A stretch of 64,000 bases of DNA from Stentor roeselii (lineage: Eukaryota; Ciliophora; Heterotrichea; Heterotrichida; Stentoridae): the NCBI GenBank assembly GCA_006503475.1, contig RSEH01000201.1:1-64000 (forward strand), read 5' to 3'. Shown here piece by piece: positions 1 through 64,000 of the stretch. Below the pieces are notes generated by a model. The model searched no databases. It was not told the origin of the DNA and saw only the letters and a program-made list of their open reading frames with translations. Made by a program: the position numbers and the translations under genes. Every line of letters starts with the position of its first letter. Position 1 is the stretch's first letter.

Positions 1-1848
1 AAAATCGAAAATAAAATCACAATAAATCAAATTAAACAAAGAATAAAATTTATAAAGTCATCAATATCTAAACTAGACCAAAACACTCAAAACCTTACTA
101 CAGATATTAAAAACTATTCTCTTATATCTTCCATAAAACTTAACAAAATTTACCGAAATTCTAATATAAATATTCTATTCGATTATACAAAATACTCTCA
201 AATTAGAAAAATGATAACAATCATATATAACCACCACACTATAAAAGAAATAACGAACTTCAAATATCTAAAAAATCAGGTTCATAACAGTTTTTATCTC
301 TTTTTAAAATCTCATATGTCTTCAGTTACTTCATTTTCGATAGAAGAAAATCTGAAAATATTAGTGGCTGGAGACGTATGTGGAAGTGTCCGAATTTTTA
401 ATCTTGAGAGTTTAAATCAAACTGCTTGTTTCACTTGTTATCAATCAATTGTCAAAACAATTCATATCAAATCAACTCTATGCATAACGGGCTCAATCGA
501 TTCAACAATCTGTCTATTCAACTTGAAAACAAAAAAACTCAAAAAATGCTTCAAAACTTGTAAAGGGCCAATCTACTCTTTAATGCTTTCGAAAAACTCT
601 CAATACTTTTTGAGTGGATCGGGTCAAGGATATATCGAAATTTGGAGCATTTCGAAGAACACTTTGGCATTTCAAATTAATGCAAATTCTTCGGTTATTT
701 TTGCAAGATTCATCCAAAATGATCTTTTTTTAATGTGCTCAACCTATGAAGGATATATTCAAAAGTTCAAACTTCCACACAAGTTTCCTCTTATCATAAA
801 ACAATATAAAAAACAACTATGGTGTAGCAATTTTATAGAAGAAACTGATACTTTATTGACTGGGTATACAGATGGATTTATTCAAGTTTTAAAACAATTT
901 CAACTCTTCAAAACTTTCAAAGCCCATACGCAACAAATAAATTCAATAGACTACTGCTTAAAAACTGCAAAATTCGTTTCGGGATCTGATGATCAAACTG
1001 TAAAAGTATGGAGTTTATCCTCGTTTTCACTTCTAACAGTCCTTCATCATTTCAAACAAACTATATTGTGTGTAAAACTACTGGAAAATAAAGTCTATTC
1101 AAGTTCTAATTCTACAGAAATTGAATACTTCGATCTTTCATCTCAAAAAGTAATAAAAACAACCAACCAGAAAATATTTAATTCATATATTTTATCAGTT
1201 TCAATCAAACTGAAGTTAATTGTTTATGGACTTGAAAGAGTTTACTTATACAGTCTTATTTCGAACTCTAATATTTGTTGCAGGTCATTTGAAAGTGAAG
1301 TTTGTTATTTAGTATTTGCAAGTTCATTTATTATGTGTGGAACATATCAAGGGTTTATTTATTGTGTTGATAGTGATTGTTTGGAAATAAGAAAGAAGTA
1401 TTTTTTTGGAGGTTTTGCAATTCGATTTGTAAGAACAAATTGGAAAGTGATGTGTTTTTCGAGTGAAAATAAATCAATTGTACAAGATTTAAGAAATTCA
1501 GAGATTTTATTGACTCACAATAGAACAATACTTGTTGGAAAGTTTAGAGAGAATAGTTTTGTTTTTGTGGATAATGTATTTGATGTGTTTGTTTCAAATA
1601 ACTTGAAAAGTATGAGAAAAATAAGTCATTTTTTCAGTTATCAATTATTTTGGTTGAGATCTTTTGATTATATAGTTATAAAAGATTTTTATTCAGGTTT
1701 TAGAATATTGAATACTCAAAGAAAAGAAAACGAGATTAGATTAGAAAGTTTGAAAGGATTAAAATACATGAATAAAAAAAGAGAGTTTAGATTGAGGAAA
1801 GGAGATTTGATTTTATCATCACTAAAATTTAGCAATTGTATTAACTAA
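1..1848 (+). CDS. WD40-repeat protein of the local finger-WD40 family, 5' end outside window
   Basis: The frame is open from base 1, and codons before the first in-window ATG (211) match the paralogue at 6007-7982, so the gene starts upstream of the window. At least 615 residues are present. The visible part has a basic coiled-like linker, then repeated WD40 blades; clear blade ends include residues around TVKVWSLSS and TICLFNLKT. The expected N-terminal Cys/His finger lies outside the window. The stop is TAA, followed after 17 nt by AATAAA. It faces its inverted paralogue across 4.2 kb. WD40 propellers are protein-binding scaffolds; no specific role can be read here. Confidence 0.85.
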   Translation, partial: KIENKITINQIKQRIKFIKSSISKLDQNTQNLTTDIKNYSLISSIKLNKIYRNSNINILFDYTKYSQIRKMITIIYNHHTIKEITNFKYLKNQVHNSFYLFLKSHMSSVTSFSIEENLKILVAGDVCGSVRIFNLESLNQTACFTCYQSIVKTIHIKSTLCITGSIDSTICLFNLKTKKLKKCFKTCKGPIYSLMLSKNSQYFLSGSGQGYIEIWSISKNTLAFQINANSSVIFARFIQNDLFLMCSTYEGYIQKFKLPHKFPLIIKQYKKQLWCSNFIEETDTLLTGYTDGFIQVLKQFQLFKTFKAHTQQINSIDYCLKTAKFVSGSDDQTVKVWSLSSFSLLTVLHHFKQTILCVKLLENKVYSSSNSTEIEYFDLSSQKVIKTTNQKIFNSYILSVSIKLKLIVYGLERVYLYSLISNSNICCRSFESEVCYLVFASSFIMCGTYQGFIYCVDSDCLEIRKKYFFGGFAIRFVRTNWKVMCFSSENKSIVQDLRNSEILLTHNRTILVGKFRENSFVFVDNVFDVFVSNNLKSMRKISHFFSYQLFWLRSFDYIVIKDFYSGFRILNTQRKENEIRLESLKGLKYMNKKREFRLRKGDLILSSLKFSNCIN

Positions 1849-1888
1849 CTCTTAATTAGTCATAATAAACTGTCTATTATATGAATTT
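1849..1888 (+). promoter_or_regulatory. Conserved 3' flank with AATAAA
   Basis: The 40 bases after the stop are identical to those after the stop position of the inverted paralogue (5967-6006, other strand). Identity ends abruptly afterwards. The stretch holds AATAAA, so a 3'-end or polyadenylation signal is likely, though this is inference. Confidence 0.45.
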
Positions 1889-4800
1889 GATGAAAATGGA
1901 TTTTATAAGTTTCTTTTTGGTTTCTGGTAATCATTCTCCCCTATTAATAATAATATATCAGAATTTTAATTAATAAGTGAACTATTAATCAAAACTCTAA
2001 TTCAATTATACTATGGCTAATGTAATTTCTCATTTTTTTATGAGTATTTATTCATTGAAGTTTAATAAGAATCGAAGTGAAATTGAATATGATAAACATT
2101 TTAAATATTGAATTTTTGCTAATATCAAATAGAAAATCAATAAATATTATACATTCAATATATTTTTAACTATAGCAGGGATCAGTCATTTAAATCTTAG
2201 CATCTATGACCCAAATCGTATCGAGATTAAAATTTTCGAAATTATTAATTCATTTCCGATTCATGTTTTAGGTTTGCCCTAATTTAAAAATTCTTGAAAT
2301 CCGATAGATTTTCAAATATTTCTCATTTGATTTTAGTTATCAATTCCTCATATTTTTCCTGATTTCAGCTATCTATTATTTATCTCATGATATTTTGCTT
2401 TTGAACTAACTATCAATAAAGAAAGTATTAACTACTTTTTCTATAAGGGCTTTAAAATTTGTTTCATCTGAAAGTCTTATTGAATTATGATGATCTATAA
2501 AAATCGTTAATATTTGTCAAGTGAATTGCAAATTAAATAGTTTATCAATTATAAGAAGATAGATAGGTCTTTACTTTATAAGGTGCTGAATAAAATGAAA
2601 ACGTTTAAAGGAATTCTAAGGCTAATTCAATTATAGACTCTAATATAAACCTTTAAGTAATATCCATAATGGAATCAATATTAGTATTTCTTATTCTTTG
2701 ACTAAAAAATAAAATTTTGTGTATGAATCAACAATCATGAAGCCTTATTGAAGTTCAGACAATTTATAATATATTTCAAAGAACTTTTATATGAACAAGG
2801 TATAAAAGATTTAATCTTATAATTTTTCAATACTTATTTTATCAATAAATTTCTTATCGCCTTTTTACAGCACTTATAAAGTCAGTAATTAATTATTTTA
2901 GGAATAAAGCTGTTCTGTTTCTACTATCGTGATAAATCTAAGTCAAACTTAAATTAAATTATTCTTTAAAAACCTGAAGATCTAATATTAAACCTTGTTT
3001 CATGATATATAACTTTGAAATTATTGGATATTTATAGAAATTATAAATTTTAATCAAATACCAAACCGATTTAAACTTACTAATGCCATTTGAATTACTA
3101 AATTAATTACTTAAATAGCAAAACCTTTCAAATCTTGAATAAAATACATTATTAAAATGCATCCAGATCAGTTAATACAATATTCAAAATTATTCATATA
3201 AACAGATTATTTTGCATAAGTCGATCTTTCATTCTTAATTGAACACTTCAAGTTTTACTTAATTTATGGCGATAAAGGAAAAAGTTGCATCTATAAGGTC
3301 GTAATGCTTTTAATATTTTAATCTTTTTATATAATAGTCTATTTGGTTATGAATAAAATTGGAGTTATATATAAGAAGTACTTTGTCTCAGAGGTTAATT
3401 ATCAGAGAACTCGAACTCAGATCATTCATAAAACATTTCTATTAACTTGATAAGAGAACAAAATTTAGAAAATTTATAATTTTATTACTTAAACCCAATT
3501 CATGGTTCAATATACTTTAAATTTTAATAACCAAATATCAATCTTGATTTATACTACCAAAACTGAGATAATAATTTTAATGAAGGATTAATAGAATTTT
3601 TTAGATTTTGAACAAATGATCGAATTAATATATGCTAATAATCGATAAGCCACTATTGATATTCTAAATCATTTGATTAAAATATTTAAAACTCGAAGTA
3701 TAGCATGCTAGATATTTTATCTTTACAAGTATTTAATATATTGAATACAATTTTTTCGTGTAAATTAAGAATGATCACAACTCTAAAATTTTGTTTTCAA
3801 TTCATTTATCATTCTCTTTATTTTCATGCCAACTACTCTTTGTTCTTTTGAATAAGTATCATTGATATTTAGTTTTATTCTTTTAATTTTCAAATAAGTT
3901 AAAGATCTATCAATTTCATTAAACCTTATCATAACTTAAATAAAGACTATCACAATTATCTGAAAAAAATTCCAATAGTTTTAAACTAAAATATGATTTA
4001 TCAAAACATAAATATTTTCTAATTGATTGAATACTTAATTCTATTAAACAAGATCTTTAGTAAGGTTAGGAAATATTTATAAAAATCCTAATACACCTCA
4101 AATTCTAAAAACAATATTATGAACAATATCTACAGTCCTTTAGTAGAATTATATTGGAGCTTCAAAACCAATACTGATTTTTTATAACATAAAGATCTCA
4201 GGTTAAAATATCCCTAAAATTTTTAGTTAGCATTCTAGATTATAATGTGTTAGGAATACTAAGTTCATTGGTTCATAAAACAGTAGAAACCTTGGTTATA
4301 CTTAGTATTTAAACATCTAACTCTGCTAATTATCCTCATTTTAGATGATTGATTTTCTTGAAATCAATCTCATAAAATTTAACAAAATATTCAGAATTTT
4401 CATGATTTATATAATTGATAACCCGATATAGTATACTAACTATTTACTGTTCTCTTAATTTAAATGCAAAATTTATCGTCTGTGGTTTGATTCATTACTT
4501 TTGAGATTTTTACTATTATTAAAGAAGCTACTCAGATCTTTAAATGATAATATCAGAAATATGGATGTGAAAAAAAGATTTTTAAATTTGTAATTTTGTT
4601 AGGGATGAGGCTAATTCTAGTAGTTTTAGTCTTAAAAATTATAATATAATAGATAATATCAAAATCTTATCATAAGTCAGCTCGCTTGCAAACAGTAGGA
4701 ATTTCCTCATGAGTTCTGTAGAGCATTCGAATAATACCATGTTTTAAAAAATTTCACGATCTAATAACTTGTTGAGCGAGTTTTAATTTTAAATAAACTT

Positions 4801-5966
4801 CTGGCTTGTTGTTATCATTGCAGATGATGCAAGCTGAAGTTTTCATCAACTTTTAAACTACAATCATATATATTAGAATAGAATTATGCTTGAGTTCATG
4901 GCTCCTTGATATAATATCATCGAGGTACAATAGAAATTTTTGAAGTAAGTACTAATATGAAAGGAGTGGATTCTCATTATTATCAGTATTTCAAATATTT
5001 TTATTATGATACACCTTACAGATAGCATAAAATCGCTTTGCTTGAAATATTTTGTTGAATTTTTAAGAGACCTAATTGCTTAAATCTCCAATAAGTAGAT
5101 TATCTTGAATAAGGAGAGACAACGGTTTTGGTCATAGTTTAATTCGATATATCATGTTTTTAAGTTGAATTTGGCTTAAATTTATAATTATTCAATGATT
5201 TAGATAATCAATTACATGAAATTTAGATCAATGTCTCCAGAACTGACTTATTTATGAGAGTAACTCAGATACCTTAAATTAAGATTTACTGTTTATCAAA
5301 GATCTAGAGAATACAAAGATTGATAAATTATCACATTTTTTATATCTTATACAAGGATTGAAATCAATATCTGGTGCATAATGATTTCTTGATAATTTTT
5401 TAAACATACTTATTTTTATATTACTATCTGAATCATTGCTATCTAACTGAGATTCATATAGTTGTGATTCAATGAATGACTGATTATATAGATAGAACCA
5501 TGAATATATAGTATTAGTTTATAAACTAAATGAAAAAGCGTGTAAGAGATGTTCCAGAAAAATGTGATTAAGTAAGAAACTGAATCCAAAGATCTTCATT
5601 TACTTGAATCAAGTGAAAAGCTTGTATGGTCATCCCTATTTTCATAAAAATTTGTCCATAATACAAGATGATATAGATTTTAGTATATTGATTAATTTAA
5701 GGCGGAAATAAGTCAAGTTTATAGGATAGAATCATCGAACTACTTAACCGTGATTTTAATTTATAAAGCTTAATATGTTATAACGTATCATAGATCAGTT
5801 TCAAGCTTAAAGGAAGTAACTGACTTTGATATATCCCAGATTCCTAATTACTCTATGATTTATGCATAGCACAATAATTTATTTTAAATGAGTTGAATTT
5901 AAGATGTTCAAGTACTTTCAACTTTACTTATTTACATATCAAGTACTCTCAACAATCAGATTTTCG
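1889..5966. other. Long AT-rich spacer between convergent WD40 paralogues
   Basis: About 4.1 kb of very AT-rich DNA with stops in every frame. Apart from a short coding-like remnant at 4670-4846 I see no gene, tandem repeat or RNA gene. It is the loop of an inverted gene pair and is long compared with the compact gene spacing in the right half of the window. Confidence 0.6.
4670..4846 (-). pseudogene. Short coding-like remnant, unidentified
   Basis: Starting from an ATG at 4846 this strand reads 58 codons with one internal TGA. It begins with a Cys-rich stretch (residues ACIICNDNNKPEVYLK) reminiscent of half a RING-type zinc site. Composition is more gene-like and less AT-rich than the surrounding spacer. 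No partner exons are visible, so it is probably a decayed fragment. Chance cannot be excluded. Confidence 0.25.
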
Positions 5967-6006
5967 AAATTCATATAATAGACAGTTTATTATGACTAAT
6001 TAAGAG
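5967..6006 (-). promoter_or_regulatory. Conserved 3' flank with AATAAA (second copy)
   Basis: Reverse complement of the 40 bases that follow the stop of the gene at 1-1848, with no mismatch. It contains AATAAA 17 nt past the ancestral stop position. Confidence 0.45.
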
Positions 6007-6230
6007 TTAGTTAATACGATTTCTAAATTTAAGTGATGATATAATCAAATCTCCTTTCCTCAATCTAAACTCTCTTTTTTTATTCATGTATTTTAATCCT
6101 TTAAAACTTTCTAATTTAATCTCGTTTTCTTTTCTTTGAGTATTCAATATAATAAAACCTGAATTTACATTTTTAAAAACTATATAATCAACAGATCTCA
6201 ACCAAAATAATTGAAAACAAATCAAAATAC
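6007..6230 (-). pseudogene. Detached C-terminal tail of the WD40 gene at 6231-7982
   Basis: This stretch encodes about 72 residues matching the C-terminus of the paralogue at 1-1848 (for example QLFWLRS, DYIV, LESLKGLKYMNKKREF-like). It is one frame off from the body of its own gene. The paralogue has five A where this copy has four, next to the AGAAAATAAG at the break, which explains the shift. It ends at the same stop position as the paralogue. No 15/16-nt GT...AG intron fits the junction. Confidence 0.7.
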
Positions 6231-7982
6231 TTATTTTCTTATAGTTTTCAAGTTATTTGAAACAAACACATCCAATGCATCATCTACAAATACAAAACTA
6301 TTTTCTCTAAACTTTCCAACAACTATTTTTCTATTGTGAGTCAATAAAATCTCTGAATTTCTTAAATTTTGTATAATTGATTTATTTTCACTCGAAAAAC
6401 ACATCACTTTCCAATTTGTTCTTACAAAGAGAATTGGAAAAGATCCAAAAAAATACTTCTTTCTTATTTCCAAACAACCACTATCAACACAATAAATAAA
6501 CCCTTTTAATGTTCCACACATAATCAATGAACTTGCAAAAACTAAATAACAAACCTCACTTTCAAATGACCTGCAACAAATATGAGAGTTCGAAATAAGA
6601 CTGTATAAGTAAACTCTTTCATATCCATAAACAATCAACTTCAGTTTGATTGAAATTGATAAAATCATTGGATTGAATAATCTCTGGTTGGTTGTTTTTA
6701 TTACTTTTTGAGATGAAAGATCGAAACATTCGATTTGGTTCAATAGACCACTTGAATAGACTTTATTTTTTAGAAGTTTTACACACATAATAATTTGTTT
6801 GAAATGATCAAATACTGTTAGAAGTGAAAATGAGAATAAACTCCAAACTTTTACAGTTCGATCATGAGATCCCGAAACGAATTTTGCAGTTTTTAAGCAG
6901 GAGTCTATTGAGTTTATTTGTTGTGAATGGGCTTTGAAAGTTTTGAAGAGTTGAAATTGTTTTAAAACTTGAATAAATCCATCTTCATGCCCAGTCAATA
7001 AAATATCAGTTTCTTCTATAAGACTGCTACAATTTAGATGTTTTTTAAATTGTTTTATGATAAGAAGAGATTTGTTTGCAAGTTTGAACTTTTGAATATA
7101 TCCATTTAAGGTTGAGCAGATTAAAAGCTGATCATTTTGGATGAATCTTGCAAATACAACAGAAGAAGTTGCATTAATTTGAAATGCCAAAGTATTTTTC
7201 AAAATGCTCCAAATTTCGATAAAACCTTGTTCAGATCCACTCAAAAAGTATTGAGATTTTACCGAAAGCATCAAAGACAAGATTGGCCCTTTACAAGTTT
7301 TGAAGGATTTTTGGAGTTTTTTTGTTTTCAAATTGAAAAGACAGATAGTTGAATCGTAGGAACCAGTTATGCATAGAATTGATTTGATATCAATTGCACG
7401 GATAATTGATTGATGACAATTGAAAGATGCAATTTGAGTTAAACTCTCAAGACTAAAAATTCGGACACTTCCAATTTCGCTTCCGGCCACTAATATTTTG
7501 AGATTTTCTTCTATCGAAAATGAAGAAATCATAGACATATGAGATTTTAAAAAGAGATCAAAACTGTTATGAGTATAATTTTTTATATATTTGAAGTTTG
7601 TTATTTCTTTGATAGTTTGGCGATTATATATGATTGTAATAAATTTTCTGAGTTGAGAGTATTTTGTATAATCAAATAGAGTATTTATATTCGAATTTCT
7701 GTAAGTTTTGTAAAGTTTTATGGAATTTATAAGAGAATGGTTTTTAATATCTGCAGTAAGGTTTTGAGTGTTTTGGTCTAGTTTAGATATTGATGACTTT
7801 ATAAATTTTATTCTTTGTTTAATTTGATTTATTGTGATTTTATTTTCGATTTTCTTTGCTTTGATTGTTTTGATTATATGATTTGATGGTTTGAGTAGAT
7901 GCTCTCTTAATTCTGAATGATCTATTGTGTTTGATTGACAAACAGATATGAAGACTTTTTTTTCCGACGTCACCCTTGACAT
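6231..7982 (-). CDS. Finger-WD40 family protein, C-terminally shortened
   Basis: A 583-residue protein starting at MSRVTSEKK; an in-frame ATG 60 bases upstream is less likely, because the ATAATAAATATG leader at this start is shared with the paralogues at 13395 and 20069. The N-terminal finger is incomplete: position 13 is Ser where paralogues have Cys, while Cys15, His28 and His35 remain. WD40 blades follow, including TVKVWSLFS and TICLFNLKT. A one-base loss in an A run near the end removes the last ~72 residues present in the 1-1848 paralogue. It is convergent with that gene. It may still be expressed as a shorter protein or be an early pseudogene. Confidence 0.75.
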   Translation of the reverse strand: MSRVTSEKKVFISVCQSNTIDHSELREHLLKPSNHIIKTIKAKKIENKITINQIKQRIKFIKSSISKLDQNTQNLTADIKNHSLINSIKLYKTYRNSNINTLFDYTKYSQLRKFITIIYNRQTIKEITNFKYIKNYTHNSFDLFLKSHMSMISSFSIEENLKILVAGSEIGSVRIFSLESLTQIASFNCHQSIIRAIDIKSILCITGSYDSTICLFNLKTKKLQKSFKTCKGPILSLMLSVKSQYFLSGSEQGFIEIWSILKNTLAFQINATSSVVFARFIQNDQLLICSTLNGYIQKFKLANKSLLIIKQFKKHLNCSSLIEETDILLTGHEDGFIQVLKQFQLFKTFKAHSQQINSIDSCLKTAKFVSGSHDRTVKVWSLFSFSLLTVFDHFKQIIMCVKLLKNKVYSSGLLNQIECFDLSSQKVIKTTNQRLFNPMILSISIKLKLIVYGYERVYLYSLISNSHICCRSFESEVCYLVFASSLIMCGTLKGFIYCVDSGCLEIRKKYFFGSFPILFVRTNWKVMCFSSENKSIIQNLRNSEILLTHNRKIVVGKFRENSFVFVDDALDVFVSNNLKTIRK

Positions 7983-9059
7983 ATTTATTATAATGGAATA
8001 TTTATAAATTTTATACAAAGTAGGGAAATCAAGCACTTTCAAGATGTTTTTCTTTACTTGAAAGCAAAATTATTGTAAATATTCAATATTTATGCTCTGT
8101 GGTTATCTAAGCTAATCTTTTTACTAATTTAAGCAAATTATATCGGTAGTAAATACTTTTTGATGGAGTCTTATTTTACAAATAAAAGAATCTTTTGATT
8201 ATAAGTTTTTCTCATTTTATGTACTTTATTATTTTCAAGCCTTTGGTAGATAGATAAATACAAGAGTGATACTAAAGAGCAAATATTATACTGAAGAAAT
8301 AACTAATCTTTGAGTTCTATTAAATTAATTGGAGTTTAAGTTGATCAATTTGTTTTAACTACTGTAAAATTACCAAATGTATATGTTTATATAATTACTC
8401 AAGTGATAAATTAAAGAATTTAAATCTAATAACTTGCTTACTTCTTTCATTCAGGACTAATCAATCTCAATTCGATGAGTTATAATAATCCAAACTTAAT
8501 ATCTCGTTTTATCACTAATTTCAACTATATTCACTAGGAAAATTCAAATTTTATTTGAAATCTATTGTTAGATTGTGTTTTTCAAGCTCTAAATACTCTT
8601 GAAATGATTTCTTTTCTTGTTAGGCATTAAAATTGACTTAAACACGAATCTTTATCTTTATGTTTCTGTTTTTATTCTAAGTTCTAGATTCCTGCAATTG
8701 AATACTTTTTTCCTTTTTGATTTTCAAGTTTCATGAAGTCTAAGTGTTGTTTGTTACTAATTTTTGGAATATTACTTCGAATAAGTTATTGCTGAAGACT
8801 TAAAAATCTGCACAGGTGAAAATCTTGAAGGAGTTTATGTATTTGAACCTCGATATGAAGATTTGGAAATATGAAAGTGTGTTTGATCAGTGAAGAATAA
8901 TTGATTTGAAGATTAAAAAATCATCAATAGCCAAACCTTATTAAGTACAATACACCCTTAAACTTGAATTCAAAGAGACTTCTTAGATTTTTAAAAAACT
9001 CATAATGAACAGGAAATTTTTAAATATTGAGTTATTTTGGATTTTATTAGCTTTAAATC
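7983..9059. other. AT-rich spacer upstream of WD40 gene
   Basis: Holds the leader of the minus-strand WD40 gene (ATTATAATAAATATG overlapping its start). Otherwise it is AT-rich sequence in which I see no gene or repeat. Confidence 0.5.
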
Positions 9060-12000
9060 TTAGACTGGCCAAGAGTATCTATCGAGGAGTGAATCCTCCA
9101 TGAAGACAAACACTTCTCTTACCACCAACACTGTTAGAGGAAGAAGATCGAATACATCAGTGAAGTCCTTCCAGGCCTTTACATTCTAGTAATTGTTGAA
9201 GCATTTATCTTAAAACCATATATTTGAATATTTTACGAGATTCGTGGTTACCTCTTGTTAGAATAATTCGGTCTTAAAGATACTTTTAAAGAATGCAAGA
9301 GTGTTAAAGTTTCTACAGATTTATACAAGCGATTTAAGTGGTCCCTTAGAAATAAATAGTTGGTTCTTGCTTCTTGTGGTTTCCCTCATATTAGAAGTTT
9401 TCAATCAAATCATTAAATTGGTAATGGATGTGTCCGCAGCTAGTGACAGAAGTTTTGATAGGCTGAATTTGACTTTTCTACAAGAATTCGTTTACCTTTT
9501 GTGCTTATTCAACTGTGCATCTATTTCAACGCTAATGATCAATATTAAATGCAATGTCTTATTCAATCCTCATTCTGATATGGATACTTTCAAAAGGAAG
9601 TATAAACAAACTCTCTATCAGTTTGCTTGAGTAAAAATGAGCCCAAATCATTCAAAACAATCAAATACTTATCCATGAATTCATAATAGCTGCTAATCTC
9701 GACCGTTCCGAAAATGAAGTTTGAATATTTTCAATAAGATCTAAATTAAGACTAATGCTTCCGACAAGTTATGCATTATCTGTACATCATTTTGACTTAA
9801 TTCACCTTCATTTTTATTAAGAGTTTTAATAGATCCAATACTCCTTGAATTATAAATCAAACGATTGAACAAAATTTTAGAAGTTCAATACCAGTGAGTT
9901 TTCAAGCGTAGTATCTAACTTTTATCGAAATAAACATCATCCACAATCAAAGGATTTCATTTCAGCACAAAAAAGATCATTTTTTCTTTTTCTCTAAAAT
10001 ATACTAGTCAGATATATCCAGCCACATTTCTCCTGCAGAATCACGATTTTTTCTCTTTTTTCAAGAAAAAAATTGCATGTTCACAGTCAACCAAGGTAGC
10101 CTTTTGTGCAAATATAACGATGCAGGTCTGGACTTAAAGCGAAAATTTTCATGTAATCCTCCAAGTCACAGACATTTTCATGATAAACATCAGGGTACTT
10201 CAAAAACTTTTCCACAATTCACAAAATATATTTTTAAAATATAAAACGAGAGGAATTGTGTTATTCAATAATCAGGGCCTAAGGCCTTATGTGAGTTCTT
10301 GACTTTCAACAGTCTCGTCACAATTTCAGTTTAATAGGAATACGGAGTTCGAAGTCAGTTTCTTCCCTGATTTTAATGGTTATTTAAGAGAACAGGTCGG
10401 ACTTTAGCTGATTCAAAGTCTTGGCACGCAAAGGAAGGTGAAAGAGCAGGTTGAAACTTTGAAAGAATTGATCTCGTTAATTATTTTCAAGATTAAGTAG
10501 GTGAGGTCCTTCATTCAAGCCGCAGGCTTGCATTATGTTTTTCAGAACCTCTTTAAAAGGCGACGATTTCAAAGGGAAAAAGTGTCAGAGTTTTTATGTA
10601 GGTTAAGTTGGGAATGAAAAACTTTCATAATGGTACAGGACTTTCGATTACTGGTTAAATTTGAAGTTCAGAGATTTTAACTTGTTAATGACCTGCCGGA
10701 TTTTTGGCTTTGGTTGGAAAAAAGAAGCACGGACAACATCTAAGGATTTTTAGGTCTTTAGAAAAGAGAGACTCGGAGTTGACTTGAAGTTGAAGAGGGT
10801 CGAAAGGCTGATTGTTGAATTTAATAAGTTTAGAATTGAAATAAAGTAAATTTTTAACTCTGAAGCAGATCTTAAAGTTAAAAAAATCTTAAGAGACATT
10901 GACGTCTTTTTCAGTAACTTCGTAAGAAAATTGTCTCTTTTTCGTAAGACTGTTTGAAAATACCTCGTTTGACTGGATCACTTCATCTGTTTCAATGTTG
11001 AACAAAGAGAAGTTGAAGTTCTGTATCAAAGAAATGTTGATTTTTCACATTTCAAGCTTTTTCTCAATCACGAAAACGAGATGATGCCTGAAATCCGGGT
11101 CGATGATTTTCAAGATATTTTTCCAGAGATGGTCAAGTTCGCTTTCACAAACAAATAACTCTAAAATATCTGCTTGGAATTCTAGGAAATTCAGTTTTTG
11201 TCTTTTGAAAACCTTTTCTCGTTGTTTGTCAAGTTAATTTATCTGAAAATCTTTTAGGACTGGCATAGTTGTTTTTATATTTCGGCCAAACTAAGGTTCC
11301 TGGTCTTCTGATCTGATGTGAAAAGTGTAAACACTTTCAAGCTACCTTGCGATGGGCTGCATGTAAAAAGTTAAGAATTGAGGTTGTAAGTGGAAACTCA
11401 GAATTTTTCTGGATGCAAGGAATGAATCTTAAAAGCTAGTTTCAAAAATTTTGAGAGAATCGATGCTGCTAAAACTTCTTGCGGTGGAAAAACTTCCAGA
11501 TCAGTGATTATATTGGAAATGGAAGATGGGAAAGATAAGATCTGACAGTTCAGGTAGCAGTAGCTTTTAAGATCTGATTTATAAGAAATTTTGAAAGAGA
11601 TATTAAAAATCTCTTAAATTTTACTATAAAACAATAAATTAAAGAATATAAATCTGATCAACACCCCAACCTCCTGTAGTCTCTGTCATTTTTCAGAATC
11701 TTGGATATCACGGGATTTTTTACGACTAATATATTTGAAGAAGCATTTATGGTAATATGCATCCAAATCCAGCAGTGACTTACATTTACTTAAAAGTCCT
11801 TGTCAGCATATATATAAGAATATCAAAGTTAATTTTCAACCTCAAATTACTTAAAATCAAAGTAATTCCCTTTGAAGAACTGCACCCGAAACTATTAATA
11901 CCCTAATAAAACTTAGGTTCCATGCTCTTTTGACGTGGTTAGCTTAAATAAGGTAAATTCTATGAAAAATATTTGAAAGACTATAAATCCACCCTCAGTT

Positions 12001-12060
12001 TGGACAAAAATATCGAAACCTTGGCTTCATCATTCTTATGTGAAATTTAAAATGCTGAAA
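9060..12060 (-). pseudogene. Decayed protein-coding region, unidentified
   Basis: On the minus strand this GC-richer stretch reads as long coding-like pieces interrupted by stops of all three kinds and by frame changes. Examples: residues SELDHLWKNILKIIDPDFRH near 11.1 kb, AYYHKCFFKYISRKKSRDIQ near 11.72 kb, KFLKYPDVYHENVCDLEDYM near 10.2 kb. Between breaks, codon choice and amino-acid composition look like real protein, unlike the neighbouring spacers. I do not recognise the family, nor whether it was one gene or several. The ends are approximate. An intact plus-strand frame at 9301-9630 lies inside it but starts with GTG and looks like a shadow. Confidence 0.5.
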
Positions 12061-13394
12061 GTTTAGATAAATCCTTGAAAATACAGCAAAGAAATTTCAA
12101 TCAATTATCAAAATCTCGCTAAGACTTTCAAATATCTAGGTGCGCTCTTTCAAGTTCTGGTAAATACTTTCAAGCTGGTAGAGAATTCTTTTGAAAAAAT
12201 AATAATTGAAGTAAGAGTGTTGAAATTATTGAATCTAGATTGAATTTCAGTTAGATTTACTTGCAACACTACATTCAATCACGAGTAACTATGAAAATAC
12301 TGAGAATTTATATAAAAAAAAATTGAAAATCATGGAAAATATCTATATACACTTAATCTTGTACTAAATCTGAATACTTAAAAGAATAGCTAGGATTATA
12401 CTGTGAATTAATATCAACATCAAATATATTAAATGAAATCTTTTGATTAACATTACTGATGATTTGCAACTGAGTCCTAATATCAACTCTGGCATGTCCT
12501 ATCATTCTTGGATAAATAAGACTAAATCGAATTAATCAACCTAAATAAAACTATGCTCACTCACAATCTGTACCCGACCTACCCATTCTTAAACCCAATT
12601 AATAATTAATTCTCCCTTAAACCTATTCCAGTACTGTTCTAATCCAACAAAATATCACGAAGAAGAGCTAGAACGTTCGAATTCTATAAAAAAAATCCAC
12701 ATCTGCTAGCAATTAAATCAGGTATAGTTCATGAGGCCGAAATCTTTATCCTACAGAATCAGCCTCAAATTAAAATCGAACAAAATTCAGAAAGAATCAA
12801 TCGAAGAATTTCATGATAAGATCAAAAGAAGAAAATTTTCCAGATATGTGAGAAAACATTTTTCTGTATGAATCAAAAGTGCTTCTCAAATGAGAAATGC
12901 CAAAACTGTTAAGGATATTATAAGAATAAGAAATAATAAATGCTTTTACTAAAAGATTTATCACATGTGTTTCATTAGTGAAAGTTCTAAAGAATTTTAA
13001 CCAATATTGAGATAAAACTTAAATAGAAAAGACTTGAGATCTTTCAAGGGAAACTAGCCATGTTCATAGTAGTAGAATCTGTAATAGTCCTGCATGAAAA
13101 AATTGTTTTTACTTTAATACTTTCTATTTTGCAGCCTATAGTCATAATATTTGATGAAATCATGTGCAAAATGTTTAAGGGTTAAAAAATAATAGGAAAA
13201 ACCAAACTTTTTAAAAATGAAGAGAATTATTATTAAACAATACTATAAATGTGATGTTAAACACAAAAGACATATAAATCAATATTTAAAACTTATAAAA
13301 ATTCAAATTAAGAATTATGTAATTGAAGGTTTAATCAGGAGTATAAGAAGATAAATATATATTGATATTAAAGATGCTAGGCTTAATAATTCTA
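12061..13394. other. AT-rich spacer with a small basic open frame
   Basis: Mostly AT-rich sequence. A plus-strand frame from an ATG at 12731 gives about 46 basic residues (MRPKSLSYRISLKLKS...) and stays readable beyond one stop, so it may be a remnant. No other feature seen. Confidence 0.3.
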
Positions 13395-15314
13395 TTATAA
13401 TAATATCATTCTATCATAGAGAGATGATAAAATCAAAGTACTCCTTTTCATATAAAAATCTCTTTTCTTTACATTCTTCACTACTTCTTTCAAATTATTC
13501 AATCTTTCATACTTTTCAGGTTCTTCTAAATTTATCAACAAAACTTTCGAACTCATTTCTTTAATCATAACATATTTCTTCGATTTGAACAAATATAAAT
13601 TATATCCAAGCTCAGTAAAATGTATCTTCCTGCATTTTTCAAAATTTTTGACAATATACAAACTAAAATCACTATCAATAAACACAAAACTTGATAATCC
13701 AAACTTTCCACTAAAAATTCTTTTATCATGACTCAAAAAACTTTTCATTGATTTCAAATCAACAAAACTTGTTTTAGATATAGTCGAATAAACAAAAACA
13801 TTCAAATCACTTGATGGTTCTATAAAACAAATTGGCAATCTTTCAAATAAATACCTTCTTTTTACCCTCAGAGAAGGACAATCTAAATACAAAATATCAC
13901 CCCTTACTAATCCACATACAATAATTGACTGAACAAAGCACAAACTACAAACTCTACCATTAAATGACTTTGAATTTACATATTTTAACGATTTTAAACT
14001 TACTAAACAAACTGATTCAAAACCATAAACAATCAAATTCAGTTCTATTGAAACATCTAAACAGAAATAGCTAGATAAACTTGTTTTGTTGATTATTCTA
14101 CGCGTCTCAAAACTCAACTTTTCTGTTTTCAAATTTCCCAAGTAAATCTCATTTTTGAACATTTCAACACAATATAATGGAGAATAAAAGTCTTTGAAGA
14201 CTTTCAAAAGTTTAAAAGTTTTTGAACTCCATACTTTTAAAGACATATCTAGAGAACAACTTGCAAAAGTGTTTGAGTGTTTACAAAAGCTGATTGAATT
14301 TACTTTAGAAGTATGAGCCCTTAAAGAATCAAATAAGCAAAGAGATTTTAAATTTATAAATTGAATCCATCCATCCAAATGTCCAGTCACCAGAACCTCA
14401 ATTTCTTCAGCTAGTTTACTTGAATGAACTTTTCCTCTAAGATTTGTTCGGGATAGAGACTTTGAACTGCTCAACTTTTGTATTTTTACATCAAAACAAG
14501 CAAAAATAAACTCTTGATTACTCATTGATACAAATCTTAGTGAAGAGTTGAAATGAATAAGAAAAACAAGTGATTTTTTGAAATAATTCCAAATTCGAAC
14601 AGTTTCATCATTCGACCCACTCACAAAAAGTCTTGAACTGTGTATCAATTTCAATGAACAAATAGAATCTTGATGTCCCTTGAAGACAGTCTTGAGTTTG
14701 TGTTTTTTTATATTCCACAAACATATTGATTGATCAAACGAGCTTGAAAGTCCATAAATTCCAGAAACATCAAGAGCACAAACAATAGCTCGATGGTAGT
14801 TTAAACACGCAACCTGCTCAATGTTTTGAGGATTGAACAGTCTCACTTTTCCATCTACTCCTCCACTCATTAAAATATGTTCTGACAGATGCAAAATGAA
14901 TTGATATCCGATTTTAGTTTTGAAAAAATAATTGTATTGAGTTTTAATTTGTTGCTTTTGATATTTGAAAATTGTTATTTCTTTGATGACAGGTCTTTGT
15001 AAAATTTGATGAATTTGAAGAGAAAGATGAAAGTAAGTTTTTTTATGAGAGGGTATTTTTAAAAATTTTTTAAAAGAACATTGAATCAAGTTTTTGATAA
15101 GGAAAGTGAAATCTGAGTCGAAATTAGATGATTTTATAAATTTATACCTTTGAAGAGCTTTTTTTTGATTTTTTTGTTTTTTTTGTTTTGTTTTAAGTAC
15201 TTTTATAAGATGAGTTGAGGGTTGTTTTAAGTGGATTGCGAGCTGCTGAGGTAAAATGAATTCTTTTTGGCAAGAGCACATGAATTTCTTTTTATCTGAC
15301 GTCAGATTTTGCAT
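13395..15314 (-). CDS. Finger-WD40 family protein (639 aa)
   Basis: The N-terminus has a complete small finger, Cys13-x-Cys15-x12-His28-x6-His35, followed by a Lys/Gln-rich linker and then WD40 blades from about residue 135 to 600. Good blade signatures are QSICLWNIKKH, ETVRIWNYFKK and MSLKVWSSKTF, with GHQDS before one of them. WD40 propellers bind partner proteins; the finger could add a zinc site, but neither partner nor location can be told. It is head-to-head with its close paralogue at 20069, 4.75 kb away. The start ATG sits in the shared leader TTATAATAAATATG. Confidence 0.88.
   Translation of the reverse strand: MQNLTSDKKKFMCSCQKEFILPQQLAIHLKQPSTHLIKVLKTKQKKQKNQKKALQRYKFIKSSNFDSDFTFLIKNLIQCSFKKFLKIPSHKKTYFHLSLQIHQILQRPVIKEITIFKYQKQQIKTQYNYFFKTKIGYQFILHLSEHILMSGGVDGKVRLFNPQNIEQVACLNYHRAIVCALDVSGIYGLSSSFDQSICLWNIKKHKLKTVFKGHQDSICSLKLIHSSRLFVSGSNDETVRIWNYFKKSLVFLIHFNSSLRFVSMSNQEFIFACFDVKIQKLSSSKSLSRTNLRGKVHSSKLAEEIEVLVTGHLDGWIQFINLKSLCLFDSLRAHTSKVNSISFCKHSNTFASCSLDMSLKVWSSKTFKLLKVFKDFYSPLYCVEMFKNEIYLGNLKTEKLSFETRRIINKTSLSSYFCLDVSIELNLIVYGFESVCLVSLKSLKYVNSKSFNGRVCSLCFVQSIIVCGLVRGDILYLDCPSLRVKRRYLFERLPICFIEPSSDLNVFVYSTISKTSFVDLKSMKSFLSHDKRIFSGKFGLSSFVFIDSDFSLYIVKNFEKCRKIHFTELGYNLYLFKSKKYVMIKEMSSKVLLINLEEPEKYERLNNLKEVVKNVKKRDFYMKRSTLILSSLYDRMILL
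15294..15307. promoter_or_regulatory. 14-bp perfect palindrome with TGACGTCA core (gene start)
   Basis: ATCTGACGTCAGAT is self-complementary and overlaps codons 3-7 of the WD40 gene. The core equals the classical CRE half-site pair. The same palindrome is at 20076-20089. Since it is coding, function as a binding site is only a possibility. Confidence 0.25.
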
Positions 15315-15374
15315 ATTTATTATAATGTTGATTAAGTATTTTTAAATTCATAAAAAGGCTAAAAAGTTGATTCT
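15315..15374 (-). promoter_or_regulatory. Conserved upstream flank of WD40 gene (putative promoter/leader)
   Basis: About 60 bases upstream of the ATG resemble 20007-20068: shared blocks are AGAATCAA, TAGCCTTTTTAT and ACTTAATCAAC, ending in TTATAATAAATATG. Similarity fades beyond this. Such a short conserved flank suits a compact promoter plus leader. Confidence 0.45.
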
Positions 15375-18300
15375 TAATATATGATATTCAACACTGAATT
15401 TTATATTTAAAGTTGACTAAACAATCTTTATTCATTATTTATTTGAATTATTTAGGTATACTATATAATATTATGCTTAAATCTAGACTTTTATATAATT
15501 ATTCAAAAAAATATATAATTTCTTTGATATGTGTATAGATTAGTATGCTAATTGAAATAATTACTAAAATCACGATGATTTCCTACTTATTGTTGTGTTA
15601 AACATTTAACTATAGAAATGGGAACAATTTTAACTAAGCTTAAATGATATTTAAAGACGATTAAATATTGATCTGAGTTTTTATCATTTGATAAGTTTGA
15701 TCTTGTGTGATATGAAAATCAAGTATATATTCCTTAAAGATGATTTAACTTCTCAAAATTTTGAAAGAAACTTTACTATTAAGACACAGATAAGTTTTGA
15801 TTCTATCGTTTTCTTGTTACTATTCAATACAATATTTGTAAATTCTAAAAATTAACTAATCAGCAGATCAAATGCAAACTATATGAAATATCATGAAATT
15901 TCCAGATTATCACTATATATATTATCTCTGAGACCTATTTAGATTTAGCTTTTATGGAAAATCATTTGCATATTCTAGTTTGAAATGATTTTCATAGCTG
16001 ATTTTGCTTAATGTCTCTAACAACACTTCCCGATTACTATAATCACTAATCTTTTAGATATTCTTCAATATTTGGCTAACCAGCTATAGATAACAAAGTC
16101 TTATAATGGAAAACTTGTATTCATTTAATAGAGATTATTTCCCTAATATCTGGATTAAAATTTAGACAAACCAAATCTAAAAAATTACTGCTAAGTAGCT
16201 TTAATCTATCTGGCTTCTCAAACTTTCTTTGAAATCGGATTTGTTGAAAAATACATCACTTGATAAAATAATTGCAGAGCATAGAATAGTTAGGATTAAT
16301 AAAGAGAGTTAAGAAAGATTAACAATATTTTTGAAAATTTATCTTGAATATAGGGTAATTTTTCAAATAGTTCATTATTTGCAGTGCGGTTATGTTAAGT
16401 TGCTTTATGAATAGTTTGGACTCATTTCTTATTGATTGAAACTGTATAAAGATAATATTCATTGAATCTTTTAATATTTACTAGGCCTTGATCATATTAA
16501 GTATTTCACTATTAGAGGTGAAAAACTTGTACTAAAGGTTTATTAAATAAATTCTAATAAAAAAAATCTTAAAGAAGTTATTATCTTGTTTAAGCATTTA
16601 ATTTTAGCTGGGTAAGATATCAAAGGATCTGATTTGTTTAAGTAAGTCCATAATTTTTAGAAGATTATTAATGAAGAATTTAGATAAACATAAACGCGAT
16701 ATATCTTAAGCTTTTTGTATATACAAGATTTAGAATAAATTTGATTAGAAATTTTGTTGAATATTTAGGATAAAACAGAAAATTATAAAAATCAGTATTA
16801 TTCCTAGAAAGCTAAATTTCATTAGTAGAACTAATAAAACCAAATAAATATTAATGTCTTCTTCGTTAAAACTAAGCCACTACTTAAGAAATTTTAATAC
16901 TTTAGAAAACCTTAATCAATAATTTTCCTTCTAATAGAATTATTCTAAAGAGGTTAAACTATTCATCTTAATTGAATTTGTAAGTAATAATGTGAATTGT
17001 ATATGAAAATATTAGATATTGCTTATTTAATTGCATATTTTCACTGACTCCCATAAAAGCAATTGAATTTATCGATAGAGTTTCTAGTTATGAAATTTCA
17101 ATAAATCAATTTTAGATCTGACGAATGATCATGTTCTAGGATCACACGAATGTAAAGTTTAAGTTAGAAGGTCCTTTAAAAATAACTAAATAAATGAGAT
17201 GTACTTGATTTCACATTTATGTACTTAAATCTAAGTTTCTATCTTCTATGAAAGTTTATGATGAATGCATGGTAAAAATGATTGCTCTAGTATTTGATAT
17301 GTTTTTACTTTGAAATTTTTAATTTAGATATCCCTTAAATAACGAGAGAGATATTGATACTTAAACTAATAATTTATTTTGCTGAATTGGAAAAGCTTTA
17401 GAATTCATGATTATTATATCCCAATCAGTGATTAAATAAAAAAAAATGCAATAAGGCCAATTACATTAAGCTAAATAACTTTAATTATACATTCTGAAAT
17501 TTAGTATTTGCTATCAGAATATCATCAAGACATACATAGAAGAAACTTCAAATTTAGCACTTGAAAGTCTTAAAAGATTTTCTCACGAAAATCAACAAAG
17601 TACCTTTTAGTTTAAGTATCATTGAATGTGATTGAGAATATTAGTATGTGTACTGTATTCTTTGGTTTCGTATTTTAGCTTTGCTATATATTGATTCATA
17701 ATCTAACTTTCCTTGGAGCTTGATACTTGAAATTCTAAAATATCCTTTTAAGTCATCAACTAGTGAATTTTTTAAAAATAATTCTCATTAAAATTAAACT
17801 GCTGAGTATTAGAATATCAGTGATATGCTCAAAATCCTTAATTTTAGTATATTTTAAATTCCTAGAAGACTTTATATTAATGAAATCATGAGAAAATTTG
17901 AGTTTGAAATCCTTGATCATTCATTATATTATGCTTATGAAAATATCTGAACTAGATAAAATATTTTTATTTTAATGCTAGGTAAGTTTATTTAGTATGA
18001 TTAGGATTTGAAATTTTATGAGGCAAAGTCAAATATGATTATGAAGAAAATTTTATGTATTTTAGTTCTAAAAACTTAGTTATTATAGTCAAAGGCTTTT
18101 TTATATTTCAAATCATTTGATTTCAAAATTCATTCAAATAGGAGATTGTTTGGATAAGATTCTTTCTTTATTTTCATACCTGGAAATCTAAACTTGCAGT
18201 TTTACCATAAATTTTTATTAATTAGCCATTGATTAATCAGATCCTTTAAAATTAAAACTATTTTCTTACTATTCAATTGCTTTCTAGTTAATAAATAACT

Positions 18301-20006
18301 TCTCAAATATTTTGAATAAGTGCAACATTTTACCTCAAAGAACAGTAAATTCATTAACTATAAGCATTTAGATATATGATTTGATTTAATGAATTTTATC
18401 CGAATTTTTCTAAGTAATTCCATTGTTGCAAACTTATTTCAAATAATTAAATTGTATAAGAGTAATCAATAATTAATTTCAAATGAATCTTACACCAATT
18501 CATCTTAATTATCTAAATTATATAATAAAAAAATCAGTTAGCAACTACAAATATTATTAGAGCTTAAATCAATCTTTCTTTACACAGTAATCAAAAATAT
18601 AAATTTCCCATAACTGATTTGATTATGATGTACTATGATAATTTTATCCTAATTTATGTCTTATATCTAACATCAAAAATTCTTTAGAAAAAGGTTCTAA
18701 CATTTGAACCAACTTTATAATATGATTAGATGATTCATGTAAATATTGTAGATTTTAGATAACACCTTCTAATAGTTAACAACTCTTATAGTACAAGAAT
18801 ATTTTAATTAAAGTGATTTTTTTACCATTTTATCCTTTGAGGTTAGATCGAGTAAGAAATGAGCCAGAATAATTGATATAAGTATTTTAGAAGGTCTTAA
18901 ATACATAGCCTCTCTCTCTGAAACTCTTTAGAGATATTCTTTGAAACAATATTTAGAATAATCATATAAATTCTTTTGTTTATCCAGCTTCTTGAGAATT
19001 TAATCAAGACTTTAGATTAATTATATCTTTAATTATATGTAATATCCCTGATTATAGGGAATATAATTGTATTTTTTTAAACAAATGAGACTTTCTGAAG
19101 TTTTTATAGATTTAAAACTTGTTAAATGCTACTCAAAATAGAGAGTATAAAACTCATCATATTCCTTCTAACCCAATTTACAAGGATTTTAATATTTTGA
19201 TGTTTTAAGTTTAGATTTGGTTTATTTTTAAAACGATAGGTTCAGATCATTATAAAACAAATAGTTATAACCTAATGAAAAACCGGAATTAAGGCTAACT
19301 TCAAAATCATCATTTAGATCGATTGATTGAGAAAGTTTTGTCACAAGGTTTAATTGAGCTAGCCAGTAGTAGCACTCTTCATTTTGAAGATTCAATCTAT
19401 TTAGAAACACTAGATCGCTGACCAAACATATAGAAATAATCTAGTTATACTCCTCCTCGAGAATATCTGTATTCGATACCTGCTGATCCCCAATTTTTGT
19501 GAGATAAACATAAAATATATAAGAGAGATAGGCGATATGATAATCGACTATTTTAGTAGGTAAGAGCTACCCGATAGATAAATAACTTTAAGTTGTTTTT
19601 CAAAATTCTAAGATATAAAAAATAAACTTAAACTACAGTGAATGTTAAGTCAATAAATATCCAAATTTCTTGAAAAAACTCAAATTATAATGAAAGGTTT
19701 TAACCAAGCCTTATGCTTGACAGATATATTACATTCCTTGGAAAAACTAGTACTTGATATTAAGACTTTTGATTTTACTATAAAATATAATTTTTTACAA
19801 GTATTTTTTTTGAAAATTAGATATTCTTATAAAAATATATGCTTTTAGATAGTTTATTGTTTTGCATGATTCTTATAATTGTATTTAAATTTATAAGCTT
19901 GTAACAAGATAGTCTTTATGTATCAATATTTGTAATTAATAAACAAAATATTTCGAAATAAGGTTTATCAACTCAAACAAAAACTATATTACTCAATTCT
20001 ATAGAA
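15375..20006. other. Long AT-rich spacer between divergent WD40 paralogues
   Basis: About 4.6 kb of AT-rich, stop-filled sequence. The only coding-like stretch is a minus-strand open frame at 19228-19425 (residues ECYYWLAQLNLVTKLSQSID) that lacks an ATG and has no visible partner exon. I see no tandem repeats, RNA genes or transposon ends. Confidence 0.55.
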
Positions 20007-20068
20007 AGAATCAATTGGGTAGCCTTTTTATACATTAAAAAAAAAACTTAATCAACTTTATAATAAAT
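20007..20068 (+). promoter_or_regulatory. Conserved upstream flank of WD40 gene (putative promoter/leader)
   Basis: Counterpart of 15315-15374, with the same blocks in the same order before the ATG. The gene's TATAATAA box lies within 10 bases of the start codon, so the 5' leader must be very short if this box is used. Confidence 0.45.
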
Positions 20069-21961
20069 ATGCAAAATCTGACGTCAGATAAAAAGAAATT
20101 CAAGTGCTCTTGCCAAAAAGAATTCATTTTACCTCAGCAGCTCGCAACCCACTTAAAACAACCTTCAACTCATCTTATAAAAGTACTTAAAACAAAACAA
20201 AAAAATCAAAAAAAAGCTCTTCAAAGGTGCAATTTTATAAAATCCTCTAATATCGACTCAGATTTCACTTTCCTTATCAAAAACTTGATTCAATGTTCTT
20301 TTAAAAAAATTTTAAAAATAACCTCTCATAAACAAACTTACCTTCAGCTTTTTCTTCAAATTCATCAAATTTTAAAAAAACCTGTCATCAAAGAAATAAC
20401 AATTTTCAAATATCAAAAACAACAAATTAAAACTCAATACAATTATTTTTTCAAAACTAAAATCGGAACTCAATTGATTTTGCATCTGTCAGAACATATT
20501 TTAATTAGTGGAGGAGTAGATGGAAAAGTGCGACTGTTCAATCCTCAAAACATTGAGCAGGTTGCGTGTTTAAACTACCATCGAGCTGCTGTTTGTGCTC
20601 TTGATGTTTCTGGAATTTATGGACTTTCAGGATCGCTTGATCAATCAATATGTTTGTGGAATATAAAAAAACACAAACTCAAAACTGTCTTCAAGGGACA
20701 TCGAAATGCTATTTGTTCATTGAAATTGATACACAGTTCAAGACTTTTTGTGAGTGGGTCGGATGATCAAACTCTTCGAATTTGGAATTATTTCAAAAAA
20801 TCACTTGTTTTTCTTATTCATTTCAACTCTCCACTAAGATTTGTATCAATGAGTAATCAAGAGTTTATTTTTGCTTGTTTTGATGGAAAAATACAAAAGT
20901 TGAGCAGTTCAAAGTCTCTATCCCGAACAAATCTTAGAGGAAAAGTTCATTCAAGTAAACTAGCTGAAGAAATTGAGGTTCTGGTGACTGGACATTTGGA
21001 TGGATGGATTCAATTTATAAATTTAAAATCTCTTTGCTTATTTGATTCTTTAAGGGCTCATACTTCTATTGTAACTTCAATCAGCTTTTGTAAACACTCA
21101 AAAACTTTTGCGAGTTGTTCTGACGATAAGTCTTTAAAAGTATGGAGTTCAAAAGATTTTAAACTTTTGAAAGTCTTCGAAGACTTTGATTATCCATTAT
21201 ATTGTGTTGAAATGTTCAAAAATGAGATTTACTTGGGAAATTTGAAAACAGAAAAGTTGAGTCTTGAGACGCGTAAAACAATCAACAAAACAAGTTTATC
21301 AAGCTATTTTTTTTTATGTGTTTCAATAGAACTGAATTTTATTGTTTATGGTTTTGAATCAGTTTGTTTAGTAAGTTTAAAATCGTTGAAATATGTAAAT
21401 TCAAAGTCATTTAATTGTAGAGTTTGTAGTTTGTTGTTTTTTCAGTCGATGATTGTATGTGGATTAGAAAGAGGTGATATTTTGTATTTAGATTGTCCTT
21501 CTCTGAGGGTAAAAAGAAGGTATTTATTTGAAAGAGTGGGAATTTGTTTTATAGAACCATCAAGTGATTTGAATGTTCTGGTTTATTCAAGTTTAAATAA
21601 AGCAAGTTTTGTTGATTTGAGATCAATGAAAAGTTTTTTGAGTCATGATAAAAGAATTGTGAGTGGAAAGTTTGGATTATCAAGTTTTGTGTTCATTGAT
21701 AGTGATTATAGTTTTTATATTGTCAAAAACTTTGAAAATTGCAGGAAGATATGTTTTAATGAGTTTGGAGATAATTTATATTTGTTTAAATCGAAGAAAT
21801 ATGTTATGATTAAAGAAATAACTTCGATAGTTTTGTTGATAAATTTAGAAGAACCTGAAAAGTATGAAAGATTGAATAATTTGAAAGAAGTAGTGAAGAA
21901 TGTAAACAAAAGAGATTTTTATATGAAAAGGAGTACTTTGATTTTATCATCTCTTAATTAA
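20069..21961 (+). CDS. Finger-WD40 family protein (630 aa)
   Basis: Closest relative of the gene at 13395, mirrored around a 4.75-kb spacer. It keeps the finger Cys13/Cys15/His28/His35 and the WD40 blades QSICLWNIKKH, QTLRIWNYFKK and KSLKVWSSKDF. It lacks three linker residues and the last few C-terminal residues of its paralogue because its reading frame ends earlier (LILSSLN, then TAA). Most codon differences I noticed are conservative, which suggests that both copies are under selection. A scaffold role is likely from the fold; the partner is unknown. Confidence 0.88.
   Translation: MQNLTSDKKKFKCSCQKEFILPQQLATHLKQPSTHLIKVLKTKQKNQKKALQRCNFIKSSNIDSDFTFLIKNLIQCSFKKILKITSHKQTYLQLFLQIHQILKKPVIKEITIFKYQKQQIKTQYNYFFKTKIGTQLILHLSEHILISGGVDGKVRLFNPQNIEQVACLNYHRAAVCALDVSGIYGLSGSLDQSICLWNIKKHKLKTVFKGHRNAICSLKLIHSSRLFVSGSDDQTLRIWNYFKKSLVFLIHFNSPLRFVSMSNQEFIFACFDGKIQKLSSSKSLSRTNLRGKVHSSKLAEEIEVLVTGHLDGWIQFINLKSLCLFDSLRAHTSIVTSISFCKHSKTFASCSDDKSLKVWSSKDFKLLKVFEDFDYPLYCVEMFKNEIYLGNLKTEKLSLETRKTINKTSLSSYFFLCVSIELNFIVYGFESVCLVSLKSLKYVNSKSFNCRVCSLLFFQSMIVCGLERGDILYLDCPSLRVKRRYLFERVGICFIEPSSDLNVLVYSSLNKASFVDLRSMKSFLSHDKRIVSGKFGLSSFVFIDSDYSFYIVKNFENCRKICFNEFGDNLYLFKSKKYVMIKEITSIVLLINLEEPEKYERLNNLKEVVKNVNKRDFYMKRSTLILSSLN
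20076..20089. promoter_or_regulatory. 14-bp perfect palindrome with TGACGTCA core (second copy)
   Basis: Same self-complementary ATCTGACGTCAGAT at codons 3-7 as in the paralogue at 13395-15314. A related GGTGACGTCGG lies just after the start of the gene at 6231-7982. Confidence 0.25.
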
Positions 21962-22559
21962 ACATCAGAAGTTATTATTTAATCTAGTTTCATCATCTTC
22001 ATCATAGAGTTTATATCTATTTTCATAATTTTAAATATCCTAAAGTTTCCATTCGATTATTTTTAGTTAGTCATTTATTTTTACCAAATCTTATGTTAGT
22101 TCATAAACTCAATCATTTAATTCTCAATATAAATATCTTAAAATTTCTGATTAGAGTGATTCATTCATAACCTCTCGATTTTTCCAAAAAGTACAGGAAC
22201 CTAGCAAAAATTTCATGATTTTAAAAATTCCAAATTATAGATTTCTATGTTTCTTAGTTTTTGCCTACAAAGCGATCCAGAATGAAAGTTTTTCTTCCTG
22301 ATAATTTGATTAATCTTTAATTTTTTGCTGTTTTTTTAATTTTTTGGCAATAAAGCATTATTTTGTTAGAAAATATTAAAGCTAGTCTCATCTTACCATT
22401 CAAGTTAAACACTTTTGATACTTTCCGAAAAGTAAGACGATCAATTACTAAATAGAGCTTATTACATGAAGGTTTTTTTAGATAATATTCAAAAAGGAGT
22501 CTAGGCTAGTTTTTCTATATTTTGATAAATGTTTATAAAGAATACTATAAAGTTTGAAT
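21962..22559. other. AT-rich spacer
   Basis: Downstream flank of the WD40 gene. No gene, repeat or RNA is visible. Confidence 0.4.
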
Positions 22560-23400
22560 AAATTTTTCACTTAAAAGATTGTCACTCCACGAACTGGAAA
22601 AAATCCCTTTAAAATTACATCGCTCTCATAAAGAAATCTCTTCGGAGAACTGAAAATACATTGAGGATGCTTCTGAAACGATTTCCGAAAATCTTCAGAA
22701 GCCACTTGGTTTTTATCACGAAAATCCTGGAATGTTCACAATTTTACTTAATATGACAGAAGAAGTAATCGCACTGCTCAAGACAAAATGAATTAAAATT
22801 AGCAAATTGACGACTCCAGATGAAGCGAAAAGATAATTTTCTAACCTTAAAGAAGTTCAGAAAGTCAAATAAAATTTCAGGTCAAAGATTTTAAATCCTC
22901 GAAAAGTGAGTCTTTTACTCCATCCTTGCTGAACTTTCCAAAGAAATACTCGTCATTGATGAGGATAAAAAAAACTGTCAAGCATCTTAAAATGAGGAAA
23001 AATGCAAGGAAGAAGAAAAGGCTTCTTCAGGAACATCAGAAAAAAGAAAACTAAAAAATGAAGAGTAAACCTAGTGCCATGGAGAAAGATGTGAAAAGGA
23101 AGAAATCGTCCTGTATCTTGTTCAAGAACTCGAAATTCAATAAGACATATAGCCCATTGAACCTTTTTGGTTAACTTTGTTTGCTGGACTCACTTAATTT
23201 CATCTAGATTTTCTCTGCCATTCTGACGTCTTTTCAGCAGAATTTCAGCCAGTTCATCAGGAAGTCAAAACTCTCAGCTATATTTTCATCGTTATTTCGA
23301 TTTTGACTCTCACTCTAAATTTTATAATTCGTGGTCTTTGAAATTCTTTTTTAATCTAGCTTTGAATTTTATTTTATGAGGTTACTGCTGTATTGACTAC
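22560..23400 (+). pseudogene. Decayed protein-coding region, unidentified
   Basis: Plus-strand pieces read like protein but are broken by stops and frame changes: HENPGMFTILLNMTEEVIAL near 22.73 kb, a Lys/Glu-rich stretch with NEEKCKEEEKASSGTSEKRK near 23.0 kb, and a piece with one likely membrane span (SYIFIVISILTLTLNFII) near 23.3 kb. No family recognised. Edges are approximate. Confidence 0.42.
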
Positions 23401-23469
23401 ATGGTAAATAACTGATACAATTTTTTTTTTTAGATAATCAATTTCAGGTATTCTTGATCAAAATTTATC

Positions 23470-24260
23470 TGTTTATATTTTTTAGTTTTTTATTGTTAGT
23501 ATAGCAAATTCCTTTATCCCTGAGATTTTTCACTAGATTCATCAAGTTATACAATATTCTTCGAAGAACATGGTAACCAGAATTCTCGACTCCTTGTAGC
23601 AGATTTTTGAAAATAATATAAGGCTTAGAGCTGATTCTTTATCGCCATTATAAAAGATATACCTTATGCAATACCAATTTCTAATTCAAAAAATACTCTT
23701 ACTTTGAAACCCACTTTTCTGGCTTCATCTGAATCTATTACTTTAAATAATGCATGGATTTGAAAGGAATAAGAGACTAAATGATTGAAAGACTCCTTGA
23801 ACCAGTGTATATAGACCAAGACAGTCTTTGAATGTGATTTCAGAACTCGTCTTTTCTTCCGAATTTTTTCTTTCGATTTATCGGGTAACTTTTAAATACT
23901 TGTTTATTGCTATAAAGTGATTCACATTGATTGCCTTATGATCAAGCATGAGTCCATCGGCCATAAGTATTCCAGTGATTACTCAATTCTCGCTTTTATA
24001 AATACCATCAGAATAACTAAGAATAATTCTTCAACTCTTGTGTTTCAATCGGATACAAGGCTTTAATTCTTCTCGAAAGTACAGTTTTTTTGCAGAAAAT
24101 CTTTCGTTAGATTGATTGGTGAGGTTTATAATTTACAGAGAATTTCTTGAATAAGAAACAAGTTGAATCAGCCATTGAGTTGAATTGATGACCCTTAAGG
24201 AGGATCGATTAGTTGAGTTTGGTGTGAAGATGCTTTTTTCTCAATAGACAATCATCAAGC
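23470..24260 (-). pseudogene. Decayed protein-coding region, unidentified
   Basis: Minus-strand pieces with protein-like composition, for example HSKTVLVYIHWFKESFNHLV near 23.8 kb and ADGLMLDHKAINVNHFIAIN near 23.9 kb, separated by stops and frame changes. It faces the decayed plus-strand region at 22560-23400. No family recognised. Confidence 0.4.
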
Positions 24261-24769
24261 GTTTGATAATTTCTTAAGCTATTCATTCATGATCATAACT
24301 TAGTTCTAAATAGATTTGAGTGAAAAGTAACGATAATTTACATAAAAATCGTAAACGAGTTGTTCCTAATTCCTTGAAAGTCGAATTTCGAATTTGTCTG
24401 AAAGTGTAAACGATGCAATTAAAATACATTTATAAGAAAGTGGCTTTTGGACTTAAGAGCCAAATTTTAAAACGTCGCAAATAACTATAGACCCAACGTT
24501 CTGAATTTTATTATTATAAGAAAAATTTGAAAGACTTACTTAAAAATTAGATCTTATCGCTTTTTGACCCAAATTTATATTGGTATCTGCTAGAAATATA
24601 AATTCTTATGCCAGGTTTGTTAATTTAAGCCTTAATGAGATTATTAACACCTAAGAAAATATTTCAAGATAAGCAGATGTGTAAGTATAATTCTACTTAA
24701 ATTGATTATTCTTTAGAAACAACCATCTAATCTTCGATAAACCTAATATTATACTTTGGCTTATAATAA
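24261..24769. other. Spacer upstream of large WD40-like gene
   Basis: AT-rich. It ends in CTTATAATAAATGG around the start of the next gene, a variant of the ATAATAAATATG leader of the other WD40 genes. Nothing else seen. Confidence 0.4.
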
Positions 24770-27700
24770 ATGGAAAAGAATTTAATAAGAATTCTTTACA
24801 CCTCTGTAAGGTACTTGTGCATGAGTTGTAATGAAGAAGTTTCATCACCTGATCTCAGATTTCACCTGATTTCATGTGAAAAAATCTCTGATTCATTAGT
24901 TCCTCTATTCAAACCAGATTCCAATACTGAATCTCTAATATTTAATACTTTAGATAGATGCACGAATAAAATAAGACTATCCCTTAATAGTCTTATTAAG
25001 AATGTTCCCACTTTTGGTCAAGAATCCTTTCAATATTGTCTCTGCCAATTACAAAAAAAATTAGAAAAATTCTTAAAATTGAAAAAAATTTCAGAATTTT
25101 CACCAAAGCAACTAGCTTATCTAGAAAAACTAACATTTTTCAGTAGGTTTACCATAAATAAAGAAGGGGAGATCGAAAATATCTACCAATTTAAATTTAT
25201 TGAAGAAACTTTAGAAGATTATGCATGGAATGATTGCATCGGAATAAGATTTAAAATTTTTTATGATCTTCGGAATTGTTATCTGGACAAATATGGCAGA
25301 TTAGCTTCTGATGGTAAATTGATTGCTTATAGCAACTCTTTACAAGTTTCAGTCTATGATGTATCGAACAATTTCATCATTTTTTCTATAAATTTTAAAA
25401 AAATTATTTTCCTAGAAATCATAGAATCAACCAAATCTCTTTTATTCAATAATCAGCAGTTAAGCATAAAAATTATTAATTTTGAATTGGATTGCGAAGT
25501 GTTCAGTCTTGTTTTTGAAGAAAAAATTCTTTCAGGTTTTGTATTATCAGAAGATAAAAGATTAATTTTTGCAAGATTTGATGATTGTTTAGTGAAATTC
25601 GATCTGGGTAATGATCTAAAGCAAGTAGTTTCAACATATCAAGAAAAGCATAGAGAGTTTGTTTACTTTCTTCTAAGTTCTAAAAATGATTTTTTAATAC
25701 ATTTTCATAAAGGATTTTTTGTGGATTATTTAAAGGAACAAGAGAAAAATTATGAAATCAGATTTAATAAGGAAATATATCTATTAAGTCTCATAAAGGA
25801 CGATACTAAAATTGTTTGTTCTACAGAAACTCATATAAAATGCTTCTCTATATTTGATAAAAGTAAATTATTTTCCATCAAATTCTCGAAATTCTTTATC
25901 GATGCATCAGGAGATAAAATTTATTTTAAATCAGGAAGAGTTTATGATATAAATCGATGTGAAGAAACTAAAGATTATAAGAATATAATCAATACTAAAA
26001 TAATGGACGTAAATTCTCCAAAATTGTTATCAATTCATTTTTTAAACAGTCGAAAGATTATTAGAGATAATAAAATATACAAAATATCAGAATGTGGTTT
26101 AATAATAAAGCCTTTTTACTCAAGTGAATTTAAAGTTCCTAATAATACCTTTGATGATATAGAAAATATTAAATATTTTAAAGTTGGTGATACTAAAGTG
26201 CTTATAGGTTTTTGTAGTAATTCTTATTCTAAATTTGAAATTGAAACTTTGGAAGATACAAAAAATAAACCATTTATTAGAATTATATCTAATTGTCCTC
26301 ATAATTTAGCTTTGAGTATGGATCTCAAGTACTTATATGTGAATTATTTTGATTATATAAGAGTCTTTGATATTTTAAAAAAAAAATACATTGAAGAATA
26401 TTATTTGAACTTCGGGCATTTAGAAAAATATGATAGATTAAAAAGCTGCAATTTTCAAATTACAGATTCAAAAAAATACATAATTTTTATAGAATCAAAA
26501 AATATAATTACCTATAGATTTACATCTCAACATAAAATGGGCTTTCATACTATTAAAACTATGAAATTCTATAAAGATGAAAAAGATTTTATTCTGATAA
26601 TCAGAGAATATTTAATGCAGGTGTATTGTTTAACAGATCAAAAAATTATCTCAAGTCAGACTATTGAAATTTTATATCCTATAAAACTGATGAGTTTAGA
26701 AGATCATATTCTTGTAGAATCGATGTTTAAAGTCTTTTTCTTTAATAAAAGTACTTTTAATATTGACAAAGAATTAGACTTTGAAAATTCGTCAATTTTA
26801 GGAATAAAATTTTCGTCTTGTAGTTTCTTTTTTGTTATAATCACCAGATATACAGTTCACATTTATCATCGAGATAATCATAATCAACCCAAAACGATTT
26901 CAAATCCCGTTATTAACTCAAAAAATCAAATTGAATTCTCATCAGATAATCTAAAAATATTAATAGCAACTTCCGAAGTTTGTTTTATTTACGAACTAGA
27001 AACATGCAATCTTATAGGAACTATCAGTTATTATTTTCACCACTTTGGATTTCCTAAAATTTATTGCTTCGAAAATTCACAATTTTGCATTATTCGATTA
27101 TCAAAATGGAGAACTCCACGAAATATTAGAGGTTGTGGACAATTACATAGGACCTCCATGAGTAATTTTATTTTTTGTATTATTAATGAACATACAATGA
27201 AATTTTATGAAAAACTTGATTTTGAAAATGACTATAATATAGATGCCGAATTTGATAAGAAAAGCAATTTTCTAAAAATTTTTAATTCTAAACTACTCCT
27301 TCTTATTGAAATATCTGATATGTTTAAAACTAAGTTAATTTCAGTAAAATTCCCAGACAGAACAGAAATTTTCTCTCACTTTAATACAATAGATGCTCTT
27401 AACTTTCTTGAAGAATTTTTATTTGTTACTAAGCAGTCATTCGTTGATCTTAATCAAATAGATGTAACTCAAGATAGTTCAAAAATGTTGATAAGAAGTA
27501 AAGGATCAATTAGTTTTGTTGAGAAAGGATCGAATCAGTTGAATATCCAGAAATATGAAAATGTTATAATTGAAAAATTTTATATCTTAAAAGAGAAATA
27601 CATTTTTTTAATGTCATCTGAAGGAAATGTAATAATAACACATTTTGATCAAGAATTTCGTTCAATTCAAAATTTAGAAATCATGAAGTACTATAAATTT

Positions 27701-28183
27701 AAAGTCATATGTTTGAATTCATACAAAATTTTTATAATGCACGAGACCATTCATTTTTATGATAATGATGAAGCAAAACCTAGGAAAAGTATTAAATTGA
27801 AGAAACTTAAATCAAATTATAAAAAAGAATATAATTTACTGATTGATCAATCGAGAAGATACTTGCTTGCTGTGTTCATTTCGAAATTATTGATTTTAGA
27901 TTTAATCGAAGGCACTCTCAACTTTAAATTTCGTTTCGATTTTAAGTTAAAGAGAAAATTAACCCCAAGATGTTATATTTCGAGAAATACTCGTTTTTTT
28001 GTGTTAATGCATAATTATAATAGCGTATTGATGATTAATGCAATAGAAAGAACTAGCAAAGTTTTAAAAAAGTGTTCGGGAAACAAGATTTTACAACTTT
28101 CTGATGATGGAGATTGTTTAATTTTAGATTCTCAGAATAACATTTTACGTTACCTGAAATATGATTTTATTCTTGAAAATTAG
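24770..28183 (+). CDS. Large divergent finger/propeller protein (1137 aa)
   Basis: The N-terminus carries a finger Cys17-x2-Cys20-x11-His32-x3-Cys36, placed as in the smaller WD40 proteins nearby. The rest is a run of beta-strand-rich segments of 35-45 residues, consistent with two or more degenerate propellers, but canonical GH and WD pairs are largely missing. It is rich in Lys, Ile, Asn and Phe, and shows no membrane segment or signal peptide. Position and N-terminal layout suggest a distant member of the local family, about twice as long. The function is unknown. The frame is uninterrupted, so the gene appears alive. Confidence 0.75.
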   Translation: MEKNLIRILYTSVRYLCMSCNEEVSSPDLRFHLISCEKISDSLVPLFKPDSNTESLIFNTLDRCTNKIRLSLNSLIKNVPTFGQESFQYCLCQLQKKLEKFLKLKKISEFSPKQLAYLEKLTFFSRFTINKEGEIENIYQFKFIEETLEDYAWNDCIGIRFKIFYDLRNCYLDKYGRLASDGKLIAYSNSLQVSVYDVSNNFIIFSINFKKIIFLEIIESTKSLLFNNQQLSIKIINFELDCEVFSLVFEEKILSGFVLSEDKRLIFARFDDCLVKFDLGNDLKQVVSTYQEKHREFVYFLLSSKNDFLIHFHKGFFVDYLKEQEKNYEIRFNKEIYLLSLIKDDTKIVCSTETHIKCFSIFDKSKLFSIKFSKFFIDASGDKIYFKSGRVYDINRCEETKDYKNIINTKIMDVNSPKLLSIHFLNSRKIIRDNKIYKISECGLIIKPFYSSEFKVPNNTFDDIENIKYFKVGDTKVLIGFCSNSYSKFEIETLEDTKNKPFIRIISNCPHNLALSMDLKYLYVNYFDYIRVFDILKKKYIEEYYLNFGHLEKYDRLKSCNFQITDSKKYIIFIESKNIITYRFTSQHKMGFHTIKTMKFYKDEKDFILIIREYLMQVYCLTDQKIISSQTIEILYPIKLMSLEDHILVESMFKVFFFNKSTFNIDKELDFENSSILGIKFSSCSFFFVIITRYTVHIYHRDNHNQPKTISNPVINSKNQIEFSSDNLKILIATSEVCFIYELETCNLIGTISYYFHHFGFPKIYCFENSQFCIIRLSKWRTPRNIRGCGQLHRTSMSNFIFCIINEHTMKFYEKLDFENDYNIDAEFDKKSNFLKIFNSKLLLLIEISDMFKTKLISVKFPDRTEIFSHFNTIDALNFLEEFLFVTKQSFVDLNQIDVTQDSSKMLIRSKGSISFVEKGSNQLNIQKYENVIIEKFYILKEKYIFLMSSEGNVIITHFDQEFRSIQNLEIMKYYKFKVICLNSYKIFIMHETIHFYDNDEAKPRKSIKLKKLKSNYKKEYNLLIDQSRRYLLAVFISKLLILDLIEGTLNFKFRFDFKLKRKLTPRCYISRNTRFFVLMHNYNSVLMINAIERTSKVLKKCSGNKILQLSDDGDCLILDSQNNILRYLKYDFILEN

Positions 28184-29310
28184 TTTAGAATATATAATCG
28201 TAGTTTATATTAAATTTACAGACCATAAGCAATCAGTGCAAAAGTTAAATACTTACTTGATTCTAAATAATAATCCTTAAATTGTTTCCGAGTGCAAAAT
28301 ATTGATGTAATTCTTATTGAATTGATGAAGGCGAAAGGAAATTTGTTCTCATTTATTTTCATAGATTATTTGATTACGATTAAACTTAGCAGATATTTGA
28401 TTATCTTATATCTTTTATATTTAACATTGTATATATCTCCGTAGCAGGATATAGGCCATTTAAATAATTATAACCAAATATACAATATATAATGACATAA
28501 ATGAAGTATTCGTGATTCAAGTATTGTGCCTTTCTTTTAAGTTTCTTAATATTTTTTCGGATTTTGAAGAAAAATCAATAAATCTCTCTAATTACCTTTT
28601 CTATCTTTCATTTTGGGCTAATTGGATCTCCTTGATTATCCAAATTCTAATTTATAAAATAAATCATTCTTTAAACATGAAAGAGATCTCGTTTGCTCGG
28701 CAATGCCAGATATATCAATATATAATTATTTTTTAAATTGCTGAAACAATCATTTTCTTAGTTACCTGAGAAACTGTTAAGGATTTCGTTATCTCTGATG
28801 ATTAAATTTATAGAGGGCAAAGTTTTATTAAAAAGCTAATAAAATTTTGCCTCAAACATTTAAATCATAGTAAGATAGCTACGATTGTTATTTGATATTA
28901 AGTTATTAGATTAAGCTGCAGATACTATTTAATTTCTGTAAATTATATATTTTCATGTTGTCTACAATATAACCTTGTCTACAACTAATTTGAAAAAAAA
29001 ATGGCTGACCATCTACTTACACCTATAGCTACTTCAATCAATGAACCAATCTTAAAATATTATTTGATCTTTGAGAGATTATCTAAAGAACTAAGTTAAC
29101 CATGTATCACCAACAATTTATATTTTACTCTATGTGATATTCCTTTAAACTATAATAAGAAAATTATGAACTTCTAAACCATTTTAAATAAATTCTTAGA
29201 AACCTTCGACCTTTATCACATAAATTTCCAAGAGACTTATAATTATTCTAAACTTCTTCATGCAATCAATTTACTATCATCATAATCCGAAGTAATCTTA
29301 AATATAAAAA
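28184..29310. other. AT-rich spacer
   Basis: No supported gene. A 74-codon frame at 28512-28736 starts with GTG and has random-looking composition. The region just upstream of 29311 is AT-rich and ends in ATATAAAAAATG at the next start. Confidence 0.4.
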
Positions 29311-31674
29311 ATGAAAGACGAGATTCAACCTTCAGTAAGAACTGAACAAATGATAGAAATTGAAGATCTCATCTTTGATTCTGTAGACTACTCAAACCCA
29401 GAAGCCGCAGCAAAGAAAGCAAGCTTAGAAGAGGCGAAATTATACAGAAGCTCAACTTGTTTCATGAGGAAAATCGATGGTAAATATGAAAATTACCCAA
29501 TATGGGGTACTAGTTTAGAAGAAATCGGAGTTTATGGAGTTGGTCTTGAACTTTACTTTAAGTTGATCAAGTATCTTTGTATGTGTTTCGCTGTTATTTC
29601 TATTATTTCATTATGGCCAATAGCAGTAAACTCGAAAGGTGATGGCCTTGAATACTCGGATACTGACAATGGGCTTGACTTGTGCTCTGTCGCCAGGACT
29701 CATGATATGTATTGGGATGAAGAATCGGATATCAAAGAGAAAGGATTAACAGAAAATAAAGATACCTTGACTCAGCTTTATGTAGCTGATGCTCTATATA
29801 CTATTTTCTTTCTTATTTTCATCATATTTCTCCAGATAAAATCTTACTTTGTGGCGAAAAGCAACCTTAAAAAGAATTTAACAATAGCTGATTTTTCAGT
29901 TGAAGTTAAAGGACTTCCTGAAAATGATTGCCAACCAGAAGCTGTAAAAAGACACTTCGAGCAGTTTGGACCAGTTCATGAAGTCTATCTTGCCAGAAAA
30001 TACAACAATTTACTAAAAATTTACAAAGATAGGGCTGAAATATATCGTGAGCTTGCTTTTATCAATCTTCAGAAGGCTTACGGCCAAAATGTTGAACATA
30101 AAATTGAAAAACTTAAGAAAAAGATTGAATATTTAGATGAAAAAATAAAAAATTCACAAGAATTATCAAAAAAGTCTCATGATGAGTTAAGTGTTACTCG
30201 AGGTTTTGTCGTTTTTAAAAACATTGAATCGAAGAAATTATGTTTAGCGGCTTATCCTAAATATAAACTCTTGTGTCGAAGGGTAAAATTTAACTATGAT
30301 GAATACAAATTCGAAAATAGTCATGTTTTGGATGTTTCAAGAGTAAATGCGCCTTTGGGAATACTATATGAGAACTTAGAAGTTACAAAAAAAGAAGCAA
30401 TTGTGAGAAGGCTTATTTCTTTTGCTATTGTTTGTGTTGTTATTTCATTCACTGTCAGTATTTTGATATCTTTGAAATCAATTCAAAATTCGAAGTCTGG
30501 ATTTGAAGATTGCTCTGAAGTTGATGCAAGAATATCATTTGATTCAGCTAATCGTGAATATGATGATGACGATGAAATATATTGTTACTGTCAGCAGAAA
30601 CCTTTAGGCGATATATTGAAAAATAAAGCTTTTAGATCTTATTGTAAAGATTTTTTACGTGATTTACCAGGTAGAACCGCACTTCGAGTTTTTGCAATGT
30701 TTGGAGTTTTGATGATGAACTTTTTCATAGTTTTAACCTTCAAATTCTTAGCGAAGTTCGAAAGACATTCAAGCAAATCCGAAGAGCAAAGAAAGCTGAT
30801 GATAAACGTATTCGTTTTAACTTTCATTAACACTGCTTTGATAATCCTGATTGTGAACAACGGCTCTGACGGATACGATGATTTCACCCGAAGTTGGTAC
30901 ATTGATGTGGGATCAACAATAACAAAAACAATGATAGTTTCAATATTTTCCCCTCATTGTTTCAACTTGCTAGTCTTTTACCCTTTAGGCATCTTTCGAC
31001 GATATCGATGCAAGAAACAGAATCTTAGTCAAAGTGAAGCAAATTTAAAATACGATGGGACTGAATTTTTCTTGGCAATTAAAAATTCTTTTGTCTTGAC
31101 TTTCGTCTTTACTTGTTTTTTGTATTCAGGAGGAATGCCGATATTGAACATTGTCTGCTTCTTCGGACTTTTATGTCTTTACTGGATTGACAAGTTCCTC
31201 ATTTTAAGACATTATAAAAAACCTCCGAGATATGATCATAAGTTAAACGATGCAGCTTTGAAACTTTTGCCGATTGCTGTTGCTTTGCATTGTTCTTTTT
31301 CTCTTTATATGTATGGAGCTTCTGAGATCTTTCCTATTGATGCTTCTGCTTATGATGTTTATTATGGAAAAACTGAAAATTCACTTGGAAAGAGAATTGG
31401 TTGTGATGCTGGGAAAGTTAATCTTGTCCTTATCATTTTTTCAATAATTTCTATGACTTTTGTTTTCTTTTTATCCAAATTTCTTACTAAGAGAGCGAAA
31501 AGGAAATCTATGAAAAAGGATAATGTGGAAATTGAACCTGAACTTGAGGGATTTAGAAGTAATGGACTTGATTCTTATGATGTTAGAAATCATCCGGATT
31601 ATAAAAGGTTTATTAAATCGATGGAATCTGCAGTTCGGAAGTTTAGGAGGAGTGAAGCTAGTATTTTAACTTAG
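29311..31674 (+). CDS. OSCA/TMEM63 (CSC1-like) channel family protein, 787 aa
   Basis: Family members are mechanosensitive or osmosensitive cation channels of plasma and internal membranes. The layout fits: a soluble N-terminus, a first membrane helix about residues 83-103 (LIKYLCMCFAVISIISLWPI) and a second about 155-178. Next comes a large cytosolic loop with an RRM-like segment (DFSVEVKGLP ... EQFGPVHEVYLAR), an internal coiled coil and a second half starting TRGFVVFK. After the family-like APLGILYENLEV come seven or so helices from about residue 370 to 735. The C-terminal tail is basic and charged. There is an acidic extracellular loop rich in Asp/Glu around residues 405-430. The subfamily is not certain. 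Confidence 0.8.
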   Translation: MKDEIQPSVRTEQMIEIEDLIFDSVDYSNPEAAAKKASLEEAKLYRSSTCFMRKIDGKYENYPIWGTSLEEIGVYGVGLELYFKLIKYLCMCFAVISIISLWPIAVNSKGDGLEYSDTDNGLDLCSVARTHDMYWDEESDIKEKGLTENKDTLTQLYVADALYTIFFLIFIIFLQIKSYFVAKSNLKKNLTIADFSVEVKGLPENDCQPEAVKRHFEQFGPVHEVYLARKYNNLLKIYKDRAEIYRELAFINLQKAYGQNVEHKIEKLKKKIEYLDEKIKNSQELSKKSHDELSVTRGFVVFKNIESKKLCLAAYPKYKLLCRRVKFNYDEYKFENSHVLDVSRVNAPLGILYENLEVTKKEAIVRRLISFAIVCVVISFTVSILISLKSIQNSKSGFEDCSEVDARISFDSANREYDDDDEIYCYCQQKPLGDILKNKAFRSYCKDFLRDLPGRTALRVFAMFGVLMMNFFIVLTFKFLAKFERHSSKSEEQRKLMINVFVLTFINTALIILIVNNGSDGYDDFTRSWYIDVGSTITKTMIVSIFSPHCFNLLVFYPLGIFRRYRCKKQNLSQSEANLKYDGTEFFLAIKNSFVLTFVFTCFLYSGGMPILNIVCFFGLLCLYWIDKFLILRHYKKPPRYDHKLNDAALKLLPIAVALHCSFSLYMYGASEIFPIDASAYDVYYGKTENSLGKRIGCDAGKVNLVLIIFSIISMTFVFFLSKFLTKRAKRKSMKKDNVEIEPELEGFRSNGLDSYDVRNHPDYKRFIKSMESAVRKFRRSEASILT

Positions 31675-33220
31675 ATATTATTGATTTTATTTACTATCTT
31701 TTATAATATATTGATGGAGTAGTGATTTGGAGGTTACTAATAGTGCATAGTTTATTAAAAAATTATTCTATAATCTAATATTATGGTATTAAATATATAA
31801 GGTAACAAAGTAGATCTTAATCCTTGAATAGATAAAATAAATTGTATAGTTTTCTTAATAATAAATGTGATATTCTTATTTAAACTATTAAGTTCGAAAT
31901 CTGGTCTCAAGAAAATGAAGAAAGATTAAGTTTATATGAAAGATTCACCTGTTATTATTTTTCTAGTTATGGAGATATTTACTTTTTTAAACTAACTCAA
32001 AATTTTGAATTAATAAATTTCTTCTATTTATAAATGAATGTGAAGTTTTTGGAATAAATGTGAAAGACTATTCAAAATTTCAACCAGCGAATCAAAATGG
32101 TTGAGAAGGAGGTTCAAAGTAAACTTAAAAAAGAGAAAGTTTCTTTTTTCAGAAGGTTGAATGGAGGAGGTGTTAGCATGAGTAGAATGTCATAATGTTT
32201 AAATCTTTTGAATGAAAATCAAATAGAAATTATACATAGAGAAGAAACATAGTTCAAACCCTTGAAAATTTCCTGATATGGTTCACATTCTCTAAAACTA
32301 ACTTTTTTCGTTAAAATCTTCATATTTTTTATTTTAAATATTCTAACAATATTTTAGCCGATTTAATCAACATGACTTATAAAGAATAAAACCGTGAACT
32401 CATAGTAGACTGCCCAAAAAACCAAAATTACCTTCATCAATAGATTCCTGACGATTAGGTCATAAGTACTTTTTGAGAATAAAAGATCAAACCATGAGAA
32501 TAATTTGAAACTCAATATCATAATTGGTAATTTAATAAAAGCCGCTTTTCCCAATCGTCATTCTATAATTGAATATTTTTCAAGAACCTCAAATGATCAT
32601 TGTCAAACAATTATGAACTATTAATTTTGATATCAAAACGAATACCTTGAACAAGATAAGTTCATTTTCGTGTCTTTTTTGCATGAATTATGCAATCTTT
32701 TCAGAATTTATTAATTAAAATCACGAAGAGATTTACTCAAATACCATAGCTACACAGCTTTTATTATAAAATGATCCTTTTATCATGGATTTTTTTAATA
32801 ATTAAAGATTCTTTATTATCTTAAAGGCTCATTAATCAAGAAACAGTTTTTGATTATTAGCGAATTGTGGAATATGCTAAACTTGAGGTTTGGTTGGCTA
32901 TCGAGCCCTAATCAGATGGTAAGGTGATAAAACAATTGACTGAATCAAGTTGAAGGGAAAAATTAAAATCTTACGGAGTCAATGATATAATTCTTGATAT
33001 TTTCAATAAGCCTGGGTTTTTGAAGTAGATTTTTGACTTAGCATTTTTCATCTGTTCCTTTAACTAATTATAAAAAGATATATAGCATGCATATTTATCT
33101 AGTGTATAAATAAATATCATCTTTCAAAGCTTTAATTAATATTTTCAGATTACCTTCACTTGTTAAGAGATGAAGTAATTGCTATATAAACAATAAAAAA
33201 AATCACATAGGCTCAGGTTT
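31675..33220. other. Spacer, no clear gene
   Basis: AT-rich. A minus-strand hydrophobic open frame at 32363-32554 lacks an ATG at its start, and a 32-codon frame from an ATG at 32097 has no support. Either could be a remnant; I claim neither. Confidence 0.35.
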
Positions 33221-33690
33221 AATAATACCTAATATTGAGCTGTAATATCACTTCTCCAATAGTAGATTAATAAAAGAATTAAAAAACTCCTAATCAAAAG
33301 AATGAGAAAATACTTTTCATATGACATGCAGATGAGGGTCCAAGATCCTGTTGAAAGCTGGTTTATGAAAGATTTTCTCAAATTCTTTATTTCTGACCTT
33401 TTTTTTTTCAGATCAAAAACTATATTCTTCATGTGAAGCAATAAATCCAAGTCACTATTTAGCTTGCATACTTTTTAGTGTCTTATTGGAATGAATAGAA
33501 AGTGAGGGGTAGCGTAAGGAATGATGTCATGAAAAACGAGAACTGACAATCCTTGTATATTTTTGTGTTCATTTCTTTAACAAAGCTTCAAAATAAGCAA
33601 CCATTTACACCTACTACTCTTTCAGATAGATAGTGTTTGTTGTACTTTGATGGTGCCCAGAGAATAAAGGTGATATCAAGTATTCAATTG
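33221..33690 (-). pseudogene. Dead copy of the HIT-family gene
   Basis: DNA similarity to 37489-38016 is plain along most of its length: shared blocks include AGTCACTATTT, GGGGTAGCGTAAGGA/ACTGATGTCATGAAAA and CTTTGATGGT.CCCAGAG. The reading frame is broken by several stops and length changes, and the region around the HxHxH site is no longer in frame. It stands in the same relation to the B-box gene at 34167 as the live HIT gene does to the B-box gene at 38870, so it belongs to a tandemly duplicated unit. Confidence 0.85.
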
Positions 33691-34166
33691 TGTTCCAAGT
33701 GATAATATACTTTAAATTTCCCTCTAACGTCCTAGAAATATTTACGAAATTGAAATTGACCTAAAAAACTGGAAAATCTATAACTTTGTTTCTAAAGTTT
33801 ACCAAATGCCGCTACTTTATGATTATAGATATGCTTATTGTATAATCACATTGAAAAGGTTGTTTTCACTCAAACTTCCAAGAATTTCGCATAGATTATA
33901 TTAAATATTTCAGCTGGAAAACAATATTTTATAAATTTATTGGTTTATGAGTTTTTTTATAATAATTCAAGCCAAAAATAAGAGAAGCTAATGAAGGAAA
34001 TATAATTATATCTACACACTTTATAGAATAATATCCAAAATATCAATTTAAAATGAGAATAATCTTGAAATTGAATTGAATCTAAAAAGGGTCTGAAAGA
34101 TAATACATAAAATCAATCTTTGAGTATAAAATATAAATCGCTTCTCTTTAGTAAAAATCTATAAAT
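33691..34166. repeat. 5' flank of B-box gene, first copy of duplicated spacer
   Basis: From about 33945 onward the sequence resembles 38650-38869: shared TTATGAGTTTTTTT, AGCCAAAAA and the final TCTATAAATATG at the start codon. It probably holds the promoter of the gene at 34167. Confidence 0.5.
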
Positions 34167-35568
34167 ATGTCCTGCCAGATTCCAGATTGTAAAGGGAATA
34201 TCAAATTCAGGTGTTTGACTTGCAAATATAAGCAGTTACTTTGTAAAGATCATAATGATTCCCATAGGGATCAAGGTCACGAAACAAAAGAAATCGCAGA
34301 TGATCTTGTCAAAATCTTGAATGAGAAAAAACTTCAGATTCGATCAGATAATATTCATAATAAAATCAAAGAAGAAGGATTAAAATTGATCGGTCTTGTT
34401 AAAAATATCCTGATTCCTTCTATCAAATCTTCAACAGATGCTCAAGTGATAGAAAATCTTGAAAATTTTTATAATCACGATACAAGAAATCTTTATTTGC
34501 AAGAAACAATTGAAAATTTAACGAAAGACTTAGAAATATGCTTCAATAATACTCTTGAAAAGTTAGACTCTGAAGTTGTGCAAAATTCAAGGAAATTAAA
34601 AGATGTAAAAATCAAAGAACTCACTGAGAAGCAGGATAAGATTGAAAAAGAATTACAAGAAAAAGATATAAAAATTAAACAACATACTCAAGAGATTCAT
34701 AAGAAAGATGAAGATTTTGAACTTATAATAAATGAATCTAAAAAACAAATCAATAGTTATATGGTGAAATCTCAAGAATCCGAAAGAGAATCTGATAAAT
34801 ATAAAATAAATATCAAAGTTTTGGAAAAAGAAATTCAAGAAAGAGAAAGTAAGATTGGTATTCTAACAACTAAAAATGAGAAGCTACAAAATGAAATTAA
34901 TATCCAGATTCAAAATTCAGGAAATGATGATAAGAATCACTTAAAATATTTTTCAATGTATCAACAGAGTGAAACCGAGATTATTCGTCTAACAAAAAAA
35001 AATCTAGAACTAGAAAATTCACTTACCAATGAAATTCAAAAGTCAGAAGAAAATTACCAGAATTACTTAAAACAAATTTCAATTAATCAAAAAAATACAT
35101 CAAAACTTATCAAAATATATGAAGAAAAGAATAAAGAAGTAAACAATTTACTTAAAACTTCTTCAATAAATTTAAATAGCAACTGTAAGGTTTATCCAGT
35201 TTTTAATAGTCTAGATATTGAAAAAAAAAGAAAATTTGTTAGAGAAAACTGGAGCTTTATCACTGTCTATGGTCAAGAATACAAAATGACAAATAATTGC
35301 TCTTATTTGTTTATATGTATTGATCATTCAGGTAGAAATAAAGCAGATTGTAGAAATTATTCAAGGGGGTAAATTTATTGAAGAAGGTACAAGATAATAA
35401 GATTCAGCAGCTTTAAAATATAATAACCGCAAGTTTCATTTAGACAGTCTGAATTATTCAGGGAATTGTATTCAACATGCAGTAGAGATCTGGAACCTTC
35501 AAAGCAAGAAGTTGGAGGAGTTCTACCTTGATGACACTGAATGCATATTAGCAGATTGGGAAAGTTAA
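34167..35568 (+). CDS. B-box-like zinc finger/coiled-coil protein, three 15-16-nt introns
   Basis: Exons: 34167-35316, 35332-35349, 35366-35386, 35402-35568; spliced product 451 aa ending in TAA. Without splicing the frame stops at 35372. The N-terminus has a B-box-like zinc pattern (Cys3, Cys8, Cys16, Cys19, Cys25, His28, His33, His38). Residues about 60-330 are a long Lys/Glu-rich coiled coil. The C-terminal 75 residues form a shared domain with its paralogue: YPVFNSLDIE, ENWSFITVYGQ, then across the introns ADWGKFIEEDSAAL and HAVEIWNLQ. B-box and coiled-coil proteins usually act as scaffolds; no RING is present, so no E3 activity is claimed. The splice model rests on conservation of all three introns in the copy at 38870. 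Confidence 0.82.
35317..35401 (+). other. Cluster of three tiny introns
   Basis: Introns: 35317-35331 GTATTGATCATTCAG (15 nt), 35350-35365 GTAGAAATTATTCAAG (16 nt), 35387-35401 GTACAAGATAATAAG (15 nt). All start GTA, end AG and have A at position 10, the likely branch point. The exons between them are only 18 and 21 nt long. Removal joins two conserved halves in frame. Confidence 0.85.
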
Positions 35569-35939
35569 TAGATATTAGATTAGATTTAAACAACTGCCTT
35601 AAAGGATATTTTCTGTCAATGCTAAATCGATTCTATTCTTTGAATATAATCATTGGTTAAACTTGAATTTATTTAACTGAAAATAAAGTGACTTTTATTA
35701 TTTGAAGAAAGAATATAGTTCATTTAATATAATTAACAGAGTAGATATTTTTCATATTTTTGATTTAAAGAAATTCAAGAAAAATCTGAAGTTTTATCAG
35801 AAATGAAGAAGGTTTTTATGAAATTTTTAGAAAAATTAAAAATAAGAAATAAATGAATAGTCGCTTGCGATGAAATCACTTTGACAACAGGCTCTTAGCT
35901 AGTTTCTAGGTAAAAAAAATAACGCTACTTCTTTTGTGA
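35569..35939. other. Short AT-rich spacer
   Basis: Downstream of the B-box gene. I see nothing in it. Confidence 0.4.
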
Positions 35940-36540
35940 TTTTCATCATCTGGATGCGAGGAATACTTATTTCCGCATCATCAGCTTTATCGGTACTACA
36001 TCCATCTGATCCGTCACGTGATAATTGATATAATTCCATTTATCACTTTTTTCTTTTACTCAACAATTGCTTTTAGTTTGATTTTATTTAAATTATCAGA
36101 AACCAAGCACTCTTACACTTATGTCCTGGCAAAGACCTGGGAAATGAACCTGACTTCCTTTGAAGGAGAAGATTATTTTGGGTATGTTTATTTGGCTTTT
36201 GCTTTTATATGATTTTCAATCCTATTATCATGCTTACTCTGCTTGTGTCGATCATGAGTCATACTTTTGATCGACTCATGATAGGGTGGGTATGACTTGT
36301 GTAAAATGATCATTGAAGTTGAACTTCTTTGCTTTTGGAAAAGAAATATTAAGAAAAAATGCATTTGCATGTGTGTAGACGTGATGATACGGAATTTGAA
36401 AGTGATAATTTTCTTGAGTTGATGATAGGGTAAAAAATGTTCAGAAAGATGTCAATAGTCTTGATGAAATTTAAAGCTGAGTATTGAAAATTTGAATTTT
36501 CAGATGAAAATATTCGAAAAGTTGAGTTATGAACATATGA
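35940..36540 (+). pseudogene. Remnant of a TRP-like/Ion_trans cation channel (pore end and tail)
   Basis: Two frames together show the end of a channel domain: a hydrophobic helix (IIDIIPFITFFFYSTIAF), a pore-like stretch with GYVYLAFAF, then in another frame the S6-type MIFNPIIMLTLLVSIMSHTF followed by DRLM. Downstream, again with a shift, comes MIIEVELLCFWKRN, which fits the IxEVE...F.KR tail of ciliate TRP-like channels as I remember them. The first part of the channel is missing, and frame changes and stops break the rest, so this is a dead fragment. The intact parent is not in the window. Confidence 0.55.
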
Positions 36541-37488
36541 AATCATTATTACGCAAGAACCAAGTTTATAGGAATAGTTAATTTAGGTGTTTAGAGTTTT
36601 TAAATGGATTAAAGAAGAGTAATTAGTCAAAATTGGAATTATTTATTGATTCCTAATAAATAATGAATTGATTTACTTATGAAGAGTAATGATATCAAGG
36701 CTACATAACCTTTATATGTTACAAACCTAATTCTGTGATAATTTAAATACTTTGAGATATTTGACTTAATTAAATTTTAAATCATCCTTTTAATTCTAAC
36801 CTTCAAATTTGTTTGATTGAATAATGAGCCAGAACCGAGTTGAGATAAATGATTTCCAATTTTTGAAAAAATGTAAGACTCTAGGTCTTGTTAGTTGTTA
36901 AGCGCTAATTTGACAGCCAGGTCTTTAAAAGCATTTAATAAATGAGGTTATACGAAAGGAAGTAATTAGATAGAAAGTCAATAATCACTTCTTGATCTTT
37001 AGATAATCCCTACTTTTTTAAATAGTGAAAGGAGAATTATCAATTAGAATGAAGTCAATAATGAACCTGGTATATGAATATATATATATTCTATATATTT
37101 GGATAGAAATACTAAATCAAATATCAAAAGAAATGAGGATAATAGAGCGTGATATATTTGAACAGTTTTAAAAAACTACTTTTTCATTTCGAGATTTTCT
37201 AGTCTAAACATTTAAAGTCGCTACTCTAACTCGAAAATAATGAAAAAAGCTAAAAAGCAGCTATCTTAAGTACTCTATTGATTAACAAAATGCCTCAATT
37301 TTTAACAGGTAATTTCAAGATGAGTTTCTCTTGTTGAGAAATGAATTACTTTCATCAAATCAAAAAATTTAACGATAATCACTCAAAAATTAACTAAAGC
37401 TAGAATTAATTTTTAAATAAGTTCAAAACCTTCTAATTCTAAAACAATCCTCCCAAAAAATCCATTCAAATATCAATCTATTCTAAAT
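36541..37488. other. AT-rich spacer
   Basis: No gene or repeat seen apart from short A/T runs such as ATATATATATTCTATATAT near 37.08 kb. Confidence 0.4.
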
Positions 37489-38016
37489 TTAATGATGCTT
37501 AATCTTGAGCTGCGATATAACTTCATCAACAGTAGATGAAAAGAAAGAATTAAAAACAATTCTTCTAAAAAAAGGACGAGTCAATGGTTTGACCATGACA
37601 TGCAAATGAAGATGCAAGATGCTGTTGAAAGCTGGCTTATGAAAGATCATATCACATCCTTGATCCCCAAACTGATTTGACAGGTTCAAAGCGACATTCT
37701 TCATATGAACTAATAATTCCAAGTCACTATTTTTCAAAGCATTCAAATTTTTAATGTGTCTTTTAGGAATTATTAGAAGATGAGGAGTAGCGTAAGGACT
37801 GATGTCATGAAAAGCGATAACCTGATCGTCCTCGTAAACTTTTGTGTTCATTTCTTTCACAAACCAGCAAAATAAACAACCATCTACACCTGCTACTTCT
37901 CCTGGCTTGTCGTACTTATTGAACTTTGATGGTCCCCAGAGTTTATAAGCGGTTTTAGCTAGGACTGCTGAGCAGAAGATTCCTAATGAATAGCCGAGTA
38001 TCTCTAGGTACTTCAT
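37489..38016 (-). CDS. HIT-family (HINT-like) nucleotide hydrolase with N-terminal membrane anchor
   Basis: A 175-residue histidine-triad protein. HIT enzymes hydrolyse nucleotide phosphoramidates and related AMP derivatives, using the central His of the triad. The triad HLHLH is at residues 135-139, with upstream DISPYATPHLLIIPKRHI matching the HIT core. Cys47 and Cys50 (CLFC) resemble the zinc pair of HINT3-type members. Residues about 7-25 form a hydrophobic segment, so the enzyme is likely anchored or targeted to a membrane. The substrate is unknown. A dead copy lies at 33221-33690. The start follows an AT-rich leader. Confidence 0.88.
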   Translation of the reverse strand: MKYLEILGYSLGIFCSAVLAKTAYKLWGPSKFNKYDKPGEVAGVDGCLFCWFVKEMNTKVYEDDQVIAFHDISPYATPHLLIIPKRHIKNLNALKNSDLELLVHMKNVALNLSNQFGDQGCDMIFHKPAFNSILHLHLHVMVKPLTRPFFRRIVFNSFFSSTVDEVISQLKIKHH

Positions 38017-38869
38017 ATTGAATTATAGAAAATATAGTGAATATGATGGTGGTTTTAAGAAATCTGAATCTAATTATTTACTCTGTTGCAGATGATACTT
38101 CTTTCATATGATCGAAATGGTGTAAGAAAGATATTTGTTTGGAAAAGATCTTATTATTAAAAGAATCATTTATCATATAATTAAAGACCTTCTTCTCAGA
38201 GTTCTCAGTGATTTAGACACATTTATATATTTCAAATGAGTTTCAAGTGATAGTCTATTGAATTTGATCTCAAACATCGTAGATACATTTCAGTTGATTA
38301 AAAATCCTGAAAAATCTCTTAATTCGCCTTTAGATTTCCCGAATCCAACTCTAAGTGTTGGTAATTTAATCTTTGATAAATAATAATATAGCTTAATTCT
38401 GTGTATTGGGTTTTGTAATATATTAGATATAATTCGAATATAGTTTAGATCATTAGAGAATCTGTAAATAGAGTTTTTACATGAAAATTGATGTCTTTAA
38501 ATAAAATCTCTTTATGATTACACAATTCGCTTATTGATCCAGATCTCAATGGAAGACATAATTTCCACTTTAAAATTCCTACAATTTAGATCTATTCAAT
38601 CAAAATTTCTAAATTGCAAGAACAAAAAGATTTAAAGATACTGATTTATGAGTTTTTTTTAAAATTATCAAAGCCAAAAACATAATGAAGCTTGATTAAT
38701 GAAATGCATAAATATATGTCAAATACTATAAAAAATGCATCTAATAGATTTCAAGATTATAAACTTTAAATTGCTTAGAATTCTTGAGACCAGGAAATAA
38801 TATAAGGTATATGATCAATCATTAGACTTAAAAGTATAAATAGTTCTTCTAAAATAATTATCTATAAAT
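38017..38869. repeat. Intergenic part of duplicated HIT/B-box unit, second copy
   Basis: Divergent promoter region between HIT (minus) and B-box gene (plus). The last ~220 bases resemble 33945-34166. No further gene is visible. Confidence 0.5.
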
Positions 38870-39884
38870 ATGTCTTGCCAGTTTGATAATTGTGAAGGGA
38901 ATATCGAATTCAAGTGCTTGAACTGTGAAAATAATCGGTTCATCTGTTATGAACATGCAGAATCCCATCGGGTTAATAGTCATCAAATTGAACAAATCAC
39001 AGAAGATCATATAAAAATAATGATTGATGAAATTCATAACAAAATCAAAGAAGAAGCATTACAATTGATTATAGATATTAAAGAAATCCTCATACCTTCT
39101 ATAACATATTCAGAAGATCTTTTAAATATTCAAGTTGTAAAAAATCTTGAAAATTTCTATAAAAACGAGATAAGAAATAATTATTTGAAAGAAAAAATTC
39201 AAATTTTCAAGAAAGATTTAAAGATATGCTTCAATAATAATCTCCAAAATTTACACTCTGAGGTTGAAAAAAGTCGAGAAAAAGATATAAAAATTAATGA
39301 GACTGAAGCAAAAGTTCTGATAAAAGATGAAAATATTAAAAAACTTTGCGATCAAATCGATTACCAGAATTACTTTACAGCCATTTCAATTAATCAAGAA
39401 AATATATCAAAACTTATTCAAATCTATGAAGAAAAGAATAAAGAAATAAACAATTTACTTCAAAGACCTTTAATAAATTTAAATAGCAAATGTAAGGTTT
39501 ATCCAGTTTTTAATAGTCTAGATATTGAAACAAAAAGAAAATTTGTTAGAGAAAACTGGAGCTTTATCACTGTCTATGGTCAAAAATACAAAATGACAAA
39601 TAATTGCTCTTATTTATTTATATGTATTGATTATTAAGGTAGAAATGAAGCAGATTGTATATTTTATTCAAGGGAGTAAATTTATTGAAGAAGGTACAAG
39701 ATAATAAGATTCACCAGCTTTAAACAATGATAACCGTAAGTCTTATTTAGAAAGTTTGAATCATATAGAGAAATGTATACACCATGCAGTAGAGATCTGG
39801 AACCTTCAAACCAAAAAATTAGAGAAATTTTATCTCAATCATAATGAATGCAACTTTTCATATTGGGAAAGTAATAAAATTTAG
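38870..39884 (+). CDS. B-box-like zinc finger/coiled-coil protein, shorter paralogue
   Basis: Exons: 38870-39623, 39639-39656, 39673-39693, 39709-39884; spliced 322 aa ending in TAG. Unspliced, the frame would stop inside the first intron at 39637. The N-terminus has the same zinc pattern (Cys3, Cys8, Cys16, Cys19, Cys25, His28, His33, His38). The coiled coil is about 130 residues shorter than in the copy at 34167. The C-terminal domain is nearly identical: ENWSFITVYGQ, then ADWSKFIEEDSPAL and HAVEIWNLQTKKLEKFYL across the introns. The 3' half is more alike in DNA than the 5' half, which may reflect gene conversion or stronger constraint. Confidence 0.82.
39624..39708 (+). other. Cluster of three tiny introns (paralogue)
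   Basis: Introns: 39624-39638 GTATTGATTATTAAG (15), 39657-39672 GTATATTTTATTCAAG (16), 39694-39708 GTACAAGATAATAAG (15). Positions and phases equal those in the gene at 34167 and the third is identical. A is at position 10 in all. Confidence 0.85.
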
Positions 39885-40827
39885 TTTAGATTAAAATTAC
39901 CTTTATGAACTATTCTGGCACTCTTGATATCCTCTTGGATCAAAGCAGTTCAGAAATACAATGATACGAGTAATAAATTGTTTCTTAGAGTATAATTATT
40001 AAAATATGTTAATATCTTATCTTTATAGCATATTACAAACCCATGTTCTATGTAAATAGAGAAAATCCTATTCTAAGTTTTAAATTTTGATGAAAATTAA
40101 AGAAAATGAACAATTGTGAAATCGATCTCGGAAACTTGGAGTCATTGAGTATCAAAAGAAAATAGTTGCAAAATAATCATAAAGTAATTTATTGAATGGC
40201 CCATCTTGAAGCAATAATCACGAATAGGAATTAATCGATCATATGAAATTTGAGTAGCAAGTTTCAATTAACATAGACAACAGTATACCTTAACACTTAA
40301 TGTTTAGTGCTCTTTTGAAAACTTTGAGTTTATTTAACTTTTAATTGCAGACATCTTCTAAGCACATTAGGCAATTAGGAATTATTTCTTTGCATTTTTC
40401 ATTAATAATGCAATAAAGAAATGCCAGTCCAAATGATTATTTACTAATTAATTATGATTTTAGTTCGAATGAAAATATCCTGAATTATAAATTGAAAATT
40501 AATTAGTATATGTTGAAATTTTTCATATTAAACTGATTCAATTTAATACAAATCAATGTAATTAAAGTTTTAAAAAACTATTATTTAGCTAATTTTAAAA
40601 TAACCCTCTTAAAATATTACGAATCCATATTATCCTTATGCTAAAACTATAAAAACCTGAAACCATCAATCATCCCAAATTTGCTAAATTTTTAGTTATC
40701 ACCAATCATTACCCTCAAAAATCCTATCATTTAAATAACTTTCTTAAATAACCCAATTCTTCTAATCCAATTCAAATGAAATATTTTACTACAGCTTTTA
40801 ATTACTAATCCCTTAACATTCAATCCA
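39885..40827. other. AT-rich spacer
   Basis: Between the B-box gene and the convergent RING gene. No gene, repeat or RNA seen. Confidence 0.4.
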
Positions 40828-42726
40828 TTAGAGGGCTAGAGAATAAAGAATCCCAAGTATCGGCCCCTTGAGATCACAATGATTCCCAGTACGATCAAGG
40901 AATTCAAAAGTAACCTGGTCCTTTACAACCTTATTATCTCCTTGACAAAGAGCTTTTCCACAATAAAAATACCCGTCTTTATAAAAACTAACAAAAATCC
41001 TAAAATTCTTCCCATTCAATTGTTTAGAAAACGAAAGAAAGCTAAATTTTCCCCTAGTAACCTGCCCTTCTTCCAAGAGTATCTGATTATTTTCATTATA
41101 AACTCTAATATAAACCTGCATCTCATTCTGTGAAATAAAAAAATCTTTTTCCTTAACCGCCCCAGCAAAAATAATTCCAAAAAATTTGATAACCAGACTT
41201 GTCCTCATTTCTACAAAAGCATGTGAATTTCTGCTAGCATGAAATTTTCTTTTATCTTCCTGATTAACAGGGAATATCATATCAAATCGATACAATTCTC
41301 TAACTTCATAATCAAAACTAGTCTCATTTCGAAAAATAGGACTTTCCGAGTACATCGAAATGATTGTCAACTTTTTCCTCAAAGAATGCCCAGGATCTCC
41401 AATAAACGACCCAAACCTTTCAAACAAGGTCCTATCAAATTCAGCAGTGCAGTTAATCCTCAAAATACTAGCAAGATTTCTGAAATTTCCAAGAAGCATC
41501 AAACAATTATAACAAAGTACAGAACAATAATCAACAACGACATAAAACGCGTATTCAATTCTGCAATTTGAGCACTCTATATGAAAATTCAAGTACTTTA
41601 TAGTGTTTAAGGCTGTTTCATGTACAACAAGTGAAGCTTCACTTGTCACAGCAGGATATTTGAGACTATCACAGCAGCCTTGGCTCTGAGAGACACATGC
41701 TTGGCAGATGATGCAAGCGCAAAGGTTCTGATAAGGGAGATTCTCTGGTCCCATATCCCAAGAGTTGCAAATCTTGCACTTTGGGTAGTTGTAAAGACTT
41801 TCGTCGAAGTAAGGAACAGAGTCTCTGCAAAGACTTCCGTCAATTGGGCATCTTTGTTCTACAGATGTGCAAGTCTTGCATAGAAGATGACCGCAAGGCA
41901 ACTTATAAGGCATTCCTCGGCCTACTTGAAAAGGCTTCAAGCAAGTCATGCATGATCGAGTGTTTAAAGATTTGGAATGTTTTTGAAGGATTAAAAAGGC
42001 TTCCACTTGTTCTCTCACTGTTATGCTATAATCTTGTAAAGTGCAGATCCGGAAAGAACACCCAGTCACTTCTGACTTCGGATATAAAGGGCTTAATAAT
42101 GTTGACCTCAACTCTTTTATTACATCGATTAAAAGAATTGAATTCTCTGGATTGCAATTTTCACATTTTAAAGAAAAATCTCGAAGTGATAGTCTTGATG
42201 ATGATCTTGAATGAACTCTACAGATGTGAGTTTGGGATGAATGGATTGAAAGGATGTTGAAGCGTTTGATGATTTCGAGAAGAGATGATTCTGGATCTTG
42301 AGTGATGAAAATTTTGGTTTCATAACTGAGACATGAACGTGATTTTACTAGTAAATTGTAAAACTTTATTTTGAAGAAGGTTCTTAGGTCCTTGCTCCAT
42401 ACCTCGGATTCTCCTCCGATGTGACAAGTTTCGCAAAGGGTTTCAAAGTTTGATATGTTTACATATGAAGCAGTGTCTTTTAAGCATCTTGAACAGTCTA
42501 CATGGTAATAATTTAACTTGTTTAGAATTGCAGGATCTTCTTGATAATCATCGATATCTTCATATGATAACTCAAACTCTTTGGGGCAGGTTATTGTTTC
42601 ACCATTTGTGTTGTATAAGTATAATGCACATTCTTTACAGCATTTATGACGATTTTTACACTTCAAGATGATTGGCCTTCTTTCGAAAAGATTGAAAATC
42701 TGAGCACATATGCAACATTCTTCCAT
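40828..42726 (-). CDS. RING-type zinc protein with C-terminal PHR-like domain (copy 1, 632 aa)
   Basis: RING proteins commonly act as ubiquitin E3 ligases; PHR domains occur in MYCBP2/Highwire and BTBD proteins. Here an N-terminal RING-like cluster starts CCICAQIF and includes Cys/His pairs up to TCPKEF. A Cys-rich middle follows, then a second RING around residues 258-300 (CMTCLKPF ... CGHLLCKTC ... RCPID) and a third around 315-350 (CKICNSWD ... CACIICQAC). The last 150 residues fit a PHR-like beta-sandwich: FFGIIFAG, YCGKAL, VTFEF and the end GPILGILYS. The PHR call is from pattern memory. A tandem paralogue lies 178 bp upstream. Confidence 0.72.
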   Translation of the reverse strand: MEECCICAQIFNLFERRPIILKCKNRHKCCKECALYLYNTNGETITCPKEFELSYEDIDDYQEDPAILNKLNYYHVDCSRCLKDTASYVNISNFETLCETCHIGGESEVWSKDLRTFFKIKFYNLLVKSRSCLSYETKIFITQDPESSLLEIIKRFNILSIHSSQTHICRVHSRSSSRLSLRDFSLKCENCNPENSILLIDVIKELRSTLLSPLYPKSEVTGCSFRICTLQDYSITVREQVEAFLILQKHSKSLNTRSCMTCLKPFQVGRGMPYKLPCGHLLCKTCTSVEQRCPIDGSLCRDSVPYFDESLYNYPKCKICNSWDMGPENLPYQNLCACIICQACVSQSQGCCDSLKYPAVTSEASLVVHETALNTIKYLNFHIECSNCRIEYAFYVVVDYCSVLCYNCLMLLGNFRNLASILRINCTAEFDRTLFERFGSFIGDPGHSLRKKLTIISMYSESPIFRNETSFDYEVRELYRFDMIFPVNQEDKRKFHASRNSHAFVEMRTSLVIKFFGIIFAGAVKEKDFFISQNEMQVYIRVYNENNQILLEEGQVTRGKFSFLSFSKQLNGKNFRIFVSFYKDGYFYCGKALCQGDNKVVKDQVTFEFLDRTGNHCDLKGPILGILYSLAL

Positions 42727-42904
42727 TTATAGACAATAAATCACACCTATAATGCATGTATATAATTAGAAATATTTTATGAATTATCACTTGTAAGAAT
42801 TGTTGGGATCACTTAAAATTCATATTCTTTAATATTATCAGTATAATAAATCTTGTAACCTACTCTCAAAATAATAATTCCCTAAATCTAATCTAATTAA
42901 ATCC

Positions 42905-44773
42905 CTAAACAGAATATAAAATACTCAAAATAGGTCCCTTCAAATGTTGATTCTCATTACCACTATCAGAGAACTCAAAAGTGATTCCATCAGTAACAAC
43001 TCTACTCCTATCATTACTTAAAGCTTTTCCACAATAAAATCTTCCAGGTTGGTAAAACAATATCTCGATTTTATAATAATTAACTTCAAGTGGTGCTTGA
43101 AATAAGCAGTAGTTCATTTTCCCTTTAGTTTCAAAATCAAATTGATTAACAAGATTTTGTCTATTATGAATTCTCAGCATTATCTGCTTATTCCCATCAA
43201 GACTTCCCGCAACAATCAATCCACAGAATTTGACAGGCTTGTTAACCAATAACTCTAAAACATAAGATTTTTGCTGACTAGCTAAATAGCTTCTTCTATC
43301 TTCTCTGCTTAAAGGGTAAATCTTATCAAATCTTTTTACTTCTTTGAAATTTAGAGTAGATTGAACACTATACCCAGGAAGATGATACTGCCGAGATGCC
43401 AAAACAATTTTATAAATTTTTGTAACAATTGGATCACTGGGTAATTTGCTATCATTTAGAAAATAAATGCTGAAGTCATATAAAGCTTTATCACAGTTCA
43501 CAGTACTTTCAATCTTTAATGCATTTTCACCTGGCTTAACACAACTTGAGCAAATAGGCAAATATTGATCATATGAAAAGTATTCTGAATTATTTCTATG
43601 ACAAAGAGAGCACCTCAGATCAACTTTAAAGTACCTTATTTTATTCAAAGACCTTTTATGCACTTTCAGTCGAGTTTCTCCTGCATTGCAAACGCCATCC
43701 AAGCACTTAGTGCAAAAAGGTATTCTTAAACTGCAATTATCACAGATGATGCAATCACAGAAATAATGATAAGGTAAATATTCAAAACTGAAATCCATTC
43801 TAAGACACGAGCGACATTGAGGGTAGGTGTAAAGACTTTGGTCATAAAAAGGTTGAGCTCCATTCGGATTCCCCCTGTCTAAAGGACAGTAAACTCCTGC
43901 ATTGATACAAACTGCGCATAAAAAATGACCACATATTAACTTGTAAGGCATTCTTAACCCTAGGCTGTACCCTTTACCACAGCCCATGCATGATTTTTGA
44001 TGAAGAGACTGAAGTGGCTGGGTTCTTGCAAGGAAGGCCTCCATCACTGGAGAGATAAGAAAAGGACTCCAATTCAAAAAGTTCTTCAGTACTGATCCTG
44101 GAAGTTCAAAGTTCGTCATCAGATTTTCACCGAGTTCTCTGCAAAAGTCGTAGTAAAGGGTTGGTAGAGTTAAATCTATCCCTGACTTTGAACAACCTTC
44201 GCAGTAAAGGGCAAAGTCTGAAGTACTTAGTTTTGAACAGGCCTGGTTTGGATGAATTGAACAGTTTGAGTTCAGGGTTTTGTAGTTTCTTAGGATTTGG
44301 ACTAGGTTCATTTGGTCTTGAAGGTCGCCTTCGTAGGATTGGAGGATGTAGTATTTCATTTCGTAGCTTAATTCTTTTTTATTTTCTGAGTAAAGGCGGT
44401 GTAGACCTTGCTTTAAGATTCTTGGGATGTCTTTGCTGAATTTCTTTTGATCTTTATTTAGTTTACTGCATGCTTCACAAAATGATTGGAATGTTATCTG
44501 GTCTATGAATAAGGACTGCTCCATTTCATTATTATGATCTCCTGAGCACTGAATAAAGAACCTTTTCAATTTTCTTTCCAAAACTAAATCCACATTAAAG
44601 TCTTTAAGATCACTATAAAACAATTCAGAGCACGAAGGGCATTTTACGACTTCACCATTTGTATCATAGATATATTTCAAACAACTGTACCCGATTTTAT
44701 GTAAGCATCCTAAGATCATAGGCTTGTGCATTGAAATGTCGTACATCTCTTGGCAAACAATGCAGGGTTCCAT
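42905..44773 (-). CDS. RING-type zinc protein with C-terminal PHR-like domain (copy 2, 622 aa)
   Basis: Same layout as the gene at 40828: N-terminal RING-like CIVCQEMYD ... CPSCSELF, middle zinc sites, a central RING (CMGCGKGYS ... CGHFLCAVC ... YCPLD), a further one (CRSCLRMD ... CDCIICDNC) and a C-terminal PHR-like part (FCGLIVAG, YCGKALS, ITFEF, GPILSILYS). The sequence between the zinc clusters has diverged strongly, so the tandem duplication is old. It is likely an E3 or a zinc scaffold; activity is inferred only from RING residues. Confidence 0.72.
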   Translation of the reverse strand: MEPCIVCQEMYDISMHKPMILGCLHKIGYSCLKYIYDTNGEVVKCPSCSELFYSDLKDFNVDLVLERKLKRFFIQCSGDHNNEMEQSLFIDQITFQSFCEACSKLNKDQKKFSKDIPRILKQGLHRLYSENKKELSYEMKYYILQSYEGDLQDQMNLVQILRNYKTLNSNCSIHPNQACSKLSTSDFALYCEGCSKSGIDLTLPTLYYDFCRELGENLMTNFELPGSVLKNFLNWSPFLISPVMEAFLARTQPLQSLHQKSCMGCGKGYSLGLRMPYKLICGHFLCAVCINAGVYCPLDRGNPNGAQPFYDQSLYTYPQCRSCLRMDFSFEYLPYHYFCDCIICDNCSLRIPFCTKCLDGVCNAGETRLKVHKRSLNKIRYFKVDLRCSLCHRNNSEYFSYDQYLPICSSCVKPGENALKIESTVNCDKALYDFSIYFLNDSKLPSDPIVTKIYKIVLASRQYHLPGYSVQSTLNFKEVKRFDKIYPLSREDRRSYLASQQKSYVLELLVNKPVKFCGLIVAGSLDGNKQIMLRIHNRQNLVNQFDFETKGKMNYCLFQAPLEVNYYKIEILFYQPGRFYCGKALSNDRSRVVTDGITFEFSDSGNENQHLKGPILSILYSV

Positions 44774-45235
44774 TTATAATTATAAATAATATAGCTTATA
44801 TATTTTACATTTTCAGAGACAAATCTTTCATCTAAATATCAAAGATAACAAATGAAATTATAGCTAAAAAGTATATTGGTTTTATAATTTGATAATTTAT
44901 TATAGGTATATGGACTGTATGAATGGAGTTGAAAAGGAATAGGAAGCTTTAAAAACACAAAGGAAAGTGAGGAATATAAGTAATGGAAAGAGGTATTAGA
45001 GGATAACTTAGCAGAATGTAATATACGATGCAATATATAGTTCGAATCTGAAATTATCATATTATAGATAATTTCGAGAGTGAAATTAAGTTAAATAATA
45101 TATTATGAAGAAAACCTATGGTAAATTTCAGTATACCATGAAAATTGGTCTATTTTTCTTTACAACATTGAACAGAGAGATTCAAAAACTATTTCCAATA
45201 CTTTACTCCAACTATAAATTTCATATAATAATCTA
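44774..45235. other. Spacer
   Basis: 462 bases. A 73-codon minus-strand frame at 44839-45060 starts with ATG, but its Ser/Tyr/Leu-rich composition looks like AT-rich chance. Nothing else seen. Confidence 0.35.
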
Positions 45236-45979
45236 TCAAACAATAAGAAAAATTTCATTTCCAGCTCTAAAGTAACTCTCTGCTAAGCCTCTCCGATACT
45301 CCTTATTCTCAGCTTCAAACAATTCCTTAATTTTCTTAAAAACCCTCCCTTCCTCAATCTGAAAAAAGCAGATTCCATTAACCAATTCAAAACAAAACTT
45401 AGTATTTTTCATTCTTTTCGAAGTTCTATAATCCAAATTCTGTACTTGATTAAAAATCTGAACAACAAGACAATTATTTCTAATATCCAAAACTTTCAAA
45501 ACACTATCTTCAATCAAAAACTCGTCTTGAACATGAACAGGATCTCTTCTGACCTCGACACTAAACATATGAGGATGCGCGCTATACTCGTAAAGTACGA
45601 TTTGATTATTTTGATTATAAACAAAGCCAAAAGAAAGACCTTGAGAATGACCCATCAGCTCTTCTGCCATAATCCAATTATTCAGATCAAGAACAAATCT
45701 GAAACCTGTTCTCAAGTTAATAATTTCTTTAGGAACTTTAAAGTTTTCTAGAAAATCTTCGATATTTTCAAGGTTTTTTCCTTTTTTTAAGAATTTTTTG
45801 CAGAGTAAGGCGAGTTTTTGAAAAGTCATTTGAAATTTTGTGTTTTCACTTTGAAGTGCTGTGAGTTGAGAGAGGTTGTAAAGCTGGTTGATTACGATTT
45901 GAAGGGATTCAGTCTTTGAACTGTCTCTGCAGGTTCTGATGATTGACTTGTATGTAGAAATGAAGTTGATGTCAGTCAT
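45236..45979 (-). CDS. Hypothetical protein (247 aa)
   Basis: Not recognised. The first 90 residues look helical (KSIIRTCRDSSKTESLQIVI, LALLCKKFLKKG); the rest looks like beta sheet (GFRFVLDL, SFGFVYNQNNQIVLYEY, CFELVNGICFF), so a helical N-domain plus a sandwich-like C-domain is plausible. No membrane segment, signal or zinc cluster. It lies 31 bp downstream of the DUSP gene on the same strand and is flanked by ubiquitin-type genes. It ends in TGA, one of the genes showing that TGA is a stop here. Confidence 0.6.
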   Translation of the reverse strand: MTDINFISTYKSIIRTCRDSSKTESLQIVINQLYNLSQLTALQSENTKFQMTFQKLALLCKKFLKKGKNLENIEDFLENFKVPKEIINLRTGFRFVLDLNNWIMAEELMGHSQGLSFGFVYNQNNQIVLYEYSAHPHMFSVEVRRDPVHVQDEFLIEDSVLKVLDIRNNCLVVQIFNQVQNLDYRTSKRMKNTKFCFELVNGICFFQIEEGRVFKKIKELFEAENKEYRRGLAESYFRAGNEIFLIV

Positions 45980-46010
45980 TTTATTAAAAATTTCTACTTG
46001 AATGAACTAA

Positions 46011-47276
46011 TCATGTTTCTAATTTAACATATATTAAAACTACAGCTATTTGGTCCAAGACTTCAGCCAAACTAACTCGATTCGCGTTATTTTCTTTAAA
46101 CAAGAACCAACTTTTCCCTCTTTTCACATAAATCGTAAAAACCTCTTCATTTCTCGGGTCTTCACAAACAACAGCATTTAAAGTAAAAATTTTTCCTAAA
46201 ATTTCCATGATTTTCCGATACCTCATCTTATTCCAAACCTTATAAGTATAAGGAATGTCTCTTTTTCTAACAAGTTTAAAACAAATCACATCCCTAACCT
46301 GAACAACTTTTCTATTTCTGCATAAAAATTCTTTACAATATTCACAATTTCCTTCAATTCTTGCATCATCAAATGTTTCTTTAACAGCGATTTCCAAATT
46401 TTTATGAATTTGAAGTTCGACATTCCAAACATCAATCATTTCCAAGTCAACCTTTCCACAACTAAAACATTCAGACTTCATTTCAACCAAGACCTTAACC
46501 GACTGTGAAACTTGATCATTTTCTCCTTCCCTACAAACAACATTCAAAACATCAGTCCATTCAAAGTCTTTCTTCATTCCAACAACTTTCATCAAAGACT
46601 CAAGCGAAACAGATTTCAAAATACAAAATTTTTCATTCATCATTTTCAAGACAAGTTTATTCAAAACTTGTAAAAATCTCGAAGTTTTAGAACTTTGAAG
46701 AAAATTCTGAAAAACCTGAAGTCCCAGCAAGACATTTAAAAAAATCAAAGATTTGTTCAGTTCAGGTGAAACTGCGAAAAATCCGAAAATATTACAAAAA
46801 AAAGTAGAAGTTTCAGTAGTTTCGACTTGGTTCAGCTGAAAAGGCTTGGATTTTAATGTGCTGAGACTTTCAAGACTTGCTCTTGTGGTGCAGGGACTTG
46901 ATAGATAATGAGGAATTGACACTGAAGAAGAAACGGATTTCAGGTCAAAAGGAGATTTCAACTCGATTGGACTCTCTGAACCGTATTTCGCGTTAAAAAA
47001 AATCCATTGTTGGATGTTTAAGATTTTGTAGTCTTTCGGGTACTTTAGACCTGCCTTCAAAGAATTTCCTTGCAAAAGGCTTTTGGTTCGCATCACTCCT
47101 GGACTTTCCCCTGATGATAATGAACTCTGCCATGACTCAAACCATGAGGATTCGACTATGAAGTACTTGCTGGATTTTAATAGGCCTAAAGAATGGAATT
47201 CTGATTGTTCTTCTTTACTGGAAAATTCTAGTTTTAAGGAACTTTTTCTTCTTGCTTTTGGAATTGTTTGATGCAT
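46011..47276 (-). CDS. DUSP-domain protein with degenerate USP-like domain (421 aa)
   Basis: USP enzymes remove ubiquitin with a Cys/His/Asp triad; DUSP domains often stand before them. Residues about 35-105 fit a DUSP: KYFIVESSWFESWQSSL, a proline-gly turn, then DYKILNIQQWIFFNAKYGSE. Residues about 165-420 look like a USP fold: CFSCGK and CEYCKE match the paired zinc knuckles, and TLNAVVCEDP, TIYVKRGKSWFLFKENN and VSLAEVLDQIAVVLIYVK match the USP end. I see no Cys box, and the usual GHY is replaced by EVFTIY, so it is probably inactive. It may still bind ubiquitin. It ends in TGA. Confidence 0.65.
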   Translation of the reverse strand: MHQTIPKARRKSSLKLEFSSKEEQSEFHSLGLLKSSKYFIVESSWFESWQSSLSSGESPGVMRTKSLLQGNSLKAGLKYPKDYKILNIQQWIFFNAKYGSESPIELKSPFDLKSVSSSVSIPHYLSSPCTTRASLESLSTLKSKPFQLNQVETTETSTFFCNIFGFFAVSPELNKSLIFLNVLLGLQVFQNFLQSSKTSRFLQVLNKLVLKMMNEKFCILKSVSLESLMKVVGMKKDFEWTDVLNVVCREGENDQVSQSVKVLVEMKSECFSCGKVDLEMIDVWNVELQIHKNLEIAVKETFDDARIEGNCEYCKEFLCRNRKVVQVRDVICFKLVRKRDIPYTYKVWNKMRYRKIMEILGKIFTLNAVVCEDPRNEEVFTIYVKRGKSWFLFKENNANRVSLAEVLDQIAVVLIYVKLET

Positions 47277-47488
47277 TTATTAGGATTTTTTAGATAAATA
47301 TTTGGAAAGGTTTTTGAGAAGAGAAGTTTTGAGTTTTTTGAGGAAATTTTAAAATTTTTAATTTGAAGAAATTTTAAATTCCGTCATTTCGATAATTTTA
47401 AATTTTGGAGTAGTGATTTGGGATTGGGTCAGTTGTTTGCGGGTTTTAAAAGAATTATATTGTTCCATTCGTTATATTAAATAAACTA
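47277..47488. promoter_or_regulatory. Bidirectional promoter region
   Basis: 212 bases between two divergent starts. The plus-strand end reads TATATTAAATAAACTAATG at the start of the RINGv-FHA gene. No other motif singled out. Confidence 0.35.
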
Positions 47489-48700
47489 ATGTCTGATCAC
47501 TAGTAACACCTAGGCAGCGTTTCTATAAAGATTTTGACTTGGACGAAGGAGTCTCATGGACTCTTTGATTACGAGAGCAGCAGTATCATAAAACATGAAT
47601 TTAAAGTCACTTCAGACAGTTACCTACTACAATCCGAAGACTCAATAAGACTGATATCAAAGCCGATACCCCCTGAACGCGAAGATTCAAAATACCTTCT
47701 AAGCCTTTTAAAAACTCCAAAGTCCTTCACATTAGGCTGTAACGATTTAGAGTTCAAGCCAAAATCCTTAAAATACGAGAAATCCTGGCTAGTCCTAAAG
47801 AACCAAGACAATCAAGGTTACTGTCTATCAGAAGGAGACACAGTACGTCTGGGCAAAGCAAAACTTCGAATAAAAGAAATAAAAGGTCCTCACCTTTCAC
47901 GTCCATCCAAATACATTCCTTTTTCCAAGCACATCTTCCAAGGAGGCATCGGCGAAATGATCGAGTCAGACGACGACCCTCAAATAGTTCAGACCTTCAG
48001 CAGTCAAGACGAGGGAAACCAATGCCGAGTCTGTCTTCAAGAAGAGAACTCTTCTCAAAACCCTCTTATAAAGCCCTGCAAGTGCACAGGCTCAATGGCT
48101 CTTATTCACATCGAGTGCCTTCAGAAGTGGTTCACAAGTAAACTCACAGTTCGAGAGTTCGACAATGCGACCAGCTATTGTTGGAAAAAACTTAAATGTG
48201 AACTCTGCAAATATGACTACCCTGACCGTATTGAAGTCAATGGGGAAAAGTTTGACTTGATGGTGATGAATAAGCCGAGGGATAATTTTATCACTCTTGA
48301 AACGGGACTTAAGATGAATGACTCGAAAAATATCAATGTTATTTCGATTAGGGATAAAAAAAATATTAGACTTGGAAGAGCTCATGACTCTGATATTAGA
48401 CTTTCGGATATTTCGGTATCGAGGAATCATGCTAATGTACAGATCACGGAAGCTGGACTTTTTTTGAAAGATGTAAGTTCTAAGTTTGGAACACTTGTTA
48501 GGATCAAGAAACAGATTACTTTAACTGTTGGGTTTAAGTTTTCGATTCAATGTGGAAGGAACTTGATCACTATTTGTGTCAAGAAACCCTTTCGATTGTT
48601 TGGATGCTTTAGTAAGTGTTCGAGTAAAAAAAAGAGTGAGGAGGAGAATAGCAGGTCTTTTAGAGATGCTACTGATGAAAGTTTTAGTAATCAGTTTTAA
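47489..48700 (+). CDS. RINGv (MARCH-type) zinc finger plus FHA domain protein, one 15-nt intron
   Basis: Exons 47489-47502 and 47518-48700 give 398 aa. Downstream of the intron the first in-frame ATG is at 47959, which would lose the N-terminal third; splicing links a normal ATG (MSDHY) to the frame. RINGv, residues 174-235: Cys174, Cys177, Cys192, Cys194, His202, Cys205, Cys232, Cys235, the C4HC3 order. MARCH-type fingers recruit E2 enzymes. An FHA domain, which binds phosphothreonine, spans about 285-345 (LGRAHDSDIRLSD, SVSRNHANV, SSKFGT). An earlier segment (WLVLKNQ ... DTVRLGKAKLRI) also looks FHA-like. No membrane helix follows, unlike most MARCH proteins. It ends 22 bp from the convergent RING gene. 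Confidence 0.85.
47503..47517 (+). other. 15-nt intron near the start of the RINGv-FHA gene
   Basis: GTAACACCTAGGCAG, A at position 10, GT...AG. It interrupts codon 5 (TA|C). Without removal there is no ATG in frame with the conserved N-terminus. Confidence 0.75.
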
Positions 48701-48722
48701 TAGGTGTATATAGTTAGAATGG

Positions 48723-50600
48723 TTATGATATAAATTTTTTAAATAATATACCTGATATTGGACCGTAGAGGAGTCCGGTATTTTCATGCCCATTAAACAC
48801 TCGAAACTCAATACCTTCACTTTTAAAGTTAGTTCGAAATTCATCCAAATTACTTCCAGAAAACATAAAATACCTATCCAAAAACATCATCTCCACAGAA
48901 AACTTATTACCAATAACTTTCTGCCCAATTTTACAAAACTCAGCAGCTCCTCCAACAGAAAACTCTTGATTAACAACATTATAATTCCAATCTGTAACAC
49001 TAAAACTTCCCTTGACAGTTTCACTTCTATCAAGATGTCCAACACATCCGAAAATAATAAACCCTTTAATCTGTACAATTTCTTCAGTTTCAATACTCAT
49101 AAAATACTTTCCTCCTTGCAAAATCTGAGTATCAAAGACTCTTCGATCATCTCGAGAAACAGGGAAGATATTTTTGTACAAATTAAGAAAACCTCTAAAA
49201 TAAGCCTGTTTTTCAGGTAAATAAGAAAAATAGTTAAATTTCCTTGAATCTATCTTTTTTATGACATGTTCTAAACAATCATTTGTTTTATTTAAATCAC
49301 CAGGCAAAGTACAAAGACACTTTTTCTTCTGATCAGCTTTAATTTCAACCTGTCCTGACAACTCTACATCTAAAGGCAGAGATTTACTTAAAATCATCAT
49401 TAAAAGTCTTTTATTCAGTCTTGGGTAAAGCCTTGTGACAAGTTTTTGACTTGCTCTGCATTTACAGCTGATGACTGGACTTCTCATGCAATGACTGCAG
49501 ATAACACAATGACAAATCAACTTAAAAGGAAGAGCTCCTGGGACTTGAATAGAATTTTTACAAGATATGCAGTTTTTATTCATTTTTTTGAAAGTCAGCG
49601 CTAACACCCTAGATGAAACTTTTCGAGGCTTTAAACAAATTCTACAAGTTTTATCTGAAAGAAAACAAGAAAAACACTTGATGTGAAAACAACTTAGAAG
49701 TAAAGGGAACCTGCCACCAGTTGAGTAAAGTTTATCACAATCGATACAAGCAAGATTTTCAATAAAATTCAATTTTTTCTTAGCAACCATGACACAAACT
49801 TCTGCTAAAAATGCGAAATTCATTTGAGAATTATTAACTCGATGCTTTAAAACACTACTCCAAATCAAGTACCTGAAATTTTTTTTTGAGTTCAGTTCTG
49901 AAAGTTTTTTTTCTGCTAGTTGACTTAAGTTTTTCCCGGAAATTTCAATTAAATGGTTTTGGTTTGTATAAGGAAGGTCTGAAGTGCATTTTTGACACAA
50001 AATATGAAAATTGTTGGAATCGAATCTTAAGGAGGACTCGGGAGATTCTGAATGAAAAGATTTGAAATCACATTCAAATGAACTTCGATTGTAAAAAGAT
50101 AGGAACTTTAAAGCACGGTATTGGCTCATTATATCTTTGTCCATCGTTAAAATGATGAATTTTCGAGATGGCTTTGTCATCAGATCTTTTGTGTCGAGGT
50201 ACTTCTTTTGAAGCATTCCGTGCATTGTTTCTTCGAGTTTATCCAGGGGGACTATATCTTTCAGGTTGTTGAAAAATTTTTCTTCTTTATTGTTAGAACA
50301 GAATTCACAGAAAACTATTTCGAGGGATTTATTGAAGTTAAAGGTTTTTCTTAAATGGATGGGGCAGAAAAGTTGTAATTCTTCGAGTTTTTCTTTAAGG
50401 ATTGGGTGAACCAAAAGTGAATCAGAAGAAGATTGACAAATATCACAAAGAATCCTGGAACTAATACTCAATTTCTCATCCCTCTCTTTATCCTTCTCAT
50501 CAGCACAAGCCCTACAAACAGTATGTCCACAAGAGTACATCATAGGACTTCTTTCCTCCAAATCAAAGAAATCATAGCATAAACTACACAAAAAATCCAT
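48723..50600 (-). CDS. RING-type zinc protein with C-terminal PHR-like domain (copy 3, 625 aa)
   Basis: Third member of the family at 40828 and 42905. The start is set at MDFLCSLC (50600); codons upstream lack an ATG. The N-terminal RING is the most regular of the three: Cys-x2-Cys (CSLC), CGHTVCRAC, then CDICQ. A central RING-like part (CIDCDKLY ... CFHIKCFSC ... CRICLK) and a further one (CISCKNSI ... CHCVICSHC) follow. The C-terminal part has IKGFIIFG, SVEMMFLDRYFMFSGS, IEFRVF and GPISGILF, the PHR-like pattern. It shares a 23-bp gap with the divergent dynein light chain gene. Confidence 0.74.
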   Translation of the reverse strand: MDFLCSLCYDFFDLEERSPMMYSCGHTVCRACADEKDKERDEKLSISSRILCDICQSSSDSLLVHPILKEKLEELQLFCPIHLRKTFNFNKSLEIVFCEFCSNNKEEKFFNNLKDIVPLDKLEETMHGMLQKKYLDTKDLMTKPSRKFIILTMDKDIMSQYRALKFLSFYNRSSFECDFKSFHSESPESSLRFDSNNFHILCQKCTSDLPYTNQNHLIEISGKNLSQLAEKKLSELNSKKNFRYLIWSSVLKHRVNNSQMNFAFLAEVCVMVAKKKLNFIENLACIDCDKLYSTGGRFPLLLSCFHIKCFSCFLSDKTCRICLKPRKVSSRVLALTFKKMNKNCISCKNSIQVPGALPFKLICHCVICSHCMRSPVISCKCRASQKLVTRLYPRLNKRLLMMILSKSLPLDVELSGQVEIKADQKKKCLCTLPGDLNKTNDCLEHVIKKIDSRKFNYFSYLPEKQAYFRGFLNLYKNIFPVSRDDRRVFDTQILQGGKYFMSIETEEIVQIKGFIIFGCVGHLDRSETVKGSFSVTDWNYNVVNQEFSVGGAAEFCKIGQKVIGNKFSVEMMFLDRYFMFSGSNLDEFRTNFKSEGIEFRVFNGHENTGLLYGPISGILFKKFIS

Positions 50601-50623
50601 TCTATTCAAAAGTGTTAATAAAA
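50601..50623. promoter_or_regulatory. 23-bp intergenic gap between divergent start codons
   Basis: Only TCTATTCAAAAGTGTTAATAAAA-type AT-rich sequence separates the ATG of the RING gene (minus) from that of the dynein light chain gene (plus). Promoter elements for at least one gene must lie inside the other's coding sequence, or one transcript must start at or near its ATG. Confidence 0.6.
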
Positions 50624-50953
50624 ATGCAACACGAATCCTTTGCCGCAATCAAAGAAGAAATCGCATCAAACGTGAATAAAAACGTAAATTCCTTCTTAAC
50701 CAACAAGGAATACAACCAAGACGAGGTCCAGAACTGGACTGCGCAGCTTTCTGAAGATATTGTGAAGACTCTAAAGTCAACCAGCAGTAATTTTAAGTTC
50801 TGTGTGTCTTGTGTAATTTTACAAAAGGGAGACGCGGGTATGCACATCAGTACTACTTGCTATTGGGACAGCAATGTTGATGGAAGCGTCGCTATCAAGT
50901 GTGAGAATGCCTCGATGTACTGCATAGTTAACATATTTGGAGTTGCCTTTTAA
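50624..50953 (+). CDS. DYNLT: Tctex-type dynein light chain (109 aa), copy 1
   Basis: A light chain of axonemal or cytoplasmic dynein that dimerises and links intermediate chains and cargo. The product has the family length and hallmarks: QNWTAQLSEDIVKTL, FKFCVSCVILQKGDAG, STTCYWDSNVDGS and the end MYCIVNIFGVAF. The start is the ATG after TTAATAAAA; upstream codons begin only with GTG. It differs from copy 2 (57870) by one residue (Val/Met at about position 64) but by many silent changes, so both are under purifying selection. It is divergent from the RING gene 23 bp away. Confidence 0.95.
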   Translation: MQHESFAAIKEEIASNVNKNVNSFLTNKEYNQDEVQNWTAQLSEDIVKTLKSTSSNFKFCVSCVILQKGDAGMHISTTCYWDSNVDGSVAIKCENASMYCIVNIFGVAF

Positions 50954-51480
50954 ATAGATTAGTTTAAATGAAGACTTCTAGAATAGGGTATTATTTGGAT
51001 TGTTTTTATGAGGAGGGTTTGGTGGGTTGGGGGGATATGGAAGAGGTTGATTGGAATGATGAAAGAGAGTGCCAGGCTTGAAAAGGTTCTTTTTAAACTG
51101 ATAACCTTACTGAAGATAATACTTGACATATTTTAATAGTTCTGTCTTATTCAACCTAATTAATAATATAAAACTTGTATAATTCCTCATCCAGCACGAT
51201 CTTTAAATCTTCCAAAAAAAAATTGAAAATCTTGACATTTATATTTTATTGCTCTGATCAGTAACACCCCTATAATCCTGAAAAACTCTTAAAAATACCT
51301 CCCCAATCACAAACCTAATCTCATCCACTTAAACTTTTTCCATAACTTCACTTATCTCACATCGAAACCTTCTAGAAACCTAAACAATTTACAAATTTTT
51401 CCAAAACTAACACCCTGGTTCTAAAATTCCAAATCTCCTCCGTTTAATGGTTAAAAATTTATAAAATCCTACATCAGACA
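50954..51480. other. Spacer upstream of cytidylyltransferase gene
   Basis: 527 bases, with C- and T-rich stretches on this strand from about 51.2 kb to the start at 51481. No gene seen. Confidence 0.35.
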
Positions 51481-52773
51481 ATGCCTGAACTTGTATTTGA
51501 GGACAAAGAAAGCTTTTTTATTACTTTAATGCAAGCAAGTGTCTACCTCTCATCAGATCCCCTTCTTTTTTCAAGGTGTTGCGAACTGGTTAATTCTCAG
51601 TCAGATAAGCCGATGATAATTCAGAACTCTTTCGAGAACTATAAAGAAGAACTAAAGCGATTCATAGAGTCGTTCACTTGTCTCTCTCCACAAGTATCAG
51701 ATAATTGTGACAGGATTTATATAGATGGATGCTGGGACATCATGCACAGCGGCCACTTCAACGCCATTCGCCAAGCCAAGATGCTGGGCAAGACCCTGGT
51801 CGTCGGTATTCACAACGACGAAGAAATAATGAGAAATAAAGGAATGCCAGTCATGAACAATGAAGAGCGAGTGGCGATGATAAAGGCCTGCAAGTGGGTT
51901 GATGAAGTAGTTGAAAACGCTCCTTATAGTGCAACGATGGACTGGCTGGATTCAGTCAACTGCAAGTATATAGCCCATGGCGATGATATCGCAATTAACT
52001 GCGACGGTCAAGACGCTTATGGACAGTTGAAGTCAGCAGGAAGGTTCAAAGTAATCAAAAGAACTGAAGGCATCTCAACTACAAGCATTGTTGGAAAACT
52101 GCTGCTGGAGACCAAAGAAAGTAAACAGTCAGTTTCTGAACACTTTGTCACGAATGATATTACTTTACAACCGACTTTCTTGGCAACGACTCGAAGAATC
52201 TTTGAGTTTTCGAATAAAGGAGTTAAACCGAAAGGAAGGGTGGTTTATATTGATGGGTCTTTTGATCTTTTTCATGTTGGACATGTGGAGACTTTGAAGA
52301 AAGCGAAAGCTTTGGGAGACTTCTTGATTGTTGGGGTTCATGATGATCAGACCGTCAACTTCCATAAAGGGTCCAACTACCCCATCATGAACTTATATGA
52401 AAGGGTTCTAAATGTCTTGGCTGTTAAATATGTCGATGAAGTCGTCATCGCTTCGCCTTGGGTCGTCACTGAAGACCTGTTGAAAAGTCTTAATATCAGC
52501 TTAGTTGTTCAGGGAACTATCAATAAACTTGACTTGGAAGTCGTCAAAACCAGGAAGCAAAGTTTGGATTATAATGATAACCAGGATCCTTATGAACTTC
52601 CGAAAAGACTTAGTATTTATCAGGAAGTACCTAGTGAAAGGAATATTGAAACTCAGCATATTATACAGAGGATTATTGATAATCGATTGAGACATCTCAA
52701 TAAGTTTAAGAGAAGTTCTAAAAAGGAGGAAAACTATTATGCGAATACTAAGACTTATATTGAAGAAATCTAG
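51481..52773 (+). CDS. PCYT2: Ethanolaminephosphate cytidylyltransferase (430 aa)
   Basis: Catalyses CTP + phosphoethanolamine to CDP-ethanolamine, the rate-setting step of the Kennedy pathway for phosphatidylethanolamine. It has the tandem cytidylyltransferase domains typical of the family: the first from residue 78 (YIDGCWDIMHSGH, HSGH at 89-92) with RTEGISTTSI at 194-203, the second from residue 254 (VVYIDGSFDLFHVGH, HVGH at 265-268). An unusual N-terminal extension of about 70 residues precedes the first domain and shows no motif I know. Length otherwise fits. No membrane segment, so probably cytosolic. A dead 3' copy lies at 55109. Confidence 0.95.
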   Translation: MPELVFEDKESFFITLMQASVYLSSDPLLFSRCCELVNSQSDKPMIIQNSFENYKEELKRFIESFTCLSPQVSDNCDRIYIDGCWDIMHSGHFNAIRQAKMLGKTLVVGIHNDEEIMRNKGMPVMNNEERVAMIKACKWVDEVVENAPYSATMDWLDSVNCKYIAHGDDIAINCDGQDAYGQLKSAGRFKVIKRTEGISTTSIVGKLLLETKESKQSVSEHFVTNDITLQPTFLATTRRIFEFSNKGVKPKGRVVYIDGSFDLFHVGHVETLKKAKALGDFLIVGVHDDQTVNFHKGSNYPIMNLYERVLNVLAVKYVDEVVIASPWVVTEDLLKSLNISLVVQGTINKLDLEVVKTRKQSLDYNDNQDPYELPKRLSIYQEVPSERNIETQHIIQRIIDNRLRHLNKFKRSSKKEENYYANTKTYIEEI

Positions 52774-53331
52774 AGATATTTAAGGATTTGATTTAAATGG
52801 GTTTGGGAATTAAATTTTTGAAGTTTTATGAGATTTTATATTTTTTAGAAGTATTTGAACTTTAGATTATTATTTGTAGTTAAATTGAGAATAATTATTG
52901 AGTCTTTTAGGGAGATATGAATCTAGATATTATAAAATCTCATAAAAACTATGGAAATCAACTAGTTGATTCAAATTCATATCAATTTTCACATACTAAA
53001 GTTAAATTATTAATTTAAACAATTAGACTTTATTGTGAAAAGTGATCAAACTCTCAAGAAAATATTAAAACAGTCATTTCAGATGTATATTTTAATCTTA
53101 GAAATATATCCTCATTATTAGAGGAGAAAACACTCTCAAGAAAAATTATTACGTTTTGTTAAATTATATATTTTAACTGAGTTTTCACTTTCTAGATATC
53201 GAATTTCTGTTTAAGCGTGATCTCTATCATTCAAATCTTGATCCCTCATATTTTTCCCTATTATCTCAAAAACAATTGAATCGATATCCTATTCAAAAGA
53301 GATAAAATTCTGATTTTCCATTTAATTCGCC
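52774..53331. other. Spacer inside first copy of duplicated unit
   Basis: AT-rich. Its parts align with 55576-56064 (for example TTTGATTTAAAT, GAACCTAGATAT/GAATCTAGATAT). Presumed promoter of the first carboxypeptidase gene near its right end. Confidence 0.45.
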
Positions 53332-54654
53332 ATGCTAATAATGTTCCAACAGGTGGTTTTCCTGATACATTTCTCAAGTGTATTTTCACAAACCTCTGAA
53401 AATCCTGCATCAAGTCGATTAAAAGATACAGACGATTCTTGGAACTATCTCGGAGTAACAGGCTATGCAGGTCTAATAACAATGAACCCATTGACAGGTT
53501 CTTCCTTATTCTACTGGCTATTTGAGTCAATTGACAGTAACATAACTACTGACTCACGTCCATTGATAATATGGTTAGAAGGAGGTCCAGGATGCACAGG
53601 AACTTTTAATATGATCTGGGAAGGTATATCTCCAATCCTGGTAAACAACAACACCCAGCCATTCAGAACCAATACCAACTACACCTGGTCAACAAGTTAC
53701 CATTTAATGTCAGTCGATTTCCCATACGGAACTGGTTATTCTTTCGCAAATTCCGCAACAGACGAGAAAAACACGACAATTGAATCAACTTATTATTTAT
53801 ACAGATTTTTATTCAAACTTGGCCAAAAGTACCCTCCCTGGTTCAATAGAGATATTTATATTTTAGGACACAGCGTCGCAGGACATTGGGTCACTGGACT
53901 AGGCTGGAACGTCTTACAACAAAACGGGAAAAACACTGGATTTAACATCAACTTGAAAGGAATCGGAGTAGGAGGAGCTTCTATTGATCCTTACAATCAA
54001 TGCCAGACTTATGCGAGCTATGCAGTTGCGAATTCACTTGTCAATGCAGACCAGGGTAAAATAATGAAGTACTACCAAGACCTTATGAGAACTCAAATAA
54101 ATCAAGGACTACTGGAACAAGCGAGTTATAATTTTGATAATATTGTTCAAGCCTTTGCTCAATTTAGTGATGGAGTGAATACTGAAAATGTTAGAATTTA
54201 TACAGATTATGATGAAAGTTTTTTTGATAACTGGATCACTTCTACAGCAATAAGGGAAATGCTGCATGTTGGAAGAACTTCGTGGGTTGGATGCAATGAT
54301 TCTATTCCTGAATACTTTGCAGGTGATGGTGCTAATTCAACTGCACCTTTATTGGAGTATATATTGAATAGCGGGGTTAAAGTGCTGCTTTACTCGGGAC
54401 AAGATGATTTTATTGGCAACTCGCCGAGTGTCGCTACAATGATCAGTGCGCTTAACTGGTCTGGTGTTTCCAGCTTTGAAAGTGCTCAGAAAAAAGTGTG
54501 GATGATTGATCAGAAGGTGGCTGGCTATGTTCAGTCAAATCAAAACCTTACCTTTGCCTTGGTTATTAAAGCTGGACACCTGACTTCTTATGACCAGCCT
54601 GCTGCTGTTAAAAACCTAGTAGAAAGATTTATAAATGGAACAGGATGGGATTAG
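53332..54654 (+). CDS. Serine carboxypeptidase, S10 family, copy 1
   Basis: S10 enzymes trim C-terminal residues of peptides in lysosomes, vacuoles or outside the cell. A signal-peptide-like N-terminus (FQQVVFLIHFSSVFSQ) is followed by WLEGGPGCTG (oxyanion hole), DFPYGTGYS, the nucleophile Ser181 in GHSVAGH, Asp359 in GQDDF and His416 in AGHLTSYDQP. The triad is present, but the neighbourhood is unusual: the standard GESYAG reads GHSVAG, GGPGCSS reads GGPGCTG, and the usual HM near the His reads HL. The start could equally be the ATG nine bases downstream, which matches copy 2. Several N-glycosylation sites (NNT, NYT, NST). Confidence 0.9.
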   Translation: MLIMFQQVVFLIHFSSVFSQTSENPASSRLKDTDDSWNYLGVTGYAGLITMNPLTGSSLFYWLFESIDSNITTDSRPLIIWLEGGPGCTGTFNMIWEGISPILVNNNTQPFRTNTNYTWSTSYHLMSVDFPYGTGYSFANSATDEKNTTIESTYYLYRFLFKLGQKYPPWFNRDIYILGHSVAGHWVTGLGWNVLQQNGKNTGFNINLKGIGVGGASIDPYNQCQTYASYAVANSLVNADQGKIMKYYQDLMRTQINQGLLEQASYNFDNIVQAFAQFSDGVNTENVRIYTDYDESFFDNWITSTAIREMLHVGRTSWVGCNDSIPEYFAGDGANSTAPLLEYILNSGVKVLLYSGQDDFIGNSPSVATMISALNWSGVSSFESAQKKVWMIDQKVAGYVQSNQNLTFALVIKAGHLTSYDQPAAVKNLVERFINGTGWD

Positions 54655-55108
54655 GATTAACTAATGATTAGAAGAATAATTTTGTTAAATAAGGTTTACT
54701 ATAGAATTATTTATGTTTGGTGAATTTTTTTGCATCTCTATTTTGTGATTGATCTTATATGAAGTTGTTTATTTATAGCAGAGATAAAATTCATGTTCAC
54801 AGTTCTTTCATTCAAGGCATCATTAACTAAAAAATTATCAAGATTTAAATACTTTTTAATTTTTCTTACCTTTAAATTTTTTCAATATAAAATAAAATTT
54901 TAATGTTCAACTTTATATTGAATTCAAAACCTCAAAATTCTGTTTACTCAAGGCGCAATCAAATAAACCACATTGTATCATTTACATTCCAACCTCAAAA
55001 TGAAAAATTTTTTAATAAAATGTGAAATTCTTCTATTCAAAAAGGGTTATGTTACTATATTACTACCCCTATTATATATAATCAAGCCTTAACTTGTTCC
55101 AAATTCGT
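54655..55108. other. AT-rich spacer between duplicated units
   Basis: No gene. The first ~40 bases resemble those after the stop of copy 2. Confidence 0.4.
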
Positions 55109-55575
55109 AACATGGAAACCTTTAGAAATCTAAAGACCTAAAGACTTTTTGTCAGAATTCATGAAGATAAGACCATCAAATCAATAAAGATCCAACCACT
55201 TCATCATGGACTTTTATGCAAGGGTTCTCAATATCTTGGCAATAATTATGTCCATAATGTCTAATTTTTCTCCTTGGATTATCACTGAAAACTTTGTTGA
55301 AAAGTCTTGTTAGCATCTTAAACATTCAGTGAATATGAATAAACTTGACTCGTAAGATGTCACATCAGGAAGAAGAGTTTGGATTATTATGATAATCAAG
55401 ATCCTTATAAACTTCCTAAATAACTTAGTATTTATAAGAAATCTCAGTGAAAGGAATTTTGAAAATTAGTATATTTTCAAAAATTTTGATAATCGATTAA
55501 GAATTCAATAAGTTTCAGAAAAGTTTAAATGGGAGAAAATTAATATGTGAATATTAAGACGTATATTCAGATATT
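55109..55575 (+). pseudogene. Dead 3' fragment of the ethanolaminephosphate cytidylyltransferase gene
   Basis: DNA aligns with 52281-52773: shared stretches include AGGGTTCTNAATNTCTTGGC, GTTGAAAAGTCTT, AATAAACTTGACT, GTTTGGATTATNATGATAA, GATCCTTATNAACTTCC and AACTTAGTATTTAT/GACTTAGTATTTAT. The copy begins inside the second catalytic domain, so it was never a complete gene here, and it contains stops and length changes. It marks the left part of the duplicated unit. Confidence 0.85.
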
Positions 55576-56064
55576 TAAAGTAATTAAGGTTTGATTTAAA
55601 TTGTGGGTCTATGGTTTATAGATATAAAATGGAAGTTTTGAAGATTTTTAAGATTATTTTAAAGTAATTGAACTTTTCAATATACAATTTTAGCAAATTG
55701 CAAAAAAATAATCAGTGTTTGGATTATATGAACCTAGATATATAAACAATCAAAATACATTTAAAATTGATCAGATGTCTCAATTTATATCAATTAGTTA
55801 TAAATTATTGGTCATAATAAACAAAATCATAATTTTTTAAAATTGCTCTGCATTCTGAGCCGAGAAAGCACTATCAAACAATAAATTTTCCACCTTATTA
55901 AAGTTGAACCTATAAAAACTGAATTTCCTTTTTGAATTGTATCTTTGATTCGAAATTCTAAATATTTCATATTTTTCCTATCATCTCAAAAAGCCAAACA
56001 ACTCGAGTGTAATTTTTAAAAAGATAAATTCCTGATTTTCCATATTAAATTCACCAAGCTAATA
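55576..56064. other. Spacer inside second copy of duplicated unit
   Basis: Matches 52774-53331 in patches. It ends in AAGCTAATA directly before the ATG, conserved in both copies. Confidence 0.45.
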
Positions 56065-57378
56065 ATGCTTCAACAGGTAGTTTTTCTGCTACATTTATCA
56101 ATATCATTTTCAAAAGCATCTGAAAATCTCTCATCAAATCCACTTAAAGACACAGATGATTCTTGGAACTACCTCGGATTGACAGGGTATGCAGGTCAAG
56201 TAACAATGAACGCATTGACCGGTTCTTCCTTATTCTACTGGTTATTTGAGTCAATCGACGGGAACATAACAACAGACTCCCGTCCATTGATAATCTGGTT
56301 AGAAGGAGGTCCAGGGTGTTCCGGTAGCTTCACAATGATCTGGCAGGGTGTATCTCCAATCCTGGTGAACAACAACACCCAGCCATTCAGAACCAATACC
56401 AACTACACCTGGGCAACAAGTTACCATTTAATGTCAGTCGATTTCCCATACGGAACTGGTTATTCTTTCGCAAATTCTGCAACAGATGAGAAAAATACGA
56501 CAATTGAATCAACTTATTATTTATACAGATTTTTATACAAACTTGGCCAAAAGTACCCTTCCTGGTTCAATAGAGATGTTTATATTTTCGGATATAGCTA
56601 TGCAGGACATTGGGCCACTGGACTAGGCTGGAACATTTTACAACAAAACGAGAAAAACACTGGATTTAACATCAACTTGAAAGGAATCGGAATTGGAGGG
56701 GCTTATGTTGATCCTTATAATCAATGCCAGACTTATGCGAGCTATGCTTTGGCGAATTCACTTGTCAATGCAGACCAGGGTAAAATAATGAAGTATTACC
56801 AAGACCTTATGAGAACTCAAATAAATCAAGGACTACTGCAACAAGCGAGTTCTCAATTTGATAATATTGTTCAAACCTTTGTTCAATTTAGTAACGGAGC
56901 GAGCATTGATAATATTAGAATTTATTCAGATTACGATGAAACTATTTTTGATAACTGGATCACTTCTACAGCGATAAGAGAAATGTTGCATGTTGGGAGA
57001 ACTTCTTGGGTTGATTGCAATATTTCTGTTTATAATCATTATGCGGGGGACATTGCCAATTCAACTGCGCCTTTACTGGATTACATTTTGAATAGCGGGA
57101 TTAAAGTGTTGCTTTACGCTGGTCAAAATGATTTTATCGTGAATTCCCCTGGTATTGCTACAATGATCAGTGCACTTAACTGGTCTGGTGTTTCCAGCTT
57201 TGAAAGTGCTCAGAGAAAAGTGTGGATGGTTGATCAAAAGGTAGCTGGATATATTCAGTCTAATCAAAATCTTACCTTTACTTTGATTGTTGATGCTGGA
57301 CATATGGCTCCTTATGACCAGCCTGTTGCTACTAAGAACCTAGTTGAAAGGTTTATCAATGGAACAGGGTGGGATTAG
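56065..57378 (+). CDS. Serine carboxypeptidase, S10 family, copy 2
   Basis: A 437-residue paralogue of the gene at 53332, very similar along its whole length. Signal-like N-terminus (LQQVVFLLHLSISFSKA). Triad: Ser178 in FGYSYAGHW, Asp356 in GQNDF, His413 in AGHMAPYDQP; oxyanion stretch GGPGCSG. Around Ser and His it is closer to the family standard than copy 1, though Tyr replaces the usual Glu before Ser. Differences cluster around active-site stretches, so the two copies may differ in substrate or one may be less active. Likely lysosomal or secreted, from the signal and N-glycosylation sites. Confidence 0.92.
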   Translation: MLQQVVFLLHLSISFSKASENLSSNPLKDTDDSWNYLGLTGYAGQVTMNALTGSSLFYWLFESIDGNITTDSRPLIIWLEGGPGCSGSFTMIWQGVSPILVNNNTQPFRTNTNYTWATSYHLMSVDFPYGTGYSFANSATDEKNTTIESTYYLYRFLYKLGQKYPSWFNRDVYIFGYSYAGHWATGLGWNILQQNEKNTGFNINLKGIGIGGAYVDPYNQCQTYASYALANSLVNADQGKIMKYYQDLMRTQINQGLLQQASSQFDNIVQTFVQFSNGASIDNIRIYSDYDETIFDNWITSTAIREMLHVGRTSWVDCNISVYNHYAGDIANSTAPLLDYILNSGIKVLLYAGQNDFIVNSPGIATMISALNWSGVSSFESAQRKVWMVDQKVAGYIQSNQNLTFTLIVDAGHMAPYDQPVATKNLVERFINGTGWD

Positions 57379-57869
57379 AATTTAAGTAATTATTAGGAAG
57401 AGTATTGTTATTTCCTTGAAAAATAGACAAATTTACCTGTTGATTAAATTTTTTTATTTCTTGTAAGTTTTGATAAGGTCCTTACTAGATTACAGAAATA
57501 AACTTCATTCCAATTTTTTAATGATTTACAACTTAAACCAAGAATATTATCATCAATATATTAAAGATTTTTATAACTTGTTTACTTTCTCATTTAAACC
57601 AACCATATAAAAAAGAAAATCTTTGTACATATAACTAACAATCCTATTTCTTCCCATAGAAATTCTATACTTGACTAAATGAATCTCAAAATAAATCCAA
57701 TAATCCCTAATCCAAATTCAACCCCAAATCAAAATAATTTCCTATCTCTAAAAGATTCAAACCTCACGAGCCTCCTTCAATCCTTCCCAATCCTCTTAAA
57801 TCCAATTCTCTTAAATCTTAAATTTCTCAGCCTTTTTCTAATCTACCCTCCATACGAATGGTAATAAAA
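57379..57869. other. Spacer upstream of second dynein light chain gene
   Basis: An ATG-started 61-codon frame at 57679-57864 is Asn/Pro/Leu-rich and stops just before the next gene; I take it as chance. Only the last bases (GTAATAAAAATG) match the flank of the first light-chain gene. Confidence 0.4.
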
Positions 57870-58199
57870 ATGCAACACGAGTCCTTTGCCGCTATCAAAG
57901 AAGAAATCGCATCAAACGTGAACAAAAACGTGAATTCTTTCCTAACCAACAAGGAATACAACCAAGACGAGGTCCAGAACTGGACAGCCCAGCTATCGGA
58001 AGACATTGTGAAGACCCTGAAGTCAACCAGCAGTAATTTTAAGTTCTGCGTGTCTTGCATGATTTTACAAAAGGGAGACGCTGGGATGCACATCAGCACT
58101 ACTTGCTATTGGGACAGCAATGTCGATGGAAGCGTTGCTATCAAGTGTGAGAATGCCTCGATGTACTGCATAGTTAACATATTTGGAGTTGCCTTTTAA
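57870..58199 (+). CDS. DYNLT: Tctex-type dynein light chain (109 aa), copy 2
   Basis: Almost the same protein as at 50624; hallmarks FKFCVSCMILQKGDAGMH, TTCYWDSNVDGS, MYCIVNIFGVAF. Start chosen at MQHESF to match copy 1; an in-frame ATG 12 bases upstream would add MVIK. Many third-position changes and one amino-acid change separate the copies. It lacks the divergent RING neighbour of copy 1, so only the coding region and about 10 bases of leader were copied or retained. It is convergent with the CDPK gene 178 bp away. Confidence 0.95.
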   Translation: MQHESFAAIKEEIASNVNKNVNSFLTNKEYNQDEVQNWTAQLSEDIVKTLKSTSSNFKFCVSCMILQKGDAGMHISTTCYWDSNVDGSVAIKCENASMYCIVNIFGVAF

Positions 58200-58377
58200 C
58201 CAGATTAGTTACATATAGAATTCTAGAATGATTATTGGAAAGGGAACATGGTTAGACTGGATGTTTTGAGTAATGGTTTAATATTTTTTGAACTGTGGAT
58301 AGAAGTATAATCGCATTTGACGATCTTTGATGTTTAACTTGTGGTTTCAGTGGAAGGTTGAATAGACTATTAAGTAT
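58200..58377. other. Convergent 3' spacer
   Basis: 178 bases between two stops. Nothing distinct seen. Confidence 0.35.
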
Positions 58378-59907
58378 TTACACCTCGGGTGAAATTGGAT
58401 CGAAACTAGACCCTGACCTAGAAACTTGTTCTAAAAGTAAAGACTCAAATTCTTGCAAGTCGATTTTACCGTCTCCGTTTTTATCAGCCTGTTTCATGAT
58501 GTCCTCTAGTAGTTCCTTAGTGATTTCAAATCCTGATGTTAAACATTCTTTAAGTTCATCAATTTCAATAGTTCCGTTTCCGTCTTTATCGAGATGTTTA
58601 AAAGCTCTGAGCATGGTTTCTTCATTCAGGACTTTGGTTTTTTTTACTGTTGCTTTGAGGAACTCAGAATAATCGATGAAGCCGTTGTGGTCAGTGTCGA
58701 CTTGTTCGAAAATCAGGTCAGTGTACATTATTGCCTCTTCTGTGGGGACTGATTCACTTACTATTGCTTCTGTCAGTTCTTCTTTGGATATTATTCCGTC
58801 TTTATTTGTGTCTATTGATTGGAAAACTTCTTTTTCTTCTAAAAACTCGCTGGAGTCGATTATCTTGGAGACTATAAATGTGTGGATCGCTTCTTTTAAC
58901 TTTGACTTTTGCTTATATCTTCTTATTCCGTTTAATGCTCTGCTCATGCTTTCTTTTGATGCGGTTTTGCTGTAGTGAGTTATCCATGGATGGATGCAAG
59001 CTTCTGATGCTGAGATTCGCTCTGCTGGGTTACTAGTTAGTAATTTTTGAAGAAGGTCTTTCGCACTTTCACTCATATTCCCAATCTCCATTCTCTCCAA
59101 CCTAATATCCACATTTTTAAGTATCTGAAAGATCTCTTCATCACTCCCATCAAAAGGCAAGCATCCTGTAAGCAATACAAACATAACAATCCCACAGCTC
59201 CAAAGGTCACACTTTTCATTATACTTCCCCTTCACGACTTCAGGAGCCATATAATTCACAGTTCCAAACTTCTGATTATTTTTCTGTGCAGCAAAAAGCG
59301 TTGCAGTATCAAAGTCAATCAATTTAATCATCAAGCTCTCCTGATTATCAAGTAAAATATTTTCAGGTTTGATATCTCTATGAAAAACTCCTTTCGAATG
59401 CAAATAATTAACTCCAGCAAGCAACTGCGACATGATTTCCGCAGCTTGAGCCTCTTGAAAATTTTTCATTTTAATGATTCTGTCAAACAAGTCTCCCCCC
59501 TTGCAGTACTCAAGAACTATGAAGTAATGAGTAGGGTCTTCGAAGAACTCATAAACTCTTGGCAGGTTCGGATGGTCAAGGTTTTTCAAGATATTCACTT
59601 CTTCGAATACTTCATCTGAACTGAGAGAGTTCCCAAAGGCAGCTTTTGAGATTATCTTAACGACTCGTTCTACTTTAGACTTTTTATGCTTACAAATACG
59701 CACCTCGCCTCGAGCACCTGACCCGAGGGGAAAACGGTCAAGTGAGTAGACTTTATAGAACTCAGCTTTGTTTTGCTTTACGAAAGAAGCTGGCGAAATC
59801 ACGATGTCCTGCTCTTTAGTCACTAAGATTGAAGAGAGGTCTCCTAGCTGTAAAATCGGCTTCTTTGATAGGGTAGAAGAACTGGAAGTACTGCATAAAC
59901 ATCCCAT
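58378..59907 (-). CDS. CDPK: Calcium-dependent protein kinase (CDPK), 509 aa
   Basis: Ca2+-activated Ser/Thr kinase of plants and protists. Glycine loop LGSGARGEV at 61-69, Lys84, HRDIKPEN at 176-183, metal motif DFD at 198-200 (usual DFG), APE at 221-223. A junction helix follows, then four EF-hand loops at about 366-377, 404-415, 440-451 and 475-486, each with the expected Asp/Asn/Gly/Glu pattern. The N-terminus MGCLC is a classic site for myristoylation on Gly2 and palmitoylation on Cys3/Cys5, so membrane attachment is likely. Length is normal for the family. It is divergent from the Aurora-like kinase gene 160 bp away. Confidence 0.95.
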   Translation of the reverse strand: MGCLCSTSSSSTLSKKPILQLGDLSSILVTKEQDIVISPASFVKQNKAEFYKVYSLDRFPLGSGARGEVRICKHKKSKVERVVKIISKAAFGNSLSSDEVFEEVNILKNLDHPNLPRVYEFFEDPTHYFIVLEYCKGGDLFDRIIKMKNFQEAQAAEIMSQLLAGVNYLHSKGVFHRDIKPENILLDNQESLMIKLIDFDTATLFAAQKNNQKFGTVNYMAPEVVKGKYNEKCDLWSCGIVMFVLLTGCLPFDGSDEEIFQILKNVDIRLERMEIGNMSESAKDLLQKLLTSNPAERISASEACIHPWITHYSKTASKESMSRALNGIRRYKQKSKLKEAIHTFIVSKIIDSSEFLEEKEVFQSIDTNKDGIISKEELTEAIVSESVPTEEAIMYTDLIFEQVDTDHNGFIDYSEFLKATVKKTKVLNEETMLRAFKHLDKDGNGTIEIDELKECLTSGFEITKELLEDIMKQADKNGDGKIDLQEFESLLLEQVSRSGSSFDPISPEV

Positions 59908-60067
59908 TTTCTATTTATTATTGAGAAAAAGTTTTAATCAGCTTGAATTTAATGACTTATAATAAAAATCCTCACTTTTCTTCAATAAAAGACTTGAAAT
60001 TTTTACATGAAAAAGTGTTTCAATTTCCTAATTTTTTCTATTAAACAATAGAATTTCTTAAGTTCTA
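59908..60067. promoter_or_regulatory. Bidirectional promoter between two kinase genes
   Basis: 160 AT-rich bases between divergent start codons. AT-rich leaders on both sides (AATAAATAGAAAATG on the minus strand). No specific site identified. Confidence 0.35.
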
Positions 60068-62107
60068 ATGAAAAAACTTCCCAAGAAGTTGCTGTTCCAG
60101 GCTCCTCCCTTAGAAGGCGAAAAAGACCAGTCAAAGCAAGATTTCAGCTTCGAGCAAAAACTTGGAGACGGGGCTTTTGGACAAGTCTGGAGAGTCAGAC
60201 ATAAGAAATCAGGGAAAGTCTTCGCCTGCAAACAAGTCGCTAAAGAAAAAGTCGTCAAAATGTTGGAACAGTTCAGAAGAGAAGTCCTGATCATGTACGA
60301 CTTAAGCCATCCTAACATCATTCAGATCTTTTATCATTTTGAAGACCAGAAGTACTTTTATCTTATCATGGAAATCGCGGAAGGAGGAAATTTATTCCAA
60401 AAACTTGTTTCTGAAAAATGTTTTAATGAACGGAAAGCTTTTGATTATTTCTTGCAGGTCTTGAGTGCTGTGGAATACCTTCATTGTCACAACCCGGCTA
60501 TTATTCATCGAGATATTAAGCCGGAAAATATCTTGATTGACAAGACTGGGACTTTAAAACTGACTGATTTCGGTTGGTCCAACTTCTATTCCCAAGAAGA
60601 AGGAACCCAAAGATACACAATGTGCGGTACTTACGAGTACCTAGCTCCAGAGATGGTAAAAGAAACAGGTCATTCACCAGCAGTAGATATCTGGTGCCTC
60701 GGGATCCTTCTCTACGAGATGCTCTGCGGATTCACTCCATTTCGAGCAGAAGGCAATGAAAGTGTCGTCGACAACATCGCCAAGAAAAAGCTCAGGTTCC
60801 CTAAAAACTTGCCAAGTCTCGCAAAAGACCTAATTTCCAAAATATTAGAAAAAAACCCAGCAAAGCGAATTCAAATCGTAAAGATAAAAAAACATGACTG
60901 GTTCAAAGCAATGACCAAAACAACTGAAAAAGACATAAAAAATAACCAGGAATCTTCAAAAAAACCAAAAAAATCAAAAATCAAAATCAACGGAGAAGCT
61001 TTACGAGTAAGTCTTTCAAGAATTAAACAAGATATTTTAAACTACTCAGTTGAAGCGAAAGACTTGAGAGAAAAAATGATAGCGGTTAATAAAAACATCA
61101 GAGAAACTGCGAGGACTGTCAAAGTTCTAGAACAGAAAATTTTAAAGAAAAAGATTGAAAGTTTAGATATTGACCATAATATCTCGGAATTGAAGGAATA
61201 TCTCCAGGATGCTGATTCACTTATTTCGAAGCTTAACATTCAGAATCACTCAGTTGAAATTTCGCAAAATGTTGCTTTTTTGAAATTTAAACTGGAAAAT
61301 AAGGGAAATGAAGTGAAAATTGAACAGGATCGAGCTCGTGATCTTGTTAATGAATTGCAATTGGCGAATGAACATTTTTTGGATAGAGAAAGATATGTCT
61401 CTCAACTTACACAGTATGGAAAAAGACTTAAAAATAAAGGCTCTGGACTTCATCGAAGCAAAATTTCGCAAGTCTCTAGTCTTCAGGCTTCTAGAGACTT
61501 TTTAGTCAGTCAGATCACTGAACATGAAAAAATCGTTGAAATGATGGAAAGTAATGAATCACGTACTATTAGAGAATTGCTTAAGTTTGTCAAAAGTTCT
61601 TCTGAAACTGTAAATGCTAACTTTATTATTGAAGAAAAAATCAAAGGACTTGAAGATCTTATTTATTTAAAGGAAATGGAAATTGAAAAGTTGAAGACTG
61701 GTTTCGCTCTTCAAAAAACATCAATAACCAAATCATCTCGACAACAAAAAGAAAAACTTCTGCGACAATCAGTCGAAGTCGGAATTCTCCAAGACCAAAA
61801 AAACAAAAAAATCCTAGAATCAAAAGAATCACTAAGAAAAGCTCTTTCATCATCAAGATCCATAGAAAAGCAATACATGTTAAAAACAATCGACCTAGAA
61901 GACCTTCGCAAGACCCTCGAGGTAATTTTTAAAAAGTCTCTAAAGTTTTTCCAGTTCCAAACCGAAGAAAAAATTCTAAAAACTCGAGAATCAAACAAAG
62001 TCCTTCACACAAAAATCACCCAAAGAAAGCTTCAAATCGAGCAGATCGAGATGGAACTAGGCACGATCAAGGCGAGTATCTTAAGAATAGACTGTATTAA
62101 TTTATAA
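60068..62107 (+). CDS. Aurora-like Ser/Thr kinase with long C-terminal coiled coil (679 aa)
   Basis: Kinase domain about residues 27-285: GDGAFG at 33-38, Lys55, HRDIKPEN at 147-154, DFG at 167-169, activation segment with MCGTYEYLAPE, and DIWCLGILLYEML. The DFGWSN and CGTxxYLAPE stretches and helix pattern are Aurora-like; PLK/other AGC-related kinases are the alternative. Aurora kinases control mitosis and cilia. Unlike standard Auroras (300-400 aa), a Lys/Glu-rich coiled coil fills residues about 310-670, suggesting built-in dimerisation or targeting. It ends in TAA three bases before the next start. Confidence 0.85.
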   Translation: MKKLPKKLLFQAPPLEGEKDQSKQDFSFEQKLGDGAFGQVWRVRHKKSGKVFACKQVAKEKVVKMLEQFRREVLIMYDLSHPNIIQIFYHFEDQKYFYLIMEIAEGGNLFQKLVSEKCFNERKAFDYFLQVLSAVEYLHCHNPAIIHRDIKPENILIDKTGTLKLTDFGWSNFYSQEEGTQRYTMCGTYEYLAPEMVKETGHSPAVDIWCLGILLYEMLCGFTPFRAEGNESVVDNIAKKKLRFPKNLPSLAKDLISKILEKNPAKRIQIVKIKKHDWFKAMTKTTEKDIKNNQESSKKPKKSKIKINGEALRVSLSRIKQDILNYSVEAKDLREKMIAVNKNIRETARTVKVLEQKILKKKIESLDIDHNISELKEYLQDADSLISKLNIQNHSVEISQNVAFLKFKLENKGNEVKIEQDRARDLVNELQLANEHFLDRERYVSQLTQYGKRLKNKGSGLHRSKISQVSSLQASRDFLVSQITEHEKIVEMMESNESRTIRELLKFVKSSSETVNANFIIEEKIKGLEDLIYLKEMEIEKLKTGFALQKTSITKSSRQQKEKLLRQSVEVGILQDQKNKKILESKESLRKALSSSRSIEKQYMLKTIDLEDLRKTLEVIFKKSLKFFQFQTEEKILKTRESNKVLHTKITQRKLQIEQIEMELGTIKASILRIDCINL

Positions 62108-62110
62108 ATA

Positions 62111-62914
62111 ATGCCTCTCATCATTCTAGTCGGCATTCCTTGTTCAGGCAAAACGCGAGTAAGCTCGATATTAAAAGATTTCTTTGAAACTCGTGGCATA
62201 GTCGTCGATCTGATCAACGAGGAGTCCCTTCAAATAGAAAAATCATTTTCTTATTCCAACAACTTCGAAGAAAAGAACTTACGAGCAGCTTTAAAGTCAG
62301 CAGTTGAAAGAAGCTTAACTCCTGAGAAAGTCGTGATTTTAGACTCGATGAACTACATAAAAGGTTATCGATACGAACTTTTTTGCATTGTTCGGCAAGT
62401 CAAGACCAGCCAATGTGTGATTTTCATGGACGTGAGTAAAGAACAAGCTGAGGAAAACAACTCGCTTTACCCTTCTGAACTTTTTCAAGACCTGGCAAGT
62501 CGCATGGAGGTTCCAAATCAGAAAAACAAATGGGACTCTCCTTTGGTTATTCTAAGACCTGGTGAAGATGTACCTTGTGAAAGGGTTTTCGATGTGGTCA
62601 TCAACGGTCGCAACCTGACTGAAAACATGGCAACTGTCAAGGCTCAGCCACTTGTTCAGGACTATCTTTATCAAGTCGACCAGGCAGTGCAGAAATGTAT
62701 AGAATTCATAGTCAAAGCTCAAGAAGAATACGTTGAAGGCGCTTTTATTCCAGTCCCTGAAACACAGACGACTTATTTTTTCATGAAGAAACTTGGAATG
62801 CTACAACTGAAGAAAAATAAGCAGCAATTTTTAAAAATCAATAAAATGAGCCCTTGTGAGGTTCAGAGATGTGGGGATTCGTTTATTGAGTACTTGAATT
62901 CAACTCTTGCTTAG
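62111..62914 (+). CDS. KTI12: KTI12 family protein, Elongator-associated (267 aa)
   Basis: KTI12 is a P-loop ATPase that binds Elongator and tRNA and is needed for wobble-uridine modification. The P-loop GIPCSGKT is at residues 8-15. The stretch VILDSMNYIKGYRYELFCIV matches the family's signature DSxNYIKGxRYxLxC. Length is normal. The C-terminal half is helical as in other members. PSTK (a related kinase for Sec-tRNA) is less likely given the DSMNYIKG motif. Only three bases separate it from the upstream kinase stop; whether they share a transcript is unknown. Confidence 0.9.
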   Translation: MPLIILVGIPCSGKTRVSSILKDFFETRGIVVDLINEESLQIEKSFSYSNNFEEKNLRAALKSAVERSLTPEKVVILDSMNYIKGYRYELFCIVRQVKTSQCVIFMDVSKEQAEENNSLYPSELFQDLASRMEVPNQKNKWDSPLVILRPGEDVPCERVFDVVINGRNLTENMATVKAQPLVQDYLYQVDQAVQKCIEFIVKAQEEYVEGAFIPVPETQTTYFFMKKLGMLQLKKNKQQFLKINKMSPCEVQRCGDSFIEYLNSTLA

Positions 62915-63104
62915 ATTGTTTAGTAGGTGGGTTATTATGATTAGCCTTTTAATGGGAGAATATGGAATGGATGGCTTGGAATCAAGAAGCCTTTTAAGAA
63001 CAAATTCACTTTTGACTCAGTGAAGGTCTTTACAATAGAAGAATAAACCACTATGATCTCTTGATAATAGTCTTATATAACCCCAATGGCTTTCTTTAAA
63101 ATAA

Positions 63105-64000
63105 ATGGACGACAATCTCATTCGAATTCCTCCTTTCCACTATGTGCATGTGATGGACAGAAACACGAACCTGACAACAGTAGTTGAAGGTCCCTTGTCT
63201 TACATCATAAGAGACCATATGAAGTTAGTGAGTGGTAAGTCTCCTCTTCCCATGATCCAAATTCCTCCCAGGTCATATTGTGTCATCAAAAACCCTGTCA
63301 TCGTGAAAGACGGCGCAATTGTTGAAGACTCTTTTGGAATGGCGAAAGTTCGCTATGGGAATAAAGAAGTTAGAACTGCTGAGTCTCACCCCAGGCCTTT
63401 TCCTCTTTTTCCCTTTGAACAGCTGGAGATGGACTTGACGAAAATTCCTGTGATTAAACCGAATCATGCTTATTTGTTGAGGGCATTGCGTAACTTCAAA
63501 GATACTGAAGGACAGAGTCGTAATGCTGGTGATGAGTGGCTTTATTATGGACCTGGATCTTATATTCCTAGAGTTGAGTGTGAAGTGGTGAAAGAGGTAC
63601 TGCCGTTCACAGTTCGTCCTAATTGTGCCATTAAGATTAGAGCTTTGAGAGCGACTAAGGACTTTGAAGATAATGTACGTAAAGCTGGGGAAGAGTGGCT
63701 TATACGTCAACCCGGAGACTATTTATGCGGTGTAGATGAAGAAATAGTAGAAGAAGTGAACGCCTACATCCTAACCGAGAAGAAATCTCTCCACATCCGT
63801 GCAATAAAAGAGTTCAAAGACATATACGGCAAACCCAGAAAAGCAGGAGAAGAATGGCTTCTAACTCTTGAAAACACCGACACGCACATCCCAGACGTCT
63901 ACGAAGTCATAGTCGGAACAGTGAACGCAGTAGTCCTAAACTCTCGTCAATACTGCTACATCCTCGACCCTGCCGACAAAGAAGGCAAAAACCGTTTCGG
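63105..64000 (+). CDS. MVP: Major vault protein, N-terminal part (gene continues past window)
   Basis: The protein forms the barrel of the vault, a large ribonucleoprotein particle of many eukaryotes. The 298 residues seen are colinear with animal MVP: IRIPPFHYVHVMDRN at the start, then vault repeats of about 50-55 residues with the repeated ...AGDEWLYYGPGSYIPR, AGEEWLIRQPGDYL and AGEEWLLTLENTDTHIPD. The end YCYILDPADKEGKNRFG also matches. No intron is needed in this part. The start follows AAAATAAATGG. No stop occurs before the window edge. Confidence 0.96.
   Translation, partial: MDDNLIRIPPFHYVHVMDRNTNLTTVVEGPLSYIIRDHMKLVSGKSPLPMIQIPPRSYCVIKNPVIVKDGAIVEDSFGMAKVRYGNKEVRTAESHPRPFPLFPFEQLEMDLTKIPVIKPNHAYLLRALRNFKDTEGQSRNAGDEWLYYGPGSYIPRVECEVVKEVLPFTVRPNCAIKIRALRATKDFEDNVRKAGEEWLIRQPGDYLCGVDEEIVEEVNAYILTEKKSLHIRAIKEFKDIYGKPRKAGEEWLLTLENTDTHIPDVYEVIVGTVNAVVLNSRQYCYILDPADKEGKNRF

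Follow-up and report, generated by a model that had tools for sequence, protein, structure and literature searches.

Genes 1 and 2, both on the forward strand of a 64-kb stretch of Stentor roeselii DNA (contig RSEH01000201.1, positions 1 to 64,000; hereafter the window), are members of a family of about fifty genes with predicted tandem arrays of tiny introns. The reading we favor, with a probability of about 0.85, is that each array is a run of 14-, 15- and 16-nt spliceosomal introns, mostly in phase 1, separated by exons of a single codon (or of 0, 6, or 9 nt), within a TRIM-like gene family. Comparison among paralogues supports the array layout, the restoration of the reading frame, the joining of one-codon exons to their neighbors, and the presence of A at position 10 (A10) in most units. 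If the splicing is real, we know of no denser intron arrangement than these arrays, in which a variable stretch of protein would be spelled one amino acid at a time.

A preliminary description of the window had proposed three introns of 15, 16, and 15 nt in each of the two genes, separated by micro-exons of 18 and 21 nt. The three GT..AG pieces of gene 1 are present as described (units 1, 3, and 5 in Table 1), a matching 15/16/15 layout begins at 39624 in gene 2 (39624–39708), and all six pieces carry A10. Cutting out these pieces leaves open frames of 451 aa (gene 1) and 322 aa (gene 2), or 452 and 323 codons including the stop, and the C-termini of the two spliced products match. The proposal of 15/16-nt spliced introns of the heterotrich type is likewise well supported by comparison across the large paralogous family. 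The spacings of the two micro-exons are exact, but each conceals another GT..AG 15-mer: in gene 1 the 18-nt "exon" splits into a 15-nt unit and ATT, and within the 21-nt "exon" a unit of 15 nt lies between GGG and AAG (units 2 and 4 in both genes). Three further units lie downstream in each gene. Thus, the three introns appear to be spliced, but a model with exactly three per gene is probably incomplete, as the paralogues point to more; and the strain on splicing to which the preliminary description drew attention would be more extreme than was supposed. Chains of at least three units of 14–16 nt, with an A as either the tenth base or the sixth from the end and gaps of 0, 3, or 6 nt, occur three times on the plus strand of the window and nowhere on its minus strand, and there were none in 20 dinucleotide shuffles or in the reversed window; such chains are not explained by base composition. 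Scans of the 64-kb window for Rfam families and tRNAs gave no matches. Four open reading frames with WD40 repeats (545–639 aa) lie in the first third of the window (Table 1).

Table 1. Positions of genes, candidate introns, one-codon exons, and other features (window coordinates, or locus handles for paralogues elsewhere in the genome).
Feature	Position	Strand	Description
Gene 1	34167–35568	+	B-box-like Cys/His N-terminus, coiled coil, conserved domain, intron array, C-terminal exon
Gene 1 unit 1	35317–35331	+	15 nt, A10; intron 1 of the preliminary description; counterpart in paralogues
Gene 1 unit 2	35332–35346	+	15 nt, A10; abuts unit 1; open in frame; removal predicted from paralogues
Gene 1 one-codon exon ATT	35347–35349	+	Commonest spacer; usual first micro-exon in the family
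Gene 1 unit 3	35350–35365	+	16 nt, A10; intron 2 of the preliminary description; frame requires removal
Gene 1 one-codon exon GGG	35366–35368	+	Between units 3 and 4
Gene 1 unit 4	35369–35383	+	15 nt, A at 9 instead of 10; least certain candidate
Gene 1 one-codon exon AAG	35384–35386	+	Between units 4 and 5
Gene 1 unit 5	35387–35401	+	15 nt, A10; intron 3 of the preliminary description; in-frame TAA if retained
Gene 1 unit 6	35429–35443	+	15 nt, GC..AG (GT..AG in gene 2); predicted removal
Gene 1 unit 7	35447–35461	+	15 nt, A10; predicted removal
Gene 1 unit 8	35468–35482	+	15 nt, A10; predicted removal
Gene 2 (paralogue)	38870–39884	+	297 aa with eight units removed, 322 aa with three
Gene 2 array	39624–39789	+	Eight units
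Gene 2 units 1–4	39624–39638, 39639–39653, 39657–39672, 39676–39690	+	Unit 3 of 16 nt; unit 4 without A10
Gene 2 units 5–8	39694–39708, 39736–39750, 39754–39768, 39775–39789	+	
14-nt pre-domain intron	L007, L012, L013, L024 (also in locus L021), L076, L077		L076 on the minus strand
14-nt array units	L012, L016, L013, L067 and others		
WD40-repeat ORF	211–1848	+	
WD40-repeat ORF	6231–8042	-	
WD40-repeat ORF	13395–15314	-	
WD40-repeat ORF	20069–21961	+	

The family was delimited by searches of the genome that holds the window (44.4 Mb in 522 contigs). With the spliced C-terminus as query there were 16 matches beyond genes 1 and 2, the weakest perhaps due to chance, and 12 of them stop at query residues 50–53, the position of intron 1, because in the paralogues the array fills the stretch from ..DGKYLF to VWNLETK. 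This segment is packed with head-to-tail 15/16-nt GT..AG units whose spacers measure 3 nt or nothing. A 44-aa query from the upstream domain gave at least 60 matches at E up to 1, some of the weakest of which may be chance; the family size obtained from this query is a lower bound. For the arrays themselves, 46 N-anchors yielded 42 loci with a C-anchor and 41 distinct arrays, and ten more were added later (51 loci); all array counts come from loci related by descent, and hence are not independent.

GT-to-AG distances in the 41 arrays peak at 15 nt (239 against 57.7 in shuffles) and 16 nt (169 against 55.8); at 14 nt the raw counts show no excess (43 against 56.7). Further enriched distances, at 20, 33–35, and 39 nt, are as expected from sums across neighboring units. 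AG-to-GT gaps peak at 3 nt (291 against 58.9), 6 nt (90 against 57.2), and 0 nt (87 against 48.7), with depletion at 1, 2, 4, and 5 nt; 9-nt spacers also occur. The spacers are therefore codon multiples while the units are not, the opposite of a coding repeat. Across the genome, the 16-3-16 pattern was found 132 times (reversed pattern: 3), the 15-3-15 pattern 280 times (reversed: 14; some of these matches lie outside the family), and the back-to-back 15|16 pattern 48 times (reversed: 23). Most parsed arrays contain 5–17 units, a few counts being inflated by over-run of the parse, and their parsed density is exemplified by 12 introns in 216 nt in locus L009 and 16 in 292 nt in locus L089.

Removal of the units restores the reading frame. 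The parse is blind to frame, and success means that the N- and C-anchors are joined in one frame. Before any removal, 14 of the 41 arrays are in frame, all of them interrupted by stops; taking out the 15- and 16-nt units puts 25 in frame (21 open), and taking out 14-nt units as well raises this to 36, of which 33 are open. Substituting an extra unit of 10–13 or 17–23 nt for that of 14 nt gives only 25–27 arrays in frame and 20–22 open, so that among these lengths 14 nt alone rescues the frame. Removal of 14- and 16-mers alone also brings 36 arrays into frame but leaves just five open, and therefore the 15-nt units must go too; 73 of 227 such units would bring in a stop if singly retained. When the preferences for A3 and A10 were dropped from the parse, 33 of the 41 arrays were still in frame and 31 open. 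The exceptions are five out-of-frame arrays and stops inside three of the 36 that are in frame; in a later parse, early stops appeared in L019, L021, L069, L080, L084, and L088, and several arrays over-ran downstream.

In several paralogues a second phase-1 intron, 15 nt long, lies just 5' of the conserved domain, and in at least six others this intron has 14 nt (Table 1); lengths of 11, 17, and 20 nt, frame-equivalent to 14, accounted for 0, 0, and 1 cases. Based on frame and position, 14-nt introns would thus be needed at two independent places in these genes. Outside the arrays, stop-containing GT..AG pieces whose removal extends a frame by at least 40 aa were sought in 119 frames from the retrieved loci and the window: 21 pieces of 14–16 nt were found (14 of 15 nt, six of 14 nt, and one of 16 nt), and every other length from 10 to 30 nt gave 0–2 cases, except 24 nt with five. 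Among the 15-nt pieces are some whose frames are unrelated to the domain, namely those in L010 and L065, both with A10, and one in the window that lacks A10, so that introns of this kind would not be confined to the family. In the window alone, removing a 14–17-nt piece lengthened none of 32 frames of at least 120 codons by 50 aa or more, and in three CDPK-type kinases (L097–L099, with stops reported within the matches) the alignment contained no GT..AG jump of 12–18 nt.

Inclusion of the one-codon exons in the message is best supported by the codons formed where they meet. Each junction codon takes its first base from the end of one 3-nt exon and its other two from the start of the following one, the phase being set by the anchors. 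None of 192 junction codons between consecutive exons is a stop, whereas 8.5 were expected from a global shuffle and 6.0 from shuffling within arrays, and none of 2000 shuffles was as low; the other two offsets contain 7 stops in 247 and 21 in 192. TAA (5.35 expected) and TAG (2.95) account for the depletion; TGA (0.35) is too rare to be informative. The tiny exons are thus probably kept, joined in order to their neighbors, and translated. Since every exon is one codon in the same phase, any skip would preserve the frame, and the exons might serve as alternative cassettes that give each gene many isoforms; however, junctions that skip to exon i+2, i+3, i+4, or i+5 carry stops at 7/137, 7/99, 3/69, and 2/48, not below shuffles, in contrast to the stop-free consecutive junctions. 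Exon skipping does not appear to be a selected function, and combinatorial splicing of this kind is very unlikely.

Two other accounts do without one-codon exons. The whole array could be one intron of ordinary length (about 90–480 nt; 1.1 kb in L027) within which the one-codon pieces go untranslated, and the frame results would be identical whenever the spacers are codon multiples. Such an intron would not predict the absence of stops in one phase against 8.5 expected (with 7 and 21 at the other offsets), spacers of mostly 0, 3, 6, or 9 nt, or, in 32 of 36 arrays, a first pair of micro-exons that encodes an aromatic second residue; moreover, the introns annotated in S. coeruleus are of 15–16 nt only (PMC9505925). 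We regard it as highly improbable. Least probable of all is that the arrays are coding tandem repeats of 18-nt hexapeptide units, decayed in many copies. Units of 15 + 3 nt are indeed spaced at 18 nt, L016 has a long open stretch, and some 15-3-15 matches elsewhere resemble 33-nt repeats; yet the frame-breaking 19-nt spacing is common, no unspliced array is both in frame and open, dN/dS is about 0.5 in the framework on both sides, and GT..AG and A10 are kept.

A different matter is how many of the candidate units are introns in genes 1 and 2 themselves, for which we consider eight apiece probable on comparative grounds, in place of three. That the two genes contain exactly three introns (15, 16, and 15 nt) with 18- and 21-nt exons, the other 15-mers being coding, would be compatible with arrays in the rest of the family, where paralogues may hold more introns. 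In both genes every unit other than 1, 3, and 5 (that is, 2, 4, 6, 7, and 8) is open in frame and so could be retained, A10 is missing from unit 4, and in gene 1 the donor of unit 6 is GC. The start of the arrays is informative here: two back-to-back units are found in 38 of 41 arrays, and the second must be removed in 23 of the 38 (14 are 14-mers, eight are 15-mers with an in-frame stop, and one is a 16-mer); in the remaining 15, genes 1 and 2 among them, it is an open 15-mer, as the three-intron model would have it. Against that model, Y is the first residue of the spliced loop in 35 of 36 arrays, and the second is Y, W, or F in 32 of the 36 (genes 1 and 2 included); the two genes show this Y-[YWF] start, common in the family, only when unit 2 is also removed. 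These residue counts refer to the 36 of 51 arrays that match the loop pattern given below, the other 15 being excluded for stops, an over-running parse, or no match. In addition, GT, A10, and AG are all present in units 2, 7, and 8, and unit 8 of gene 1 occupies the position of the last unit of paralogous arrays, directly 5' of the WN-motif exon. We therefore judge exactly three introns to be unlikely, though worth keeping in mind. With units 1–5 spliced, the predicted peptide of gene 1 contains LFIYWEDSAALK, and with all eight removed its product would be 426 aa.

How such arrays might be spliced is suggested by the position of the A. In a parse that ignores this base, A10 is found in 97, 90, and 88% of 14-, 15-, and 16-nt units, respectively; 16-nt units have A10 in 88% and A11 in 34%, as positions read from DNA, in which the branch point itself is not visible. 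A10 is shared by units of all three lengths, which leads us to propose that the 5' splice site and the branch point are a fixed number of nucleotides apart. Splicing would proceed by intron definition, each unit being recognized regardless of exon length: the spliceosome would measure the fixed distance from the 5' splice site to a branch-point A10 and may accept an AG whose G lies 4, 5, or 6 nt past it. The introns would probably be removed successively from 5' to 3', with back-to-back AG|GT pairs as ordinary sequential splices, although order, efficiency, and lariats are predictions of the scheme, and the product would be a variable loop of mostly 3–13 residues flanked by conserved segments. 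If so, a spliceosome could work without any exon definition, by a fixed ruler from 5' splice site to branch point, and the arrays would be natural substrates for splicing tests.

The loci with a start in hand encode a Cys/His-rich, B-box-like N-terminus, a coiled coil, a conserved domain, the array, and a C-terminal exon that often ends like ..KDRYPECIYEKWGY. The spliced loop follows the pattern ..DGKYLF-x-Y-[YWF]-loop-[LMFV]-x-[VI]-W-N, with 3–13 further residues after Y-[YWF], or 23 in one array. TRIM proteins have a B-box-like Cys/His N-terminus, a coiled coil, and a variable C-terminal domain. The family resembles them in its Cys/His N-terminus, coiled coil, and variable C-terminal loop, but differs in that no Pfam model reached its cut-off in seven proteins scanned (three fully spliced paralogues, the two window genes with the three introns of the preliminary description removed, and two proteins cut before the array); the best scores were 12 and 9.4 bits for ANCHR-like_BBOX, against a cut-off of 27. 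The B-box was not recognized by profile, and the likeness lies in Cys/His spacing alone; a WD40 or β-propeller likeness of DGKYLF..VWNLETKK was seen by eye, with no profile match in the same seven proteins. An AlphaFold2 model of the N-terminal 160 aa of gene 1, built from an alignment with gene 2, had a mean pLDDT of 53 and was set aside. From architecture and variability, one might guess at a TRIM-like recognition role.

The arrays may have grown, at least in part, by tandem duplication of an intron together with one codon, which fits the codons sometimes shared between neighboring units with near-identical introns (CTA three times in L083, and TTG in L027). In 22 pairs of neighboring 16-nt introns that differ at 1 of 11 free positions, the codons differ at 1.45 of 3 bases. 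A fixed-register comparison at the array end covered 24 arrays, with 174 of 276 pairs kept and 102 excluded for unequal unit lengths; the last one-codon exon was set against the adjoining C-terminal exon and the final three introns. The 23 pairs that are closest at synonymous sites differ there by 13%, with differences of 12% in introns and at 58% of bases in the last one-codon exon, and over all 174 pairs the values are 36, 27, and 59%. Introns change at roughly the synonymous rate or a little more slowly, and the last one-codon exon is saturated already in the closest pairs, which fits selection for change; this result rests on three bases per array, in pairs that are not independent. The usual pattern would thus be inverted, close paralogues varying more in the last one-codon exon than in the adjoining introns. 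Over whole arrays, exon bases differ more than intron bases in 12 of 14 pairs (barely so in L024/L021); L063/L071 show no exon excess (exon 1/39, intron 5/101), and genes 1 and 2 are about equal (exon 11/60, intron 12/71), in an alignment whose register can shift.

In the framework, dN/dS over 49 pairs is 0.58 (B), 0.50 (N), and 0.48 (C); the framework exons look to be under purifying selection and the genes look functional. Diversifying selection on the framework was rejected, as dN/dS does not exceed 1 in any of these parts. An earlier indication that introns are more conserved than synonymous sites (2.6 against 24%) was dropped, as the pairs had been picked by intron similarity; once pairs are binned by synonymous or by residue difference, the divergence of introns is similar to that of synonymous codons or a little below it. 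Gene conversion across the array was also set aside, there being no fall in synonymous differences beside it (0.30 in codons 1–8). A tentative and still doubtful possibility is that the array is a system of codon-by-codon diversity, in which duplication, loss, or exchange of units on a repeat-rich scaffold of tiny introns would add or alter exactly one codon with the frame intact, varying the recognition loops of a large TRIM-like family in a unicellular organism.

The units have precedents in other ciliates. In S. coeruleus, annotated introns are AU-rich, GT..AG, and of 15–16 nt only, with the branch A at position 10 in 15-nt introns and mostly at 11 in those of 16 nt (PMC9505925, section 2.1), and the paper reports some genes with more than eight introns, not all of which its authors were sure are spliced. 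The array units are likewise GT..AG, with 15- and 16-nt classes dominant and A10 in 90% of 15-nt units; unlike those introns, as far as this source describes them, they have A10 rather than A11 at 16 nt, appear to need a 14-nt class, and stand in tandem with one codon or no exon between them. The A of 16-nt introns may therefore be placed differently than in S. coeruleus, either across this species or in these arrays. Blepharisma stoltei has 15 and 16 bp introns, the length class of the arrays, and reads UGA as tryptophan (PMC9942806); the accessible part of that paper mentions no arrays, and in contrast to B. stoltei in-frame TGA is nearly absent here (1 among 85 kinase matches), which fits Stentor rather than Blepharisma. 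The shortest intron compared in the discussion of PMC12316389, as far as accessible, is that of 15 nt in Stentor, and 14-nt introns, if true, would lie one nucleotide below this published minimum.

Exons of a few nucleotides can be spliced in plants, where micro-exons go down to 1 nt (PMC8831610); the cases in the accessible text are single or paired, unlike the runs of ten or more one-codon exons between 14–16-nt introns predicted here. Stwintrons are nested introns and introners insert copies in many genes (PMC8469720, PMC9024468, PMC12403724, PMC9860276). The arrays resemble them, so far as these sources go, in having adjacent introns and similar introns that multiply, but differ in that a single gene segment holds numerous introns, set head to tail at codon-regular intervals; near-identical introns are shared between some paralogues, in tandem within one family. 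The literature covered, which included few subscription papers, describes no such arrays under tandem introns or microexons, single-codon exons, shortest introns, or Stentor B-box. Thus, tiny introns and isolated micro-exons are already known, and tandem arrays of them appear to be new within that literature. Gene finders that demand longer exons would miss such genes.

Several arrays and repeats are atypical. L027 (1276–2335) contains about 50 units in 1.1 kb by a loose parse and 37 by a strict one, with 43 of 49 gaps of 3 nt; its spliced frame is open over the greater part of the array, with stops close to the 3' end. L088 (C219, minus strand) has 27 units of another type, rich in ACTAAC or CTAAGCAG, and stops remain as parsed. 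In L086 (C23, about 1430–1900), some 20 units with A-rich introns form chains of 6, 5, 5, and 4, and the C-terminal exon is not recognizable, so that the locus is possibly decayed or a different gene. Tandem 33-nt repeats that match the 15-3-15 pattern lie outside the family in C127 (30–227 and 229938–230135, both contig ends), C227 (817–1370), and C8 (151494–151592), and are perhaps coding or subtelomeric. One unit in L084 starts with AT, as judged by eye. Units starting with GC were seen once in gene 1 (unit 6) and once in L087, where a parse that allows GC gives an open frame.
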